A stretch of DNA of 34,816 nucleotides from a virus: IMG/VR virus record IMGVR_UViG_3300042868_010225, positions 1 through 34,816 of that record; one strand, written 5' to 3'. A model generated the notes under the pieces. The model searched no databases, was not told the origin of the DNA, and worked only from the letters and a program-made list of their open reading frames with translations. Below, piece by piece: positions 1 through 34,816 of the stretch. The stretch's first letter is position 1. Every line of letters starts with the position of its first letter. Position numbers and translations under genes: made by a program.

Positions 1-127
1 AAAGCTAGATGATAAAGTTGATGTGATGCAAGTGGCCTTAAGAAGATGTGACTCATCATTGGCTGCGGCAACGGCTAAACTTAGCACACTTGAAAGCCTA
101 GGCAAAATTCAAAATATTAAGTAATGA
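1..127. repeat. Left copy of terminal direct repeat
   Basis: These 127 bases recur at 34690-34816. Positions 26-127 are identical to 34715-34816. The three differences lie at 16, 22 and 25 (A/G, T/C, G/T compared with 34705, 34711, 34714). All three fall in third codon positions of the gene ending at 124 (Lys, Asp, Val) and are synonymous. The simplest reading is the overlap of a closed circular or circularly permuted phage genome, assembled from a population with slight variation. Confidence 0.9.
2..124 (+). CDS. 3' fragment of coiled-coil membrane protein gene (rest at 34544-34813)
   Basis: This is the last 40 codons plus stop of the gene that is complete at 34544-34813; the window cuts its 5' part off here. 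The encoded residues are identical to the C-terminus of the full copy despite three base changes. The stop overlaps the next start (TAATG at 122-126), so translation is probably coupled to the gene at 124. It is not an independent gene. Confidence 0.85.
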   Translation, partial: KLDDKVDVMQVALRRCDSSLAAATAKLSTLESLGKIQNIK

Positions 128-450
128 GGTACATATTTTTTATATTTATATTAGGATGCACGGCAACGGCCCAGCAGCCAAGCATAGAGACAAAAGAGGA
201 TATTGAGTTTGCAAAGCTTATGGATCAAGTAAGCCAAACTAACGCCAGGTCAGTAGAGGTGCAAGCAAAGGCAACTAAAAAAGAAGCGGAAATAGTAAAA
301 CAAGCCGTGGAAAAAATAACCGAATTAAAGCAAGAAGTCAATATATTAAAAACTGAATTAAACGATGTTAAACAAGCTTTGGATAGTGTTAGCAATGATA
401 CTGGTGTCAGTTTCAAGCTATTCGCAATATCCGCAAATAAAGAAAATTAA
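124..450 (+). CDS. Small exported coiled-coil protein, possible spanin component
   Basis: A 108-residue protein with a hydrophobic N-terminus (residues 3-12) ending in LGC, which could be a lipobox, followed by TATAQQ, which could be a signal peptidase I site. The remainder is charged and helical (about 25-90), with heptad-like spacing that suggests a coiled coil. The start overlaps the upstream stop (TAATG). The last 86 bases overlap the next gene in another frame. In its setting of membrane genes, holin and endolysin, an outer-membrane or periplasmic spanin-type role is a reasonable inference, but no family is recognised by sequence. Confidence 0.7.
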   Translation: MRYIFFIFILGCTATAQQPSIETKEDIEFAKLMDQVSQTNARSVEVQAKATKKEAEIVKQAVEKITELKQEVNILKTELNDVKQALDSVSNDTGVSFKLFAISANKEN

Positions 451-742
451 GGACGACTCGGTTGTAATAATGACCATAAAGCAAGGCAATGAAATAAATG
501 CTTTGTATAAAGGGTACAATAAGACAATAGATTCTTTAAAAAATAAAAGCATAAAAGATGACTCTTTACTCAATGTCTACATTTACAAAGCTAATAAGCT
601 TGAAAATTACAAATATCGTTACGAAGCTAACATGGAAACTTACCAAGCAAGGGAACGAGAACTTGAAAAAATGGATAAATACCATGCTTGGCAAAAAATA
701 ATATTAATCTTTTTACTAGTTTTTCAATTCAGTCAATTATAA
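365..742 (+). CDS. Secreted/membrane coiled-coil protein with C-terminal anchor, possible spanin partner
   Basis: 125 residues: a hydrophobic N-terminal segment (4-18) followed by SYSQ, which looks like a Bacteroidota signal peptide; a charged helical middle (30-108) rich in Lys, Asp and Tyr; and a C-terminal hydrophobic stretch (110-123) that can span a membrane. The gene begins inside the preceding gene in the +1 frame, an overlap of 86 bases recalling the overlapping Rz/Rz1 layout of spanin genes. The function is inferred from topology and position only. The holin-like gene starts four bases after its stop. Confidence 0.65.
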   Translation: MLNKLWIVLAMILVSVSSYSQYPQIKKIKDDSVVIMTIKQGNEINALYKGYNKTIDSLKNKSIKDDSLLNVYIYKANKLENYKYRYEANMETYQARERELEKMDKYHAWQKIILIFLLVFQFSQL

Positions 743-745
743 TTT

Positions 746-970
746 ATGAAACAATTTTTCCAGGAAGAGAACGGACGCTTTAGTATGAAGCGCCTTTGCG
801 GTTTACTTTGCACAATAGCGCTTTGCGTTACTATGTATCATAATCAATTTAGTGAAGAGCATACGGCTCCCAGTGCTATCTTAGTTGAAGCGGTGGCGAT
901 GCTTGCCTTCGGTACTTTAGGACTTACTAGTGTCGAAAAGATATTTAAAAAGAAAGAAAATGCCGAATAA
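746..970 (+). CDS. Putative holin
   Basis: 74 residues with a charged N-terminus (ENGRFSMKR), a hydrophobic helix at about 17-31, a second at about 46-62, and a Lys-rich tail (KKKENAE). Two short helices with charged ends, immediately before the endolysin, fit a class II-type holin that permeabilises the inner membrane to release or activate the lysin. Bacteroidota phages often carry such a protein beginning with FFQExxGxxS (from memory). Holins diverge widely, so the call rests on topology and context. Its last codons overlap the tiny gene at 960. Confidence 0.65.
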   Translation: MKQFFQEENGRFSMKRLCGLLCTIALCVTMYHNQFSEEHTAPSAILVEAVAMLAFGTLGLTSVEKIFKKKENAE

Positions 971-1046
971 CGAAAAAAGAGCATTACTTATAGGAGCAAT
1001 CTTATGGGTGGTGCTATTGACATATTTTACAATTAAAATGTTATAA
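960..1046 (+). CDS. 28-residue single-pass membrane peptide
   Basis: The ATG at 960 overlaps the end of the holin-like gene and the TAA at 1044-1046 lies two bases before the endolysin start, so the frame fills the gap exactly. The product has a basic N-terminus (PNNEKR), one hydrophobic helix of about 18 residues, and a short KML tail. This arrangement suggests a real small lysis-associated peptide (pinholin or antiholin-like), though a coincidental frame of this size cannot be excluded. Confidence 0.5.
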   Translation: MPNNEKRALLIGAILWVVLLTYFTIKML

Positions 1047-1048
1047 CA

Positions 1049-1555
1049 ATGAAAGACCAAAAAACATTAGAGCGAATCCAATTGCTCCACCCTAAATTAA
1101 GAGACGAAGCGTTAACTATGTACGATGAAATCGTTGCATCTTTAACTGGAACGGCAGCTTGTCGCTTTGCTTATACGCTTAGAACATTTGCCGAGCAAGA
1201 TGGATTATTTGCACAAGGTAGAACAAAGCCTGGCTCAATAGTTACAAACGCACGTGGCGGTTCTTCATACCATAACTACGGATTAGCTATTGATATTGTT
1301 TTGTTAGTAGACAAAGATAAAAACGGCACTTTTGAGACTGCGAGCTGGGATTTAAAAACTGACTTTGATGGTGATGGTAAAAGTGATTGGCAAGAGATTG
1401 TGGCTATTTTTAAAAGATATGGTTACGAGTGGGGTGGCGACTGGAAATTCGTAGACGCTCCACATTTCCAAAAAACATTTGGCAAGTCTATTGCAGAATT
1501 AAAAGCGTTACATAATGCGGGCAAAGTTGACAAAAATGGTTTTGTTTTAATCTAA
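1049..1555 (+). CDS. Endolysin, M15-family peptidase (L-alanyl-D-glutamate / D-Ala-D-Ala type)
   Basis: 168 residues. The M15 zinc-peptidase pattern is clear: SxHxxGxAID at about 73-82 (His75 and Asp82 as zinc ligands) and PHFQ at 138-141 (His139 as third ligand). Such enzymes cut peptide cross-links of peptidoglycan. Between the ligands lies a loop, DFDGDGKSDWQE (about 105-116), with EF-hand spacing; the related T5 endolysin is calcium-regulated through a comparable insertion. No signal peptide is present, so release should depend on a holin. It is the last rightward gene and is followed by a strong hairpin. Confidence 0.9.
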   Translation: MKDQKTLERIQLLHPKLRDEALTMYDEIVASLTGTAACRFAYTLRTFAEQDGLFAQGRTKPGSIVTNARGGSSYHNYGLAIDIVLLVDKDKNGTFETASWDLKTDFDGDGKSDWQEIVAIFKRYGYEWGGDWKFVDAPHFQKTFGKSIAELKALHNAGKVDKNGFVLI

Positions 1556-1568
1556 GCTTTAAAGCAAG

Positions 1569-1600
1569 CGGCCCGCAAAGAAAATAATCTTTGCGAGCCG
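1569..1600. terminator. Hairpin between convergent transcription units
   Basis: The arms 1569-1580 (CGGCCCGCAAAG) and 1589-1600 (CTTTGCGAGCCG) pair over 12 positions with one C/A mismatch and an eight-base loop. The hairpin sits between the last rightward gene (stop 1555) and the last leftward gene (stop 1622). No long T run follows on either strand, so it may be a bidirectional stop or a 3'-end stabiliser, not a classical intrinsic terminator. Confidence 0.65.
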
Positions 1601-1621
1601 TTAAAAATAGTAGCGGGGGAA

Positions 1622-1984
1622 CTACTTACTAATAGTGTGTAAAATTGTAGCATGGTTCCTATTTAAGTACCTTGCTATTTCGGTAGGCCTAAAGCCCTCA
1701 AAGTATGCTTGCTTTATGTAAGCATTGCGGTCGTCTACAATTTCTTGCAACCTTCTACTTTGTTTTATATACTCGTAGGTGGTGTTATTTTCTTGAAAGT
1801 ATTTTTGGCTCCATTCTACTAAAGTTATTTTAGGCCTTGGCTTGCGCTTGACGAACTTTTCTACATGAATGATTTTTTCTACTACTACGGGTTGCAGCCT
1901 TGGTTCAAGTATTGCCTCAATTCGTTTAAGGGCGTGTTCGTTGCAACCGGTATAGAGTTTTATATATTTAAGAATTTCCTTCAT
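1622..1984 (-). CDS. DnaA domain IV-like DNA-binding protein
   Basis: 120 residues. The C-terminal 35 residues (about 84-118) carry PTEIARYLNRNHATILHT, matching the helix-turn-helix signature of DnaA domain IV, in which a conserved xDHTTVLHA segment binds DnaA boxes. The AAA+ ATPase part of DnaA is absent; the N-terminal 80 residues are basic and unrecognised. Such short DnaA-C-like proteins are known in Bacteroidota phages and prophages. It may recognise the phage origin or recruit host replication proteins. It is the last gene of the leftward unit and overlaps the preceding gene by 17 bases. Confidence 0.75.
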   Translation of the reverse strand: MKEILKYIKLYTGCNEHALKRIEAILEPRLQPVVVEKIIHVEKFVKRKPRPKITLVEWSQKYFQENNTTYEYIKQSRRLQEIVDDRNAYIKQAYFEGFRPTEIARYLNRNHATILHTISK

Positions 1985-2150
1985 TATTAATTTTTACCTC
2001 GTTAAATAATCCAAGCAATTCGCTTGCCTCAATCCAATTTTTGAAAGCATAAAAGCTTTTTTCATCGTTTTGTAAAAGGTGGGTCAGTTTACCTACTAAG
2101 TTAATTTTTTCTATAATGGTAAGATCTTGCCATTGTTGATGGTTTGCCAT
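1968..2150 (-). CDS. 60-residue hypothetical protein
   Basis: A small helical, soluble protein (MANHQQWQDLTIIEKINLV...) with no recognisable family. It starts two bases after the preceding small gene and overlaps the DnaA-like gene by 17 bases, so it is clearly part of the same tightly packed leftward unit. It may be a regulatory or adaptor protein for the DnaA-like product, but nothing in the sequence shows this directly. Confidence 0.65.
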   Translation of the reverse strand: MANHQQWQDLTIIEKINLVGKLTHLLQNDEKSFYAFKNWIEASELLGLFNEVKINNEGNS

Positions 2151-2152
2151 GG

Positions 2153-2269
2153 TTAAAAGTTTTTAATTTTTGATATAAGCGTTGCCGTTAAATACAACGT
2201 AATTGCTAGTGGAACTGATACTAACATAAAAAATGTTAGTTCAAAAATAAAGGTTAAGTATGGCCTCAT
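2153..2269 (-). CDS. 38-residue membrane peptide
   Basis: The ATG (2269-2267) shares bases with the stop of the upstream gene (ATGA overlap), and the TAA ends two bases before the next ATG at 2150. The product is hydrophobic over about residues 5-34 (FIFELTFFMLVSVPLAITLY) with a basic end (KIKNF), so it is one long or two short membrane helices. The exact spacing to both neighbours supports a real gene in spite of its size. Confidence 0.55.
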   Translation of the reverse strand: MRPYLTFIFELTFFMLVSVPLAITLYLTATLISKIKNF

Positions 2270-2394
2270 AAGTTTTGCATTATAGCGGTTACTAAAAAAG
2301 CTACGCATACAATGATAAATGCATACATTGGCTTGATACTTTCTTGAGCGTAACGCTCTTGCGCTTTTTGTTGTGGTGTTTTTAACTTGTTCAT
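2266..2394 (-). CDS. 42-residue single-pass membrane protein
   Basis: The N-terminal half is polar and basic (MNKLKTPQQKAQERYAQES) and the second half is one membrane helix (YAFIIVCVAFLVTAI), giving a probable N-in single-pass topology. Its stop overlaps the ATG of the next gene by four bases. It follows a hairpin with a T run. A host-takeover or membrane-tethering role is possible, but no family is recognised. Confidence 0.6.
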   Translation of the reverse strand: MNKLKTPQQKAQERYAQESIKPMYAFIIVCVAFLVTAIMQNL

Positions 2395-2412
2395 TTGATA
2401 AATTATTGGTTT

Positions 2413-2439
2413 AAAAAAATGTGCGTTGATTAGCCGCAC
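2413..2439 (-). terminator. Leftward hairpin with T run
   Basis: Read on the minus strand, GTGCG (2439-2435) pairs with CGCAC (2425-2421) around a nine-base loop, followed by A and seven T residues (2419-2413). It lies just after the small gene ending at 2451 and only about 20 bases before the ATG at 2394. It is therefore an intrinsic terminator or attenuator inside the small-gene block. The downstream TTTAAACCAATAA also occurs in the leader near 6480. Confidence 0.6.
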
Positions 2440-2450
2440 CCCTAACTTTT

Positions 2451-2624
2451 TTAAGATAATTTAATTTCACCCCATTTAAATGCTTTCTTAAATGTAGAAA
2501 ATGATTTTGATTCTAATACTTGTTCTTCACCTTTGTAAATTTGAACATACATAGCAATAAAAGAAGACATATTAGCTTTGATGTTTACTGCTTTTGTTCC
2601 GGTTTGATTAATTAAAGTTGTCAT
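2451..2624 (-). CDS. 57-residue hypothetical protein
   Basis: A clean frame from ATG 2624 to TAA 2451 encoding a compact protein with alternating hydrophobic positions (SSFIAMYVQIYKGEEQVLESK...) ending KKAFKWGEIKLS. It starts about 27 bases after the predicted start of transcription from the TATCTTTG promoter element at 2656-2663 and is followed by a terminator-like hairpin, so it has its own transcription signals. This suggests a small early protein made in quantity. No family is recognised. Confidence 0.6.
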   Translation of the reverse strand: MTTLINQTGTKAVNIKANMSSFIAMYVQIYKGEEQVLESKSFSTFKKAFKWGEIKLS

Positions 2625-2655
2625 AACGTTGGTTTTTTTGGTTTGTTTGATAAAT

Positions 2656-2663
2656 CAAAGATA
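2656..2663 (-). promoter_or_regulatory. Bacteroidota-type -7 element (TATCTTTG) for the small-gene block
   Basis: On the minus strand the bases read TATCTTTG, an exact match to the Bacteroidota -7 consensus TAnnTTTG, 32 bases before the ATG at 2624. The region upstream is extremely AT-rich (about 2664-2720), as expected for such promoters. No convincing -33 TTG element was seen. Confidence 0.6.
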
Positions 2664-2745
2664 TACTTTTATTATTAATAAAAAAATATTTTTAATAAAT
2701 TTTTTTAAATTAATTTAAAGTAACTGAAAATCAACTAGTTATGAC

Positions 2746-3972
2746 CTAAAATAATTTCTTAAAATGACTCAAAGTAAAGTCTTTTTTGTTTTGCACCATG
2801 CTATAAATGCGGTCTTCAATGCCGCCGGTGGTGAAGATCCAATAAACTTTAGAGACCTCTAGGCGGTCTTTGGTTTGCATCCTAGCCCTACTTTGCCAAT
2901 AACTAACGGCGCTAAAGTCTATATTATACATAACTAAAGCCTCGGCCGTGCTTAGGTTTATACCCTCCCTCCCGCTTTGTATTTGGCTTATAAAAACCGC
3001 GTCGCCCGATGCCTCGTTAAAGGCCATAGGATCCTCAATAATACGGCCGGCAAAGTCCACCCTTAGTTGCATACCCTCGGCAATGTACTTGTAAAATATG
3101 GCTATCTTTTGCCCTTTAAAACGCTCTTTAATAAACTTGGCCTTGGTATCGTCAAACATGATAGCATTACCATCCTCGGTCTTTACCGAGCCGCTGCATA
3201 TTTGGTGGATTTTCTGCATTTCCTTAACCGAGGTATCCGCCAGGACTACTTGCCCGTCTTTGGTTTTAAATAGCTTGTCCTTCTTAATTTTGTCCACGGC
3301 CCACTTAACCTTATCGGACATGGGTACGTAAAGGATTTGTTCTTCAACTAAAGACTCAAAGCCGGCCTCTTCTTGCGTATAGGTTAGCATTAAATGCTGG
3401 ATTTCCGTTTGAATCCTTTCTTGCTTTACATGCGTATAGTCCGGCACTTGCATATTATATAAAAACTTTGTCTTAGGTATGCCGTATTCTTTATGCCATG
3501 CATAAAAGTTTTTAAAGTCTTTAAACGGACTATAACTACTTACATAAAATTGATGGTAGAACTGGGCGTAAGTTTCTGGACTTGGCGTGCCGCTTAAATA
3601 AATTATAGGTTTGCCAAGGCATATCTTTTTTAAATCCGTCACCCGGTTGCTCGGCTTTGGAAATTGCCCTAGGGCGTGCGCCTCGTCAACTATAATAAGA
3701 TCATAAGCGTGCGTGATTTTATGTAAGCTTTCGTAGTTTATAACCAATAAATCATATAAATAATTAGACTGTTTAAAGTCCTCTTCAATGCTGCTAATGG
3801 CTTTCTTTTTAGTGACAAATAAAACCTTCTTAGCGCCATATAAACTAGCAATGTGCAAGCTAGTTATAGTCTTCCCAGTGCGTACTTGCATAGCTAAATA
3901 AACTAACTTAAATTCCTTTAAGATGTTTATGGCTTGCTCGGCAATGTCTACTTGGTATTCTCTAAGTTGCAT
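2746..3972 (-). CDS. SF2 DEAD/DEAH-box (SNF2-like) helicase
   Basis: 408 residues with the full superfamily 2 motif set: Q-like REYQ at 4-7; Walker A MQVRTGKT (28-35); motif II DEAH at 95-98; motif III SGT at about 126-128; and in the second RecA lobe QSGREGINL followed by QSRARMQ with the arginine finger. The spacing is that of phage-encoded SNF2-like helicases and ATPases, which remodel DNA or protein-DNA complexes during replication or recombination. The start at 3972 gives the normal MQLREYQ beginning of the family. A 150-base leader with a long inverted repeat precedes it. Confidence 0.9.
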   Translation of the reverse strand: MQLREYQVDIAEQAINILKEFKLVYLAMQVRTGKTITSLHIASLYGAKKVLFVTKKKAISSIEEDFKQSNYLYDLLVINYESLHKITHAYDLIIVDEAHALGQFPKPSNRVTDLKKICLGKPIIYLSGTPSPETYAQFYHQFYVSSYSPFKDFKNFYAWHKEYGIPKTKFLYNMQVPDYTHVKQERIQTEIQHLMLTYTQEEAGFESLVEEQILYVPMSDKVKWAVDKIKKDKLFKTKDGQVVLADTSVKEMQKIHQICSGSVKTEDGNAIMFDDTKAKFIKERFKGQKIAIFYKYIAEGMQLRVDFAGRIIEDPMAFNEASGDAVFISQIQSGREGINLSTAEALVMYNIDFSAVSYWQSRARMQTKDRLEVSKVYWIFTTGGIEDRIYSMVQNKKDFTLSHFKKLF

Positions 3973-4024
3973 GTCAAAAAATTGAAATATTGACTTATGT
4001 TTATGTAATATGTGTCAAAAAGAT

Positions 4025-4085
4025 AAGGCCGGCATTCCCTAATTACTATAATAAATTTTATTATTGATTTTTTTTTGCCGGCCTT
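4025..4085. repeat. Long-armed inverted repeat upstream of the helicase gene
   Basis: AAGGCCGGC (4025-4033) and GCCGGCCTT (4077-4085) are perfect nine-base inverted repeats separated by 43 very AT-rich bases, which themselves hold the near-palindrome AATAAATTTTATTATT. On the minus strand the distal arm is followed by ATCTTTTT. The element sits between the metallopeptidase stop (4125) and the helicase start (3972). It could end or attenuate leftward transcription, bind a dimeric regulator, or act in replication. Confidence 0.5.
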
Positions 4086-4124
4086 TTGCCTAATCATATT
4101 TAATTGGTCAAAGGCAATCCAATT

Positions 4125-4397
4125 CTATAATAAGCCGTCTTGTAGCGGCTCGTCTTCTTTTTGATCGACACGTCTATAACCCTCCTTCCATAAAAGGCGC
4201 GTAAGTAAAACAGAGTTTTTAACTATGGTAGCTTCGGAACTTCTAGGATAAATACAGTGCAAAATTTCATGTATTAAAATTTCCAGGTGCTTTTTACCCT
4301 TTAGACGTTCGTCAATTTCTATAACGCCGTCTTTGCTAGCAAGTCCATGGGCTTGCTCGCGTCCTAGTTTACGATATATTATTTTAATCTTAAGCAT
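4125..4397 (-). CDS. Mini zinc metallopeptidase-like protein (HExxH)
   Basis: 90 residues containing LIHEILHCIY (41-50), an HExxH zinc motif with His43, Glu44 and His47, preceded by a short basic beta region and followed by a helix holding Glu55, a possible third ligand. Short proteins of this design resemble the SprT/ImmA-like peptidase fold seen in phage early regions. The substrate is unknown; cleaving a host repressor or defence protein would fit but is inference. It overlaps the upstream gene by eight bases. Confidence 0.65.
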   Translation of the reverse strand: MLKIKIIYRKLGREQAHGLASKDGVIEIDERLKGKKHLEILIHEILHCIYPRSSEATIVKNSVLLTRLLWKEGYRRVDQKEDEPLQDGLL

Positions 4398-4587
4398 CTT
4401 TTTTTAATTCTATTTCGTCAAGCCTATCTATTTCATCACTTGGAGTAAATATAACTTGCCCGCCACGCACCTTGGCTAAGTAGCGTCTTATTTCTTGTTC
4501 AATGCCATGCACTTCCGCTAGCTTACTTGTAAGCCACATTTCTTGCTCGTATAGTTTCATCTTGTTAAAAGATTTTGGTAGTCTCAT
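4390..4587 (-). CDS. 65-residue hypothetical protein
   Basis: A charged, helical protein (MRLPKSFNKMKLYEQEMWL...) with no recognised family. It overlaps the DUF3310 gene upstream by 23 bases and the metallopeptidase gene downstream by eight bases, which supports translation in the same operon. The N-terminal RLPKSFNKM and the predicted helical pair are compatible with a small nucleic-acid- or protein-binding role, but this cannot be shown from the sequence. Confidence 0.6.
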   Translation of the reverse strand: MRLPKSFNKMKLYEQEMWLTSKLAEVHGIEQEIRRYLAKVRGGQVIFTPSDEIDRLDEIELKKDA

Positions 4588-4786
4588 ACTCTAGTTGAAT
4601 TAAAAGTTCTAAGTAATGTTTTGCTTTTTTTAAATCTTCGATGCCGTTTTTTTGTCTATGCCTTACCACATACTTAATAATATTTCCCTCAATAAAAGGA
4701 ATGCTATTAGTGTGTATAAATTCCGTTGGCTGGATTTTATAAATTTGATAATGATTGCCGCCTACTTGCACCTCCATTGGATTCAT
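4565..4786 (-). CDS. DUF3310 family protein
   Basis: 73 residues with the family pattern VGGNHYQ (8-14), IQPTEFI, and FIEGNIIKYVVRHRQKNGIEDLKKAKHYLE, which matches DUF3310, a small protein frequent in phage replication modules and sometimes labelled nucleotide kinase-like. The biochemical role is not established. It begins one base before the end of the exonuclease gene region and overlaps the next gene, so it is in the leftward replication operon. Confidence 0.85.
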   Translation of the reverse strand: MNPMEVQVGGNHYQIYKIQPTEFIHTNSIPFIEGNIIKYVVRHRQKNGIEDLKKAKHYLELLIQLEYETTKIF

Positions 4787-4787
4787 T

Positions 4788-5519
4788 TTATTTATCGGTT
4801 TTGCTATGGAATTTATTACATGTCTTGCACTTATATTGTATGCGTGTTAGCCCGCTTGCCGTTACTACTTTATTGTTCTTTATAAGTTCATCGCTTCCAC
4901 ATTCTGGGCATGATCCTCTAGCTTCGCCAAAGATAACGCCGAAGTGCGTCTTAGCCGGTATGTGGTGGCTTAATGCTTTATGGACTTTTTCTAAAAGTAC
5001 CACGTCCATCTTACAATACTTAACCATGCGCTCCATTGCTTTTTTATCCTTCTTTAAAACAATGTCCTTCCATAAATCATAATCGGTTTTAATCTTTTGG
5101 CCGATGCCTAAAAACGTAGCAATGTAATTTAACTTATTACTATTAAATTTAAACTTTGCACGTGCAACTTTTAAAGTATCAATTGTGGTATAGCTTGGAA
5201 ACATTTCTATTCCATGAAATAAACAACGCGTGCGCACCCATGCAAGGTCAAACTTATCGCCGTTGTGTCCTATGGTTTCGTCGGCGGTGTTTAATACTTT
5301 TATAAAGTCTTGCAACATTTTTTTATCGCATTGCTTTGCATCCCAACTAAGTGCGTGTGTTTCTTTTTCATCTTCCCACTTATAGCAAATGCAAATAATT
5401 GCACGCTCTTTTATAATATTTTGTGGGCCGATGTTAAGTTTAAACCCAGACTGCCAAAAGAATCCGATGTTTGGCGCCGTTTCAATATCGAAGTACAATC
5501 GTTTTCTTTTGGTAGTCAT
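4788..5519 (-). CDS. DEDD-type 3'-5' exonuclease (RNase H-like) with C-terminal zinc ribbon
   Basis: 243 residues. The exonuclease motifs are visible: LYFDIETAP (Asp11, Glu13), GHNGDKFDLAW (Asp91) and YCKMDVVLL (Tyr168, Asp172), the DEDDy pattern of DNA-polymerase proofreading and YprB-like domains. A C-terminal zinc ribbon uses CPEC (204-207) and CKTC (231-234), probably for DNA binding. No polymerase domain follows, so it is a stand-alone nuclease, most likely for replication, recombination or degradation of host DNA. It sits 13 bases after the PD-(D/E)XK nuclease gene. Confidence 0.85.
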   Translation of the reverse strand: MTTKRKRLYFDIETAPNIGFFWQSGFKLNIGPQNIIKERAIICICYKWEDEKETHALSWDAKQCDKKMLQDFIKVLNTADETIGHNGDKFDLAWVRTRCLFHGIEMFPSYTTIDTLKVARAKFKFNSNKLNYIATFLGIGQKIKTDYDLWKDIVLKKDKKAMERMVKYCKMDVVLLEKVHKALSHHIPAKTHFGVIFGEARGSCPECGSDELIKNNKVVTASGLTRIQYKCKTCNKFHSKTDK

Positions 5520-5532
5520 GGGGTAAAGTTAA

Positions 5533-6282
5533 TTACTTTTTATGAGAAAGTTGATAACTAAATTGTTTTGGCTTGTCTCCTTCATGCTCGGCGTGCCATA
5601 ATTGCTGAACGGCTTGGAATAAAGACCACTGCTTTGAGGTGTCCATTTCCGTAACCATCTGCCATCCTGGCCCTTGTATTATTCCATTTTTGCCGTAAGT
5701 CCTAGTCTTTGCGTTAAGCCATAAAATAGCCACGCCATCAATTTTAGGCATAATATCGGCATTGCCTATCGCGGCGGTATATAGTTCGCGGTAGGCTGCT
5801 AGTTGCAACCAGTAACTATTATAAATGCCGTTACTTGTTTTAATGTCTAAAATATAAGTCTTGCCCTCAATTGTGCAAACGCGGTCAATGGTGCCGGCAA
5901 AGCCTAAGCCACTGTTTATAAATGTTTGCTCAACTAATAAATGCTCCGGCTTATGGTTGGTGCTAAATTCTACGTAACGCTCAAACATAGCCCACTCGTC
6001 AAGCGAGTACTTAGGCTTGCCGTATTCGTCAAGCAAAGTACATTCGGTGCCGTAGTCGTAGTCTTCGGTAAGTTGATGCACGGCCGAGCCACGCTTACCG
6101 GCGGCGTCTCTAATTTCGTCGGCTTTGGATCCTACCTCTTTCATCCAAATTATTAATTGCGCCGGCTTTGGATATGCCTCAAGCAATGTGGTGGCGCTAG
6201 GGAAGTAGTTGCCATTTTCGTCGGTATAAAAACGGCCATCCTTAAAAGTTAGTTGGTTGGATTGTAGGTTTTTAATTAACAT
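5533..6282 (-). CDS. PD-(D/E)XK nuclease, RecB/Cas4-like
   Basis: 249 residues. The motifs in order are RGSAVH (65-70), GFAGTIDRV (Asp133), YILDIKTS (Asp146, Lys148) and WLQLAAY (Gln160, Tyr164). This is the His-Asp-DxK-QxxxY arrangement of RecB/AddB/Cas4-type nucleases and of phage exonucleases used in recombination or end processing. It starts inside the end of the 63-residue gene upstream (seven-base overlap). A role in DNA replication or recombination alongside the SSB-like protein is likely. Confidence 0.85.
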   Translation of the reverse strand: MLIKNLQSNQLTFKDGRFYTDENGNYFPSATTLLEAYPKPAQLIIWMKEVGSKADEIRDAAGKRGSAVHQLTEDYDYGTECTLLDEYGKPKYSLDEWAMFERYVEFSTNHKPEHLLVEQTFINSGLGFAGTIDRVCTIEGKTYILDIKTSNGIYNSYWLQLAAYRELYTAAIGNADIMPKIDGVAILWLNAKTRTYGKNGIIQGPGWQMVTEMDTSKQWSLFQAVQQLWHAEHEGDKPKQFSYQLSHKK

Positions 6283-6467
6283 ATAATTTCTTTAATGGTG
6301 ATTTCATCGGTTTTTTCTTTACCGCCGTGCGCTGCTATTTGTTGGGCCACCTCTTCGGCTTTTTGTAAAGTGTCAAAGCCTTGTATAAACTTGCCGTCAA
6401 TACGGATAAAATACCTTGTCTCGTTGTGAAGCAAATTTGTTTCGCTAGTTATTTTTACTACTGGCAT
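6276..6467 (-). CDS. 63-residue hypothetical protein
   Basis: A small protein with N-terminal strands (VVKITSETN...YFIRIDGKFIQGF) and a helix (TLQKAEEVAQQIAAH), an alpha/beta arrangement often seen in small phage replication-accessory proteins. No family is recognised. Its ATG follows a hairpin-with-T-run leader, and its end overlaps the nuclease gene by seven bases. Confidence 0.65.
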   Translation of the reverse strand: MPVVKITSETNLLHNETRYFIRIDGKFIQGFDTLQKAEEVAQQIAAHGGKEKTDEITIKEIIC

Positions 6468-6477
6468 AAAATTTTAT

Positions 6478-6535
6478 TTATTGGTTTAAAAAAGTGTGGC
6501 TTTTTGTACGGAAGCCACAAACCGCTAACCAATAA
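6478..6535 (-). terminator. Attenuator-like nested inverted repeats
   Basis: On the minus strand GTGGCTT (6518-6512) pairs with AAGCCAC (6502-6496) around a nine-base loop and is followed by six T residues (6493-6488), a typical intrinsic terminator just after the SSB-like gene (stop 6544). A second perfect inverted repeat (TTATTGGTT at 6478-6486 and AACCAATAA at 6527-6535) encloses the whole hairpin. The next ATG is only 11 bases further on, so the element probably reduces rather than abolishes downstream expression. Confidence 0.65.
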
Positions 6536-6543
6536 TCCACCAA

Positions 6544-7131
6544 CTAAAAAGGTGTTTCCTCGTCAAGAACGGGGTTATTATCGTTTGCATCGGCAAAAAG
6601 TTTAAATGCCATTTGCTCTAGGAATTGCATCATGTCGGAATCATCCCATTGCTCTTTGCCTTTAACTTTAATCTTTACCATTTGTGGTAAGCCGTTAGGG
6701 TTTTCTTTGGTGTAAGCCGGTGCAATCTTTTCGCCGTCTTGGTACAACGTAATACCAGTAATTGTTTTAGTAGCATCTTGCTTGTCCTTCATAGCCCACG
6801 GCATAAAGCGTACTTCTTTACTTGCGTCTATGTTAGGCAAAGCTTTTAAAAAGCTTGATGCGTAACGGCTAGAATAAGGCAAGCTAACTATATAGCTAGC
6901 ATCGCCATCCGTAAAATGCAACTGCCACTGGGTGCCGTAGTCATTCGTACGCGTGGTAATGTTTTCTAGCTTTGCGGTAAGATCTTTAAACCTTTCCTCA
7001 TATACTAGCTTGCCGGTTTTTGTTAAGCGCTCCGTTGTGCGCTCGGTTGCTTGTTTGTGTTGGCGTACTAAGTTGCCGTCCGCAACACTGAGGTAAGTTG
7101 TGTTAACACCTCCTAATTGTGATAATGCCAT
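6544..7131 (-). CDS. Single-stranded DNA-binding protein-like early protein
   Basis: 195 residues, first gene of the leftward unit. The C-terminus is acidic and ends VLDEETPF, recalling the DDIPF-type tail with which SSBs recruit partners. The body holds alternating strands (WQLHFTDGDASYIVSLPY, VRFMPWAM, ITGITLYQDGEKIAPAY) compatible with an OB fold. The first-gene position, probable high expression, the terminator after it and the nuclease neighbours all fit an SSB or gp2.5-like role. I recognise the design, not a named family, so the call is inferred. Confidence 0.6.
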   Translation of the reverse strand: MALSQLGGVNTTYLSVADGNLVRQHKQATERTTERLTKTGKLVYEERFKDLTAKLENITTRTNDYGTQWQLHFTDGDASYIVSLPYSSRYASSFLKALPNIDASKEVRFMPWAMKDKQDATKTITGITLYQDGEKIAPAYTKENPNGLPQMVKIKVKGKEQWDDSDMMQFLEQMAFKLFADANDNNPVLDEETPF

Positions 7132-7163
7132 AATATAATATCGTTTGTTTTATAACGACAAGA

Positions 7164-7171
7164 CAAAACTA
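7164..7171 (-). promoter_or_regulatory. Leftward early promoter, -7 element TAGTTTTG
   Basis: The minus strand reads TAGTTTTG, an exact TAnnTTTG match, 33 bases before the ATG at 7131. A strongly AT-rich stretch lies upstream (7172-7215). Together with the element at 7220-7227 it forms a divergent promoter pair that would drive both early units. Confidence 0.65.
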
Positions 7172-7219
7172 AACTATTTATTTTAAATAAAAAAACTTTT
7201 TTTTTAAATTTATTTAAAC

Positions 7220-7227
7220 TATGTTTG
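7220..7227 (+). promoter_or_regulatory. Rightward early promoter, -7 element TATGTTTG
   Basis: TATGTTTG matches the Bacteroidota -7 consensus and lies 16 bases before the methyltransferase ATG at 7244, giving a leader of about 12 bases. Poly-A/T tracts occupy 7180-7215 upstream. No clear -33 element is visible. Confidence 0.65.
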
Positions 7228-7243
7228 CAGCAAATTAATAATT

Positions 7244-8221
7244 ATGAAACACGGATCTTTATTTAGCGGAATCGGTGGCTTTGACCTTGCCGCCGAATGG
7301 GCCGGATGGGAAAACGTTTTTCATTGCGAATGGAATCCTTTTGGACAAAGAGTTTTAAAGCACCATTTCCCAAAATCAATATCATACAATGACATTACTA
7401 AAACAGACTTCACTATTCACAAAGGAAACATTGAGATTCTTAGCGGAGGATTCCCATGCCAACCATACTCAACGGCCGGGCTTAGAAAAGGAAAAGAAGA
7501 CGAACGCCATCTATGGCCGCAAATGCTTAGAGCAATTCGAGAAATTAAACCTAGTTGGGTCGTGGGGGAGAACGTTCGCGGGCTTATTAATTGGGGGGGG
7601 GGATTGGTATTCGACGAGGTGCAAACTGAGCTGGAAGCTGAAGGGTACGAAGTACTTCCGTTTCTACTTCCAGCTTGCGCCGTCAACGCACCACACCGAA
7701 GAGACCGAATATGGTTTATTGCTTACGCCAACAACAAGGGAGGAAGTACAAGACCTGGACAAGTTCAAAGCAAGAATGGAGAAATATCCGAATGGTACAA
7801 CGATGCCGAATCTTGCGACGCAAGTAGTAAAAATGCTTCCAACCCCAACAGCATCGGACAGCCCAGAAAAGAATACGGGAAAATTAAATCAGGACGGATT
7901 ACAAAAGAGGGCAAGAAATGGATTACTACCGACACCGACATTGCAGGAATACACGAACAGCACATTACCTCCAAGTCAAATGAATCGAAACAATATAGCG
8001 GGCCATCTTTTGAGGCAAGGAGTTTCGGCTGCTTCCCAACTAAACCCCCAGTTTGTGGAGGAAATGATGGGATTTCCAGAGAACTGGACGGAATTACCTT
8101 TTCTAAATGGCGCAACGAATCCATCAAAGCATACGGAAACGCAATAGTTCCGCAAGTAGCATACGAAATTTTTAAAACCATAAAACAAATAGAACATGAA
8201 AAAAGAAACCCGAGGCCGTAA
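7244..8221 (+). CDS. DNA (cytosine-5-)-methyltransferase
   Basis: 325 residues with the C5-methyltransferase motifs in order: motif I FSGIGGFDLA (7-16, SAM binding); motif IV GGFPCQPYS (68-76, catalytic Cys72); motif VI ENVRG (109-113); motif VIII HRRDRIWF (151-158); and motif X YGNAIVPQ near 297-304. The stretch of about 160-270 is the target-recognition region and is low in complexity here. The enzyme probably methylates phage DNA against host restriction. A G10 run encodes Gly118-120, and a second long frame overlaps most of the gene (7389-8147). Confidence 0.93.
   Translation: MKHGSLFSGIGGFDLAAEWAGWENVFHCEWNPFGQRVLKHHFPKSISYNDITKTDFTIHKGNIEILSGGFPCQPYSTAGLRKGKEDERHLWPQMLRAIREIKPSWVVGENVRGLINWGGGLVFDEVQTELEAEGYEVLPFLLPACAVNAPHRRDRIWFIAYANNKGGSTRPGQVQSKNGEISEWYNDAESCDASSKNASNPNSIGQPRKEYGKIKSGRITKEGKKWITTDTDIAGIHEQHITSKSNESKQYSGPSFEARSFGCFPTKPPVCGGNDGISRELDGITFSKWRNESIKAYGNAIVPQVAYEIFKTIKQIEHEKRNPRP
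7389..8147 (+). CDS. Overprinted protein in the +1 frame of the methyltransferase gene
   Basis: A 252-codon frame lies wholly inside the methyltransferase gene. Its product does not look like random translation: it has GSWGRTFAGLLIG (57-69), WYSTRCKLSWKLKGTKY (73-89), FYFQLAPST, repeated TPT boxes (LLLTPT at 110-115, MLPTPTASD at 149-157, LLPTPT at 179-184) and LNPQFVEEMMGFPENWTELPF (218-238). From memory, stand-alone hypothetical proteins with the same series (DSHANHTQ, KCLEQF, WYS, PTPTA, LNPxFVxEMMGFPxxWT) occur widely in Bacteroidota phages. In the second half this frame looks more constrained than the methyltransferase frame. The function is unknown, and the start codon is uncertain. Confidence 0.55.
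   Translation: MTLLKQTSLFTKETLRFLAEDSHANHTQRPGLEKEKKTNAIYGRKCLEQFEKLNLVGSWGRTFAGLLIGGGDWYSTRCKLSWKLKGTKYFRFYFQLAPSTHHTEETEYGLLLTPTTREEVQDLDKFKARMEKYPNGTTMPNLATQVVKMLPTPTASDSPEKNTGKLNQDGLQKRARNGLLPTPTLQEYTNSTLPPSQMNRNNIAGHLLRQGVSAASQLNPQFVEEMMGFPENWTELPFLNGATNPSKHTETQ
7593..7602 (+). repeat. G10 homopolymer inside the methyltransferase gene
   Basis: Ten consecutive G residues follow TTAATT. In the methyltransferase frame they encode Trp117-Gly120; in the overlapping frame they encode Gly-Gly-Gly-Asp. Homopolymeric G runs of this length are typical slippage sites for phase variation. Loss of one G would connect the methyltransferase N-terminal half to the overlapping frame just before its WYSTRCKLSW segment. 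It could also be a sequencing length error. Confidence 0.8.
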
Positions 8222-8336
8222 GGCTTTACCCGCAAAAGAAAAAAAGCAACCATTATACATAATGGTAAAGCAAAAATTTATTAAAGAAGTAAACCCTAAA
8301 CTTAAAGAACTTGAGAGAGAGTATTCTACAAAGTAA
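8196..8336 (+). CDS. 46-residue basic protein
   Basis: ATG at 8196 overlaps the end of the methyltransferase gene by 26 bases, and TAA at 8334-8336 lies inside the nuclease gene. The product is strongly basic (MKKETRGRKALPAKEKKQP...) and ends in a charged helix (KLKELEREYSTK). It fills the gap between two real genes exactly, and small proteins starting with K-GRKPLP-like sequences recur in Bacteroidota phages from memory. Nucleic-acid binding is plausible. Confidence 0.6.
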   Translation: MKKETRGRKALPAKEKKQPLYIMVKQKFIKEVNPKLKELEREYSTK

Positions 8337-8559
8337 AGTTATCCGGCATTTTGAATTGCTAGGCTGGTACGTTGTAAAGATAATACAATGCAATAAAAAC
8401 GGCATGCCCGACCTTATGCTTTTAAAAGATGGCAAGACTTTCTTTATAGAGTGCAAGGCCGAAAAAGGCCGGCTATCCGAATTGCAGAAATACCGGCATG
8501 AGCAACTACAAGAACTAGGATTTGAAGTAAGAACAATTTATAAAATGCAAGAAATTTAA
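8311..8559 (+). CDS. VRR-NUC domain nuclease
   Basis: 82 residues matching the VRR-NUC fold (PD-(D/E)XK superfamily): ESxxQSKVIRHFELLGWYVV (3-21), NGMPDLMLL (about 30-38, catalytic Asp), FFIECKAEKGRLSELQ (about 44-59, the E-x-K pair) and a C-terminal LGFEVR strand. The family needs its N-terminal helix, and the only start that keeps it is TTG at 8311, so a non-ATG start is likely. Phage VRR-NUC proteins act as small structure-specific or repair nucleases. It ends three bases before the primase gene. Confidence 0.85.
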   Translation: MRESILQSKVIRHFELLGWYVVKIIQCNKNGMPDLMLLKDGKTFFIECKAEKGRLSELQKYRHEQLQELGFEVRTIYKMQEI

Positions 8560-8562
8560 CCA

Positions 8563-11058
8563 ATGATAAAAGCAGCCAACTATTACGCAAAGCAAGGATT
8601 CTCCGTTATACCAATCGGAGACAACAAACGCGCAGTCTTTCCTTGGACGGAGTTTCAAACCAGCATCATGAGTGATGCAACAATACAACACCAGTTTGCA
8701 AACGAGCGTTGCAAGAACATTGCCATAATAGGTGGTGGTGTATCTGGTGGCCTAGAAATTATTGACGTGGATCTTAAATACGATGTAAGCGGTACACTAT
8801 GGGCGCGCTTACAAGAAGCCCTTGCCGACCTTATGCCATTACTTTATGTGGTGCAAACTAAGTCCGGCGGGTACCATCTTTACTACCGATGCAAAGAAGT
8901 AGAGGGTAACCAAAAACTTGCAATGCGCCACGCCACTAAAGATGAATTAAAAGAAACACCACACGCCAAAGAAATAGTTTTAATAGAAACTAGAGGCGAG
9001 GGCGGTTATGTATTAGCACCGCCTAGTGAGGGTTACACTAAGCAAAAAGATTTCGTAATCAATTTGATTACGATTGAGCAACGCGAATCCATCTTATCTA
9101 TTTGCCGTAGTTTCAATGAAGTTGTCAAAGAAGTGCGCCAACAAGTAGTGGCCGACAATGATAACTTTGCCGTGACTCCGTGGGATGACTACAACGCAAA
9201 ATGCGACGTAGTAGCCTTACTAGAAAAATACGGCTGGACATGGATTGAACGCCGTGGCGAACGCGACTACCTTAAAAGACCTGGGAAAACGGACTCACAC
9301 ATTTCGGCCGATTATCATTCCGGCCTAGGATTGTTTAAAGTATTTAGCACCAGCACCGAATTTGAAACCGGTAAAGGCTACAAGCCATTTGCTATTTATG
9401 CAACGCTTGAACATAACGGAAACTTTAGCGAAGCCGCTAAGCAACTTATTAAAGATGGCTTTGGTGAGCAACGCAATAGAGTAAATGGCAACATTAAAAA
9501 AGACTTTGTAGCTAAAAAAGACGAAGGCATCGACAATGATAACATTGCAGCATTCATAAGTCAAAAACATAAGCTGGATATTAAAAAAGCTAAAAAATTA
9601 GTTGAAGACCTAGACAACGATAACGACACACAACTAAACACATTCTGGAATGTGGTCAAAGGTGTTATCAATATTGATAGGTATAAACTTATAAATGTTT
9701 TAACTAGCGAAGGTGGGTTTTATCTTTACTACTACGATAAAAAACTAAACTACCAACTGGTGCGCATCGTTGACAACTTTGTAAGCGAGACCAATATGGA
9801 GCAAGTCAAGAAGTTTGTTATTAGTTATATTGATGCACTACCCTACGAAAACTTTGACGGCATTAATAAAGCCAAGCTGCGCGAAGTAATTTACAAAGGT
9901 GCCGACGCATATTTTAATAAAGGCCTCTTTGAGTTTATGCCTAACATAGACCTTAAGCTTTTAAAACATACTAAAGACTCGGCCTACTTTCCATTCCTTA
10001 ACGGCGTGGTGCATGTAACTAAAGACAAAAAAGAATTATTAAAATACGGCTCTATTAATATGCACGTATGGAAGGATCAAGTCATTCAATATAAAATAGA
10101 TGTCGACCAAGACTTAGACTATGAGAACGTACAATACACTAAATTTATTAATAAAATTAGCGATAGCAATAGCCAACGAGAGGCCTACGCAATCAGTCTC
10201 ATTGGGTACTTGCTCCATACTTATAAAGATCCAACGAAGTCCTATGCCGTTATCCTCGCCGAAGAAACCGAAGACGAAAGTGCTGGTGGAGGTGCGGGTA
10301 AGGGATTGTTCTTTAAAGCAATAGGCAAACTTATAAACGTAGTATCGATTGACGGAAAGAATTTTAAGCTTGATAAATCCTTTGCATTCCAAAGAGTTGA
10401 GTTAAGCACGCAGTTAATAATTATTGAGGACTGTCGCAAAAACGTAGACTTCGAAGGATTTTATAGCAAGATTACCGAGGGCGTAACCATAGAAAAAAAG
10501 AACAAAGACGAGGTTTATATAAGCTACGAGGACTCACCAAAGTTTGGGTTTACTACAAACTATACTATTAACTATTCGGGTGGGCATGGTAAGCGTCGCG
10601 TTAAGGTAATAGAGTTTAGTTCGTTTTTTAACCATCGTAATACACCACTTGACTTCTTTGGTGGCAAGGCCTTGTTTAACGACTGGGACAAAGACGAATG
10701 GAACCGCTTTTATAACTACATGATTGAGTGCGTGCAAATATACCTAGAGGCCGGAATACCCGCCCTAGATAATAGCGAAACTATTAATCGTAAGAATATT
10801 AAACTAAACTTTGGCGAAGACTTCCTGGACTATTTTGACGCCCTAGAGCGTGACAAATGGCTAGACTTTAGTAACGAGTACCTTAACTTTTTAAACACCA
10901 ACGACATGGACAAAAAAGATTTTAGCAAGGTAAAGTTTAAAAAAGCACTTAAAACCAGTGCCGAGTTATACGCCGGAAGCTTCACCACATTAAGAAACCA
11001 TCAAAATAACAATAAAAGTGAGTTTAAAATTATACTTGGATCCGATAGCAGCTTTTGA
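8563..11058 (+). CDS. Bifunctional primase-polymerase / SF3 (D5-like) helicase
   Basis: 831 residues. The N-terminal Prim-Pol (AEP) domain shows IDVDLKY (Asp68, Asp70, metal binding) and SGGYHLYYR (His105), preceded by the usual KQGFSVIPIG start. The C-terminal part is an SF3/D5-type helicase: Walker A GGGAGKGLF at about 574-582, Walker B QLIIIEDC at about 617-624, and a sensor-like FTTNYTI near 670. The middle (about 220-450) resembles PriCT/D5 N-terminal linkers. It is the core replication protein: it primes and probably extends DNA and unwinds the fork. It is the last gene before a 238-base non-coding gap. Confidence 0.9.
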   Translation: MIKAANYYAKQGFSVIPIGDNKRAVFPWTEFQTSIMSDATIQHQFANERCKNIAIIGGGVSGGLEIIDVDLKYDVSGTLWARLQEALADLMPLLYVVQTKSGGYHLYYRCKEVEGNQKLAMRHATKDELKETPHAKEIVLIETRGEGGYVLAPPSEGYTKQKDFVINLITIEQRESILSICRSFNEVVKEVRQQVVADNDNFAVTPWDDYNAKCDVVALLEKYGWTWIERRGERDYLKRPGKTDSHISADYHSGLGLFKVFSTSTEFETGKGYKPFAIYATLEHNGNFSEAAKQLIKDGFGEQRNRVNGNIKKDFVAKKDEGIDNDNIAAFISQKHKLDIKKAKKLVEDLDNDNDTQLNTFWNVVKGVINIDRYKLINVLTSEGGFYLYYYDKKLNYQLVRIVDNFVSETNMEQVKKFVISYIDALPYENFDGINKAKLREVIYKGADAYFNKGLFEFMPNIDLKLLKHTKDSAYFPFLNGVVHVTKDKKELLKYGSINMHVWKDQVIQYKIDVDQDLDYENVQYTKFINKISDSNSQREAYAISLIGYLLHTYKDPTKSYAVILAEETEDESAGGGAGKGLFFKAIGKLINVVSIDGKNFKLDKSFAFQRVELSTQLIIIEDCRKNVDFEGFYSKITEGVTIEKKNKDEVYISYEDSPKFGFTTNYTINYSGGHGKRRVKVIEFSSFFNHRNTPLDFFGGKALFNDWDKDEWNRFYNYMIECVQIYLEAGIPALDNSETINRKNIKLNFGEDFLDYFDALERDKWLDFSNEYLNFLNTNDMDKKDFSKVKFKKALKTSAELYAGSFTTLRNHQNNNKSEFKIILGSDSSF

Positions 11059-11088
11059 GAAATGGCTAAAAGTTAACCCAAAAGGGGG

Positions 11089-11096
11089 TATATTTG
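11089..11096 (+). promoter_or_regulatory. Promoter-like -7 element TATATTTG
   Basis: An exact TAnnTTTG match 31 bases after the primase-helicase stop, preceded by GGGGG. It would produce a leader of about 195 bases that carries the G12 run and the small hairpin before the sigma-like gene. No clear -33 element is visible. Confidence 0.5.
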
Positions 11097-11220
11097 TATG
11101 GAAAGGGCAAAAGTTTAAGATTTCTAACAAAAGTTACACGAATTAACACGAGTTGCTTTTGGTTTATAATCAATGTAGGCTTAGCTATAACACGACTTAC
11201 ATACTTTTTATTACTTTTTA

Positions 11221-11232
11221 GGGGGGGGGGGG
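11221..11232 (+). repeat. G12 homopolymer in the early/late boundary
   Basis: Twelve consecutive G residues, flanked by CTTTTTA and TAAAAAAATAAAG, in an otherwise AT-rich region. It lies 65 bases before the sigma-like gene ATG. Runs of this length are prone to polymerase slippage and are known elsewhere to tune promoter spacing. It could also form a G-quadruplex-like structure with other strands, or be of uncertain length in the assembly. Confidence 0.8.
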
Positions 11233-11283
11233 TAAAAAAATAAAGAAAAGTATATAGGTAAGAATAAAACGCTAAAAAGCGTG

Positions 11284-11291
11284 TAAATTTG
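11284..11291 (+). promoter_or_regulatory. Promoter-like element TAAATTTG directly before the sigma-like gene
   Basis: TAAATTTG matches TAnnTTTG and ends five bases before the ATG at 11297. If used, transcription would begin at or next to the start codon and give a leaderless or nearly leaderless mRNA. The alternative is that transcription starts at 11089 and this match is chance. Confidence 0.35.
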
Positions 11292-11296
11292 TGATA

Positions 11297-11818
11297 ATGG
11301 ATAAAAACCAAATAATAGAATTTGTCTACATGCATCCGGATATTAACCGGCTAATCAATTTAGTCGATCCGGAGCATTTAAGAGACGATTTAAGGCAAGA
11401 AATGGCTTTAGCCTTACTATCTATCCCCGAAGAAAAGATAGGCGAAATTTGGGCATCTAATGGCTTAATAGGATTTAGTATTAAAATAATAACTAATATG
11501 GCATTTAGTAGTACTTCGCCATTTTATAAAAAGTTCCGCAAGAATGACTACCAAAAAGCCCTAGAATATTACCGCAGCCAAATTAAACTACCGGAATTAA
11601 ATACTAACTTTGCTAACATAGCTAAAAAACATTTAGCCAATAAATACCAAGAAGACGAATTACAAGCACACGAAGCCATATTATTCACCAAGTACGTAGA
11701 ACTAAGAAGCTGCAAAAAAGTAGCGGACTTTTATACCATACCCGAAAAACATGTTAAAGACATAATCCGTAAAACTAAACTTGAATTAAAGAACCTTTGC
11801 TTAAATAATAAAACTTAA
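11297..11818 (+). CDS. Sigma factor-like transcription regulator
   Basis: 173 residues from ATG 11297 (a GTG six bases earlier is possible). The N-terminal half has LRDDLRQEMALALL, similar to region 2 of ECF sigma factors; the C-terminal part (about 128-165) has KYVELRSCKKVADFYTIPEK and then VKDIIRKTKLELK, a region 4-like helix-turn-helix. Position at the head of the late region and the full set of morphogenesis genes behind it suggest that it redirects host RNA polymerase to phage promoters. Similarity is by pattern only, so it could be a divergent HTH regulator instead. Confidence 0.6.
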   Translation: MDKNQIIEFVYMHPDINRLINLVDPEHLRDDLRQEMALALLSIPEEKIGEIWASNGLIGFSIKIITNMAFSSTSPFYKKFRKNDYQKALEYYRSQIKLPELNTNFANIAKKHLANKYQEDELQAHEAILFTKYVELRSCKKVADFYTIPEKHVKDIIRKTKLELKNLCLNNKT

Positions 11819-11822
11819 AACA

Positions 11823-12062
11823 ATGATAACGATTGCACTAGCTGCTTTTTTCTTTGCTTATTACTTTGTAGAAGTGGCGCGGATAATTTACTTTATTAAA
11901 AAAGTATGGCAAATCCCGTTTGAAAAAAGGATCAAGCCATTTGACTGCGTCACATGCTTAAGCGTTTGGATGGCGGTTGTATTTTATTTCTTGCCGTTTG
12001 AGTTGGTGCAATTTATTTGCGTTATATTTGGTGCGGGATTCCTTGGACAAAAAATTAAATAA
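11823..12062 (+). CDS. 79-residue two-helix membrane protein
   Basis: Two hydrophobic segments (about 3-24 and 46-76) flank a basic loop with KPFDCVTCLSVWMA; the Cys-x-x-Cys could bind a metal or form a disulfide. Small membrane proteins with a CxxC-LSxW pattern recur in Bacteroidota phages from memory, usually without a function. It starts four bases after the sigma-like gene and so belongs to the same transcript. Superinfection exclusion or lysis timing are possible but unsupported. Confidence 0.65.
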   Translation: MITIALAAFFFAYYFVEVARIIYFIKKVWQIPFEKRIKPFDCVTCLSVWMAVVFYFLPFELVQFICVIFGAGFLGQKIK

Positions 12063-12064
12063 TT

Positions 12065-12298
12065 ATGCAGCCAGTAGTACTACCAATTCTTTGCCACAAT
12101 AGCGATACAATTTTATTTAGCGAACTAGGTGTTGATTATAAATTTACCGATTTAGAAGAAGTTGAGTTTATATTTTTTAACATAGACTTTGCGTGTGGTA
12201 ATATTAAGCAAGGCAAAGAGTACACCGAAATTGTGTGCGATGGCGAAGCCTATGTAGTTAACTTACCTTTTACAGAGTTTAAACAATTATTCAAATAA
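12065..12298 (+). CDS. 77-residue hypothetical protein
   Basis: An acidic, beta-rich small protein (PVVLPILCHNSDTILFSEL...) ending with LPFTEFKQLFK. No family is recognised. It is separated from its neighbours by two bases on each side, which supports it as a real gene of the late transcript. Confidence 0.65.
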   Translation: MQPVVLPILCHNSDTILFSELGVDYKFTDLEEVEFIFFNIDFACGNIKQGKEYTEIVCDGEAYVVNLPFTEFKQLFK

Positions 12299-12300
12299 CA

Positions 12301-12426
12301 ATGGCAAAAGCAAAAACAAGCGACGCAAGAAAGGTTACCTTTGGCAAACGCAAAACCGGAAGGGCAAAGAAAAGCTATAACAAGCATTCACCAAAACCAA
12401 AAGACTATCGTGGACAAGGCAGATAA
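12301..12426 (+). CDS. 41-residue basic protein (KRKTGRAKKSYNKHSPKP type)
   Basis: ATG 12301 to TAA 12426, two bases after the preceding stop. The product is extremely basic, with FGKRKTGRAKKSYNKHSPKP and a YRGQGR end. From memory, very similar small proteins are common in Bacteroidota phage late regions. The charge suggests DNA or RNA binding, perhaps capsid DNA condensation. The same DNA is also open in the frame of the following glycosyltransferase, but there the start is more likely further downstream. Confidence 0.65.
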   Translation: MAKAKTSDARKVTFGKRKTGRAKKSYNKHSPKPKDYRGQGR

Positions 12427-13435
12427 CATAATACAAGTACTAGGCATAACGCAAAAGGTAAGCGGTTGCGGGTGGCATAGGGTGATGCTACCTTTGGCAT
12501 TTATGCCCGATGCTTATAACCATATTTGCAACGTACCAACCGAAGAAATACTTAAAGAGCGTGGCTTTGATTTATTGCTTTACAATAGATTCAGTCCTTT
12601 TGACAACGCATGGGAAGAAACCAAGAAACATTTTAAAGTTGTTATGGACTTAGACGATGACTGGGAGCTACCTTACAACCATCCTTTATTCCCATTCTAT
12701 GAGCCACAAAAGAAGCGCGTTGTAAATAACATTTTTAACGCAGACTTAGTTACTTGCACCAACGAACGCATTGCCGATAAGGTAAGTAAATACAATAAGA
12801 ACATTCTGGTATTGCCTAACTGTATTCCACTAGGCGAGCAACAATACACCGAGTTTAGACACGATAGCGATAACGTGCGCATCTTTTGGGCGGGAGGTAG
12901 TACGCACATGGACGATATTAAAATACTTAACGGCCCATTCAAGCGTTTAATAGGCATGAAGGGCATAGAGTTAGTCCTGGGCGGTTATACCGACACCGAC
13001 GAGAATAGCAAATATTATTGGGATAAGTTATGGCACCTATTTACAAACGGCGGGCGCATACCAAATAGAAAGCTAAACGGAACCTTGCCCAATGAATACA
13101 TGACCCACTATGAACACGCTGACATAATGGTAATACCTTTAGAGGATAGCCCATGGCATGCTTGTAAAAGTAACCTTAAGATTCTTGAGGCGGCAAGCAA
13201 ACGCATTGCCGTAATATGTAGCGACGTTGAGCCTTACAACAAAGATAAAGACGCACCAGTGCTTTGGGTTAAAAAGCAAGGCGACTGGTTTAAGCACATA
13301 CATTTTTTAGTTAACAATCCGCAAGAAAGGATCCGCATGGGTAATGACCTTTACGAGTGGGCAAAAACAAAATACAACTATGAGTCAATTGGAGCCACTA
13401 GACGCCAAGCATTTGGCGACCTTATTAAAGCATAA
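12410..13435 (+). CDS. Glycosyltransferase, GT-B (GT4-like)
   Basis: About 341 residues from GTG 12410. The frame is open further upstream to a TTG at 12341, but that region belongs to the small basic gene. It has an N-terminal GCGWHRVMLP, a central MDLDDDWELPYNHPLF, and a GT-B C-terminal domain with ADIMVIPLEDSPWHACKS and KILEAASKRIAVICSDV, equivalent to the nucleotide-sugar binding E-x7-E region. It should transfer a sugar from a nucleotide-sugar donor. The neighbours are an LpxA-like acyltransferase and a GT2-like transferase, so it is part of a carbohydrate modification cassette. Confidence 0.8.
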   Translation: MDKADNIIQVLGITQKVSGCGWHRVMLPLAFMPDAYNHICNVPTEEILKERGFDLLLYNRFSPFDNAWEETKKHFKVVMDLDDDWELPYNHPLFPFYEPQKKRVVNNIFNADLVTCTNERIADKVSKYNKNILVLPNCIPLGEQQYTEFRHDSDNVRIFWAGGSTHMDDIKILNGPFKRLIGMKGIELVLGGYTDTDENSKYYWDKLWHLFTNGGRIPNRKLNGTLPNEYMTHYEHADIMVIPLEDSPWHACKSNLKILEAASKRIAVICSDVEPYNKDKDAPVLWVKKQGDWFKHIHFLVNNPQERIRMGNDLYEWAKTKYNYESIGATRRQAFGDLIKA

Positions 13436-13622
13436 ACATTTTTACGACTTGTTTAAAACAAGCGGCGAACTTGTAGGCTTTACGCATGAAATACAAAACG
13501 AACTTTTAGAAGTCATGCGCACTAAAGACCCGATTTACCAATACAACGGGCGCTGCGGTGCTTGCGTAGGAAACTTTTTAGCTAACGTTTATAATACATT
13601 CAATGAGCAACTTCATTCATAA
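13380..13622 (+). CDS. 80-residue hypothetical protein with conserved Cys pair
   Basis: The ATG at 13380 lies inside the end of the glycosyltransferase gene (56-base overlap), and the stop overlaps the LpxA-like gene by 20 bases. The product begins MSQLEPLDAKHLATLLKHK and contains YNGRCGACVGNFLANVYN; short proteins with a CGxCV-x-LxN pattern are widespread in phages with no known function. An earlier in-frame ATG at 13344 would lengthen the overlap, so 13380 was preferred. Confidence 0.65.
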   Translation: MSQLEPLDAKHLATLLKHKHFYDLFKTSGELVGFTHEIQNELLEVMRTKDPIYQYNGRCGACVGNFLANVYNTFNEQLHS

Positions 13623-14088
13623 AACTGCAATAGTAGGGCCAAACGTAACCCTTGGCGACAATGTTTACATTGGGCCTTATTGTGTAATAGGCGAACCAGC
13701 CGAACATAAGTTATTCTGGAAGGCACCAATAGGCGAGGTGGTAATAGGTGATGACTGCGTAATAACGGGCCACGTAACTATCGACGCCGGCACTATTGAT
13801 AAAACAATTATAGGCGCCGGAACTTGGATGCTTAAGCATAGCCACGTAGGGCATGACTGCTTGATAGGTAATAACGTGACCATAAGCTGCGGTGCAAAGA
13901 TAGGCGGACACACTAGGATTGGTAATGGTTGTAATATAGGACTTAACGCGGTGATTCATCAAAAGCAAGTAATTGCGCCAGGATGCATGATTGGTATGGG
14001 TGCCGTAGTTACACGCAAGCTTTATACTACGCACGCTACAAAGTACGCCGGTAACCCAGCAAAGGAAATAGGTAAAAACATAGTTTAA
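13603..14088 (+). CDS. LpxA-like left-handed beta-helix acyltransferase
   Basis: 161 residues made almost wholly of hexapeptide repeats ([LIV]-G-x4), e.g. IHKTAIVGPNVTLGDNVYIG, GEVVIGDDCVITG and HDCLIGNNVTISCGAKIGGH. The HVGHD near residues 82-86 is like the catalytic His region of LpxA, the UDP-GlcNAc acyltransferase that starts lipid A synthesis. It lacks the C-terminal helical domain of host LpxA (about 260 residues), so it may be a sugar O/N-acyltransferase. The phage role may be host surface alteration or building a modified sugar for particle glycosylation. Confidence 0.8.
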   Translation: MSNFIHKTAIVGPNVTLGDNVYIGPYCVIGEPAEHKLFWKAPIGEVVIGDDCVITGHVTIDAGTIDKTIIGAGTWMLKHSHVGHDCLIGNNVTISCGAKIGGHTRIGNGCNIGLNAVIHQKQVIAPGCMIGMGAVVTRKLYTTHATKYAGNPAKEIGKNIV

Positions 14089-14711
14089 TGAAAGTACTAA
14101 TAGCCGGTCTTGCATACGGGAATAGGCCAAAAGATATTTTAAACGATAACCTAACTAAAGCGGGTTACCCTTATACTTATATTGAAATAAACACCGAAGG
14201 CATAGCCAACGCTATGAACGAAGCCATAGACATAGCCGGAGTTGATGGCTATGATGCCATTGCATATTTGGCGAACGATATTATTGAGCCGGATAATTGG
14301 CTAGCAAAAAAGGTAGAGGCTTTGCAAACATATCCTAGCGCGGGCATTGTTTCTAGTAGTTTAGATCAAGTAAGGTTTACAATACAATGCGAACATATTA
14401 TTTGCAACTGGCTTTTAAGCATGGAGGTAGTTGACAAGATAGGTATCTTTAACGAGTCCATGTTTCCGTATGGGCCAATAGACCTTGACTACTGCGAGCG
14501 GGCCAACCTAGCGGGTTTTAATACTTACTATGTAAAGGAATGCCAAGCATTTCATCAAGGGAGCCACGCCACCGGTAATGAGTACGGATGGGATAAAGGC
14601 GCTTTAATTGACAAATATTGGAAACAACACGTTGAGGATGTTTACTTATACCGCAACGGATTAAAAGATTTAAAACATGGAAGTAAGAGAACACGTAACA
14701 AGAAAGTTTAA
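14088..14711 (+). CDS. Glycosyltransferase, GT2-like (GT-A)
   Basis: 207 residues. The start shares a base with the LpxA-like stop (TAATG). The N-terminus MKVLIAGLAYGNRPKDIL is a nucleotide-sugar-binding strand-helix; YDAIAYLANDIIEPDNW is the usual GT-A acceptor-loop segment, where classical enzymes have DxD (here AND); the C-terminal half has PYGPIDLDYCERANLAGFNTYY, the ED/DxD-like catalytic base region of rhamnosyl-type GT2 enzymes. It probably acts with the two preceding enzymes. The last 35 bases overlap the terminase small subunit gene. Confidence 0.75.
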   Translation: MKVLIAGLAYGNRPKDILNDNLTKAGYPYTYIEINTEGIANAMNEAIDIAGVDGYDAIAYLANDIIEPDNWLAKKVEALQTYPSAGIVSSSLDQVRFTIQCEHIICNWLLSMEVVDKIGIFNESMFPYGPIDLDYCERANLAGFNTYYVKECQAFHQGSHATGNEYGWDKGALIDKYWKQHVEDVYLYRNGLKDLKHGSKRTRNKKV

Positions 14712-15105
14712 AGACATAGACGAAGAAAAACTTATGGACTTAGCCTTTGCCTACTGCGACAACTGCATGGAAGGGCAAAAACAAGTGGCAACCGGTAGCG
14801 GTAAGATAGTAGAAATACGCGACCGCTTTGTGCCTACAATCGATTATTTCCTGGATCATTGGTTGCGTAAGCATGACTTTGAGTTTTATACAAAGATGGG
14901 TCTTTGGAAGGTAAGGCAAGACCCAACGCACCCTTATCATGAGGTGGCAAATAGAATTGTATTTATGTTTAAGTCTTTAGCTATTGATATTGTGGCCAAC
15001 GAAGGCAAAGCTATTTTCTATGCTAAAAATGCCCTAGGCATGACCGACCGCGCACAAACCGAGAACACAAACATAGATACGATTACAATAAGGTATGAAT
15101 CTTAA
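14677..15105 (+). CDS. Terminase small subunit
   Basis: 142 residues, mostly helical. It contains YCDNCMEGQKQVATGSGKIV, IDYFLDHWLRKHDFEFY and a C-terminal NEGKAIFYAKNALGMTDRAQTEN, which resembles the ends of Bacteroidota phage DNA-packaging small subunits. It lies immediately before the large subunit and overlaps it by 11 bases. The role would be recognition of the packaging start and stimulation of the large subunit ATPase. The N-terminal DNA-binding part is not a textbook HTH, so confidence depends partly on position. Confidence 0.75.
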   Translation: MEVREHVTRKFKDIDEEKLMDLAFAYCDNCMEGQKQVATGSGKIVEIRDRFVPTIDYFLDHWLRKHDFEFYTKMGLWKVRQDPTHPYHEVANRIVFMFKSLAIDIVANEGKAIFYAKNALGMTDRAQTENTNIDTITIRYES

Positions 15106-16261
15106 TATAGATTTAAAAAAGCCACACCCAGCACAAAAGCAAGTATTGGATAGCGATGCTCGTTTTAGGGTTATGATGTGCGGGCGACGTTTTGGCAAAA
15201 GTTTAATTAGTCAAAACATATCTATTGAAACCGGAATTAAAAGACAACATGTAGCTTATATTACGCCAACGTATCAACTAGGCAAGATGTTCTTTAAGGA
15301 AATATGTAAGCTATTGCCGGATAAGATTTTTAAAAAGAACGAGACCGATTTACTTATCGACTTTGTAACCGGTGGCTCGGTTAGGTTTTATACCGGCGAG
15401 CGCTTAGACGCAATGCGTGGTACTAAGTTCCATTTGGTTATAATAGACGAGGCCTCATACATACCTAACCTAGAAGAGGGATGGAATAATTCCATAAGAC
15501 CTACCTTAACCGACTACAAAGGCAAGGCTATATTTTTAAGCACGCCACGTGGCAAGAACTATTTTTATAGCTTGTTTATGCGTGGAGGTGAGCCGGACTG
15601 GCAAAGCTTTAAATTCTCTACTTACGACAATCCACATATAGACGCCTCGGAAATTGATGCCGCTGCGGCGCAATTGCCGGCGGTAGTATTCAAGCAAGAA
15701 TACATGGCCGATCCTATGGAGAATGCCGCCAACCCTTTTGGCTCCGAGTTTATTAATGCATGCACAAAAGAAACGCAAGGCACCGCCGCTTACTATGGTA
15801 TTGACCTAGCTAAGTCCGTCGACTGGACTGTTATAATAGGCATGGACAAGCAAGGCAACGTGGTACATTTTGAGCGCTTCCAAAAGGACTGGATGCAAAC
15901 CAAAGAAACAATATTAAGGCTACCTAAGAACCTACCGATAGTAATTGATAGCACCGGCGTAGGCGACGCCATTGTAGAAGACCTACAAAAGAAGTTTAAC
16001 CAGATGCATGGCTTTAAGTTTACTAGCGTAAGCAAGCAGCAATTGCTAGAGGGCTTAAGTAGCGCAATACAAACCAAGGCAATTAGTTATCCGGATGGCC
16101 CGATAAAACAAGAACTAGAAGTTTTTGAGTACACCTTTACACCTACGGGCGTAAGGTACTCGGCACCGCAAGGCTTTCACGATGACTGCGTTATAGCCTT
16201 GGCCTTAGCTAATAAATGCCGCGTTGAGCATAAACAAGTAGGTAAGTACCACGTTATTTAA
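15095..16261 (+). CDS. terL: Terminase large subunit
   Basis: 388 residues with all motifs: Walker A CGRRFGKS (29-36), Walker B VIIDEAS (115-121, Asp118-Glu119), coupling motif FLSTPRG (147-153), and an RNase H-like nuclease with YGIDLAK (Asp237), VIDSTGVGD (Asp285) and FHDDCVIALA (Asp363/364). It powers and cuts DNA during packaging into the prohead. Length is slightly short for the family (usually 420-550), but both domains are complete. It is followed by the tail assembly chaperone-like gene, not by the portal. Confidence 0.95.
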   Translation: MNLNIDLKKPHPAQKQVLDSDARFRVMMCGRRFGKSLISQNISIETGIKRQHVAYITPTYQLGKMFFKEICKLLPDKIFKKNETDLLIDFVTGGSVRFYTGERLDAMRGTKFHLVIIDEASYIPNLEEGWNNSIRPTLTDYKGKAIFLSTPRGKNYFYSLFMRGGEPDWQSFKFSTYDNPHIDASEIDAAAAQLPAVVFKQEYMADPMENAANPFGSEFINACTKETQGTAAYYGIDLAKSVDWTVIIGMDKQGNVVHFERFQKDWMQTKETILRLPKNLPIVIDSTGVGDAIVEDLQKKFNQMHGFKFTSVSKQQLLEGLSSAIQTKAISYPDGPIKQELEVFEYTFTPTGVRYSAPQGFHDDCVIALALANKCRVEHKQVGKYHVI

Positions 16262-16280
16262 AAAGTATATTTATAATAGT

Positions 16281-16919
16281 ATGAAGCTAACAATTGACAA
16301 ATTCCAAAGACTGCAAGCCATTGCCACGCTAGATAGCGAGGAAATAGAAAAGGCAAGCCGTTTAGTACAAGTATTGCTTGAAAAAAGCGAAGCCGAAGTA
16401 GACGCCATGCCTTTAAAAAAGTTTGCTAAACTTTGTGATAAGCTAAAGAAAGCATTTGATTTAACAATAGATGCGGCTACAATGAGCAAGCCTAAAAGTA
16501 TTATTGTGGCAAATGGTAACGTCTATAATTTAAACTTTGACATAAAGCCTCCGTTTAACACTGGGCGATATATTGAGGTCTTAACTTTTAGCAAAGACGA
16601 TCCTATTATGAACATGCATAATATCTTGGCTAGTATTTGTACGCCCATGAAATGGAGCTGGCGTAAGTTTAACTATGTTAAAACAGAATACGATGCGCTA
16701 AAGCATGAAGAGTACGCCGAAGATATGAAGCAAGCAGATTTTAGACATGGATACTATGCAATGGTTTTTTTTTATTCGTTATTAACCAATTCAACGGGAG
16801 GTACCATGGACTCTTTAATAGCGCAGATGAACTTGAGGAAGGTGAACAAAAAAAGAGTCTTACAATTGAAGAAGGTTTTGCAGACAATTGGGGGTGGGTC
16901 TACAACGCAAAACAAGTAA
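16281..16919 (+). CDS. Probable tail assembly chaperone, unshifted product
   Basis: 212 residues in the zero frame. The first 160 or so residues look well formed (helical N-terminus to about 65, then SIIVANGNVYNLNFDIKPPFNTG and FYxL segments). After the T9 run the zero-frame tail becomes a Lys/Asn/Thr-rich sequence ending TQNK. A second frame opens exactly at this point and continues to 17056 with a better-looking product. This is the gpG/gpGT arrangement of tail chaperones, which bind the tape measure protein. The family assignment is inferred from the frameshift layout and from its position ahead of the tail genes. Confidence 0.6.
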   Translation: MKLTIDKFQRLQAIATLDSEEIEKASRLVQVLLEKSEAEVDAMPLKKFAKLCDKLKKAFDLTIDAATMSKPKSIIVANGNVYNLNFDIKPPFNTGRYIEVLTFSKDDPIMNMHNILASICTPMKWSWRKFNYVKTEYDALKHEEYAEDMKQADFRHGYYAMVFFYSLLTNSTGGTMDSLIAQMNLRKVNKKRVLQLKKVLQTIGGGSTTQNK

Positions 16920-17056
16920 GCGAGTTTGAAGCAATTGCACTAGATGCGGTTTATGAATTACCGGTAGTGCAATTTTTGAACGATTTAAGTTATTTAAAAA
17001 GTAAAAGGCAACTAGATGAGCATCAATATAAACAAAGCACAAGCGGACTTTCTTAG
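16745..17056 (+). CDS. -1 frame extension of the tail assembly chaperone (gpGT-like)
   Basis: This frame opens at 16745 (stop at 16742-16744) and has no usable start before the T run, so it would be read only after a -1 shift from the gene at 16281. The shifted product would be about 258 residues. The extension contains ELEEGEQKKSLTIEEGF, NWGWVYNAKQVSEF and ALDAVYELPVVQFLNDLSYL, a more typical protein sequence than the zero-frame tail. The end overlaps the next gene by 41 bases. An assembly or natural indel in the T run would give the same picture. Confidence 0.6.
   Translation, partial: TWILCNGFFLFVINQFNGRYHGLFNSADELEEGEQKKSLTIEEGFADNWGWVYNAKQVSEFEAIALDAVYELPVVQFLNDLSYLKSKRQLDEHQYKQSTSGLS
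16766..16772 (+). other. Candidate -1 ribosomal frameshift slippery site (T TTT TTT)
   Basis: The zero frame reads GTT TTT TTT TAT; a slip of both tRNAs back by one base on the nine-T run (16765-16773) re-reads as TTT TTT and continues TTA TTC GTT. The new frame stays open for 94 codons. The +1 frame stops at once (TAA at 16783), so only -1 shifting gives a long product. Confidence 0.6.
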
Positions 17057-17663
17057 CGAAGGTGGCGATTTAGGCGGCACCGACATAATGGAATTTGGTG
17101 TGGTGGCCGGAGTGCTTGAACAATATGGTGCGGATTTACTTAAGAATATTAGTTACTTTGGTAATAATAAGGGCGTAGTTGGTAGCGGTGATTTACTTAG
17201 TAGCATGGTGCCGGAAATAACCGAAGAAAACGGAGTAGACATTTTTAGGCTAAGGATGCTAGATTATTACGATTACCCGAACCAAGGGGTTAAGGGTGTT
17301 AATAGTTCTAGCAATGCACCAGGATCGCCGTATCAATATAGAAACTACGGCATGAGTAGCGAGGGTAGGGCATCGCTTAAAAGATATATATTAAGCGGCA
17401 AGGCAAAGATAAGGAGCGTACAAAATGACAAGGCGCTAGGCAAGGGAGGCGAAAAGATAGGCGTGGCTTTTAGTAGTAAAAAAACCTTAATAGATAAGCA
17501 AGTAGACACGCTAGCTTATTTAATTAAGCGCTTTGGTATTAAAAAGACTAACTACTTCACGGATGCTTTTAATAAGACCTTTGAAAACTTTGAAGTTGAT
17601 ATGATGGAAGCGGCCGGACGAGACATAGTGATAACATTTAATAGATTAAATAAAAGACAATAA
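17016..17663 (+). CDS. Hypothetical tail/neck protein
   Basis: 215 residues with no family I can name. It has glycine-rich N-terminal stretches (SEGGDLGGTDIMEFGVVAG), a central LRMLDYYDYPNQGVKG, a basic segment with GKGGEKIGVAFSSKKT, and a helical C-terminus. Position between the chaperone-like gene and large tail genes suggests a structural or assembly role in the tail. It begins inside the -1 frame extension and its stop overlaps the next start (TAATG). Confidence 0.6.
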   Translation: MSININKAQADFLSEGGDLGGTDIMEFGVVAGVLEQYGADLLKNISYFGNNKGVVGSGDLLSSMVPEITEENGVDIFRLRMLDYYDYPNQGVKGVNSSSNAPGSPYQYRNYGMSSEGRASLKRYILSGKAKIRSVQNDKALGKGGEKIGVAFSSKKTLIDKQVDTLAYLIKRFGIKKTNYFTDAFNKTFENFEVDMMEAAGRDIVITFNRLNKRQ

Positions 17664-18883
17664 TGGCAATAACAAACATAGCCTTCCCTAGTGGAAGTCC
17701 AACTGTTCAAGATACCCTATGGCATATCTTTGATTCCAATATAACAAGCGGCGATTTAAAATACGTCATGGATATATTTGTAGGCGGAACCCAACAAGTA
17801 AGGGTAAAGCTTTACCCAGAGCCAACAAGCGGCTTAGGGTATTTTGATGCTGGGCCGATAGTCCGCAATACAATGACCTACGAATGGTTAACACCTAAAG
17901 AAGAAGTTTTAATGTGCGAGCCTAACGCAAGCGGACAAGTAGCGCAGACTTACCAATATAGAATTGGCGAGGAATATAGCGGCGTGACTTATCTTAACTT
18001 AGCTAGTGGTAACGTGGTAGCTTATAACTGGGTGCCGCCGGTATTTAAACGCAAAGTAAGTGACATAAGTACATATACAAACATGTTCTTTACAAATAGG
18101 CCTTTAACTATTAAGGCAAGCCTTGGTGATAATATACACATTCCGGCTAGGGATATTAATAACTTTTTATTTACTACTTATAATAATTTTAATCAGCTTT
18201 TGAATACCACTGTTATAAACCTTGGTGGTAATAAAAGCTTTGCTCAGTTAAACGTAGGATCTACCGCTTTAAATAAAATAGCAAACGTAATTGATGATTC
18301 CGTAAAGTATTATCAAATCCCTATTGAAGAAAGTAATTATTACAATAGGATGCTAGCGGCTGGTGCAATTGTTGAAGGCTTAACGTGCTTGATTCAAAAA
18401 AATACTTTGCTTGGTAATACTAATAATCTACAAGTTGACTTAACTTGCAACCCTAAGTACGAAAGTTTTAACTTGCATTTTATGAATAACCTAGGCATGT
18501 TTGATACCGCAAAGTTTGGACTTGTTAGCCGTTTGAATATGGATGTAACTAGAAAAACCTTCGAGACTAGAGACTATAAATTTGGGCCTACTTCGGTGAC
18601 TTATTTTGATGCAAATAATAAATATAACGATAGCAAAATAAACTACCTAAACAAAAAAGACTTTACTTATAAATTAACTATGGACGCGCCAACCGATGCC
18701 GAGTACGAGTGGCTTGCCGAGTTAATTGGTAGCCCTCAAATATATATGGAAATTGACGGATATTATTACCCAGTTAGTTTAAAGAATACTAATTACGAAT
18801 ATAGCAAATACGTAAATAATAGAATGCGTGTCCTAGAGGTAGAAGTGGAAATGAATCAAACACGTTATAGCCAATTAAGATAA
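17663..18883 (+). CDS. Tail-associated structural protein with AAGxxVEGLTC motif
   Basis: 406 residues, rich in Asn, Tyr and Thr, with alternating strands as in tail tip or baseplate proteins. It starts MAITNIAFPSGSPTVQDTLWHIF and contains, at about 223-242, NYYNRMLAAGAIVEGLTC, a motif repeated in the small protein at 31436. The C-terminal part has DAPTDAEYEWLAELIGSPQIYMEI, compatible with a membrane-distal tail component. The following gene begins two bases after its stop. The role is inferred from context. Confidence 0.65.
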   Translation: MAITNIAFPSGSPTVQDTLWHIFDSNITSGDLKYVMDIFVGGTQQVRVKLYPEPTSGLGYFDAGPIVRNTMTYEWLTPKEEVLMCEPNASGQVAQTYQYRIGEEYSGVTYLNLASGNVVAYNWVPPVFKRKVSDISTYTNMFFTNRPLTIKASLGDNIHIPARDINNFLFTTYNNFNQLLNTTVINLGGNKSFAQLNVGSTALNKIANVIDDSVKYYQIPIEESNYYNRMLAAGAIVEGLTCLIQKNTLLGNTNNLQVDLTCNPKYESFNLHFMNNLGMFDTAKFGLVSRLNMDVTRKTFETRDYKFGPTSVTYFDANNKYNDSKINYLNKKDFTYKLTMDAPTDAEYEWLAELIGSPQIYMEIDGYYYPVSLKNTNYEYSKYVNNRMRVLEVEVEMNQTRYSQLR

Positions 18884-18884
18884 T

Positions 18885-21800
18885 ATGACTAGAATATTTA
18901 TAGAAGGATATGAACTAGATTTAACGCAAGGCTTAAGCAATCAAATAACTTATGCCATTGATGACTTACAAAACCTAGATAGCAAAAGTACTGCTTTTAC
19001 TAAAACAATTGTACTTCCTGGAACTGCTAACAATAATAAGCTTTTAGGTAATATATTTGAGTTTAACAATGCGAACTTTTTTAACGAATCGGATCAAAAC
19101 GTTCTAGCAAACTTTAACGCATCGGTAAGGGCAAATGCAAGAATTGAAGTCGATGGCTTGCAAATAATGAAAGGCACTTTAAGGCTTCTTGAAATTATAC
19201 ACGTAGACGGAGCAATAGAATATGAGTGCGCTATATTTGGTGAACTAGGTGGCTTTATTTCTGCGCTTGGTAATTTACGCCTTGAAGATTTAGATTTTAG
19301 TGATTACAACCATAATTATAACGTAGACAATATTACTGCAAGCTGGGAGGCTAGTGGGTCTAGAGGCACTAACAATAGCGCAGCTTATGGAAGCGGTTAC
19401 TACTACCCTTTAATAGATTACGGAGCCGATAGTACAAACAAGATAGACTTTAAGCTTAACGCTTTTAGACCTTCTTTTTTTGCTAAAGAGTACATTGATA
19501 AAATGTTTCAAGATGCTAACTATACTTATACTTCTACTTTTTTAAATAGTACATTTTTCAAAAGTTTATTAATACCTAACAACCAAAAAGAATTTAGCAA
19601 AAAAAGTAGTATTGCTTTTAAAGTATTAAATGAAGGCGATTTTTATACAAACGAATCTGGTGGCAACGTGCCGATAGGATTTAGCACTACAACTACGCTA
19701 GGTAATTTTAATGTCAACGGCACTTATGATTTATTTACTTATAATACTTCAACTGTTTTAACCGGATCGCTTAACCTTACTTTAAAAGGTAGCATTGTTT
19801 ATGGAACACCTATTGGTATTGTATCTTTTAAGGTATTAAAAAACGGAGTTGTAATACATACCCAAAATACAACCGCAACTACATTTGATTTAAGCATTGT
19901 TATAAACGAAGTTAGTTTTACTTTAAACGATACCTTGCAAATTGCATGGTCTGGTTCTTATAGAGAAGACACATACTTTACCGAACTAACAATTGATAGC
20001 GGTAGCGTTACAATTAATAGCGTTGCTATTTATGTACCATTTAACCATGACGATCCTATAACTGTTAACGATACAATTCCTAAAGGTATTTTCTTAAAAG
20101 ACTTTTTTACGTCAATTATGAAGATGTTTAACTTGTTAGTGTATGAAGACAAGTTTACTACTAACAATTTAATCATTGAGCCTTATAAAGATTTTTTCAC
20201 AAACGAGCGCATAGATTGGTCAAACAAATTAGATAGGTCAAAGCCTATTAAATTAAAACCAATGAGTGAACTTAATGCAAGATACTATAAATTAAAATAT
20301 GCGCAAGACAACGATTTCTATAATGAAAACTACCGCAAGGCATTTAATGAAGGATATGCTGATAGGATATATGATACTGCTTATGAATTTAGTAAAGATT
20401 CGGAAGATGTTTCCATAATATTTGCTCCAAGTGTTTTATATAAAGCAACCGGAACCGATAAAACATATCCGACTATTTACAAAAAGTCAAATAATAACGC
20501 GGCCGAAGATAGGATGGATTCTGTTATAAGAATTGGTATGGTTAAAAAAATAACCGACGTTGCAAACTGGCGCATACAAAAGCAAGACGGAAGTGGTAAC
20601 TGGTCTGGCATTTTAAATGCTTTTGGTTATTTTGGACACCTTAATGATCCTAACACGCCAACAATAGATTTAAACTTTGGCGCACCTTTAGAAATTTATT
20701 TTACTAATAGCAGCTACCCAAGTGCTAATTTATTTAATACTTACTACTCGCAGTATATGTCCGAAATAACGGACAAAGATAGTAGGTTATTAACCGGATT
20801 TTTTGATTTAACAAATATTGACATTTTTAATTTAGACTTTGCAAAGTATATATTTTTGCAAGGTGGCCTTTATAAATTAATAAAGGTTTATGATTATAGC
20901 GCCGAGACTAACGATACCACAAAGGTAGACTTGCTTCGTGTTATTGATGCAATTACTGCGGAGGTAGGGCCAACAACAACAACTACTACAACAACTACAA
21001 GTACAACAACTACTACAACAACTTTAGCTACTTTTATCGCATCTTATAGCGAGGTGAGTGCTTACGATGTGTGTAATAATGTTTGTCCTAACCCAGCAAG
21101 ACCAGTAGAAACATTTACAATTTTAGCTGGTGGTAATTCGCTTTGCACTGCTACCGAGTTAACAAGTCCTGGCATAGTTAGCGGTGATATTGGGCCTTCT
21201 TTTTGGGTAAGTGATTGTACCGGAACTAGCAGACAATTTATAGTAATACTTGAAAGTGGTGTCTATGTAGCGATATGGGCAGAAGAGACATGTCAAACAT
21301 GTCCATCGGTTACAACTACAACTACTAGCACAACAACTACTACAACAACGGCTGCGCCTACAACAACAACTAGTACGACAACTACTACAACTACGGCCGC
21401 GCCTACTACTACTACAAGTACAACTACAACAACAACTACCGATCCTTATGACTATTATATCGCAGATGAAATTGATTGCTCTAATTGTTCAGTAGTAGCT
21501 GCGGATCAAAGAGTATCATTCCCAACCGGTACAAGTGTAACATTAAATAGGTATTATAGATACGTAGGTTTTGACAATGACTTTACTTATTATGTTAAAA
21601 GTGCAACAACGGCTGGTGGTGCAGTATTATTAGAATTGCCTTCATATACAACTTGCAATGCAGCATGTGGTAATACAACAACAACTAGTACTACTACTAC
21701 AACTACAACGGCGGCAACTACAACAACTAGTACAACAACAACGACAACAACTTATGCTCCAATTGCATTAAGTGCAACTCCAGGTTGTACTGGCGGTGCT

Positions 21801-22448
21801 GGAACTGGAACTGTTACTGCTAATGGATTTAACGGAGGTAGTGAGAGTTTTGAGTATATCGCAATAAGTTCTAGTTCAAGTAGTGATGCGCTTAGTAGAT
21901 TAGACAATTCAGCAACTAGAGATAATTTATTGGGTGCTACCGAGTTTACATATACTATGCTTGCAAATGCAACATATTATGTAGCAATTATGGATAATGT
22001 AGGTAATAAAGGAGTAAGTTCTGGAGCGGTTGTAAATTGTGTTACAACTACAACTACAAGTACTACAACTACAACCACAACGGCTGCAACTACAACAACT
22101 ACTAGTACTACAACTACTACAACTACTTTAGGTTATGCTTTTGTTGACATTGCTAACAACACGGCTGGTACTGACATTACAAATATAACTGTTGGCGGAG
22201 TGCAAGTAGACGGAGCAGTTTTCCCAATTGTAGCGGGTGATGGCGCAAGTGCTACAACAACTGAAACCGGTGCATCTAAAACCATAGTTGTATCTTACAC
22301 AAATATAAGCAACGATTCTGTTGAAGTAATTGATACTGCATCAAATCTTAATTGTGCAAGTGCAACGTCAACAAGTAGGTCATTTGCTGGACAAGTTGTA
22401 AGCGATGGCGGTACATTATCAATCCAAATGTTTGACGGATCATGCTAA
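18885..22448 (+). CDS. Large tail protein with four threonine-rich linkers
   Basis: 1187 residues. Residues 1-695 form a tail-tip-like part; the N-terminus has LDLTQGLSNQITYAIDDL and STAFTKTIVLPGTANNNKLL, typical of Bacteroidota phage tail or baseplate proteins. The rest is a chain of four small domains (about 80-106 residues, some Cys-rich, e.g. DEIDCSNCSVVAADQ) separated by poly-Thr/Ser tracts at about 696-714, 809-852, 930-956 and 1053-1082. This is a bead-and-linker design suited to extended receptor-binding arms. The Thr tracts could be O-glycosylated; a glycosyltransferase gene follows directly. Confidence 0.75.
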   Translation: MTRIFIEGYELDLTQGLSNQITYAIDDLQNLDSKSTAFTKTIVLPGTANNNKLLGNIFEFNNANFFNESDQNVLANFNASVRANARIEVDGLQIMKGTLRLLEIIHVDGAIEYECAIFGELGGFISALGNLRLEDLDFSDYNHNYNVDNITASWEASGSRGTNNSAAYGSGYYYPLIDYGADSTNKIDFKLNAFRPSFFAKEYIDKMFQDANYTYTSTFLNSTFFKSLLIPNNQKEFSKKSSIAFKVLNEGDFYTNESGGNVPIGFSTTTTLGNFNVNGTYDLFTYNTSTVLTGSLNLTLKGSIVYGTPIGIVSFKVLKNGVVIHTQNTTATTFDLSIVINEVSFTLNDTLQIAWSGSYREDTYFTELTIDSGSVTINSVAIYVPFNHDDPITVNDTIPKGIFLKDFFTSIMKMFNLLVYEDKFTTNNLIIEPYKDFFTNERIDWSNKLDRSKPIKLKPMSELNARYYKLKYAQDNDFYNENYRKAFNEGYADRIYDTAYEFSKDSEDVSIIFAPSVLYKATGTDKTYPTIYKKSNNNAAEDRMDSVIRIGMVKKITDVANWRIQKQDGSGNWSGILNAFGYFGHLNDPNTPTIDLNFGAPLEIYFTNSSYPSANLFNTYYSQYMSEITDKDSRLLTGFFDLTNIDIFNLDFAKYIFLQGGLYKLIKVYDYSAETNDTTKVDLLRVIDAITAEVGPTTTTTTTTTSTTTTTTTLATFIASYSEVSAYDVCNNVCPNPARPVETFTILAGGNSLCTATELTSPGIVSGDIGPSFWVSDCTGTSRQFIVILESGVYVAIWAEETCQTCPSVTTTTTSTTTTTTTAAPTTTTSTTTTTTTAAPTTTTSTTTTTTTDPYDYYIADEIDCSNCSVVAADQRVSFPTGTSVTLNRYYRYVGFDNDFTYYVKSATTAGGAVLLELPSYTTCNAACGNTTTTSTTTTTTTAATTTTSTTTTTTTYAPIALSATPGCTGGAGTGTVTANGFNGGSESFEYIAISSSSSSDALSRLDNSATRDNLLGATEFTYTMLANATYYVAIMDNVGNKGVSSGAVVNCVTTTTTSTTTTTTTAATTTTTSTTTTTTTLGYAFVDIANNTAGTDITNITVGGVQVDGAVFPIVAGDGASATTTETGASKTIVVSYTNISNDSVEVIDTASNLNCASATSTSRSFAGQVVSDGGTLSIQMFDGSC
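20971..22130 (+). repeat. Four ACN-repeat threonine tracts
   Basis: Imperfect ACN trinucleotide repeats at 20971-21025, 21311-21440, 21673-21752 and 22042-22130 encode runs such as T7-S-T7, with AAP inserts in the second. Codons ACA, ACT and ACG are mixed, which keeps the amino acid constant while interrupting long identical DNA repeats. The tracts are similar enough to recombine, so domain number may vary between isolates. Confidence 0.9.
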
Positions 22449-22461
22449 TAAAAAAAACAAT

Positions 22462-23427
22462 ATGATATACATTTGCACACAACCTAAGATACTTTATTAC
22501 GCATGGCACCTGGAAGTTATGCTCACCAACTTTAAGTCGGTGGGCATACCCGATGATAAAATTCATGTTTTGTTATCGGTAAGTAAAGACCAAAACGATA
22601 GGACAAATTGGCCCGAAACAAAAGCAATGTATGAAAGGCTAAAAGAAAAGTTTAACACAATAGCTTTTTTTGAGTACACCGATACAAGGGTGATGCCTAA
22701 TTATATTCCTAGCGTTATTATGAATGCCGTAAAGCACCACTATAAAGCTTACCCATATCTGCAAAATGAAAATGTATTTTTACACGATTGCGATATGATA
22801 TTCACTAAGCCGGTAGACTTTAGCGACCTAGAGCAAGATGATACATGTTATGTAAGCGACTCTAAAAGTTTTGTTTGGAGTGATTACATTCTAGAAAAAG
22901 GACAAGACCTTTACGAAGACATGTGCGATATTGTAGGCCTAGATTATAGCGTGCCAATAAAGCACCGATTACATAGCGGAGGCTCCCAATATATATTTAA
23001 AAAAACCGACTTTAGATTTTGGCAAAAAGTAGAAAGCGATAGCGTTGCTTTGTTTGATTACTTCCAAAAGAGCGAGCCGTTAAGAGTACAAAATAATCCA
23101 AGTTACTACGGCATCCAGCAATTTACGGCGGGCATGTGGGGTATGCTTTGGAATTGTTGGTACTACGACCTAGATGTAAAAATAACCGATAGGCTTGATT
23201 TTTGTTGGGGTACCGACCCAATAGAAAAATGGAGCAAGTGCGATATTTTCCATAATTCTGGGGTGACTTACGATATTGGTAAAAATCATAATATATTTTA
23301 CAAAGGAGGTTATACCGACAAATTACCTTATGATGATGTAATGAACACCGAATACAATGAGGCCTTTGGGTCTTATAATTATACTAACCTAATAAGACAA
23401 GTAGCACAAAACACTTGTTTAAAATAA
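22462..23427 (+). CDS. Glycosyltransferase-like protein (GT-A, DxD)
   Basis: 321 residues from ATG 22462, chosen because it lies 13 bases after the tail gene stop and gives the strand-forming start MIYICTQPKILYYAW. It contains NENVFLHDCDMIFTKPVDF (103-120): the DCD (109-111) is a DxD metal/nucleotide-sugar motif. Later segments HRLHSGGSQYIFKK and SKCDIFHNSGVTYDIGK are like acceptor and catalytic loops of processive or galactosyl-type GT-A enzymes. It lies between the Thr-rich tail protein and the tape measure gene. A particle-glycosylating role is inferred. Confidence 0.75.
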   Translation: MIYICTQPKILYYAWHLEVMLTNFKSVGIPDDKIHVLLSVSKDQNDRTNWPETKAMYERLKEKFNTIAFFEYTDTRVMPNYIPSVIMNAVKHHYKAYPYLQNENVFLHDCDMIFTKPVDFSDLEQDDTCYVSDSKSFVWSDYILEKGQDLYEDMCDIVGLDYSVPIKHRLHSGGSQYIFKKTDFRFWQKVESDSVALFDYFQKSEPLRVQNNPSYYGIQQFTAGMWGMLWNCWYYDLDVKITDRLDFCWGTDPIEKWSKCDIFHNSGVTYDIGKNHNIFYKGGYTDKLPYDDVMNTEYNEAFGSYNYTNLIRQVAQNTCLK

Positions 23428-23433
23428 TAACAC

Positions 23434-25017
23434 ATGGCAACTAAAAAGACGCAAGTAGTAGTAGAAATAAAAACGGATTCGACGCAAGCAACCACCGAAG
23501 TCAATAAAACCAAAGACGAGGTCGCCGGTATTGGTAAGGCCGCCGCCGGTAGTATTGCCGAACTTAAAGAACTTAAAAAAGCTTTAAAGCAAGCGGCCGC
23601 TGGTTCCGATGAATTTAAGCAATTATCCGCACAAATTAGAGACGTTGAAGATGGCATTGAAAATGCTAAAGTAGGCGCCAATGATTTTGCCGGTGCTTTA
23701 GAAAATGCTGGTGGGCCGGTTGGAATGCTAGGTAAAGGAATAAGACAACTAGAAATATTTACCTCTTCATGGGGTGCCGCTTTAAAGGCTACGGGTGTTG
23801 GTTTACTTGTTGGCTTAGTTGGCGCACTTGCCGCCGCGTTTGCTAAGAACGAAAGCGCAATGAAAAAGCTTGATCCTATTATTACTCAATTTGGTAGGAT
23901 ACTTAATGGGATTTTAAGAGCAATGGAGCCGTTAATTAATGCATTCATAGAATTTGCAGAAAAGGCTTTGCCTTATGTTAGCAAAGGTTTTGAAGTTGCA
24001 TATAGTGCTTTAAGTTCATTCTTGCAAGGCGTTGGCTTGGTAGGCTCTGCGGTTAAAAAGTTTATAAGCGGTGATTTTGCCGGCGCTTGGGATGACGCAA
24101 AAAAATCCGTTACCGAATTTGGTACAAGATACGAAGAGTCAAACAAAAGATTTATAGAAGGCACAAAAGAATTAACCGATGCTGAAAAAGAAGAACAAGC
24201 AACTAGGCTAGCTAACCAAAAAGCGGCAAATGAAAAAGCAGCCGCAGAGCGTAAAGCAGCCTTAGAAAAAAAGATTGCCGAAGAGGAAAAGGAGCGCGAG
24301 CGTAATCGTAAAAGCATACAAGAACAAAACGATTTTGATTTAGAATTGCAGCAAAGGTTAATGCAAATTGAAGATGAAAAAGCAGCTAAAGAAACCGCTA
24401 GACTAGAAAAAGCCGCTGCTGAAGCTAAAGCTTATGCAGACTTTGATACTAAATTACAACAAGATTTATTAAGAGTAGAAGAAGAAGCTACTGCTAAAAA
24501 AATATTACTTGCAGATGCGGAGTTGCAAGCAAAGCTAGCACTAGCTAACGCAATTGGTAATATCGCTAGTGGGTTATCTACATTATTTGAAAAAGGTACT
24601 ACCGCATCAAAAATTGCGGGACTTGCAGAAATAGCAATAGGCACCGGAGTTGGATTTATACAAGGTTTAGATATTGCACAAAAAGGAGCAAAAGCAACCG
24701 GCCCAGCCGCACCTTTTGCATTTCCTATTTTTTATGCTTCTCAAATTGCCGCAGTACTTGCCGCAGCTAGCAGAGCAAAAAGCGTAATGACTCAAGTAAA
24801 AGGTAGCGGCGGGCCTTCGTTTAATGTGTCGGCTCCAGCTATTCCAAGAGTTAATTCTACTGCACCTTTAGCCGCGCAAGCAAGCACTACAACCTTAAAC
24901 CAAGCGCAAGTTAACCAAATAGGCAACGTGGCGGCAAGGGCCTTTGTAGTTGAAAGCGACGTAAGCGGTAACCAAGAACGCATCCAAAGACTTAACCGCG
25001 CGGCTAGAATTAATTAA
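23434..25017 (+). CDS. Tail tape measure protein
   Basis: 527 residues, Ala/Lys-rich and helical. There is an N-terminal coiled coil (about 15-75), hydrophobic segments at about 113-136 (ALKATGVGLLVGLVGALAAAF) and 388-440, and a long charged coiled coil at about 245-350 with many AEEEKERER-type heptads. This is the usual plan of tape measure proteins, which fix tail length and help DNA pass the membrane. At about 1.5 angstrom per residue the tail would be about 80 nm, short for a siphovirus. It starts six bases after the glycosyltransferase stop. Confidence 0.85.
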   Translation: MATKKTQVVVEIKTDSTQATTEVNKTKDEVAGIGKAAAGSIAELKELKKALKQAAAGSDEFKQLSAQIRDVEDGIENAKVGANDFAGALENAGGPVGMLGKGIRQLEIFTSSWGAALKATGVGLLVGLVGALAAAFAKNESAMKKLDPIITQFGRILNGILRAMEPLINAFIEFAEKALPYVSKGFEVAYSALSSFLQGVGLVGSAVKKFISGDFAGAWDDAKKSVTEFGTRYEESNKRFIEGTKELTDAEKEEQATRLANQKAANEKAAAERKAALEKKIAEEEKERERNRKSIQEQNDFDLELQQRLMQIEDEKAAKETARLEKAAAEAKAYADFDTKLQQDLLRVEEEATAKKILLADAELQAKLALANAIGNIASGLSTLFEKGTTASKIAGLAEIAIGTGVGFIQGLDIAQKGAKATGPAAPFAFPIFYASQIAAVLAAASRAKSVMTQVKGSGGPSFNVSAPAIPRVNSTAPLAAQASTTTLNQAQVNQIGNVAARAFVVESDVSGNQERIQRLNRAARIN

Positions 25018-25052
25018 AAGTACATAAACTAGAAAAAAGATATTTATTAAAT

Positions 25053-25802
25053 ATGGACTTACCTATTTACGAACTTAAGATTCAAGAAGATTTGCAAGAC
25101 GATGCCGAGGTATCGTTTATTGCACTTGTAGACAAGCCGGCAATCCAACGTGACTTTGTAGCCTTTAGCCAAGATTTTATTAACCCAACTAAAGGCGAAG
25201 GCAAAGACGCGTTTTTACCAAGGTGCATAAGCTATGTGATTAACGAAGGCAAAGAAAGCGAGCAAGCCGTAGCTATTTGCAATTCAATTTGGGAGCAGCA
25301 TTTTGCAAATGATAAGCCTAAGCTTAATTTTGCTATCCAGGACGAAGACAAACACATTATAAGCGGGCCATTGATGCTTGCCGATAAGCCTATTTATAGA
25401 AACAATAAAAAGTTTGGCGAACACTTTGTAACCTTTAGCGCAGAAACTATTAAAGACATAGCTATTAAGTTTAGCAAGAAAGGCTACCAAGGTAATGTTA
25501 ACTTGATGCACGATCAAGATATGCAGCTTGACGGCTTAATTATGTTTGAAAGTTTTATTGTTGACAAAGCTAGAGGCATACACCCAATGGCGGGTTTTGA
25601 AGACGCAAAAGACGGAAGCTGGTTCGGTAGCTTTTATGTAGAAAACGAACAAGCATGGAATTTAATTAAACAAGGCAAAGTAAAGGGCTTTAGCGTTGAG
25701 GGTTACTTTGAATACCCTAGCGAAAAGAAGGCTCCAACCTATGCCGAACAAAAGCTAGCAGAACTAGCAGAGTTATTAAAAGTACCTTTAACACTTAAAT
25801 AA
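25053..25802 (+). CDS. Prohead protease, XkdF-like serine protease
   Basis: 249 residues. It has GPLMLADKPIYRNN (105-118), FVTFSAETIKDIA, NVNLMHDQ (His153) and KGFSVEGYFEY (Ser214), the pattern of the XkdF-like prohead serine proteases that trim the scaffold and capsid protein. Unusually, residues 41-90 form an insert with FLPRCISYVINEGKESEQAVAIC-type spacing (two Cys, AIC-x-SIW), a small domain seen in other phage proteins from memory. It comes before the scaffold and major capsid genes, as expected for its job. Confidence 0.85.
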   Translation: MDLPIYELKIQEDLQDDAEVSFIALVDKPAIQRDFVAFSQDFINPTKGEGKDAFLPRCISYVINEGKESEQAVAICNSIWEQHFANDKPKLNFAIQDEDKHIISGPLMLADKPIYRNNKKFGEHFVTFSAETIKDIAIKFSKKGYQGNVNLMHDQDMQLDGLIMFESFIVDKARGIHPMAGFEDAKDGSWFGSFYVENEQAWNLIKQGKVKGFSVEGYFEYPSEKKAPTYAEQKLAELAELLKVPLTLK

Positions 25803-25813
25803 TATATATAAAC

Positions 25814-26398
25814 ATGGAACAAGCACAAAACATTCTAAACAAAGTTTCTATGTTCTTCGCAGAACTAGTAGGAAACGAACAAATGCCAATGCCTAGCGGC
25901 GAAGTGGCGGCTCCAGTTAAAATGATGGAAGCTAAATTAAAAGACGGAACAGTAGTTGAAGTTACCGAACTAGCAGTAGGCGGTATTGTAACTATTGAAG
26001 GCGTACCGGCACCAGTTGGCGAACACACACTTGAAAGCGGTGAAGTTATTGTTTTAGGCGATAATGGAGCAATCATGGAAATTAAGCCAAAGATGGAAGA
26101 AGTAGAAGTAGAAGTTGAAGCTAAGAAAGAAGAAGAAGATATGAGCGCAAAGTTTGCTGCTTTTGAATCTGCAACTAACGAAAAATTCACTGCTTACGAA
26201 AACAAATTTGCTCAATACGAAGCTAAACTTGGTCAAGCAAATAAAGTAATTGAAGGCCTTATGCAAATTAGCAAAATGCTAGTTGAGGCACCTCAAAGCG
26301 CACCGGATGCTGGTGTTAAAACAAGCAATGCTTTTGCAACTGAAAAATTAGACGCTAAAGCAGAGTTTGAAAAATTTTCTAAATCAATTTGTTCATAA
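25814..26398 (+). CDS. Capsid scaffold protein
   Basis: 194 residues, acidic and low in complexity. There is a beta-rich N-terminal section (LKDGTVVEVTELAVGGIVTI), an extremely acidic stretch (EVEVEVEAKKEEEDM, about 95-112), then a coiled coil (about 112-160) and a charged C-terminus ending SKSICS. It lies between the prohead protease and the major capsid protein, as scaffold genes do, and the composition fits a protein that is removed from the prohead. A major-capsid accessory role is the main alternative. Confidence 0.7.
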   Translation: MEQAQNILNKVSMFFAELVGNEQMPMPSGEVAAPVKMMEAKLKDGTVVEVTELAVGGIVTIEGVPAPVGEHTLESGEVIVLGDNGAIMEIKPKMEEVEVEVEAKKEEEDMSAKFAAFESATNEKFTAYENKFAQYEAKLGQANKVIEGLMQISKMLVEAPQSAPDAGVKTSNAFATEKLDAKAEFEKFSKSICS

Positions 26399-26415
26399 AC
26401 TAAAAATTAAATAAA

Positions 26416-27375
26416 ATGGCATTATCATTCAGCGGCATAAGTGCATATACTAAACAAGACATTGCACCCTTATTGACCGAAGCGGTTTTCTCCGCAAAAA
26501 CACAAACTTTGTTAAAGCAAGGTGGTATATTATTACCTAAAACAAAGTCTAGCGTTGCAGTACCTAAATTAGCTACTAACGCAAACTTCCAAGCTGATGC
26601 TTGTGGTTGGAACGCAAGTGGTACAACTACTTTGTCTCAAGCTACTGTTACAGTTGGTAAAATCAAAATCGAAGAAGCAATTTGCCCTAAAGATTTTGAA
26701 GCTTACTTCACTCAAGAAGCTTTAAGAGCGGGTTCTACTTACGAAGATTTTGGATGGGCTGAATTCCAAACTAAGTTTGCAGAGCAAAAAAATAAGATGA
26801 TCGCTAAGCAATTAGAGGTTGGCATTTGGCAAGGTGATACTGATTCAGCTAGCGAAAACTTAAAGCGTTTCAATGGTTTAATCAAGTTAATCGATGCTGG
26901 TTCTCCGGTTGATGCTAACGTATCTGGTTTTGTATCTGGTGCGCCTATTTCTACTTTGACTCAAAATAACATTGTATCTGCTTTACAAGGTGTATACAAA
27001 GCTATCCCAGTTGAAATTGTAGACGCTGACGATTTACATATTTTCGTTGGACATGATGCTTACAGATTAGCAGTTTTAGCTTACCAAGCATTAAACCTTT
27101 ACAACTACCAAATTGATGCTGATTCTAATGGTATGTTTGTTATCCCAGGAACTAACGCTAAGTTAGTAGCGGTTAACGGATTGAACGGAACTGGTGACAT
27201 GTACGCTACAACTTTGTCTAACATTGCTATGGCGTTTGACTTAGAAGCAGAAGAAGATAATTACACTATCTGGTATTCTAAAGACAACAACGAAGTTCGT
27301 TATAGAGTAGCATTTAAATTAGGGGTTAACGTAGCTTACACACAATTCTGTGTTAAGTTCAAGTCAACTATCTAA
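26416..27375 (+). CDS. Major capsid protein
   Basis: 319 residues, beginning MALSFSGISAYTKQDIAPLL. Segments VPKLATNANFQADACGW, TVGKIKIEEAICPKDFEAYF, TFEEQKN-like helix, DADDLHIFVGHDAYRLAVLA and a C-terminal beta region (IWYSKDNNEVRYRVAFKLGVNVAY) fit an HK97-like capsid fold. Codon use differs from its neighbours (many GGT, GCT, TCT and AAC codons; few AGC), the pattern of a highly expressed gene. It is followed by a strong terminator. Scaffold and protease genes precede it. Confidence 0.85.
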   Translation: MALSFSGISAYTKQDIAPLLTEAVFSAKTQTLLKQGGILLPKTKSSVAVPKLATNANFQADACGWNASGTTTLSQATVTVGKIKIEEAICPKDFEAYFTQEALRAGSTYEDFGWAEFQTKFAEQKNKMIAKQLEVGIWQGDTDSASENLKRFNGLIKLIDAGSPVDANVSGFVSGAPISTLTQNNIVSALQGVYKAIPVEIVDADDLHIFVGHDAYRLAVLAYQALNLYNYQIDADSNGMFVIPGTNAKLVAVNGLNGTGDMYATTLSNIAMAFDLEAEEDNYTIWYSKDNNEVRYRVAFKLGVNVAYTQFCVKFKSTI

Positions 27376-27393
27376 TTTTATAAATAACCAAAG

Positions 27394-27425
27394 AAAGGCG
27401 GTGCAATAAACGCCGCCTTTTTTTT
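27394..27425 (+). terminator. Intrinsic terminator after the major capsid gene
   Basis: AAAGGCGG (27394-27401) pairs perfectly with CCGCCTTT (27413-27420) around an 11-base loop and is followed by a run of eight T (27418-27425). It lies 19 bases after the capsid stop and limits or regulates read-through to the genes behind it. Confidence 0.85.
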
Positions 27426-27437
27426 AAACTTTTTTTT

Positions 27438-27956
27438 ATGCCATGTGCAATAACTAGCGGATATACAATCGATTGCCGCGAAAACATAGGAGGATTGAAA
27501 GCAGTATTTATTGCCGAGTTTGGCAATATTTCTGGCGTTACAGAGGTAAGCGGTTTAGTTACCGGCATTACTAAAGTAGCTGGTAAGCGTTTCTACAAGT
27601 TTGAGGTGCCTCGTGCTACCGCAAATACTAGTTCTAATGCTACTGGATCGGAAGAAAATGGATCATTATTTTATACACACCAAGTAGTATTACCTTTAAA
27701 TAAAAGGGATAGCACTACCGCTAACGTGGTACGTACTTTAGCTAAAGCTAAATTAATGGTTGTAACCTTAGACATGGATGGCAACTACCGCATGTTTGGT
27801 AAGGGTAACGGCCTTTACTTAGCTTCTACCGAGAATGGTAGTGGTACTGCGGCGGGTGATCGTAACGGATACAATATTACCTTGACTGGCGTTGAGCCGG
27901 ATGATTTCTTACAAGTGTCTAATGCAGTAGGCTTGGCGCTTGAGACTGCTGGGTAA
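27438..27956 (+). CDS. Structural protein, possible major tail tube or head decoration protein
   Basis: 172 residues, beta-rich and small-residue-rich (MPCAITSGYTIDCRENIGG, GLVTGITKVAGKRFYKFEVP, DMDGNYRMFGKGNGLYLAS). Proteins of this design, with CxxTSGYTIDC at the N-terminus, recur in Bacteroidota phages. The size and composition fit a tail tube protein or a capsid decoration protein. It is enclosed by a terminator on each side, suggesting its own abundant or tuned transcript. The assignment is inferred. Confidence 0.6.
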   Translation: MPCAITSGYTIDCRENIGGLKAVFIAEFGNISGVTEVSGLVTGITKVAGKRFYKFEVPRATANTSSNATGSEENGSLFYTHQVVLPLNKRDSTTANVVRTLAKAKLMVVTLDMDGNYRMFGKGNGLYLASTENGSGTAAGDRNGYNITLTGVEPDDFLQVSNAVGLALETAG

Positions 27957-27982
27957 TTCTACCTAAGTAGTATTTAATTATG

Positions 27983-28013
27983 CCCTACCTACTTTGTGTG
28001 GGTAGGGTTTTTT
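27983..28013 (+). terminator. Intrinsic terminator after the structural gene at 27438
   Basis: CCCTACC (27983-27989) pairs with GGTAGGG (28001-28007) around an 11-base loop, with six T following (28008-28013). It lies 27 bases after the stop of the preceding gene and 13 bases before the next ATG. Confidence 0.8.
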
Positions 28014-28025
28014 AATTTATAACAA

Positions 28026-28397
28026 ATGTTACATATATATAAAGGGACGAATAATAATTTAATATTTACGGGCTTAGAATTGGCGACATTAACTAACCCA
28101 TATTATTTATTTATTTTCACTAGTGCTACCGAAGAAAATGTTATATTTGTAGGGACTAATATTAGCACCGATGATAGGTATCAAAAAGTCTTAGTTTTGA
28201 ATAGTGTTTTTATTAATAAAGAAAGCGGGACTTGGCGTTACAGAATAAGAGAACAAGCAAGTCCAACTAACACCAATGAGGCCTTAAGTGGTAATATAGT
28301 TGAAGAAGGTTTTATGTATTTGCATGATGCAACTGCATTCCAACCGGTACAATATAACCAACAAGATAACGAATTTAAAACTTACAATGGTGAATAA
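28026..28397 (+). CDS. 123-residue hypothetical structural protein
   Basis: A beta-rich protein (MLHIYKGTNNNLIFTGLELATL, YYLFIFTSATEENVIFVG, TWRYRIREQASPTNTNEA) with no named family. Its domain style (short strands and a WRYRIRE core) resembles small head-tail or fibre proteins of Bacteroidota phages. The stop overlaps the portal start by 11 bases, indicating coupled translation. Confidence 0.65.
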   Translation: MLHIYKGTNNNLIFTGLELATLTNPYYLFIFTSATEENVIFVGTNISTDDRYQKVLVLNSVFINKESGTWRYRIREQASPTNTNEALSGNIVEEGFMYLHDATAFQPVQYNQQDNEFKTYNGE

Positions 28398-30369
28398 AGC
28401 ATATAACATTATAAACGTCCAATTTGACCAAGCACAACAGCCTAGATTTGAAGAAAAGAAAGGCCGTAACTACGTCGAATTTGGCGAACGAAACAATTAC
28501 CCAAACTACTTAATTGACCTATTTGGCGAAAGTCCAAAGCACGGCGCAATTGTTAAAGGTAAAGTTAACTACATTTTTGGCAAAGGTTTTGAGGATATTA
28601 CTCAAAAAGCTAACACCCAAGGCGAGACCTGGAACCAAATTTTAAAGCGCTCTATTTTAGATGATGAATTACATGGCGGATTTTACTTGCAAATTATTTA
28701 TAATGCGCTAGGTAAAATTAAAGATGTATTCCATATCGAGTTCCAAAAGGTGCGTGCTAACAAAGAACTAAATTGTTTCTATGTTAAAAACGACTGGACT
28801 GCTAGCGACTTTAAAGAAAAAGCGCGCGAATACCCAGCCTTTAATTTAAGTGATCCAACCGGATCGCAAATATTATTTGTAAAGCAGTACAACCCTAAAA
28901 GCGATGTATATCCTTTACCAAGTTACTTCCAAGGTTTAAACTACATTGAGAGTGATATTCAAGTAAGCCGCCATATTTTAGGCAATGCAAAGCATAATTT
29001 TGTCGCTACTAAGTTAATCAATTTTAATAACGGCCTACCTCAAGAAGAAGAGCAAGAAGAAGTAGAACGCGATTTAAAGAATAAGTTTGCTAACCATGAC
29101 GGCGACCGCGTTGTAATAGCGTTTAACCCTAGTAGGGAAAACGCCGTTGATATTGTAAGCCTTGGCGAAACAAGTTTAACAAAAGAGGACTTTACAAATG
29201 TCAACAATTTGATTATGCAAGAAATATTTTCTTGCCATCAAGTTACAAGCCCGATGTTATTTGGTATCAAAACCGAAGGACAATTGGGTGGCCGTAGCGA
29301 AATTAGAGACGCTTACCAAATTTTTCAAAATACATACGTTAACGAGCGCCAGCAAGAACACGAGCAAACTTTTAGTAAGCTTATGAATTTAGCCGGTATC
29401 GAAGGCGAGCATAAGATAGTACCAGTTGAGCCGTTAAGCTTTGAATTTAGCGAAGCCGTAATGAGCGCAAACATGACGCGTGATGAAATTAGAGAGAAGC
29501 TAGGCTTACAAAGTGAAGTGGCAAAAGATGCAAGCGGTGCGCCGGTGGTGCAGCCAGTGCAAGCAAATGCAACTTTAACTAACTTAAGCGGACGCCAGCA
29601 CCAAAACGTTATGCGCATAGTAAGACAGTTTGCGAATGGTAAGATTAACAAGGCGCAAGCAAGCTTAATGCTTAAGAATGGTTTTGGATTTACCGACGCG
29701 GACGTTGATACATTCTTAGGCGTGGACGAAGATCCGGCAACGGAGCAAGCATTCGCTAGCATGCAAGACGAATTATTACTTAATGAGTTTGCAGCATGCG
29801 GAGACGATGTTAATGACTTTGAAGTAATAGAAACCCACGAAGCTAGAAACTACGAAAAGTTTGCCGACGAGGAAATTAACGTACTTAAAGCAAACGTGCT
29901 TGATTTAATAAGCAAAGACAAACGTGTAACGCCGGAGGTTATGGCCAAGGTGCTTAACAAAAGCGTCGAGCAAATAGATAACGCACTAGAGGCGCTAAAG
30001 ATTGAGGGGTACTTAGTCCAAACCGGTATGGAAATAAGTATTTTAGCCCCTAATTATACACCGGTTGTAAGAAAGTTAACCGAGCCACTAAAGAAGATTC
30101 CAGGTGGCGACAAGGCAACTAAGACCGAGGTGCTTTTAAGATATACTTACCAAGGGCCGGAAGATAGTAAGAATAGACCATTTTGTGCGCGCATGTTACA
30201 ACTAGCTAAAACAAAGCTTTGGAGCCGTAGCGACATAGAAAACATAAGCGAGCGTTTAGGCTACTCGGTATGGGATAGGAGAGGCGGTTGGTTTACGGAG
30301 CCTAACGGCAACCATAGACCTTATTGCAGACATAGATGGGATGTTAAAATAGTAACACGTAAAAAATAA
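28387..30369 (+). CDS. Portal protein fused to wHTH and Mu-F-like C-terminus
   Basis: 660 residues from ATG 28387; an earlier in-frame start would lie inside the preceding gene and give an atypical MKKVLCICMM leader. The N-terminal half is portal-like (NYVEFGERNNYPNYLIDLF, GAIVKGKVNYIFGKGF, SPMLFGIKTEGQLGG, RSEIRDAYQIFQ). Residues of about 493-548 resemble a winged HTH (VTPEVMAKVLNKSVEQI). The last 83 residues carry RPFCARM (597) and HRPYCRHRW (643-651), the Cys/His/Arg pattern of the Mu-F/SPP1 gp7 minor head protein domain. It should form the packaging vertex ring. The fusion and its distance from terL are unusual. Confidence 0.8.
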   Translation: MVNKAYNIINVQFDQAQQPRFEEKKGRNYVEFGERNNYPNYLIDLFGESPKHGAIVKGKVNYIFGKGFEDITQKANTQGETWNQILKRSILDDELHGGFYLQIIYNALGKIKDVFHIEFQKVRANKELNCFYVKNDWTASDFKEKAREYPAFNLSDPTGSQILFVKQYNPKSDVYPLPSYFQGLNYIESDIQVSRHILGNAKHNFVATKLINFNNGLPQEEEQEEVERDLKNKFANHDGDRVVIAFNPSRENAVDIVSLGETSLTKEDFTNVNNLIMQEIFSCHQVTSPMLFGIKTEGQLGGRSEIRDAYQIFQNTYVNERQQEHEQTFSKLMNLAGIEGEHKIVPVEPLSFEFSEAVMSANMTRDEIREKLGLQSEVAKDASGAPVVQPVQANATLTNLSGRQHQNVMRIVRQFANGKINKAQASLMLKNGFGFTDADVDTFLGVDEDPATEQAFASMQDELLLNEFAACGDDVNDFEVIETHEARNYEKFADEEINVLKANVLDLISKDKRVTPEVMAKVLNKSVEQIDNALEALKIEGYLVQTGMEISILAPNYTPVVRKLTEPLKKIPGGDKATKTEVLLRYTYQGPEDSKNRPFCARMLQLAKTKLWSRSDIENISERLGYSVWDRRGGWFTEPNGNHRPYCRHRWDVKIVTRKK

Positions 30370-30372
30370 ACA

Positions 30373-30957
30373 ATGAGTTTAAACATACTTTTCATAAACG
30401 AGACTTTAATTAAAAGCCGCACCGCAATAAGTGACGCCATAGATGGCAAGCAAATAAAGCCAACAATTAAGCTAGCGCAAGATAAATACATTTTGCCGGC
30501 TTTAGGTAGTGGGCTTTATAATAGACTACAAGCCGGTATTGATGCCAACAACTTAACCGCTAACGAAAAACTTTTGCTTGATGATTACGTTACCGATGCT
30601 TTGCTTTGGTTTACAATTGGTGAAATGGTAATAGCTACAAGCTACCAATTCTTTAGCAAAGGCGTATTGCAAAAGGGCGCGGAAGAAAGTAATAACCCTA
30701 GCAAGGGCCAGCTTGAATTACTAGAGCGTAAGTATATGTCAAACGGCGAGTTTTATAAGCAACGTTTAATTGATTACCTACGTGAAAATACAGAACTTTA
30801 TTTTGAATACTTAGACTACGGAAGTGGGTTTGATGCCATTGCACCGCAAGTGCAAGCGTACACCTCACCAATATTTTTGGGTAAGCGTAGTACTAGAAGA
30901 CGTGTCAGCAATTTAGATTTACCATATCCTTATAATTATGAAGGTACGCAGTTATAA
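30373..30957 (+). CDS. Head-tail connector (adaptor)-like protein
   Basis: 194 residues, helical N-terminal part (MSLNILFINETLIKSRTAIS, YILPALGSGLYNRL, DALLWFTIGEMVIATSYQFF) and a C-terminal loop with FLGKRSTRRRVSN. The size and all-alpha core fit a gp6/gp15-type connector docking under the portal, and it follows the portal by three bases. This is family-style recognition with support from position, not a specific match. Confidence 0.65.
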   Translation: MSLNILFINETLIKSRTAISDAIDGKQIKPTIKLAQDKYILPALGSGLYNRLQAGIDANNLTANEKLLLDDYVTDALLWFTIGEMVIATSYQFFSKGVLQKGAEESNNPSKGQLELLERKYMSNGEFYKQRLIDYLRENTELYFEYLDYGSGFDAIAPQVQAYTSPIFLGKRSTRRRVSNLDLPYPYNYEGTQL

Positions 30958-30992
30958 ACGCGAGTTCTTAGACAAAGTAAAACAAAAATTCA

Positions 30993-31427
30993 ATGACCTA
31001 CAACCAAGTAATAAAGACAATAAAAGCAATCCTAGGGAGCCACGCAATGATAAAGAGCGTAAAGGCGGCGACACCAAGGGAATGGCTTTTCGAGGATAGC
31101 CAGCCGGTTTTTCCCGTTGCTTGCTTTGCCATGAATAGCGGAAGCTTAAACGTAGGCCGTGAGCAAGTATATAACTTGTCTTTGTGGTTTTTAGATAAGG
31201 CCGGCATGGAGCGTGAGTTCGAGGATGACGTGGCATCGGATCAATTACAAATATGCGCGGACATTATAAGCGAACTACGTAACGGAGCCAACAACTGGAT
31301 AATAGACGACAATATTACTTATAGTTTAATTAGTGATAAGTTTGAAGATTATTTAGCCGGTGTTGAAATTAGTTTTAACATGACAACATTTTCGGATTTT
31401 GATGCATGTGATATACCTTTAAATTAA
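30993..31427 (+). CDS. Neck / tail terminator-like protein
   Basis: 144 residues, starting MTYNQVIKTIKAILGSHAMI, with a core of LNVGREQVYNLSLWFLDKAGMERE, DQLQICADIISELR and a C-terminal LAGVEISFNMTTF. An N-terminal helix followed by strands and a short helix-strand end is the plan of tail completion proteins that cap the tail tube. It lies after the connector gene, where neck genes are normally found. The call is inferred from fold style and context. Confidence 0.6.
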   Translation: MTYNQVIKTIKAILGSHAMIKSVKAATPREWLFEDSQPVFPVACFAMNSGSLNVGREQVYNLSLWFLDKAGMEREFEDDVASDQLQICADIISELRNGANNWIIDDNITYSLISDKFEDYLAGVEISFNMTTFSDFDACDIPLN

Positions 31428-31435
31428 TAACAATA

Positions 31436-31792
31436 ATGAGTACATATATACAACGATTTGCAAATATTAACGGCGTAACCGATACGCAAAGCACATGGCT
31501 ACAAGCTATATGCGAGGCTAATGGTATTATGAATCCGGTTAACGGAACCTGGATTGAGGCCTTGGCACGATTTGAAGGTGCAACGGATGCTTACAACGGA
31601 ACGTGGGCCGAGGCTTTAGTGCATGAAATGGGATTGACTTTAAATGGAACGTGGATGCAAACTTTAGCCGAGCAAGGTTTAATTAATTTAGTTGAGGCTA
31701 CTAATTACCAAACTAGGGTAGTTGCAGCCGGTGGAGTTGTTGAAGGGTTAACATGTTTTACAAACAAAATAAGATTTTTATTATATCATTAA
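31436..31792 (+). CDS. Small GTW-repeat protein with AAGxxVEGLTC end
   Basis: 118 residues containing four related units: STWLQAI (19-25), GTWIEAL (37-43), GTWAEAL (55-61) and GTWMQTL (71-77), spaced 16-18 residues. The tail end, NYQTRVVAAGGVVEGLTC (90-107), matches a motif in the protein at 17663. It precedes the fibre gene by 12 bases. The function is unknown; a fibre attachment or assembly part is a reasonable guess. Confidence 0.6.
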   Translation: MSTYIQRFANINGVTDTQSTWLQAICEANGIMNPVNGTWIEALARFEGATDAYNGTWAEALVHEMGLTLNGTWMQTLAEQGLINLVEATNYQTRVVAAGGVVEGLTCFTNKIRFLLYH

Positions 31793-31804
31793 AATAAATA
31801 AACT

Positions 31805-33589
31805 ATGGCATCTTTTTACGATAGCGCATCAATTATAACAATCCCTAGCGGATATAAAGCCGGCACCTTGTATAGTGCCAAGCCAACCGATGGCACCGGT
31901 GATATGGCGTTTACTAGAACTGGCGACACCGCAACCAGAGTTAATAGCGCCGGTATTATTGAAAGGTGTATTACTAACGCTGCTTTACAATCAAATAACT
32001 TTAGTAGTGGAAGCTGGGCTAAGTCAAACGTAACTATTGCTGGTAGTATTGCGGATCCAAATGGTGGAACTACCGCATTTTCTATGGCGGGAACTTCTGC
32101 GACTTCAAATTCTAAAAATATTGCTCAATTTCCTTTTGCAGTTGTTAATCAGCCAAAAACACTTTCTATTTATGCTAAGGCAAATACACATTCTTTTATA
32201 CAAATAAGAAATTCGGATCCTACAAACTTTTCAAATTTTGATTTAACTACTGGTACTTTTTCTGGTGGTACCGCACTTGCAAGAATGACAAGTATTGGTG
32301 GTGGTTGGTATAGATGTTCAATTTCATATACAAGTTCGGCTACTGGATATGTCTTGCATTTAGTTGATTCTTTAGCAGCAGCGCATGGAGCTAGTTCAAC
32401 AACAACAAATTCAGTTTACATTTGGCGCGCGCAAGCAGAAAGCGAAGATATACCTACAAATTATATCGATACCACAACCTCCGCGGTTACGCAAGGGCCG
32501 GTTACAAACCTACCACGTTTAGACTATTTTGGTAGCACATGCCCTCAATTATTAATGGAGCCGACAAGGACGAATTTAACGACATATTCTCAAATGTTTG
32601 ATGCTAGTATATGGACTAAAGATGCTGCATCTGTTAGTGGCAATGTTTTAGTAAGTCCAGATGGATACACTAATGCCGATTTATTAGTTGAAGATTCATC
32701 ACTAGGCAACCACAGAGTATTTAGGTCTATTCCATACGTATCTGGGACAACTTATGCTGCAAGTTGTTTTATAAAGCAAGGTTCTGGAACTAGAAGAATA
32801 ATATTTTTTTATGGTTCCACCGCTTTTGGATCAAATTTGATGGTAAATTTTAATATTCAAACCGGAGTAGTTACAACAAGTTCGGGATCTATTACTGGTA
32901 AATTAGAAAATTATGGAAATGGTTGGTATCGTTGTACTGCTATTGCCACTGCTACCATTACTGCTACTACAGCATTTGGTATATATTTAAGACAAACCGA
33001 TGCAGCTACTTCGGCTACTTACACTGGAGACGGAACTTCTAGTATGTACCTTTGGGGCGCACAACTTGAAGCCGGCGCGTACGCTACAAGTTATATCCCA
33101 ACAACCGCGGCGACTGTTACTAGGAATGCGGATGTATGTGCAAAGGCTTCAATATCTAGCTTAATAGGTCAAACAGAAGGAACATTGTTTGTTCAGTTTA
33201 ATTATAAAGGAACTCAAGATGGTTATATAGGAATTAATGATGGAACTGCTGGTAATAGAGTAATTATTGGAACACAAATTGCAAATAAAAATATAAGATT
33301 ATTAATTGATACTTTAAGCGTAAATCAAACACTTATTACAAGTGCATCAAATATTTTAGTTCCAGGTAATGTTTATAAAATGGCAGTAGCTTATAATAAT
33401 AATGATATTGCTTTATATCTTAATGGAGCTTTAATTGGAACGGATTCTACTGCTTCAATTCCAGCTACTACTAGATTTGAATATTCAGCTTTAACATCAA
33501 ACATAGTTTTTGCAGAACCAGTATTACAAACCTTAGTTTTCAAAACACGTTTATCAAACGCAGATTTAGCAACCCTTACAACTTTATAA
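31805..33589 (+). CDS. Receptor-binding tail/head fibre with carbohydrate-binding-like modules
   Basis: 594 residues. The N-terminus (SGYKAGTLYSAKPTDGTGD, ATRVNSAGIIE) is a typical attachment segment of phage fibres. Two similar modules follow (about 60-230 and 255-445), each with a SxxWxKxxx start and ending YIWRAQAESEDIPTNYI or YLWGAQLEAGAYATSYI, resembling CBM/jelly-roll folds. Residues of about 455-594 fit a LamG/ConA-type lectin (EGTLFVQFNYKG, YKMAVAYNNNDIALYLNGA). It is probably the host-recognition protein, and the duplication suggests modular exchange. Confidence 0.75.
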   Translation: MASFYDSASIITIPSGYKAGTLYSAKPTDGTGDMAFTRTGDTATRVNSAGIIERCITNAALQSNNFSSGSWAKSNVTIAGSIADPNGGTTAFSMAGTSATSNSKNIAQFPFAVVNQPKTLSIYAKANTHSFIQIRNSDPTNFSNFDLTTGTFSGGTALARMTSIGGGWYRCSISYTSSATGYVLHLVDSLAAAHGASSTTTNSVYIWRAQAESEDIPTNYIDTTTSAVTQGPVTNLPRLDYFGSTCPQLLMEPTRTNLTTYSQMFDASIWTKDAASVSGNVLVSPDGYTNADLLVEDSSLGNHRVFRSIPYVSGTTYAASCFIKQGSGTRRIIFFYGSTAFGSNLMVNFNIQTGVVTTSSGSITGKLENYGNGWYRCTAIATATITATTAFGIYLRQTDAATSATYTGDGTSSMYLWGAQLEAGAYATSYIPTTAATVTRNADVCAKASISSLIGQTEGTLFVQFNYKGTQDGYIGINDGTAGNRVIIGTQIANKNIRLLIDTLSVNQTLITSASNILVPGNVYKMAVAYNNNDIALYLNGALIGTDSTASIPATTRFEYSALTSNIVFAEPVLQTLVFKTRLSNADLATLTTL

Positions 33590-33590
33590 T

Positions 33591-33845
33591 ATGCAATTTA
33601 GAAAATACGAAATGACCGAAGCCACATGGTCAACTTTAAAAGAAACAATGCCGGAAGGTACCATCGCAATTGAACTAGGTTTTCTAGATGAAAACTTAGC
33701 CCAAATGTATAGCATCGATATTATATGGCCGGACAAAGAAATGTCTACCTTTAGCAAATACAAGGTGTGGCCGGAGCCGATGGGTTACCATTCATTCGGG
33801 TACGATATCGACCTAGATTATATTAACGCTTATAACAACCGATAA
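33591..33845 (+). CDS. 84-residue hypothetical fibre-associated protein
   Basis: A small acidic protein (MQFRKYEMTEATWSTLKETM, SIDIIWPDKEMSTFSKY, VWPEPMGYHSFGYDIDL). The pattern VWPxPxGxHxFG recurs in small phage proteins located after fibre genes, from memory, with no known function; a chaperone for the fibre is one possibility. It starts one base after the fibre stop and overlaps the next start (TAATG). Confidence 0.65.
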   Translation: MQFRKYEMTEATWSTLKETMPEGTIAIELGFLDENLAQMYSIDIIWPDKEMSTFSKYKVWPEPMGYHSFGYDIDLDYINAYNNR

Positions 33846-34018
33846 TGACGCAAGATTCAAGTCAAGCTTTAATTAACACCGGCGTCTCAATGACCGCCGC
33901 AACGCTAACAATTACGCAAGTGCAACCAATTATAACAATGGTTGCCGGTTTGGTGGCAATAGTATCGGGTATCATGGCCATACGTTATTACTATAAAGTA
34001 AGTAAAAAATATGACTAG
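33845..34018 (+). CDS. 57-residue holin-like membrane protein
   Basis: ATG 33845 overlaps the upstream stop, and TAG 34018 overlaps the next gene start (34011). It has a polar N-terminus (MTQDSSQALIN), a hydrophobic stretch of about 14-46 (LTITQVQPIITMVAGLVAIV) long enough for one or two helices, and a basic tail (RYYYKVSKKYD). That is a common small holin plan, and it lies upstream of the coiled-coil membrane genes. It may be the main holin or an antiholin. Confidence 0.6.
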   Translation: MTQDSSQALINTGVSMTAATLTITQVQPIITMVAGLVAIVSGIMAIRYYYKVSKKYD

Positions 34019-34547
34019 GTTTGCGCTTGTCATATCATTAATAGTAATAGCGCTGCTTTTAAGCAAATCTTACAAGGTAAGCGATCCTATAATTATAACA
34101 ACCATCGACACGCTTAAGGTTAAGCACGACTCGCTTATATATCGTAAAGGCAAAGATATCCGAAAAGACACGATTATATACGATACCATATCCGTAAGCA
34201 CAGCAGTTGACACCAACGCGATACTTAAAGAGTATTTCGCTAAGCATATTTATAAGGACACAATAAGCATACAAGACGGCACCATTGCCATTACCGACAC
34301 GATTAGCAAGAACGCTATCTTTGGCCGTTCGGTAAGTGCAAGCATTACTCACAAAATTATTAAAGAGGTGCGCGAGCTTCGCATACCTTACCAACCTAAA
34401 GGCGAACTTTATATAGGCGGCAACGCTACAACTAAAGGAACTTTAGGAGCGGGCCTTATTTATAAGACGCCTTATAAAGGACAAATCCAGCTAAACATAA
34501 ACACAAACAAAGAATTTCAAATAGGATATTTTAAAAAGATACTATGA
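34011..34547 (+). CDS. Membrane-anchored periplasmic protein of the lysis/surface region
   Basis: 178 residues: an N-terminal anchor (4-20, FALVISLIVIALLLSK), a charged, strand-rich middle with DTLKVKHDSLIYRKGKDIRK, and a C-terminal part with GELYIGGNATTKGTLGAGL, a beta-hairpin series that looks like a small outer-membrane or capsid-facing sheet. Comparable proteins in Bacteroidota phages are grouped as DUF6808-like from memory. A spanin-like role is possible. The last four bases overlap the next gene (ATGA). Confidence 0.55.
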   Translation: MTRFALVISLIVIALLLSKSYKVSDPIIITTIDTLKVKHDSLIYRKGKDIRKDTIIYDTISVSTAVDTNAILKEYFAKHIYKDTISIQDGTIAITDTISKNAIFGRSVSASITHKIIKEVRELRIPYQPKGELYIGGNATTKGTLGAGLIYKTPYKGQIQLNINTNKEFQIGYFKKIL

Positions 34548-34813
34548 CACTACCAATGACATTTAAAGAGTTTGCCAAGAACCCAATAGTTGCGACGCTA
34601 TTTTTAGTATTGCTTGCAATATCATATTTATACATTGACGTCCGTACTACTTTTAAAGACCAGATAACAACGCAAAACGTAAAGGTCGAAAAGCTAGATG
34701 ATAAGGTTGACGTTATGCAAGTGGCCTTAAGAAGATGTGACTCATCATTGGCTGCGGCAACGGCTAAACTTAGCACACTTGAAAGCCTAGGCAAAATTCA
34801 AAATATTAAGTAA
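34544..34813 (+). CDS. Membrane-anchored coiled-coil protein, possible inner-membrane spanin
   Basis: 89 residues: a short cytoplasmic N-terminus, one membrane helix (about 13-32), then a charged helical part (DQITTQNVKVEKLDDKVDVM, ALRRCDSSLAAATAKL) with one Cys. A type II anchor followed by a coiled coil fits an i-spanin. It starts at an ATGA overlap and ends with TAATG, joining it to the exported protein at 124 across the closure point. The 3' end is repeated at 2-124 with only synonymous changes, which supports it as a true coding gene. Confidence 0.65.
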   Translation: MTLPMTFKEFAKNPIVATLFLVLLAISYLYIDVRTTFKDQITTQNVKVEKLDDKVDVMQVALRRCDSSLAAATAKLSTLESLGKIQNIK

Positions 34814-34816
34814 TGA
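34690..34816. repeat. Right copy of terminal direct repeat
   Basis: This copy pairs with 1-127. The last 102 bases are identical and the three differences are near its left side. It supports closure of the genome between 34816 and 128. Confidence 0.9.

Follow-up and report, generated by a model that had tools for sequence, protein, structure and literature searches.

A guanine run at the fork between a phage cytosine methyltransferase gene and a conserved overlapping frame: a probable contingency site

Whether a run of guanines could serve a phage as a switch, and between which products, is the question raised by a C5-cytosine DNA methyltransferase (MTase) gene that carries ten consecutive Gs (G10, GGGGGGGGGG) in its middle part. 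The DNA analysed is an IMG/VR virus record of 34,816 bases with a G+C content of 38%, referred to below as the window, and the virus infects bacteria. A sequence-only reading had placed the run at the fork between two frames of this gene and proposed that a phage population might alternate between an active MTase and a chimaeric or truncated product. Phase variation through poly-G tracts is well known in bacteria; a limited literature search, restricted to open-licence papers, found no account of it in a modification gene belonging to a phage, nor any of phase variation in a phage C5-MTase or of the gene overlap presented here. In silico comparison with relatives indicates that G10 is probably a slippage-prone contingency site at which two overlapping genes of the same strand share DNA.

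Table 1. Coordinates of the MTase gene, of the G-run and of the overlapping frame in the window
Feature	Position	Strand	Observations
C5-cytosine DNA methyltransferase (MTase), frame 0, 325 aa	7244..8221	+	PF00145 E 3.8e-45; phrog_363 E 2e-74; motifs I, IV, VI, VIII and X intact
G10 run at the fork, Trp117-Gly120 of the MTase	7593..7602	+	9-12 Gs and three phases among relatives
Hidden ORF, overlapping +1 frame, 252 aa from ATG 7389	7389..8147	+	phrog_1008 E 4e-24; stop depletion; conserved ATG; equivalent ORF annotated in Shelly
N1, hidden-ORF segment preceding the fork	7389..7583	+	open; amino-acid sequence not conserved
C1, conserved segment of the hidden ORF (LLIGxxxWYSTRCxLTWK..LPTPTAxD..LNPxFVxEMMGFPxxWTxLPF)	7584..8144	+	alternative-frame constraint from MTase codon 114-115; cross-phylum null test
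C0, post-fork half of the MTase in frame 0 (holds motifs VIII and X and the target-recognition region)	7604..8218	+	no stop before its natural end in any -1 lineage

The enzyme belongs to the PF00145 family according to both its profile match and the presence of motifs I, IV (PCQ), VI (ENV), VIII and X. The run covers exactly the bases and codons first assigned to it (Table 1). Elsewhere in the 34,816 bases the longest G-run is of 5, with the exception of an intergenic G12 at 11221-11232, and no C-run exceeds 5; since the number of G10 matches expected from dinucleotide shuffles is 0.00, the run is far beyond chance. Motifs I (FSGIGG, 7262-7279), IV (from 7454) and VI (ending 7576) precede it, while motif VIII (7691-7723), the target-recognition region and motif X (GNAIVP, within 8129-8155) follow. 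The proposed division into a catalytic half before the run and a recognition half after it therefore holds for motifs I, IV and VI and fails for VIII and X, the upstream part containing only some of the catalytic core. The open stretch of the +1 frame begins ahead of ATG 7389 and reaches 8147 and, as had been predicted, deletion of one G leads the MTase N-terminus into this frame just before WYSTRC; addition of one G leads into the remaining frame, in which a stop is met after ca. 11 codons.

Runs were sampled without regard to phase by searching IMG/VR for 8 or more Gs directly after the upstream sequence, which gave 58 run-bearing sequences including the window, after exclusion of one contig (L226) that ends in the run. 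Lengths of 9, 10, 11 or 12 Gs were found, with 43 of the 58 sequences in phase (10 Gs and AT, 11 Gs and one base, or 12 Gs), 13 at -1 (9 or 11 Gs) and two in the third phase (+1/-2). Uniform length in related phages would have refuted the proposal; with 15/58 out of phase, it was not observed. The chimaera foreseen for the -1 state is precisely what the 13 contigs encode, the MTase N-terminus reading directly into WYSxRCxLxWK or a close variant in each of them. These 13 contigs correspond to nine lineages at 97% identity.

Most MTase genes in a set made up of the window and 80 viral loci (81 in all) have no long run and carry TGGAACGGGGGATTGG or TGGAATGGAGGGTTGG (Trp-Asn-Gly-Gly) at the fork, so that a switch would be confined to some lineages. 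Viral loci were also retrieved via the hidden ORF, and hence without bias for MTase phase; all 75 of these without a run are in phase, and two of the five run-bearing loci retrieved in the same way are at -1. Among bacterial or prophage loci 79/80 are in phase, the lone exception being broken away from the fork, within the N-terminal half. This makes a total of 154 in-phase relatives without a run (75 viral and 79 bacterial or prophage), and phase is associated with the presence of the run (Fisher p 8e-10, uncorrected for relatedness of the sequences). Two interrupted runs, G4AG5 in L008 and G4AG6 in L247, are also in phase and occur in sisters of two -1 lineages, with 97-98% identity in the N-terminal region. 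Since relatives with no run or an interrupted one stay in phase, the run is the site where the frame breaks. In L008 and L247, a single transition at the fork would suffice to fix the switch or to release it.

Differences in length were also found between close relatives. L209 has 11 Gs (-1) and L205, L208 and L227 have 12, these contigs being clustered at 97% identity or more over the gene region; L219 (-1), L211 (in phase) and L204 (-2) are close relatives in three phases; and L222 (+1) carries one G more than its close relatives L210 and L216. Contigs of close relatives are more mosaic outside the gene. Phase has changed at least 9 times on a tree of the N-terminal region. The locus thus displays what is expected of a contingency locus, namely a long homopolymer inside a coding region whose change in length alters the product, and close relatives that differ in that length, out-of-frame lengths included. 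That slippage occurs within a population is inferred.

Two -1 contigs, L086 and L091, both have G11 and differ by 16 substitutions over 4963 bases, which indicates that they come from different populations and are not one assembly read twice. This shared run despite independent SNPs argues against long G-runs having simply been miscounted, in which case the off-phase contigs would be assembly or sequencing errors. The same applies to the -1 phase being as frequent at G9 as at G11 (7 vs 6 contigs) and to the inequality of the two off phases (13 vs 2). G-runs of 9-12 are nonetheless generally prone to sequencing error, the run data come entirely from metagenome contigs and some of these may carry homopolymer errors; as an explanation of the off-phase contigs, miscounting is improbable.

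In all nine -1 lineages C0 is still open to motif X, in another frame, which fits a recent or reversible change; no reversion was seen and reversibility is an inference. This lack of decay speaks against another explanation, in which the run is a neutral by-product of Gly-Gly-Gly being coded in both frames and the off-phase sequences are broken MTase alleles heading for loss, without any switching. Dual coding does restrict codon choice at the fork, where relatives without a run use WNGG/IGTG or IGME, and phage orphan MTases are often dispensable, a point made for another phage MTase (PMC11855218). On the other hand, the run recurs across numerous lineages, with at least 11-12 changes between run and no run on the tree, even though it is hypermutable, and the in-phase interrupted runs imply that a stable solution is just one substitution away. 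A by-product without switching is thus rather unlikely, without being negligible.

The alternative frame at the fork, which had been said to be ready for use, is more than merely open. Over the 81 loci only 3 stops occur in the +1 frame when 509 are expected from synonymous-codon shuffles of the MTase, stops in the third frame being at the level expected from the same shuffles. Regional counts over 182 non-identical genes gave 12 stops vs 340 expected for codons 48-112, none vs 265 for codons 115-165 and 11 vs 417 for the target-recognition region; in codons 1-44, 496 stops exceed the 320 expected. Stop avoidance in the second frame therefore goes beyond the constraint of the first, as required for dual coding. 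Substitutions follow the same frame downstream: their shares by MTase codon position are.22/.12/.65 upstream of the fork, with third positions most variable, and.49/.22/.29 in the target-recognition region, where the most variable positions are MTase first positions, i.e. third positions of the hidden frame. In this region the hidden protein is also better conserved than the MTase (identity.75 vs.65). Constraint in the hidden frame starts at MTase codon 114-115, and in N1 the codon-position pattern tracks frame 0 only, this part being open yet free to vary, so that the amino-acid constraint expected of dual coding is met for C1 and not for N1. Taken with the null test below, the stops and substitutions indicate that the hidden +1 frame is a gene overlapping the MTase.

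Searches with C1 found phages of Paenibacillus, Lacticaseibacillus, Salmonella, Klebsiella, Acinetobacter and others, and the hidden-ORF copy of Paenibacillus phage Shelly found further phages when used as the query. Similarity to the C1 of the window was compared with a null in which each MTase protein is kept fixed and its synonymous codons are shuffled. Scores were 222 for Shelly (null 45 +/- 11, maximum 85), 153 for Lacticaseibacillus R23.9 (null maximum 88), 114 for Salmonella SI7 (null maximum 54) and 121 for Escherichia SHAK7693 (null maximum 66). By this measure, conservation of C1 extends to phages of other phyla and far exceeds what a fixed MTase would give. No close relative of the first 25 kb of the window was found in the phage collection.

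All 62 aligned members of the hidden-ORF family match phrog_1008, which is labelled 'DNA methyltransferase', and MTase motifs are absent from C1 by eye. It would appear that phrog_1008 is the +1-frame product and that its label is probably a misannotation by position. In Shelly, the homolog gp56 is encoded in the +1 frame relative to the methylase and is annotated as 'g55 internal gene'; it belongs, with phrog_1008, to the same family as the hidden ORF of the window. In these records the overlap is left unexplained and the label is 'DNA methyltransferase', and Shelly has no G-run. None of the 62 members is matched by an NCBIfam model, the hidden-frame protein of the window has no Pfam match, the hidden ORF has no sequence relative in the PDB, and no stand-alone, non-overlapping relative of C1 occurs among the 80 bacterial loci retrieved via the hidden ORF. 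AlphaFold predicted the hidden ORF with low confidence (mean pLDDT 53). In the predicted chimaera the N-terminal half is confident and matches M.HhaI, and C1 is not (mean 64), so that no fold is claimed for it. In a further locus, L115 (KT997847, uncultured phage Deep1-GF2-KM23-C739), a frame break interrupts the MTase within the N-terminal third, and it is the hidden frame that bears the CDS label 'putative cytosine-specific methyltransferase'.

The hidden ORF is probably read from an internal start, ATG 7389 in the window, its translation being inferred. Of the 182 genes, 148 have an ATG at alternative codon index 46-48 and, at this site, the MTase Asn codon before G is AAT in 57 cases and AAC in one, against 165:238 elsewhere. 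In Shelly, GGGAGG is found 12 bases upstream of the hidden-ORF ATG. A leader such as N1, open and unconstrained, also suggests translation from an internal start; because its amino acids are not constrained, the case for its translation rests on stop avoidance and on the ATG.

The chief alternative to this internal start is a frameshift immediately ahead of the fork, an idea that arose from constraint on C1 beginning at the fork and being absent from N1. In its broader form, RNA polymerase or the ribosome would shift at or just before the run and yield both the MTase and an N-C1 fusion from any DNA state, run length being of minor importance. The stop depletion in codons 48-112 and the enrichment of ATG at 46-48 are not needed by a shift at the fork, and most relatives keep C1 without any G-run. 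What speaks for such a shift is the position at which hidden-frame constraint begins, immediately before the run, and the alternative-frame Leu at codon 115, which is kept in essentially every pair compared, the MTase residue at that place being variable. Expression-level slippage is overall unlikely; a programmed frameshift at the fork, once considered as the main route to C1, was demoted to a rival on account of the N1 stop depletion and the enriched ATG.

With the internal start retained as the favoured route, the run in phase would give the full C5-MTase together with a second, +1-frame protein initiated near ATG 7389; C1, the conserved half of this protein, starts at the fork. If one G were lost, the N-terminal half of the MTase (motifs I-VI) would be fused to C1. 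Deprived of motifs VIII and X and of the target-recognition region, the MTase should then be inactive, with C1 still being made; this inferred loss of methylation rests on the established anatomy of C5-MTases, and translation of the chimaera is likewise inferred. With an extra G, or with two Gs missing, both proteins would be broken. Slippage would in this way toggle modification and spare C1 in the commoner off state. The off phases occur in a ratio of 13:2 for -1 vs +1/-2 by contig (p 0.007) and of 9:2 by lineage (p 0.065); the 13:2 ratio agrees with C1 being worth keeping, and a bias towards contraction would produce it as well. The sequence-only reading had not recognised the alternative frame as a second gene, probably with a start of its own, and this gives the -1 state a new meaning: the 'chimaeric or truncated product' first envisaged is indeed encoded as a chimaera in relatives, and would amount to the MTase being off with the conserved half of the second protein kept. 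The benefit, also inferred, would probably be to evade or to match modification-dependent restriction by the host. It is also conceivable, if doubtful, that the -1 product itself works, the population then switching between the MTase and an effector composed of the N-terminal domain of the MTase and the product of a conserved overlapping gene present in phages of several bacterial phyla.

Several known systems resemble parts of this locus. Helicobacter canadensis has poly-G tracts of at least 10 in coding regions, whose change in length swaps the C-terminus and does not merely end the protein (Snyder et al. 2010, PMC2823697). Those tracts are in bacterial genes, near the 3' end, and mostly give short alternative tails (PMC2823697), whereas here the gene is of phage origin, the tract lies in mid-gene and the alternative C-terminus is a conserved overlapping gene of ca. 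180 codons. ModH of H. pylori, a phase-variable bacterial Type III N6-adenine MTase, is likewise turned on or off by the length of a repeat tract (PMC5700931). The present enzyme differs in being a phage C5-cytosine MTase whose off state would retain a second product. The ShiLan domain is an out-of-frame HNH nuclease present as a mobile insertion in a phage DNA methylase, with a patchy distribution (PMC11855218), and thus also a second protein concealed in another frame of such a gene. C1, in contrast, overlaps the body of the methylase itself and occurs in each relative examined, the hidden frame being open across that body in nearly all of them. An HNH insertion of the ShiLan type was discarded, as no HNH match was obtained in Pfam, NCBIfam or PDB sequence searches and the distribution is not patchy.

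Should the proposed switch prove real, phage populations would be hedging on whether their members are methylated, a matter of relevance to their encounters with restriction and with modification-dependent nucleases. The hidden gene appears to be widespread as an overlapping gene inside phage dcm genes, and its function has been overlooked since its position has caused it to be filed as a DNA methyltransferase. Conclusions on MTase evolution or function that ignore the second frame would be biased, for instance those on rates in the target-recognition region.

Other tracts were detected in the window and in its relatives. The G12 at 11221-11232 lies in the gap between a primase-like ORF (ending at 11058) and an ORF that starts at 11291, and a Bacteroidota-like TAnnTTTG promoter element lies downstream of the tract; the corresponding intergenic tract is G12 in L092 and G11 in L091, and it is possibly a contingency tract of a promoter region. 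In L039 and L038, which have no run at the fork, a C10 (L039:2453-2462) and a C8 (L038:2443-2450) occur ca. 10 bases upstream of the MTase start codon, and L164 has a G9 ca. 75-85 bases upstream of the MTase; in lineages of these types expression of the MTase may be varied by another route. A G15 is found ca. 1 kb downstream of the MTase in L068 (position 7015). Finally, a large ORF of the window (18885-22448) encodes a structural-type protein with several long threonine-rich tracts (TTTTSTTTTTT) and variable-looking repeats.
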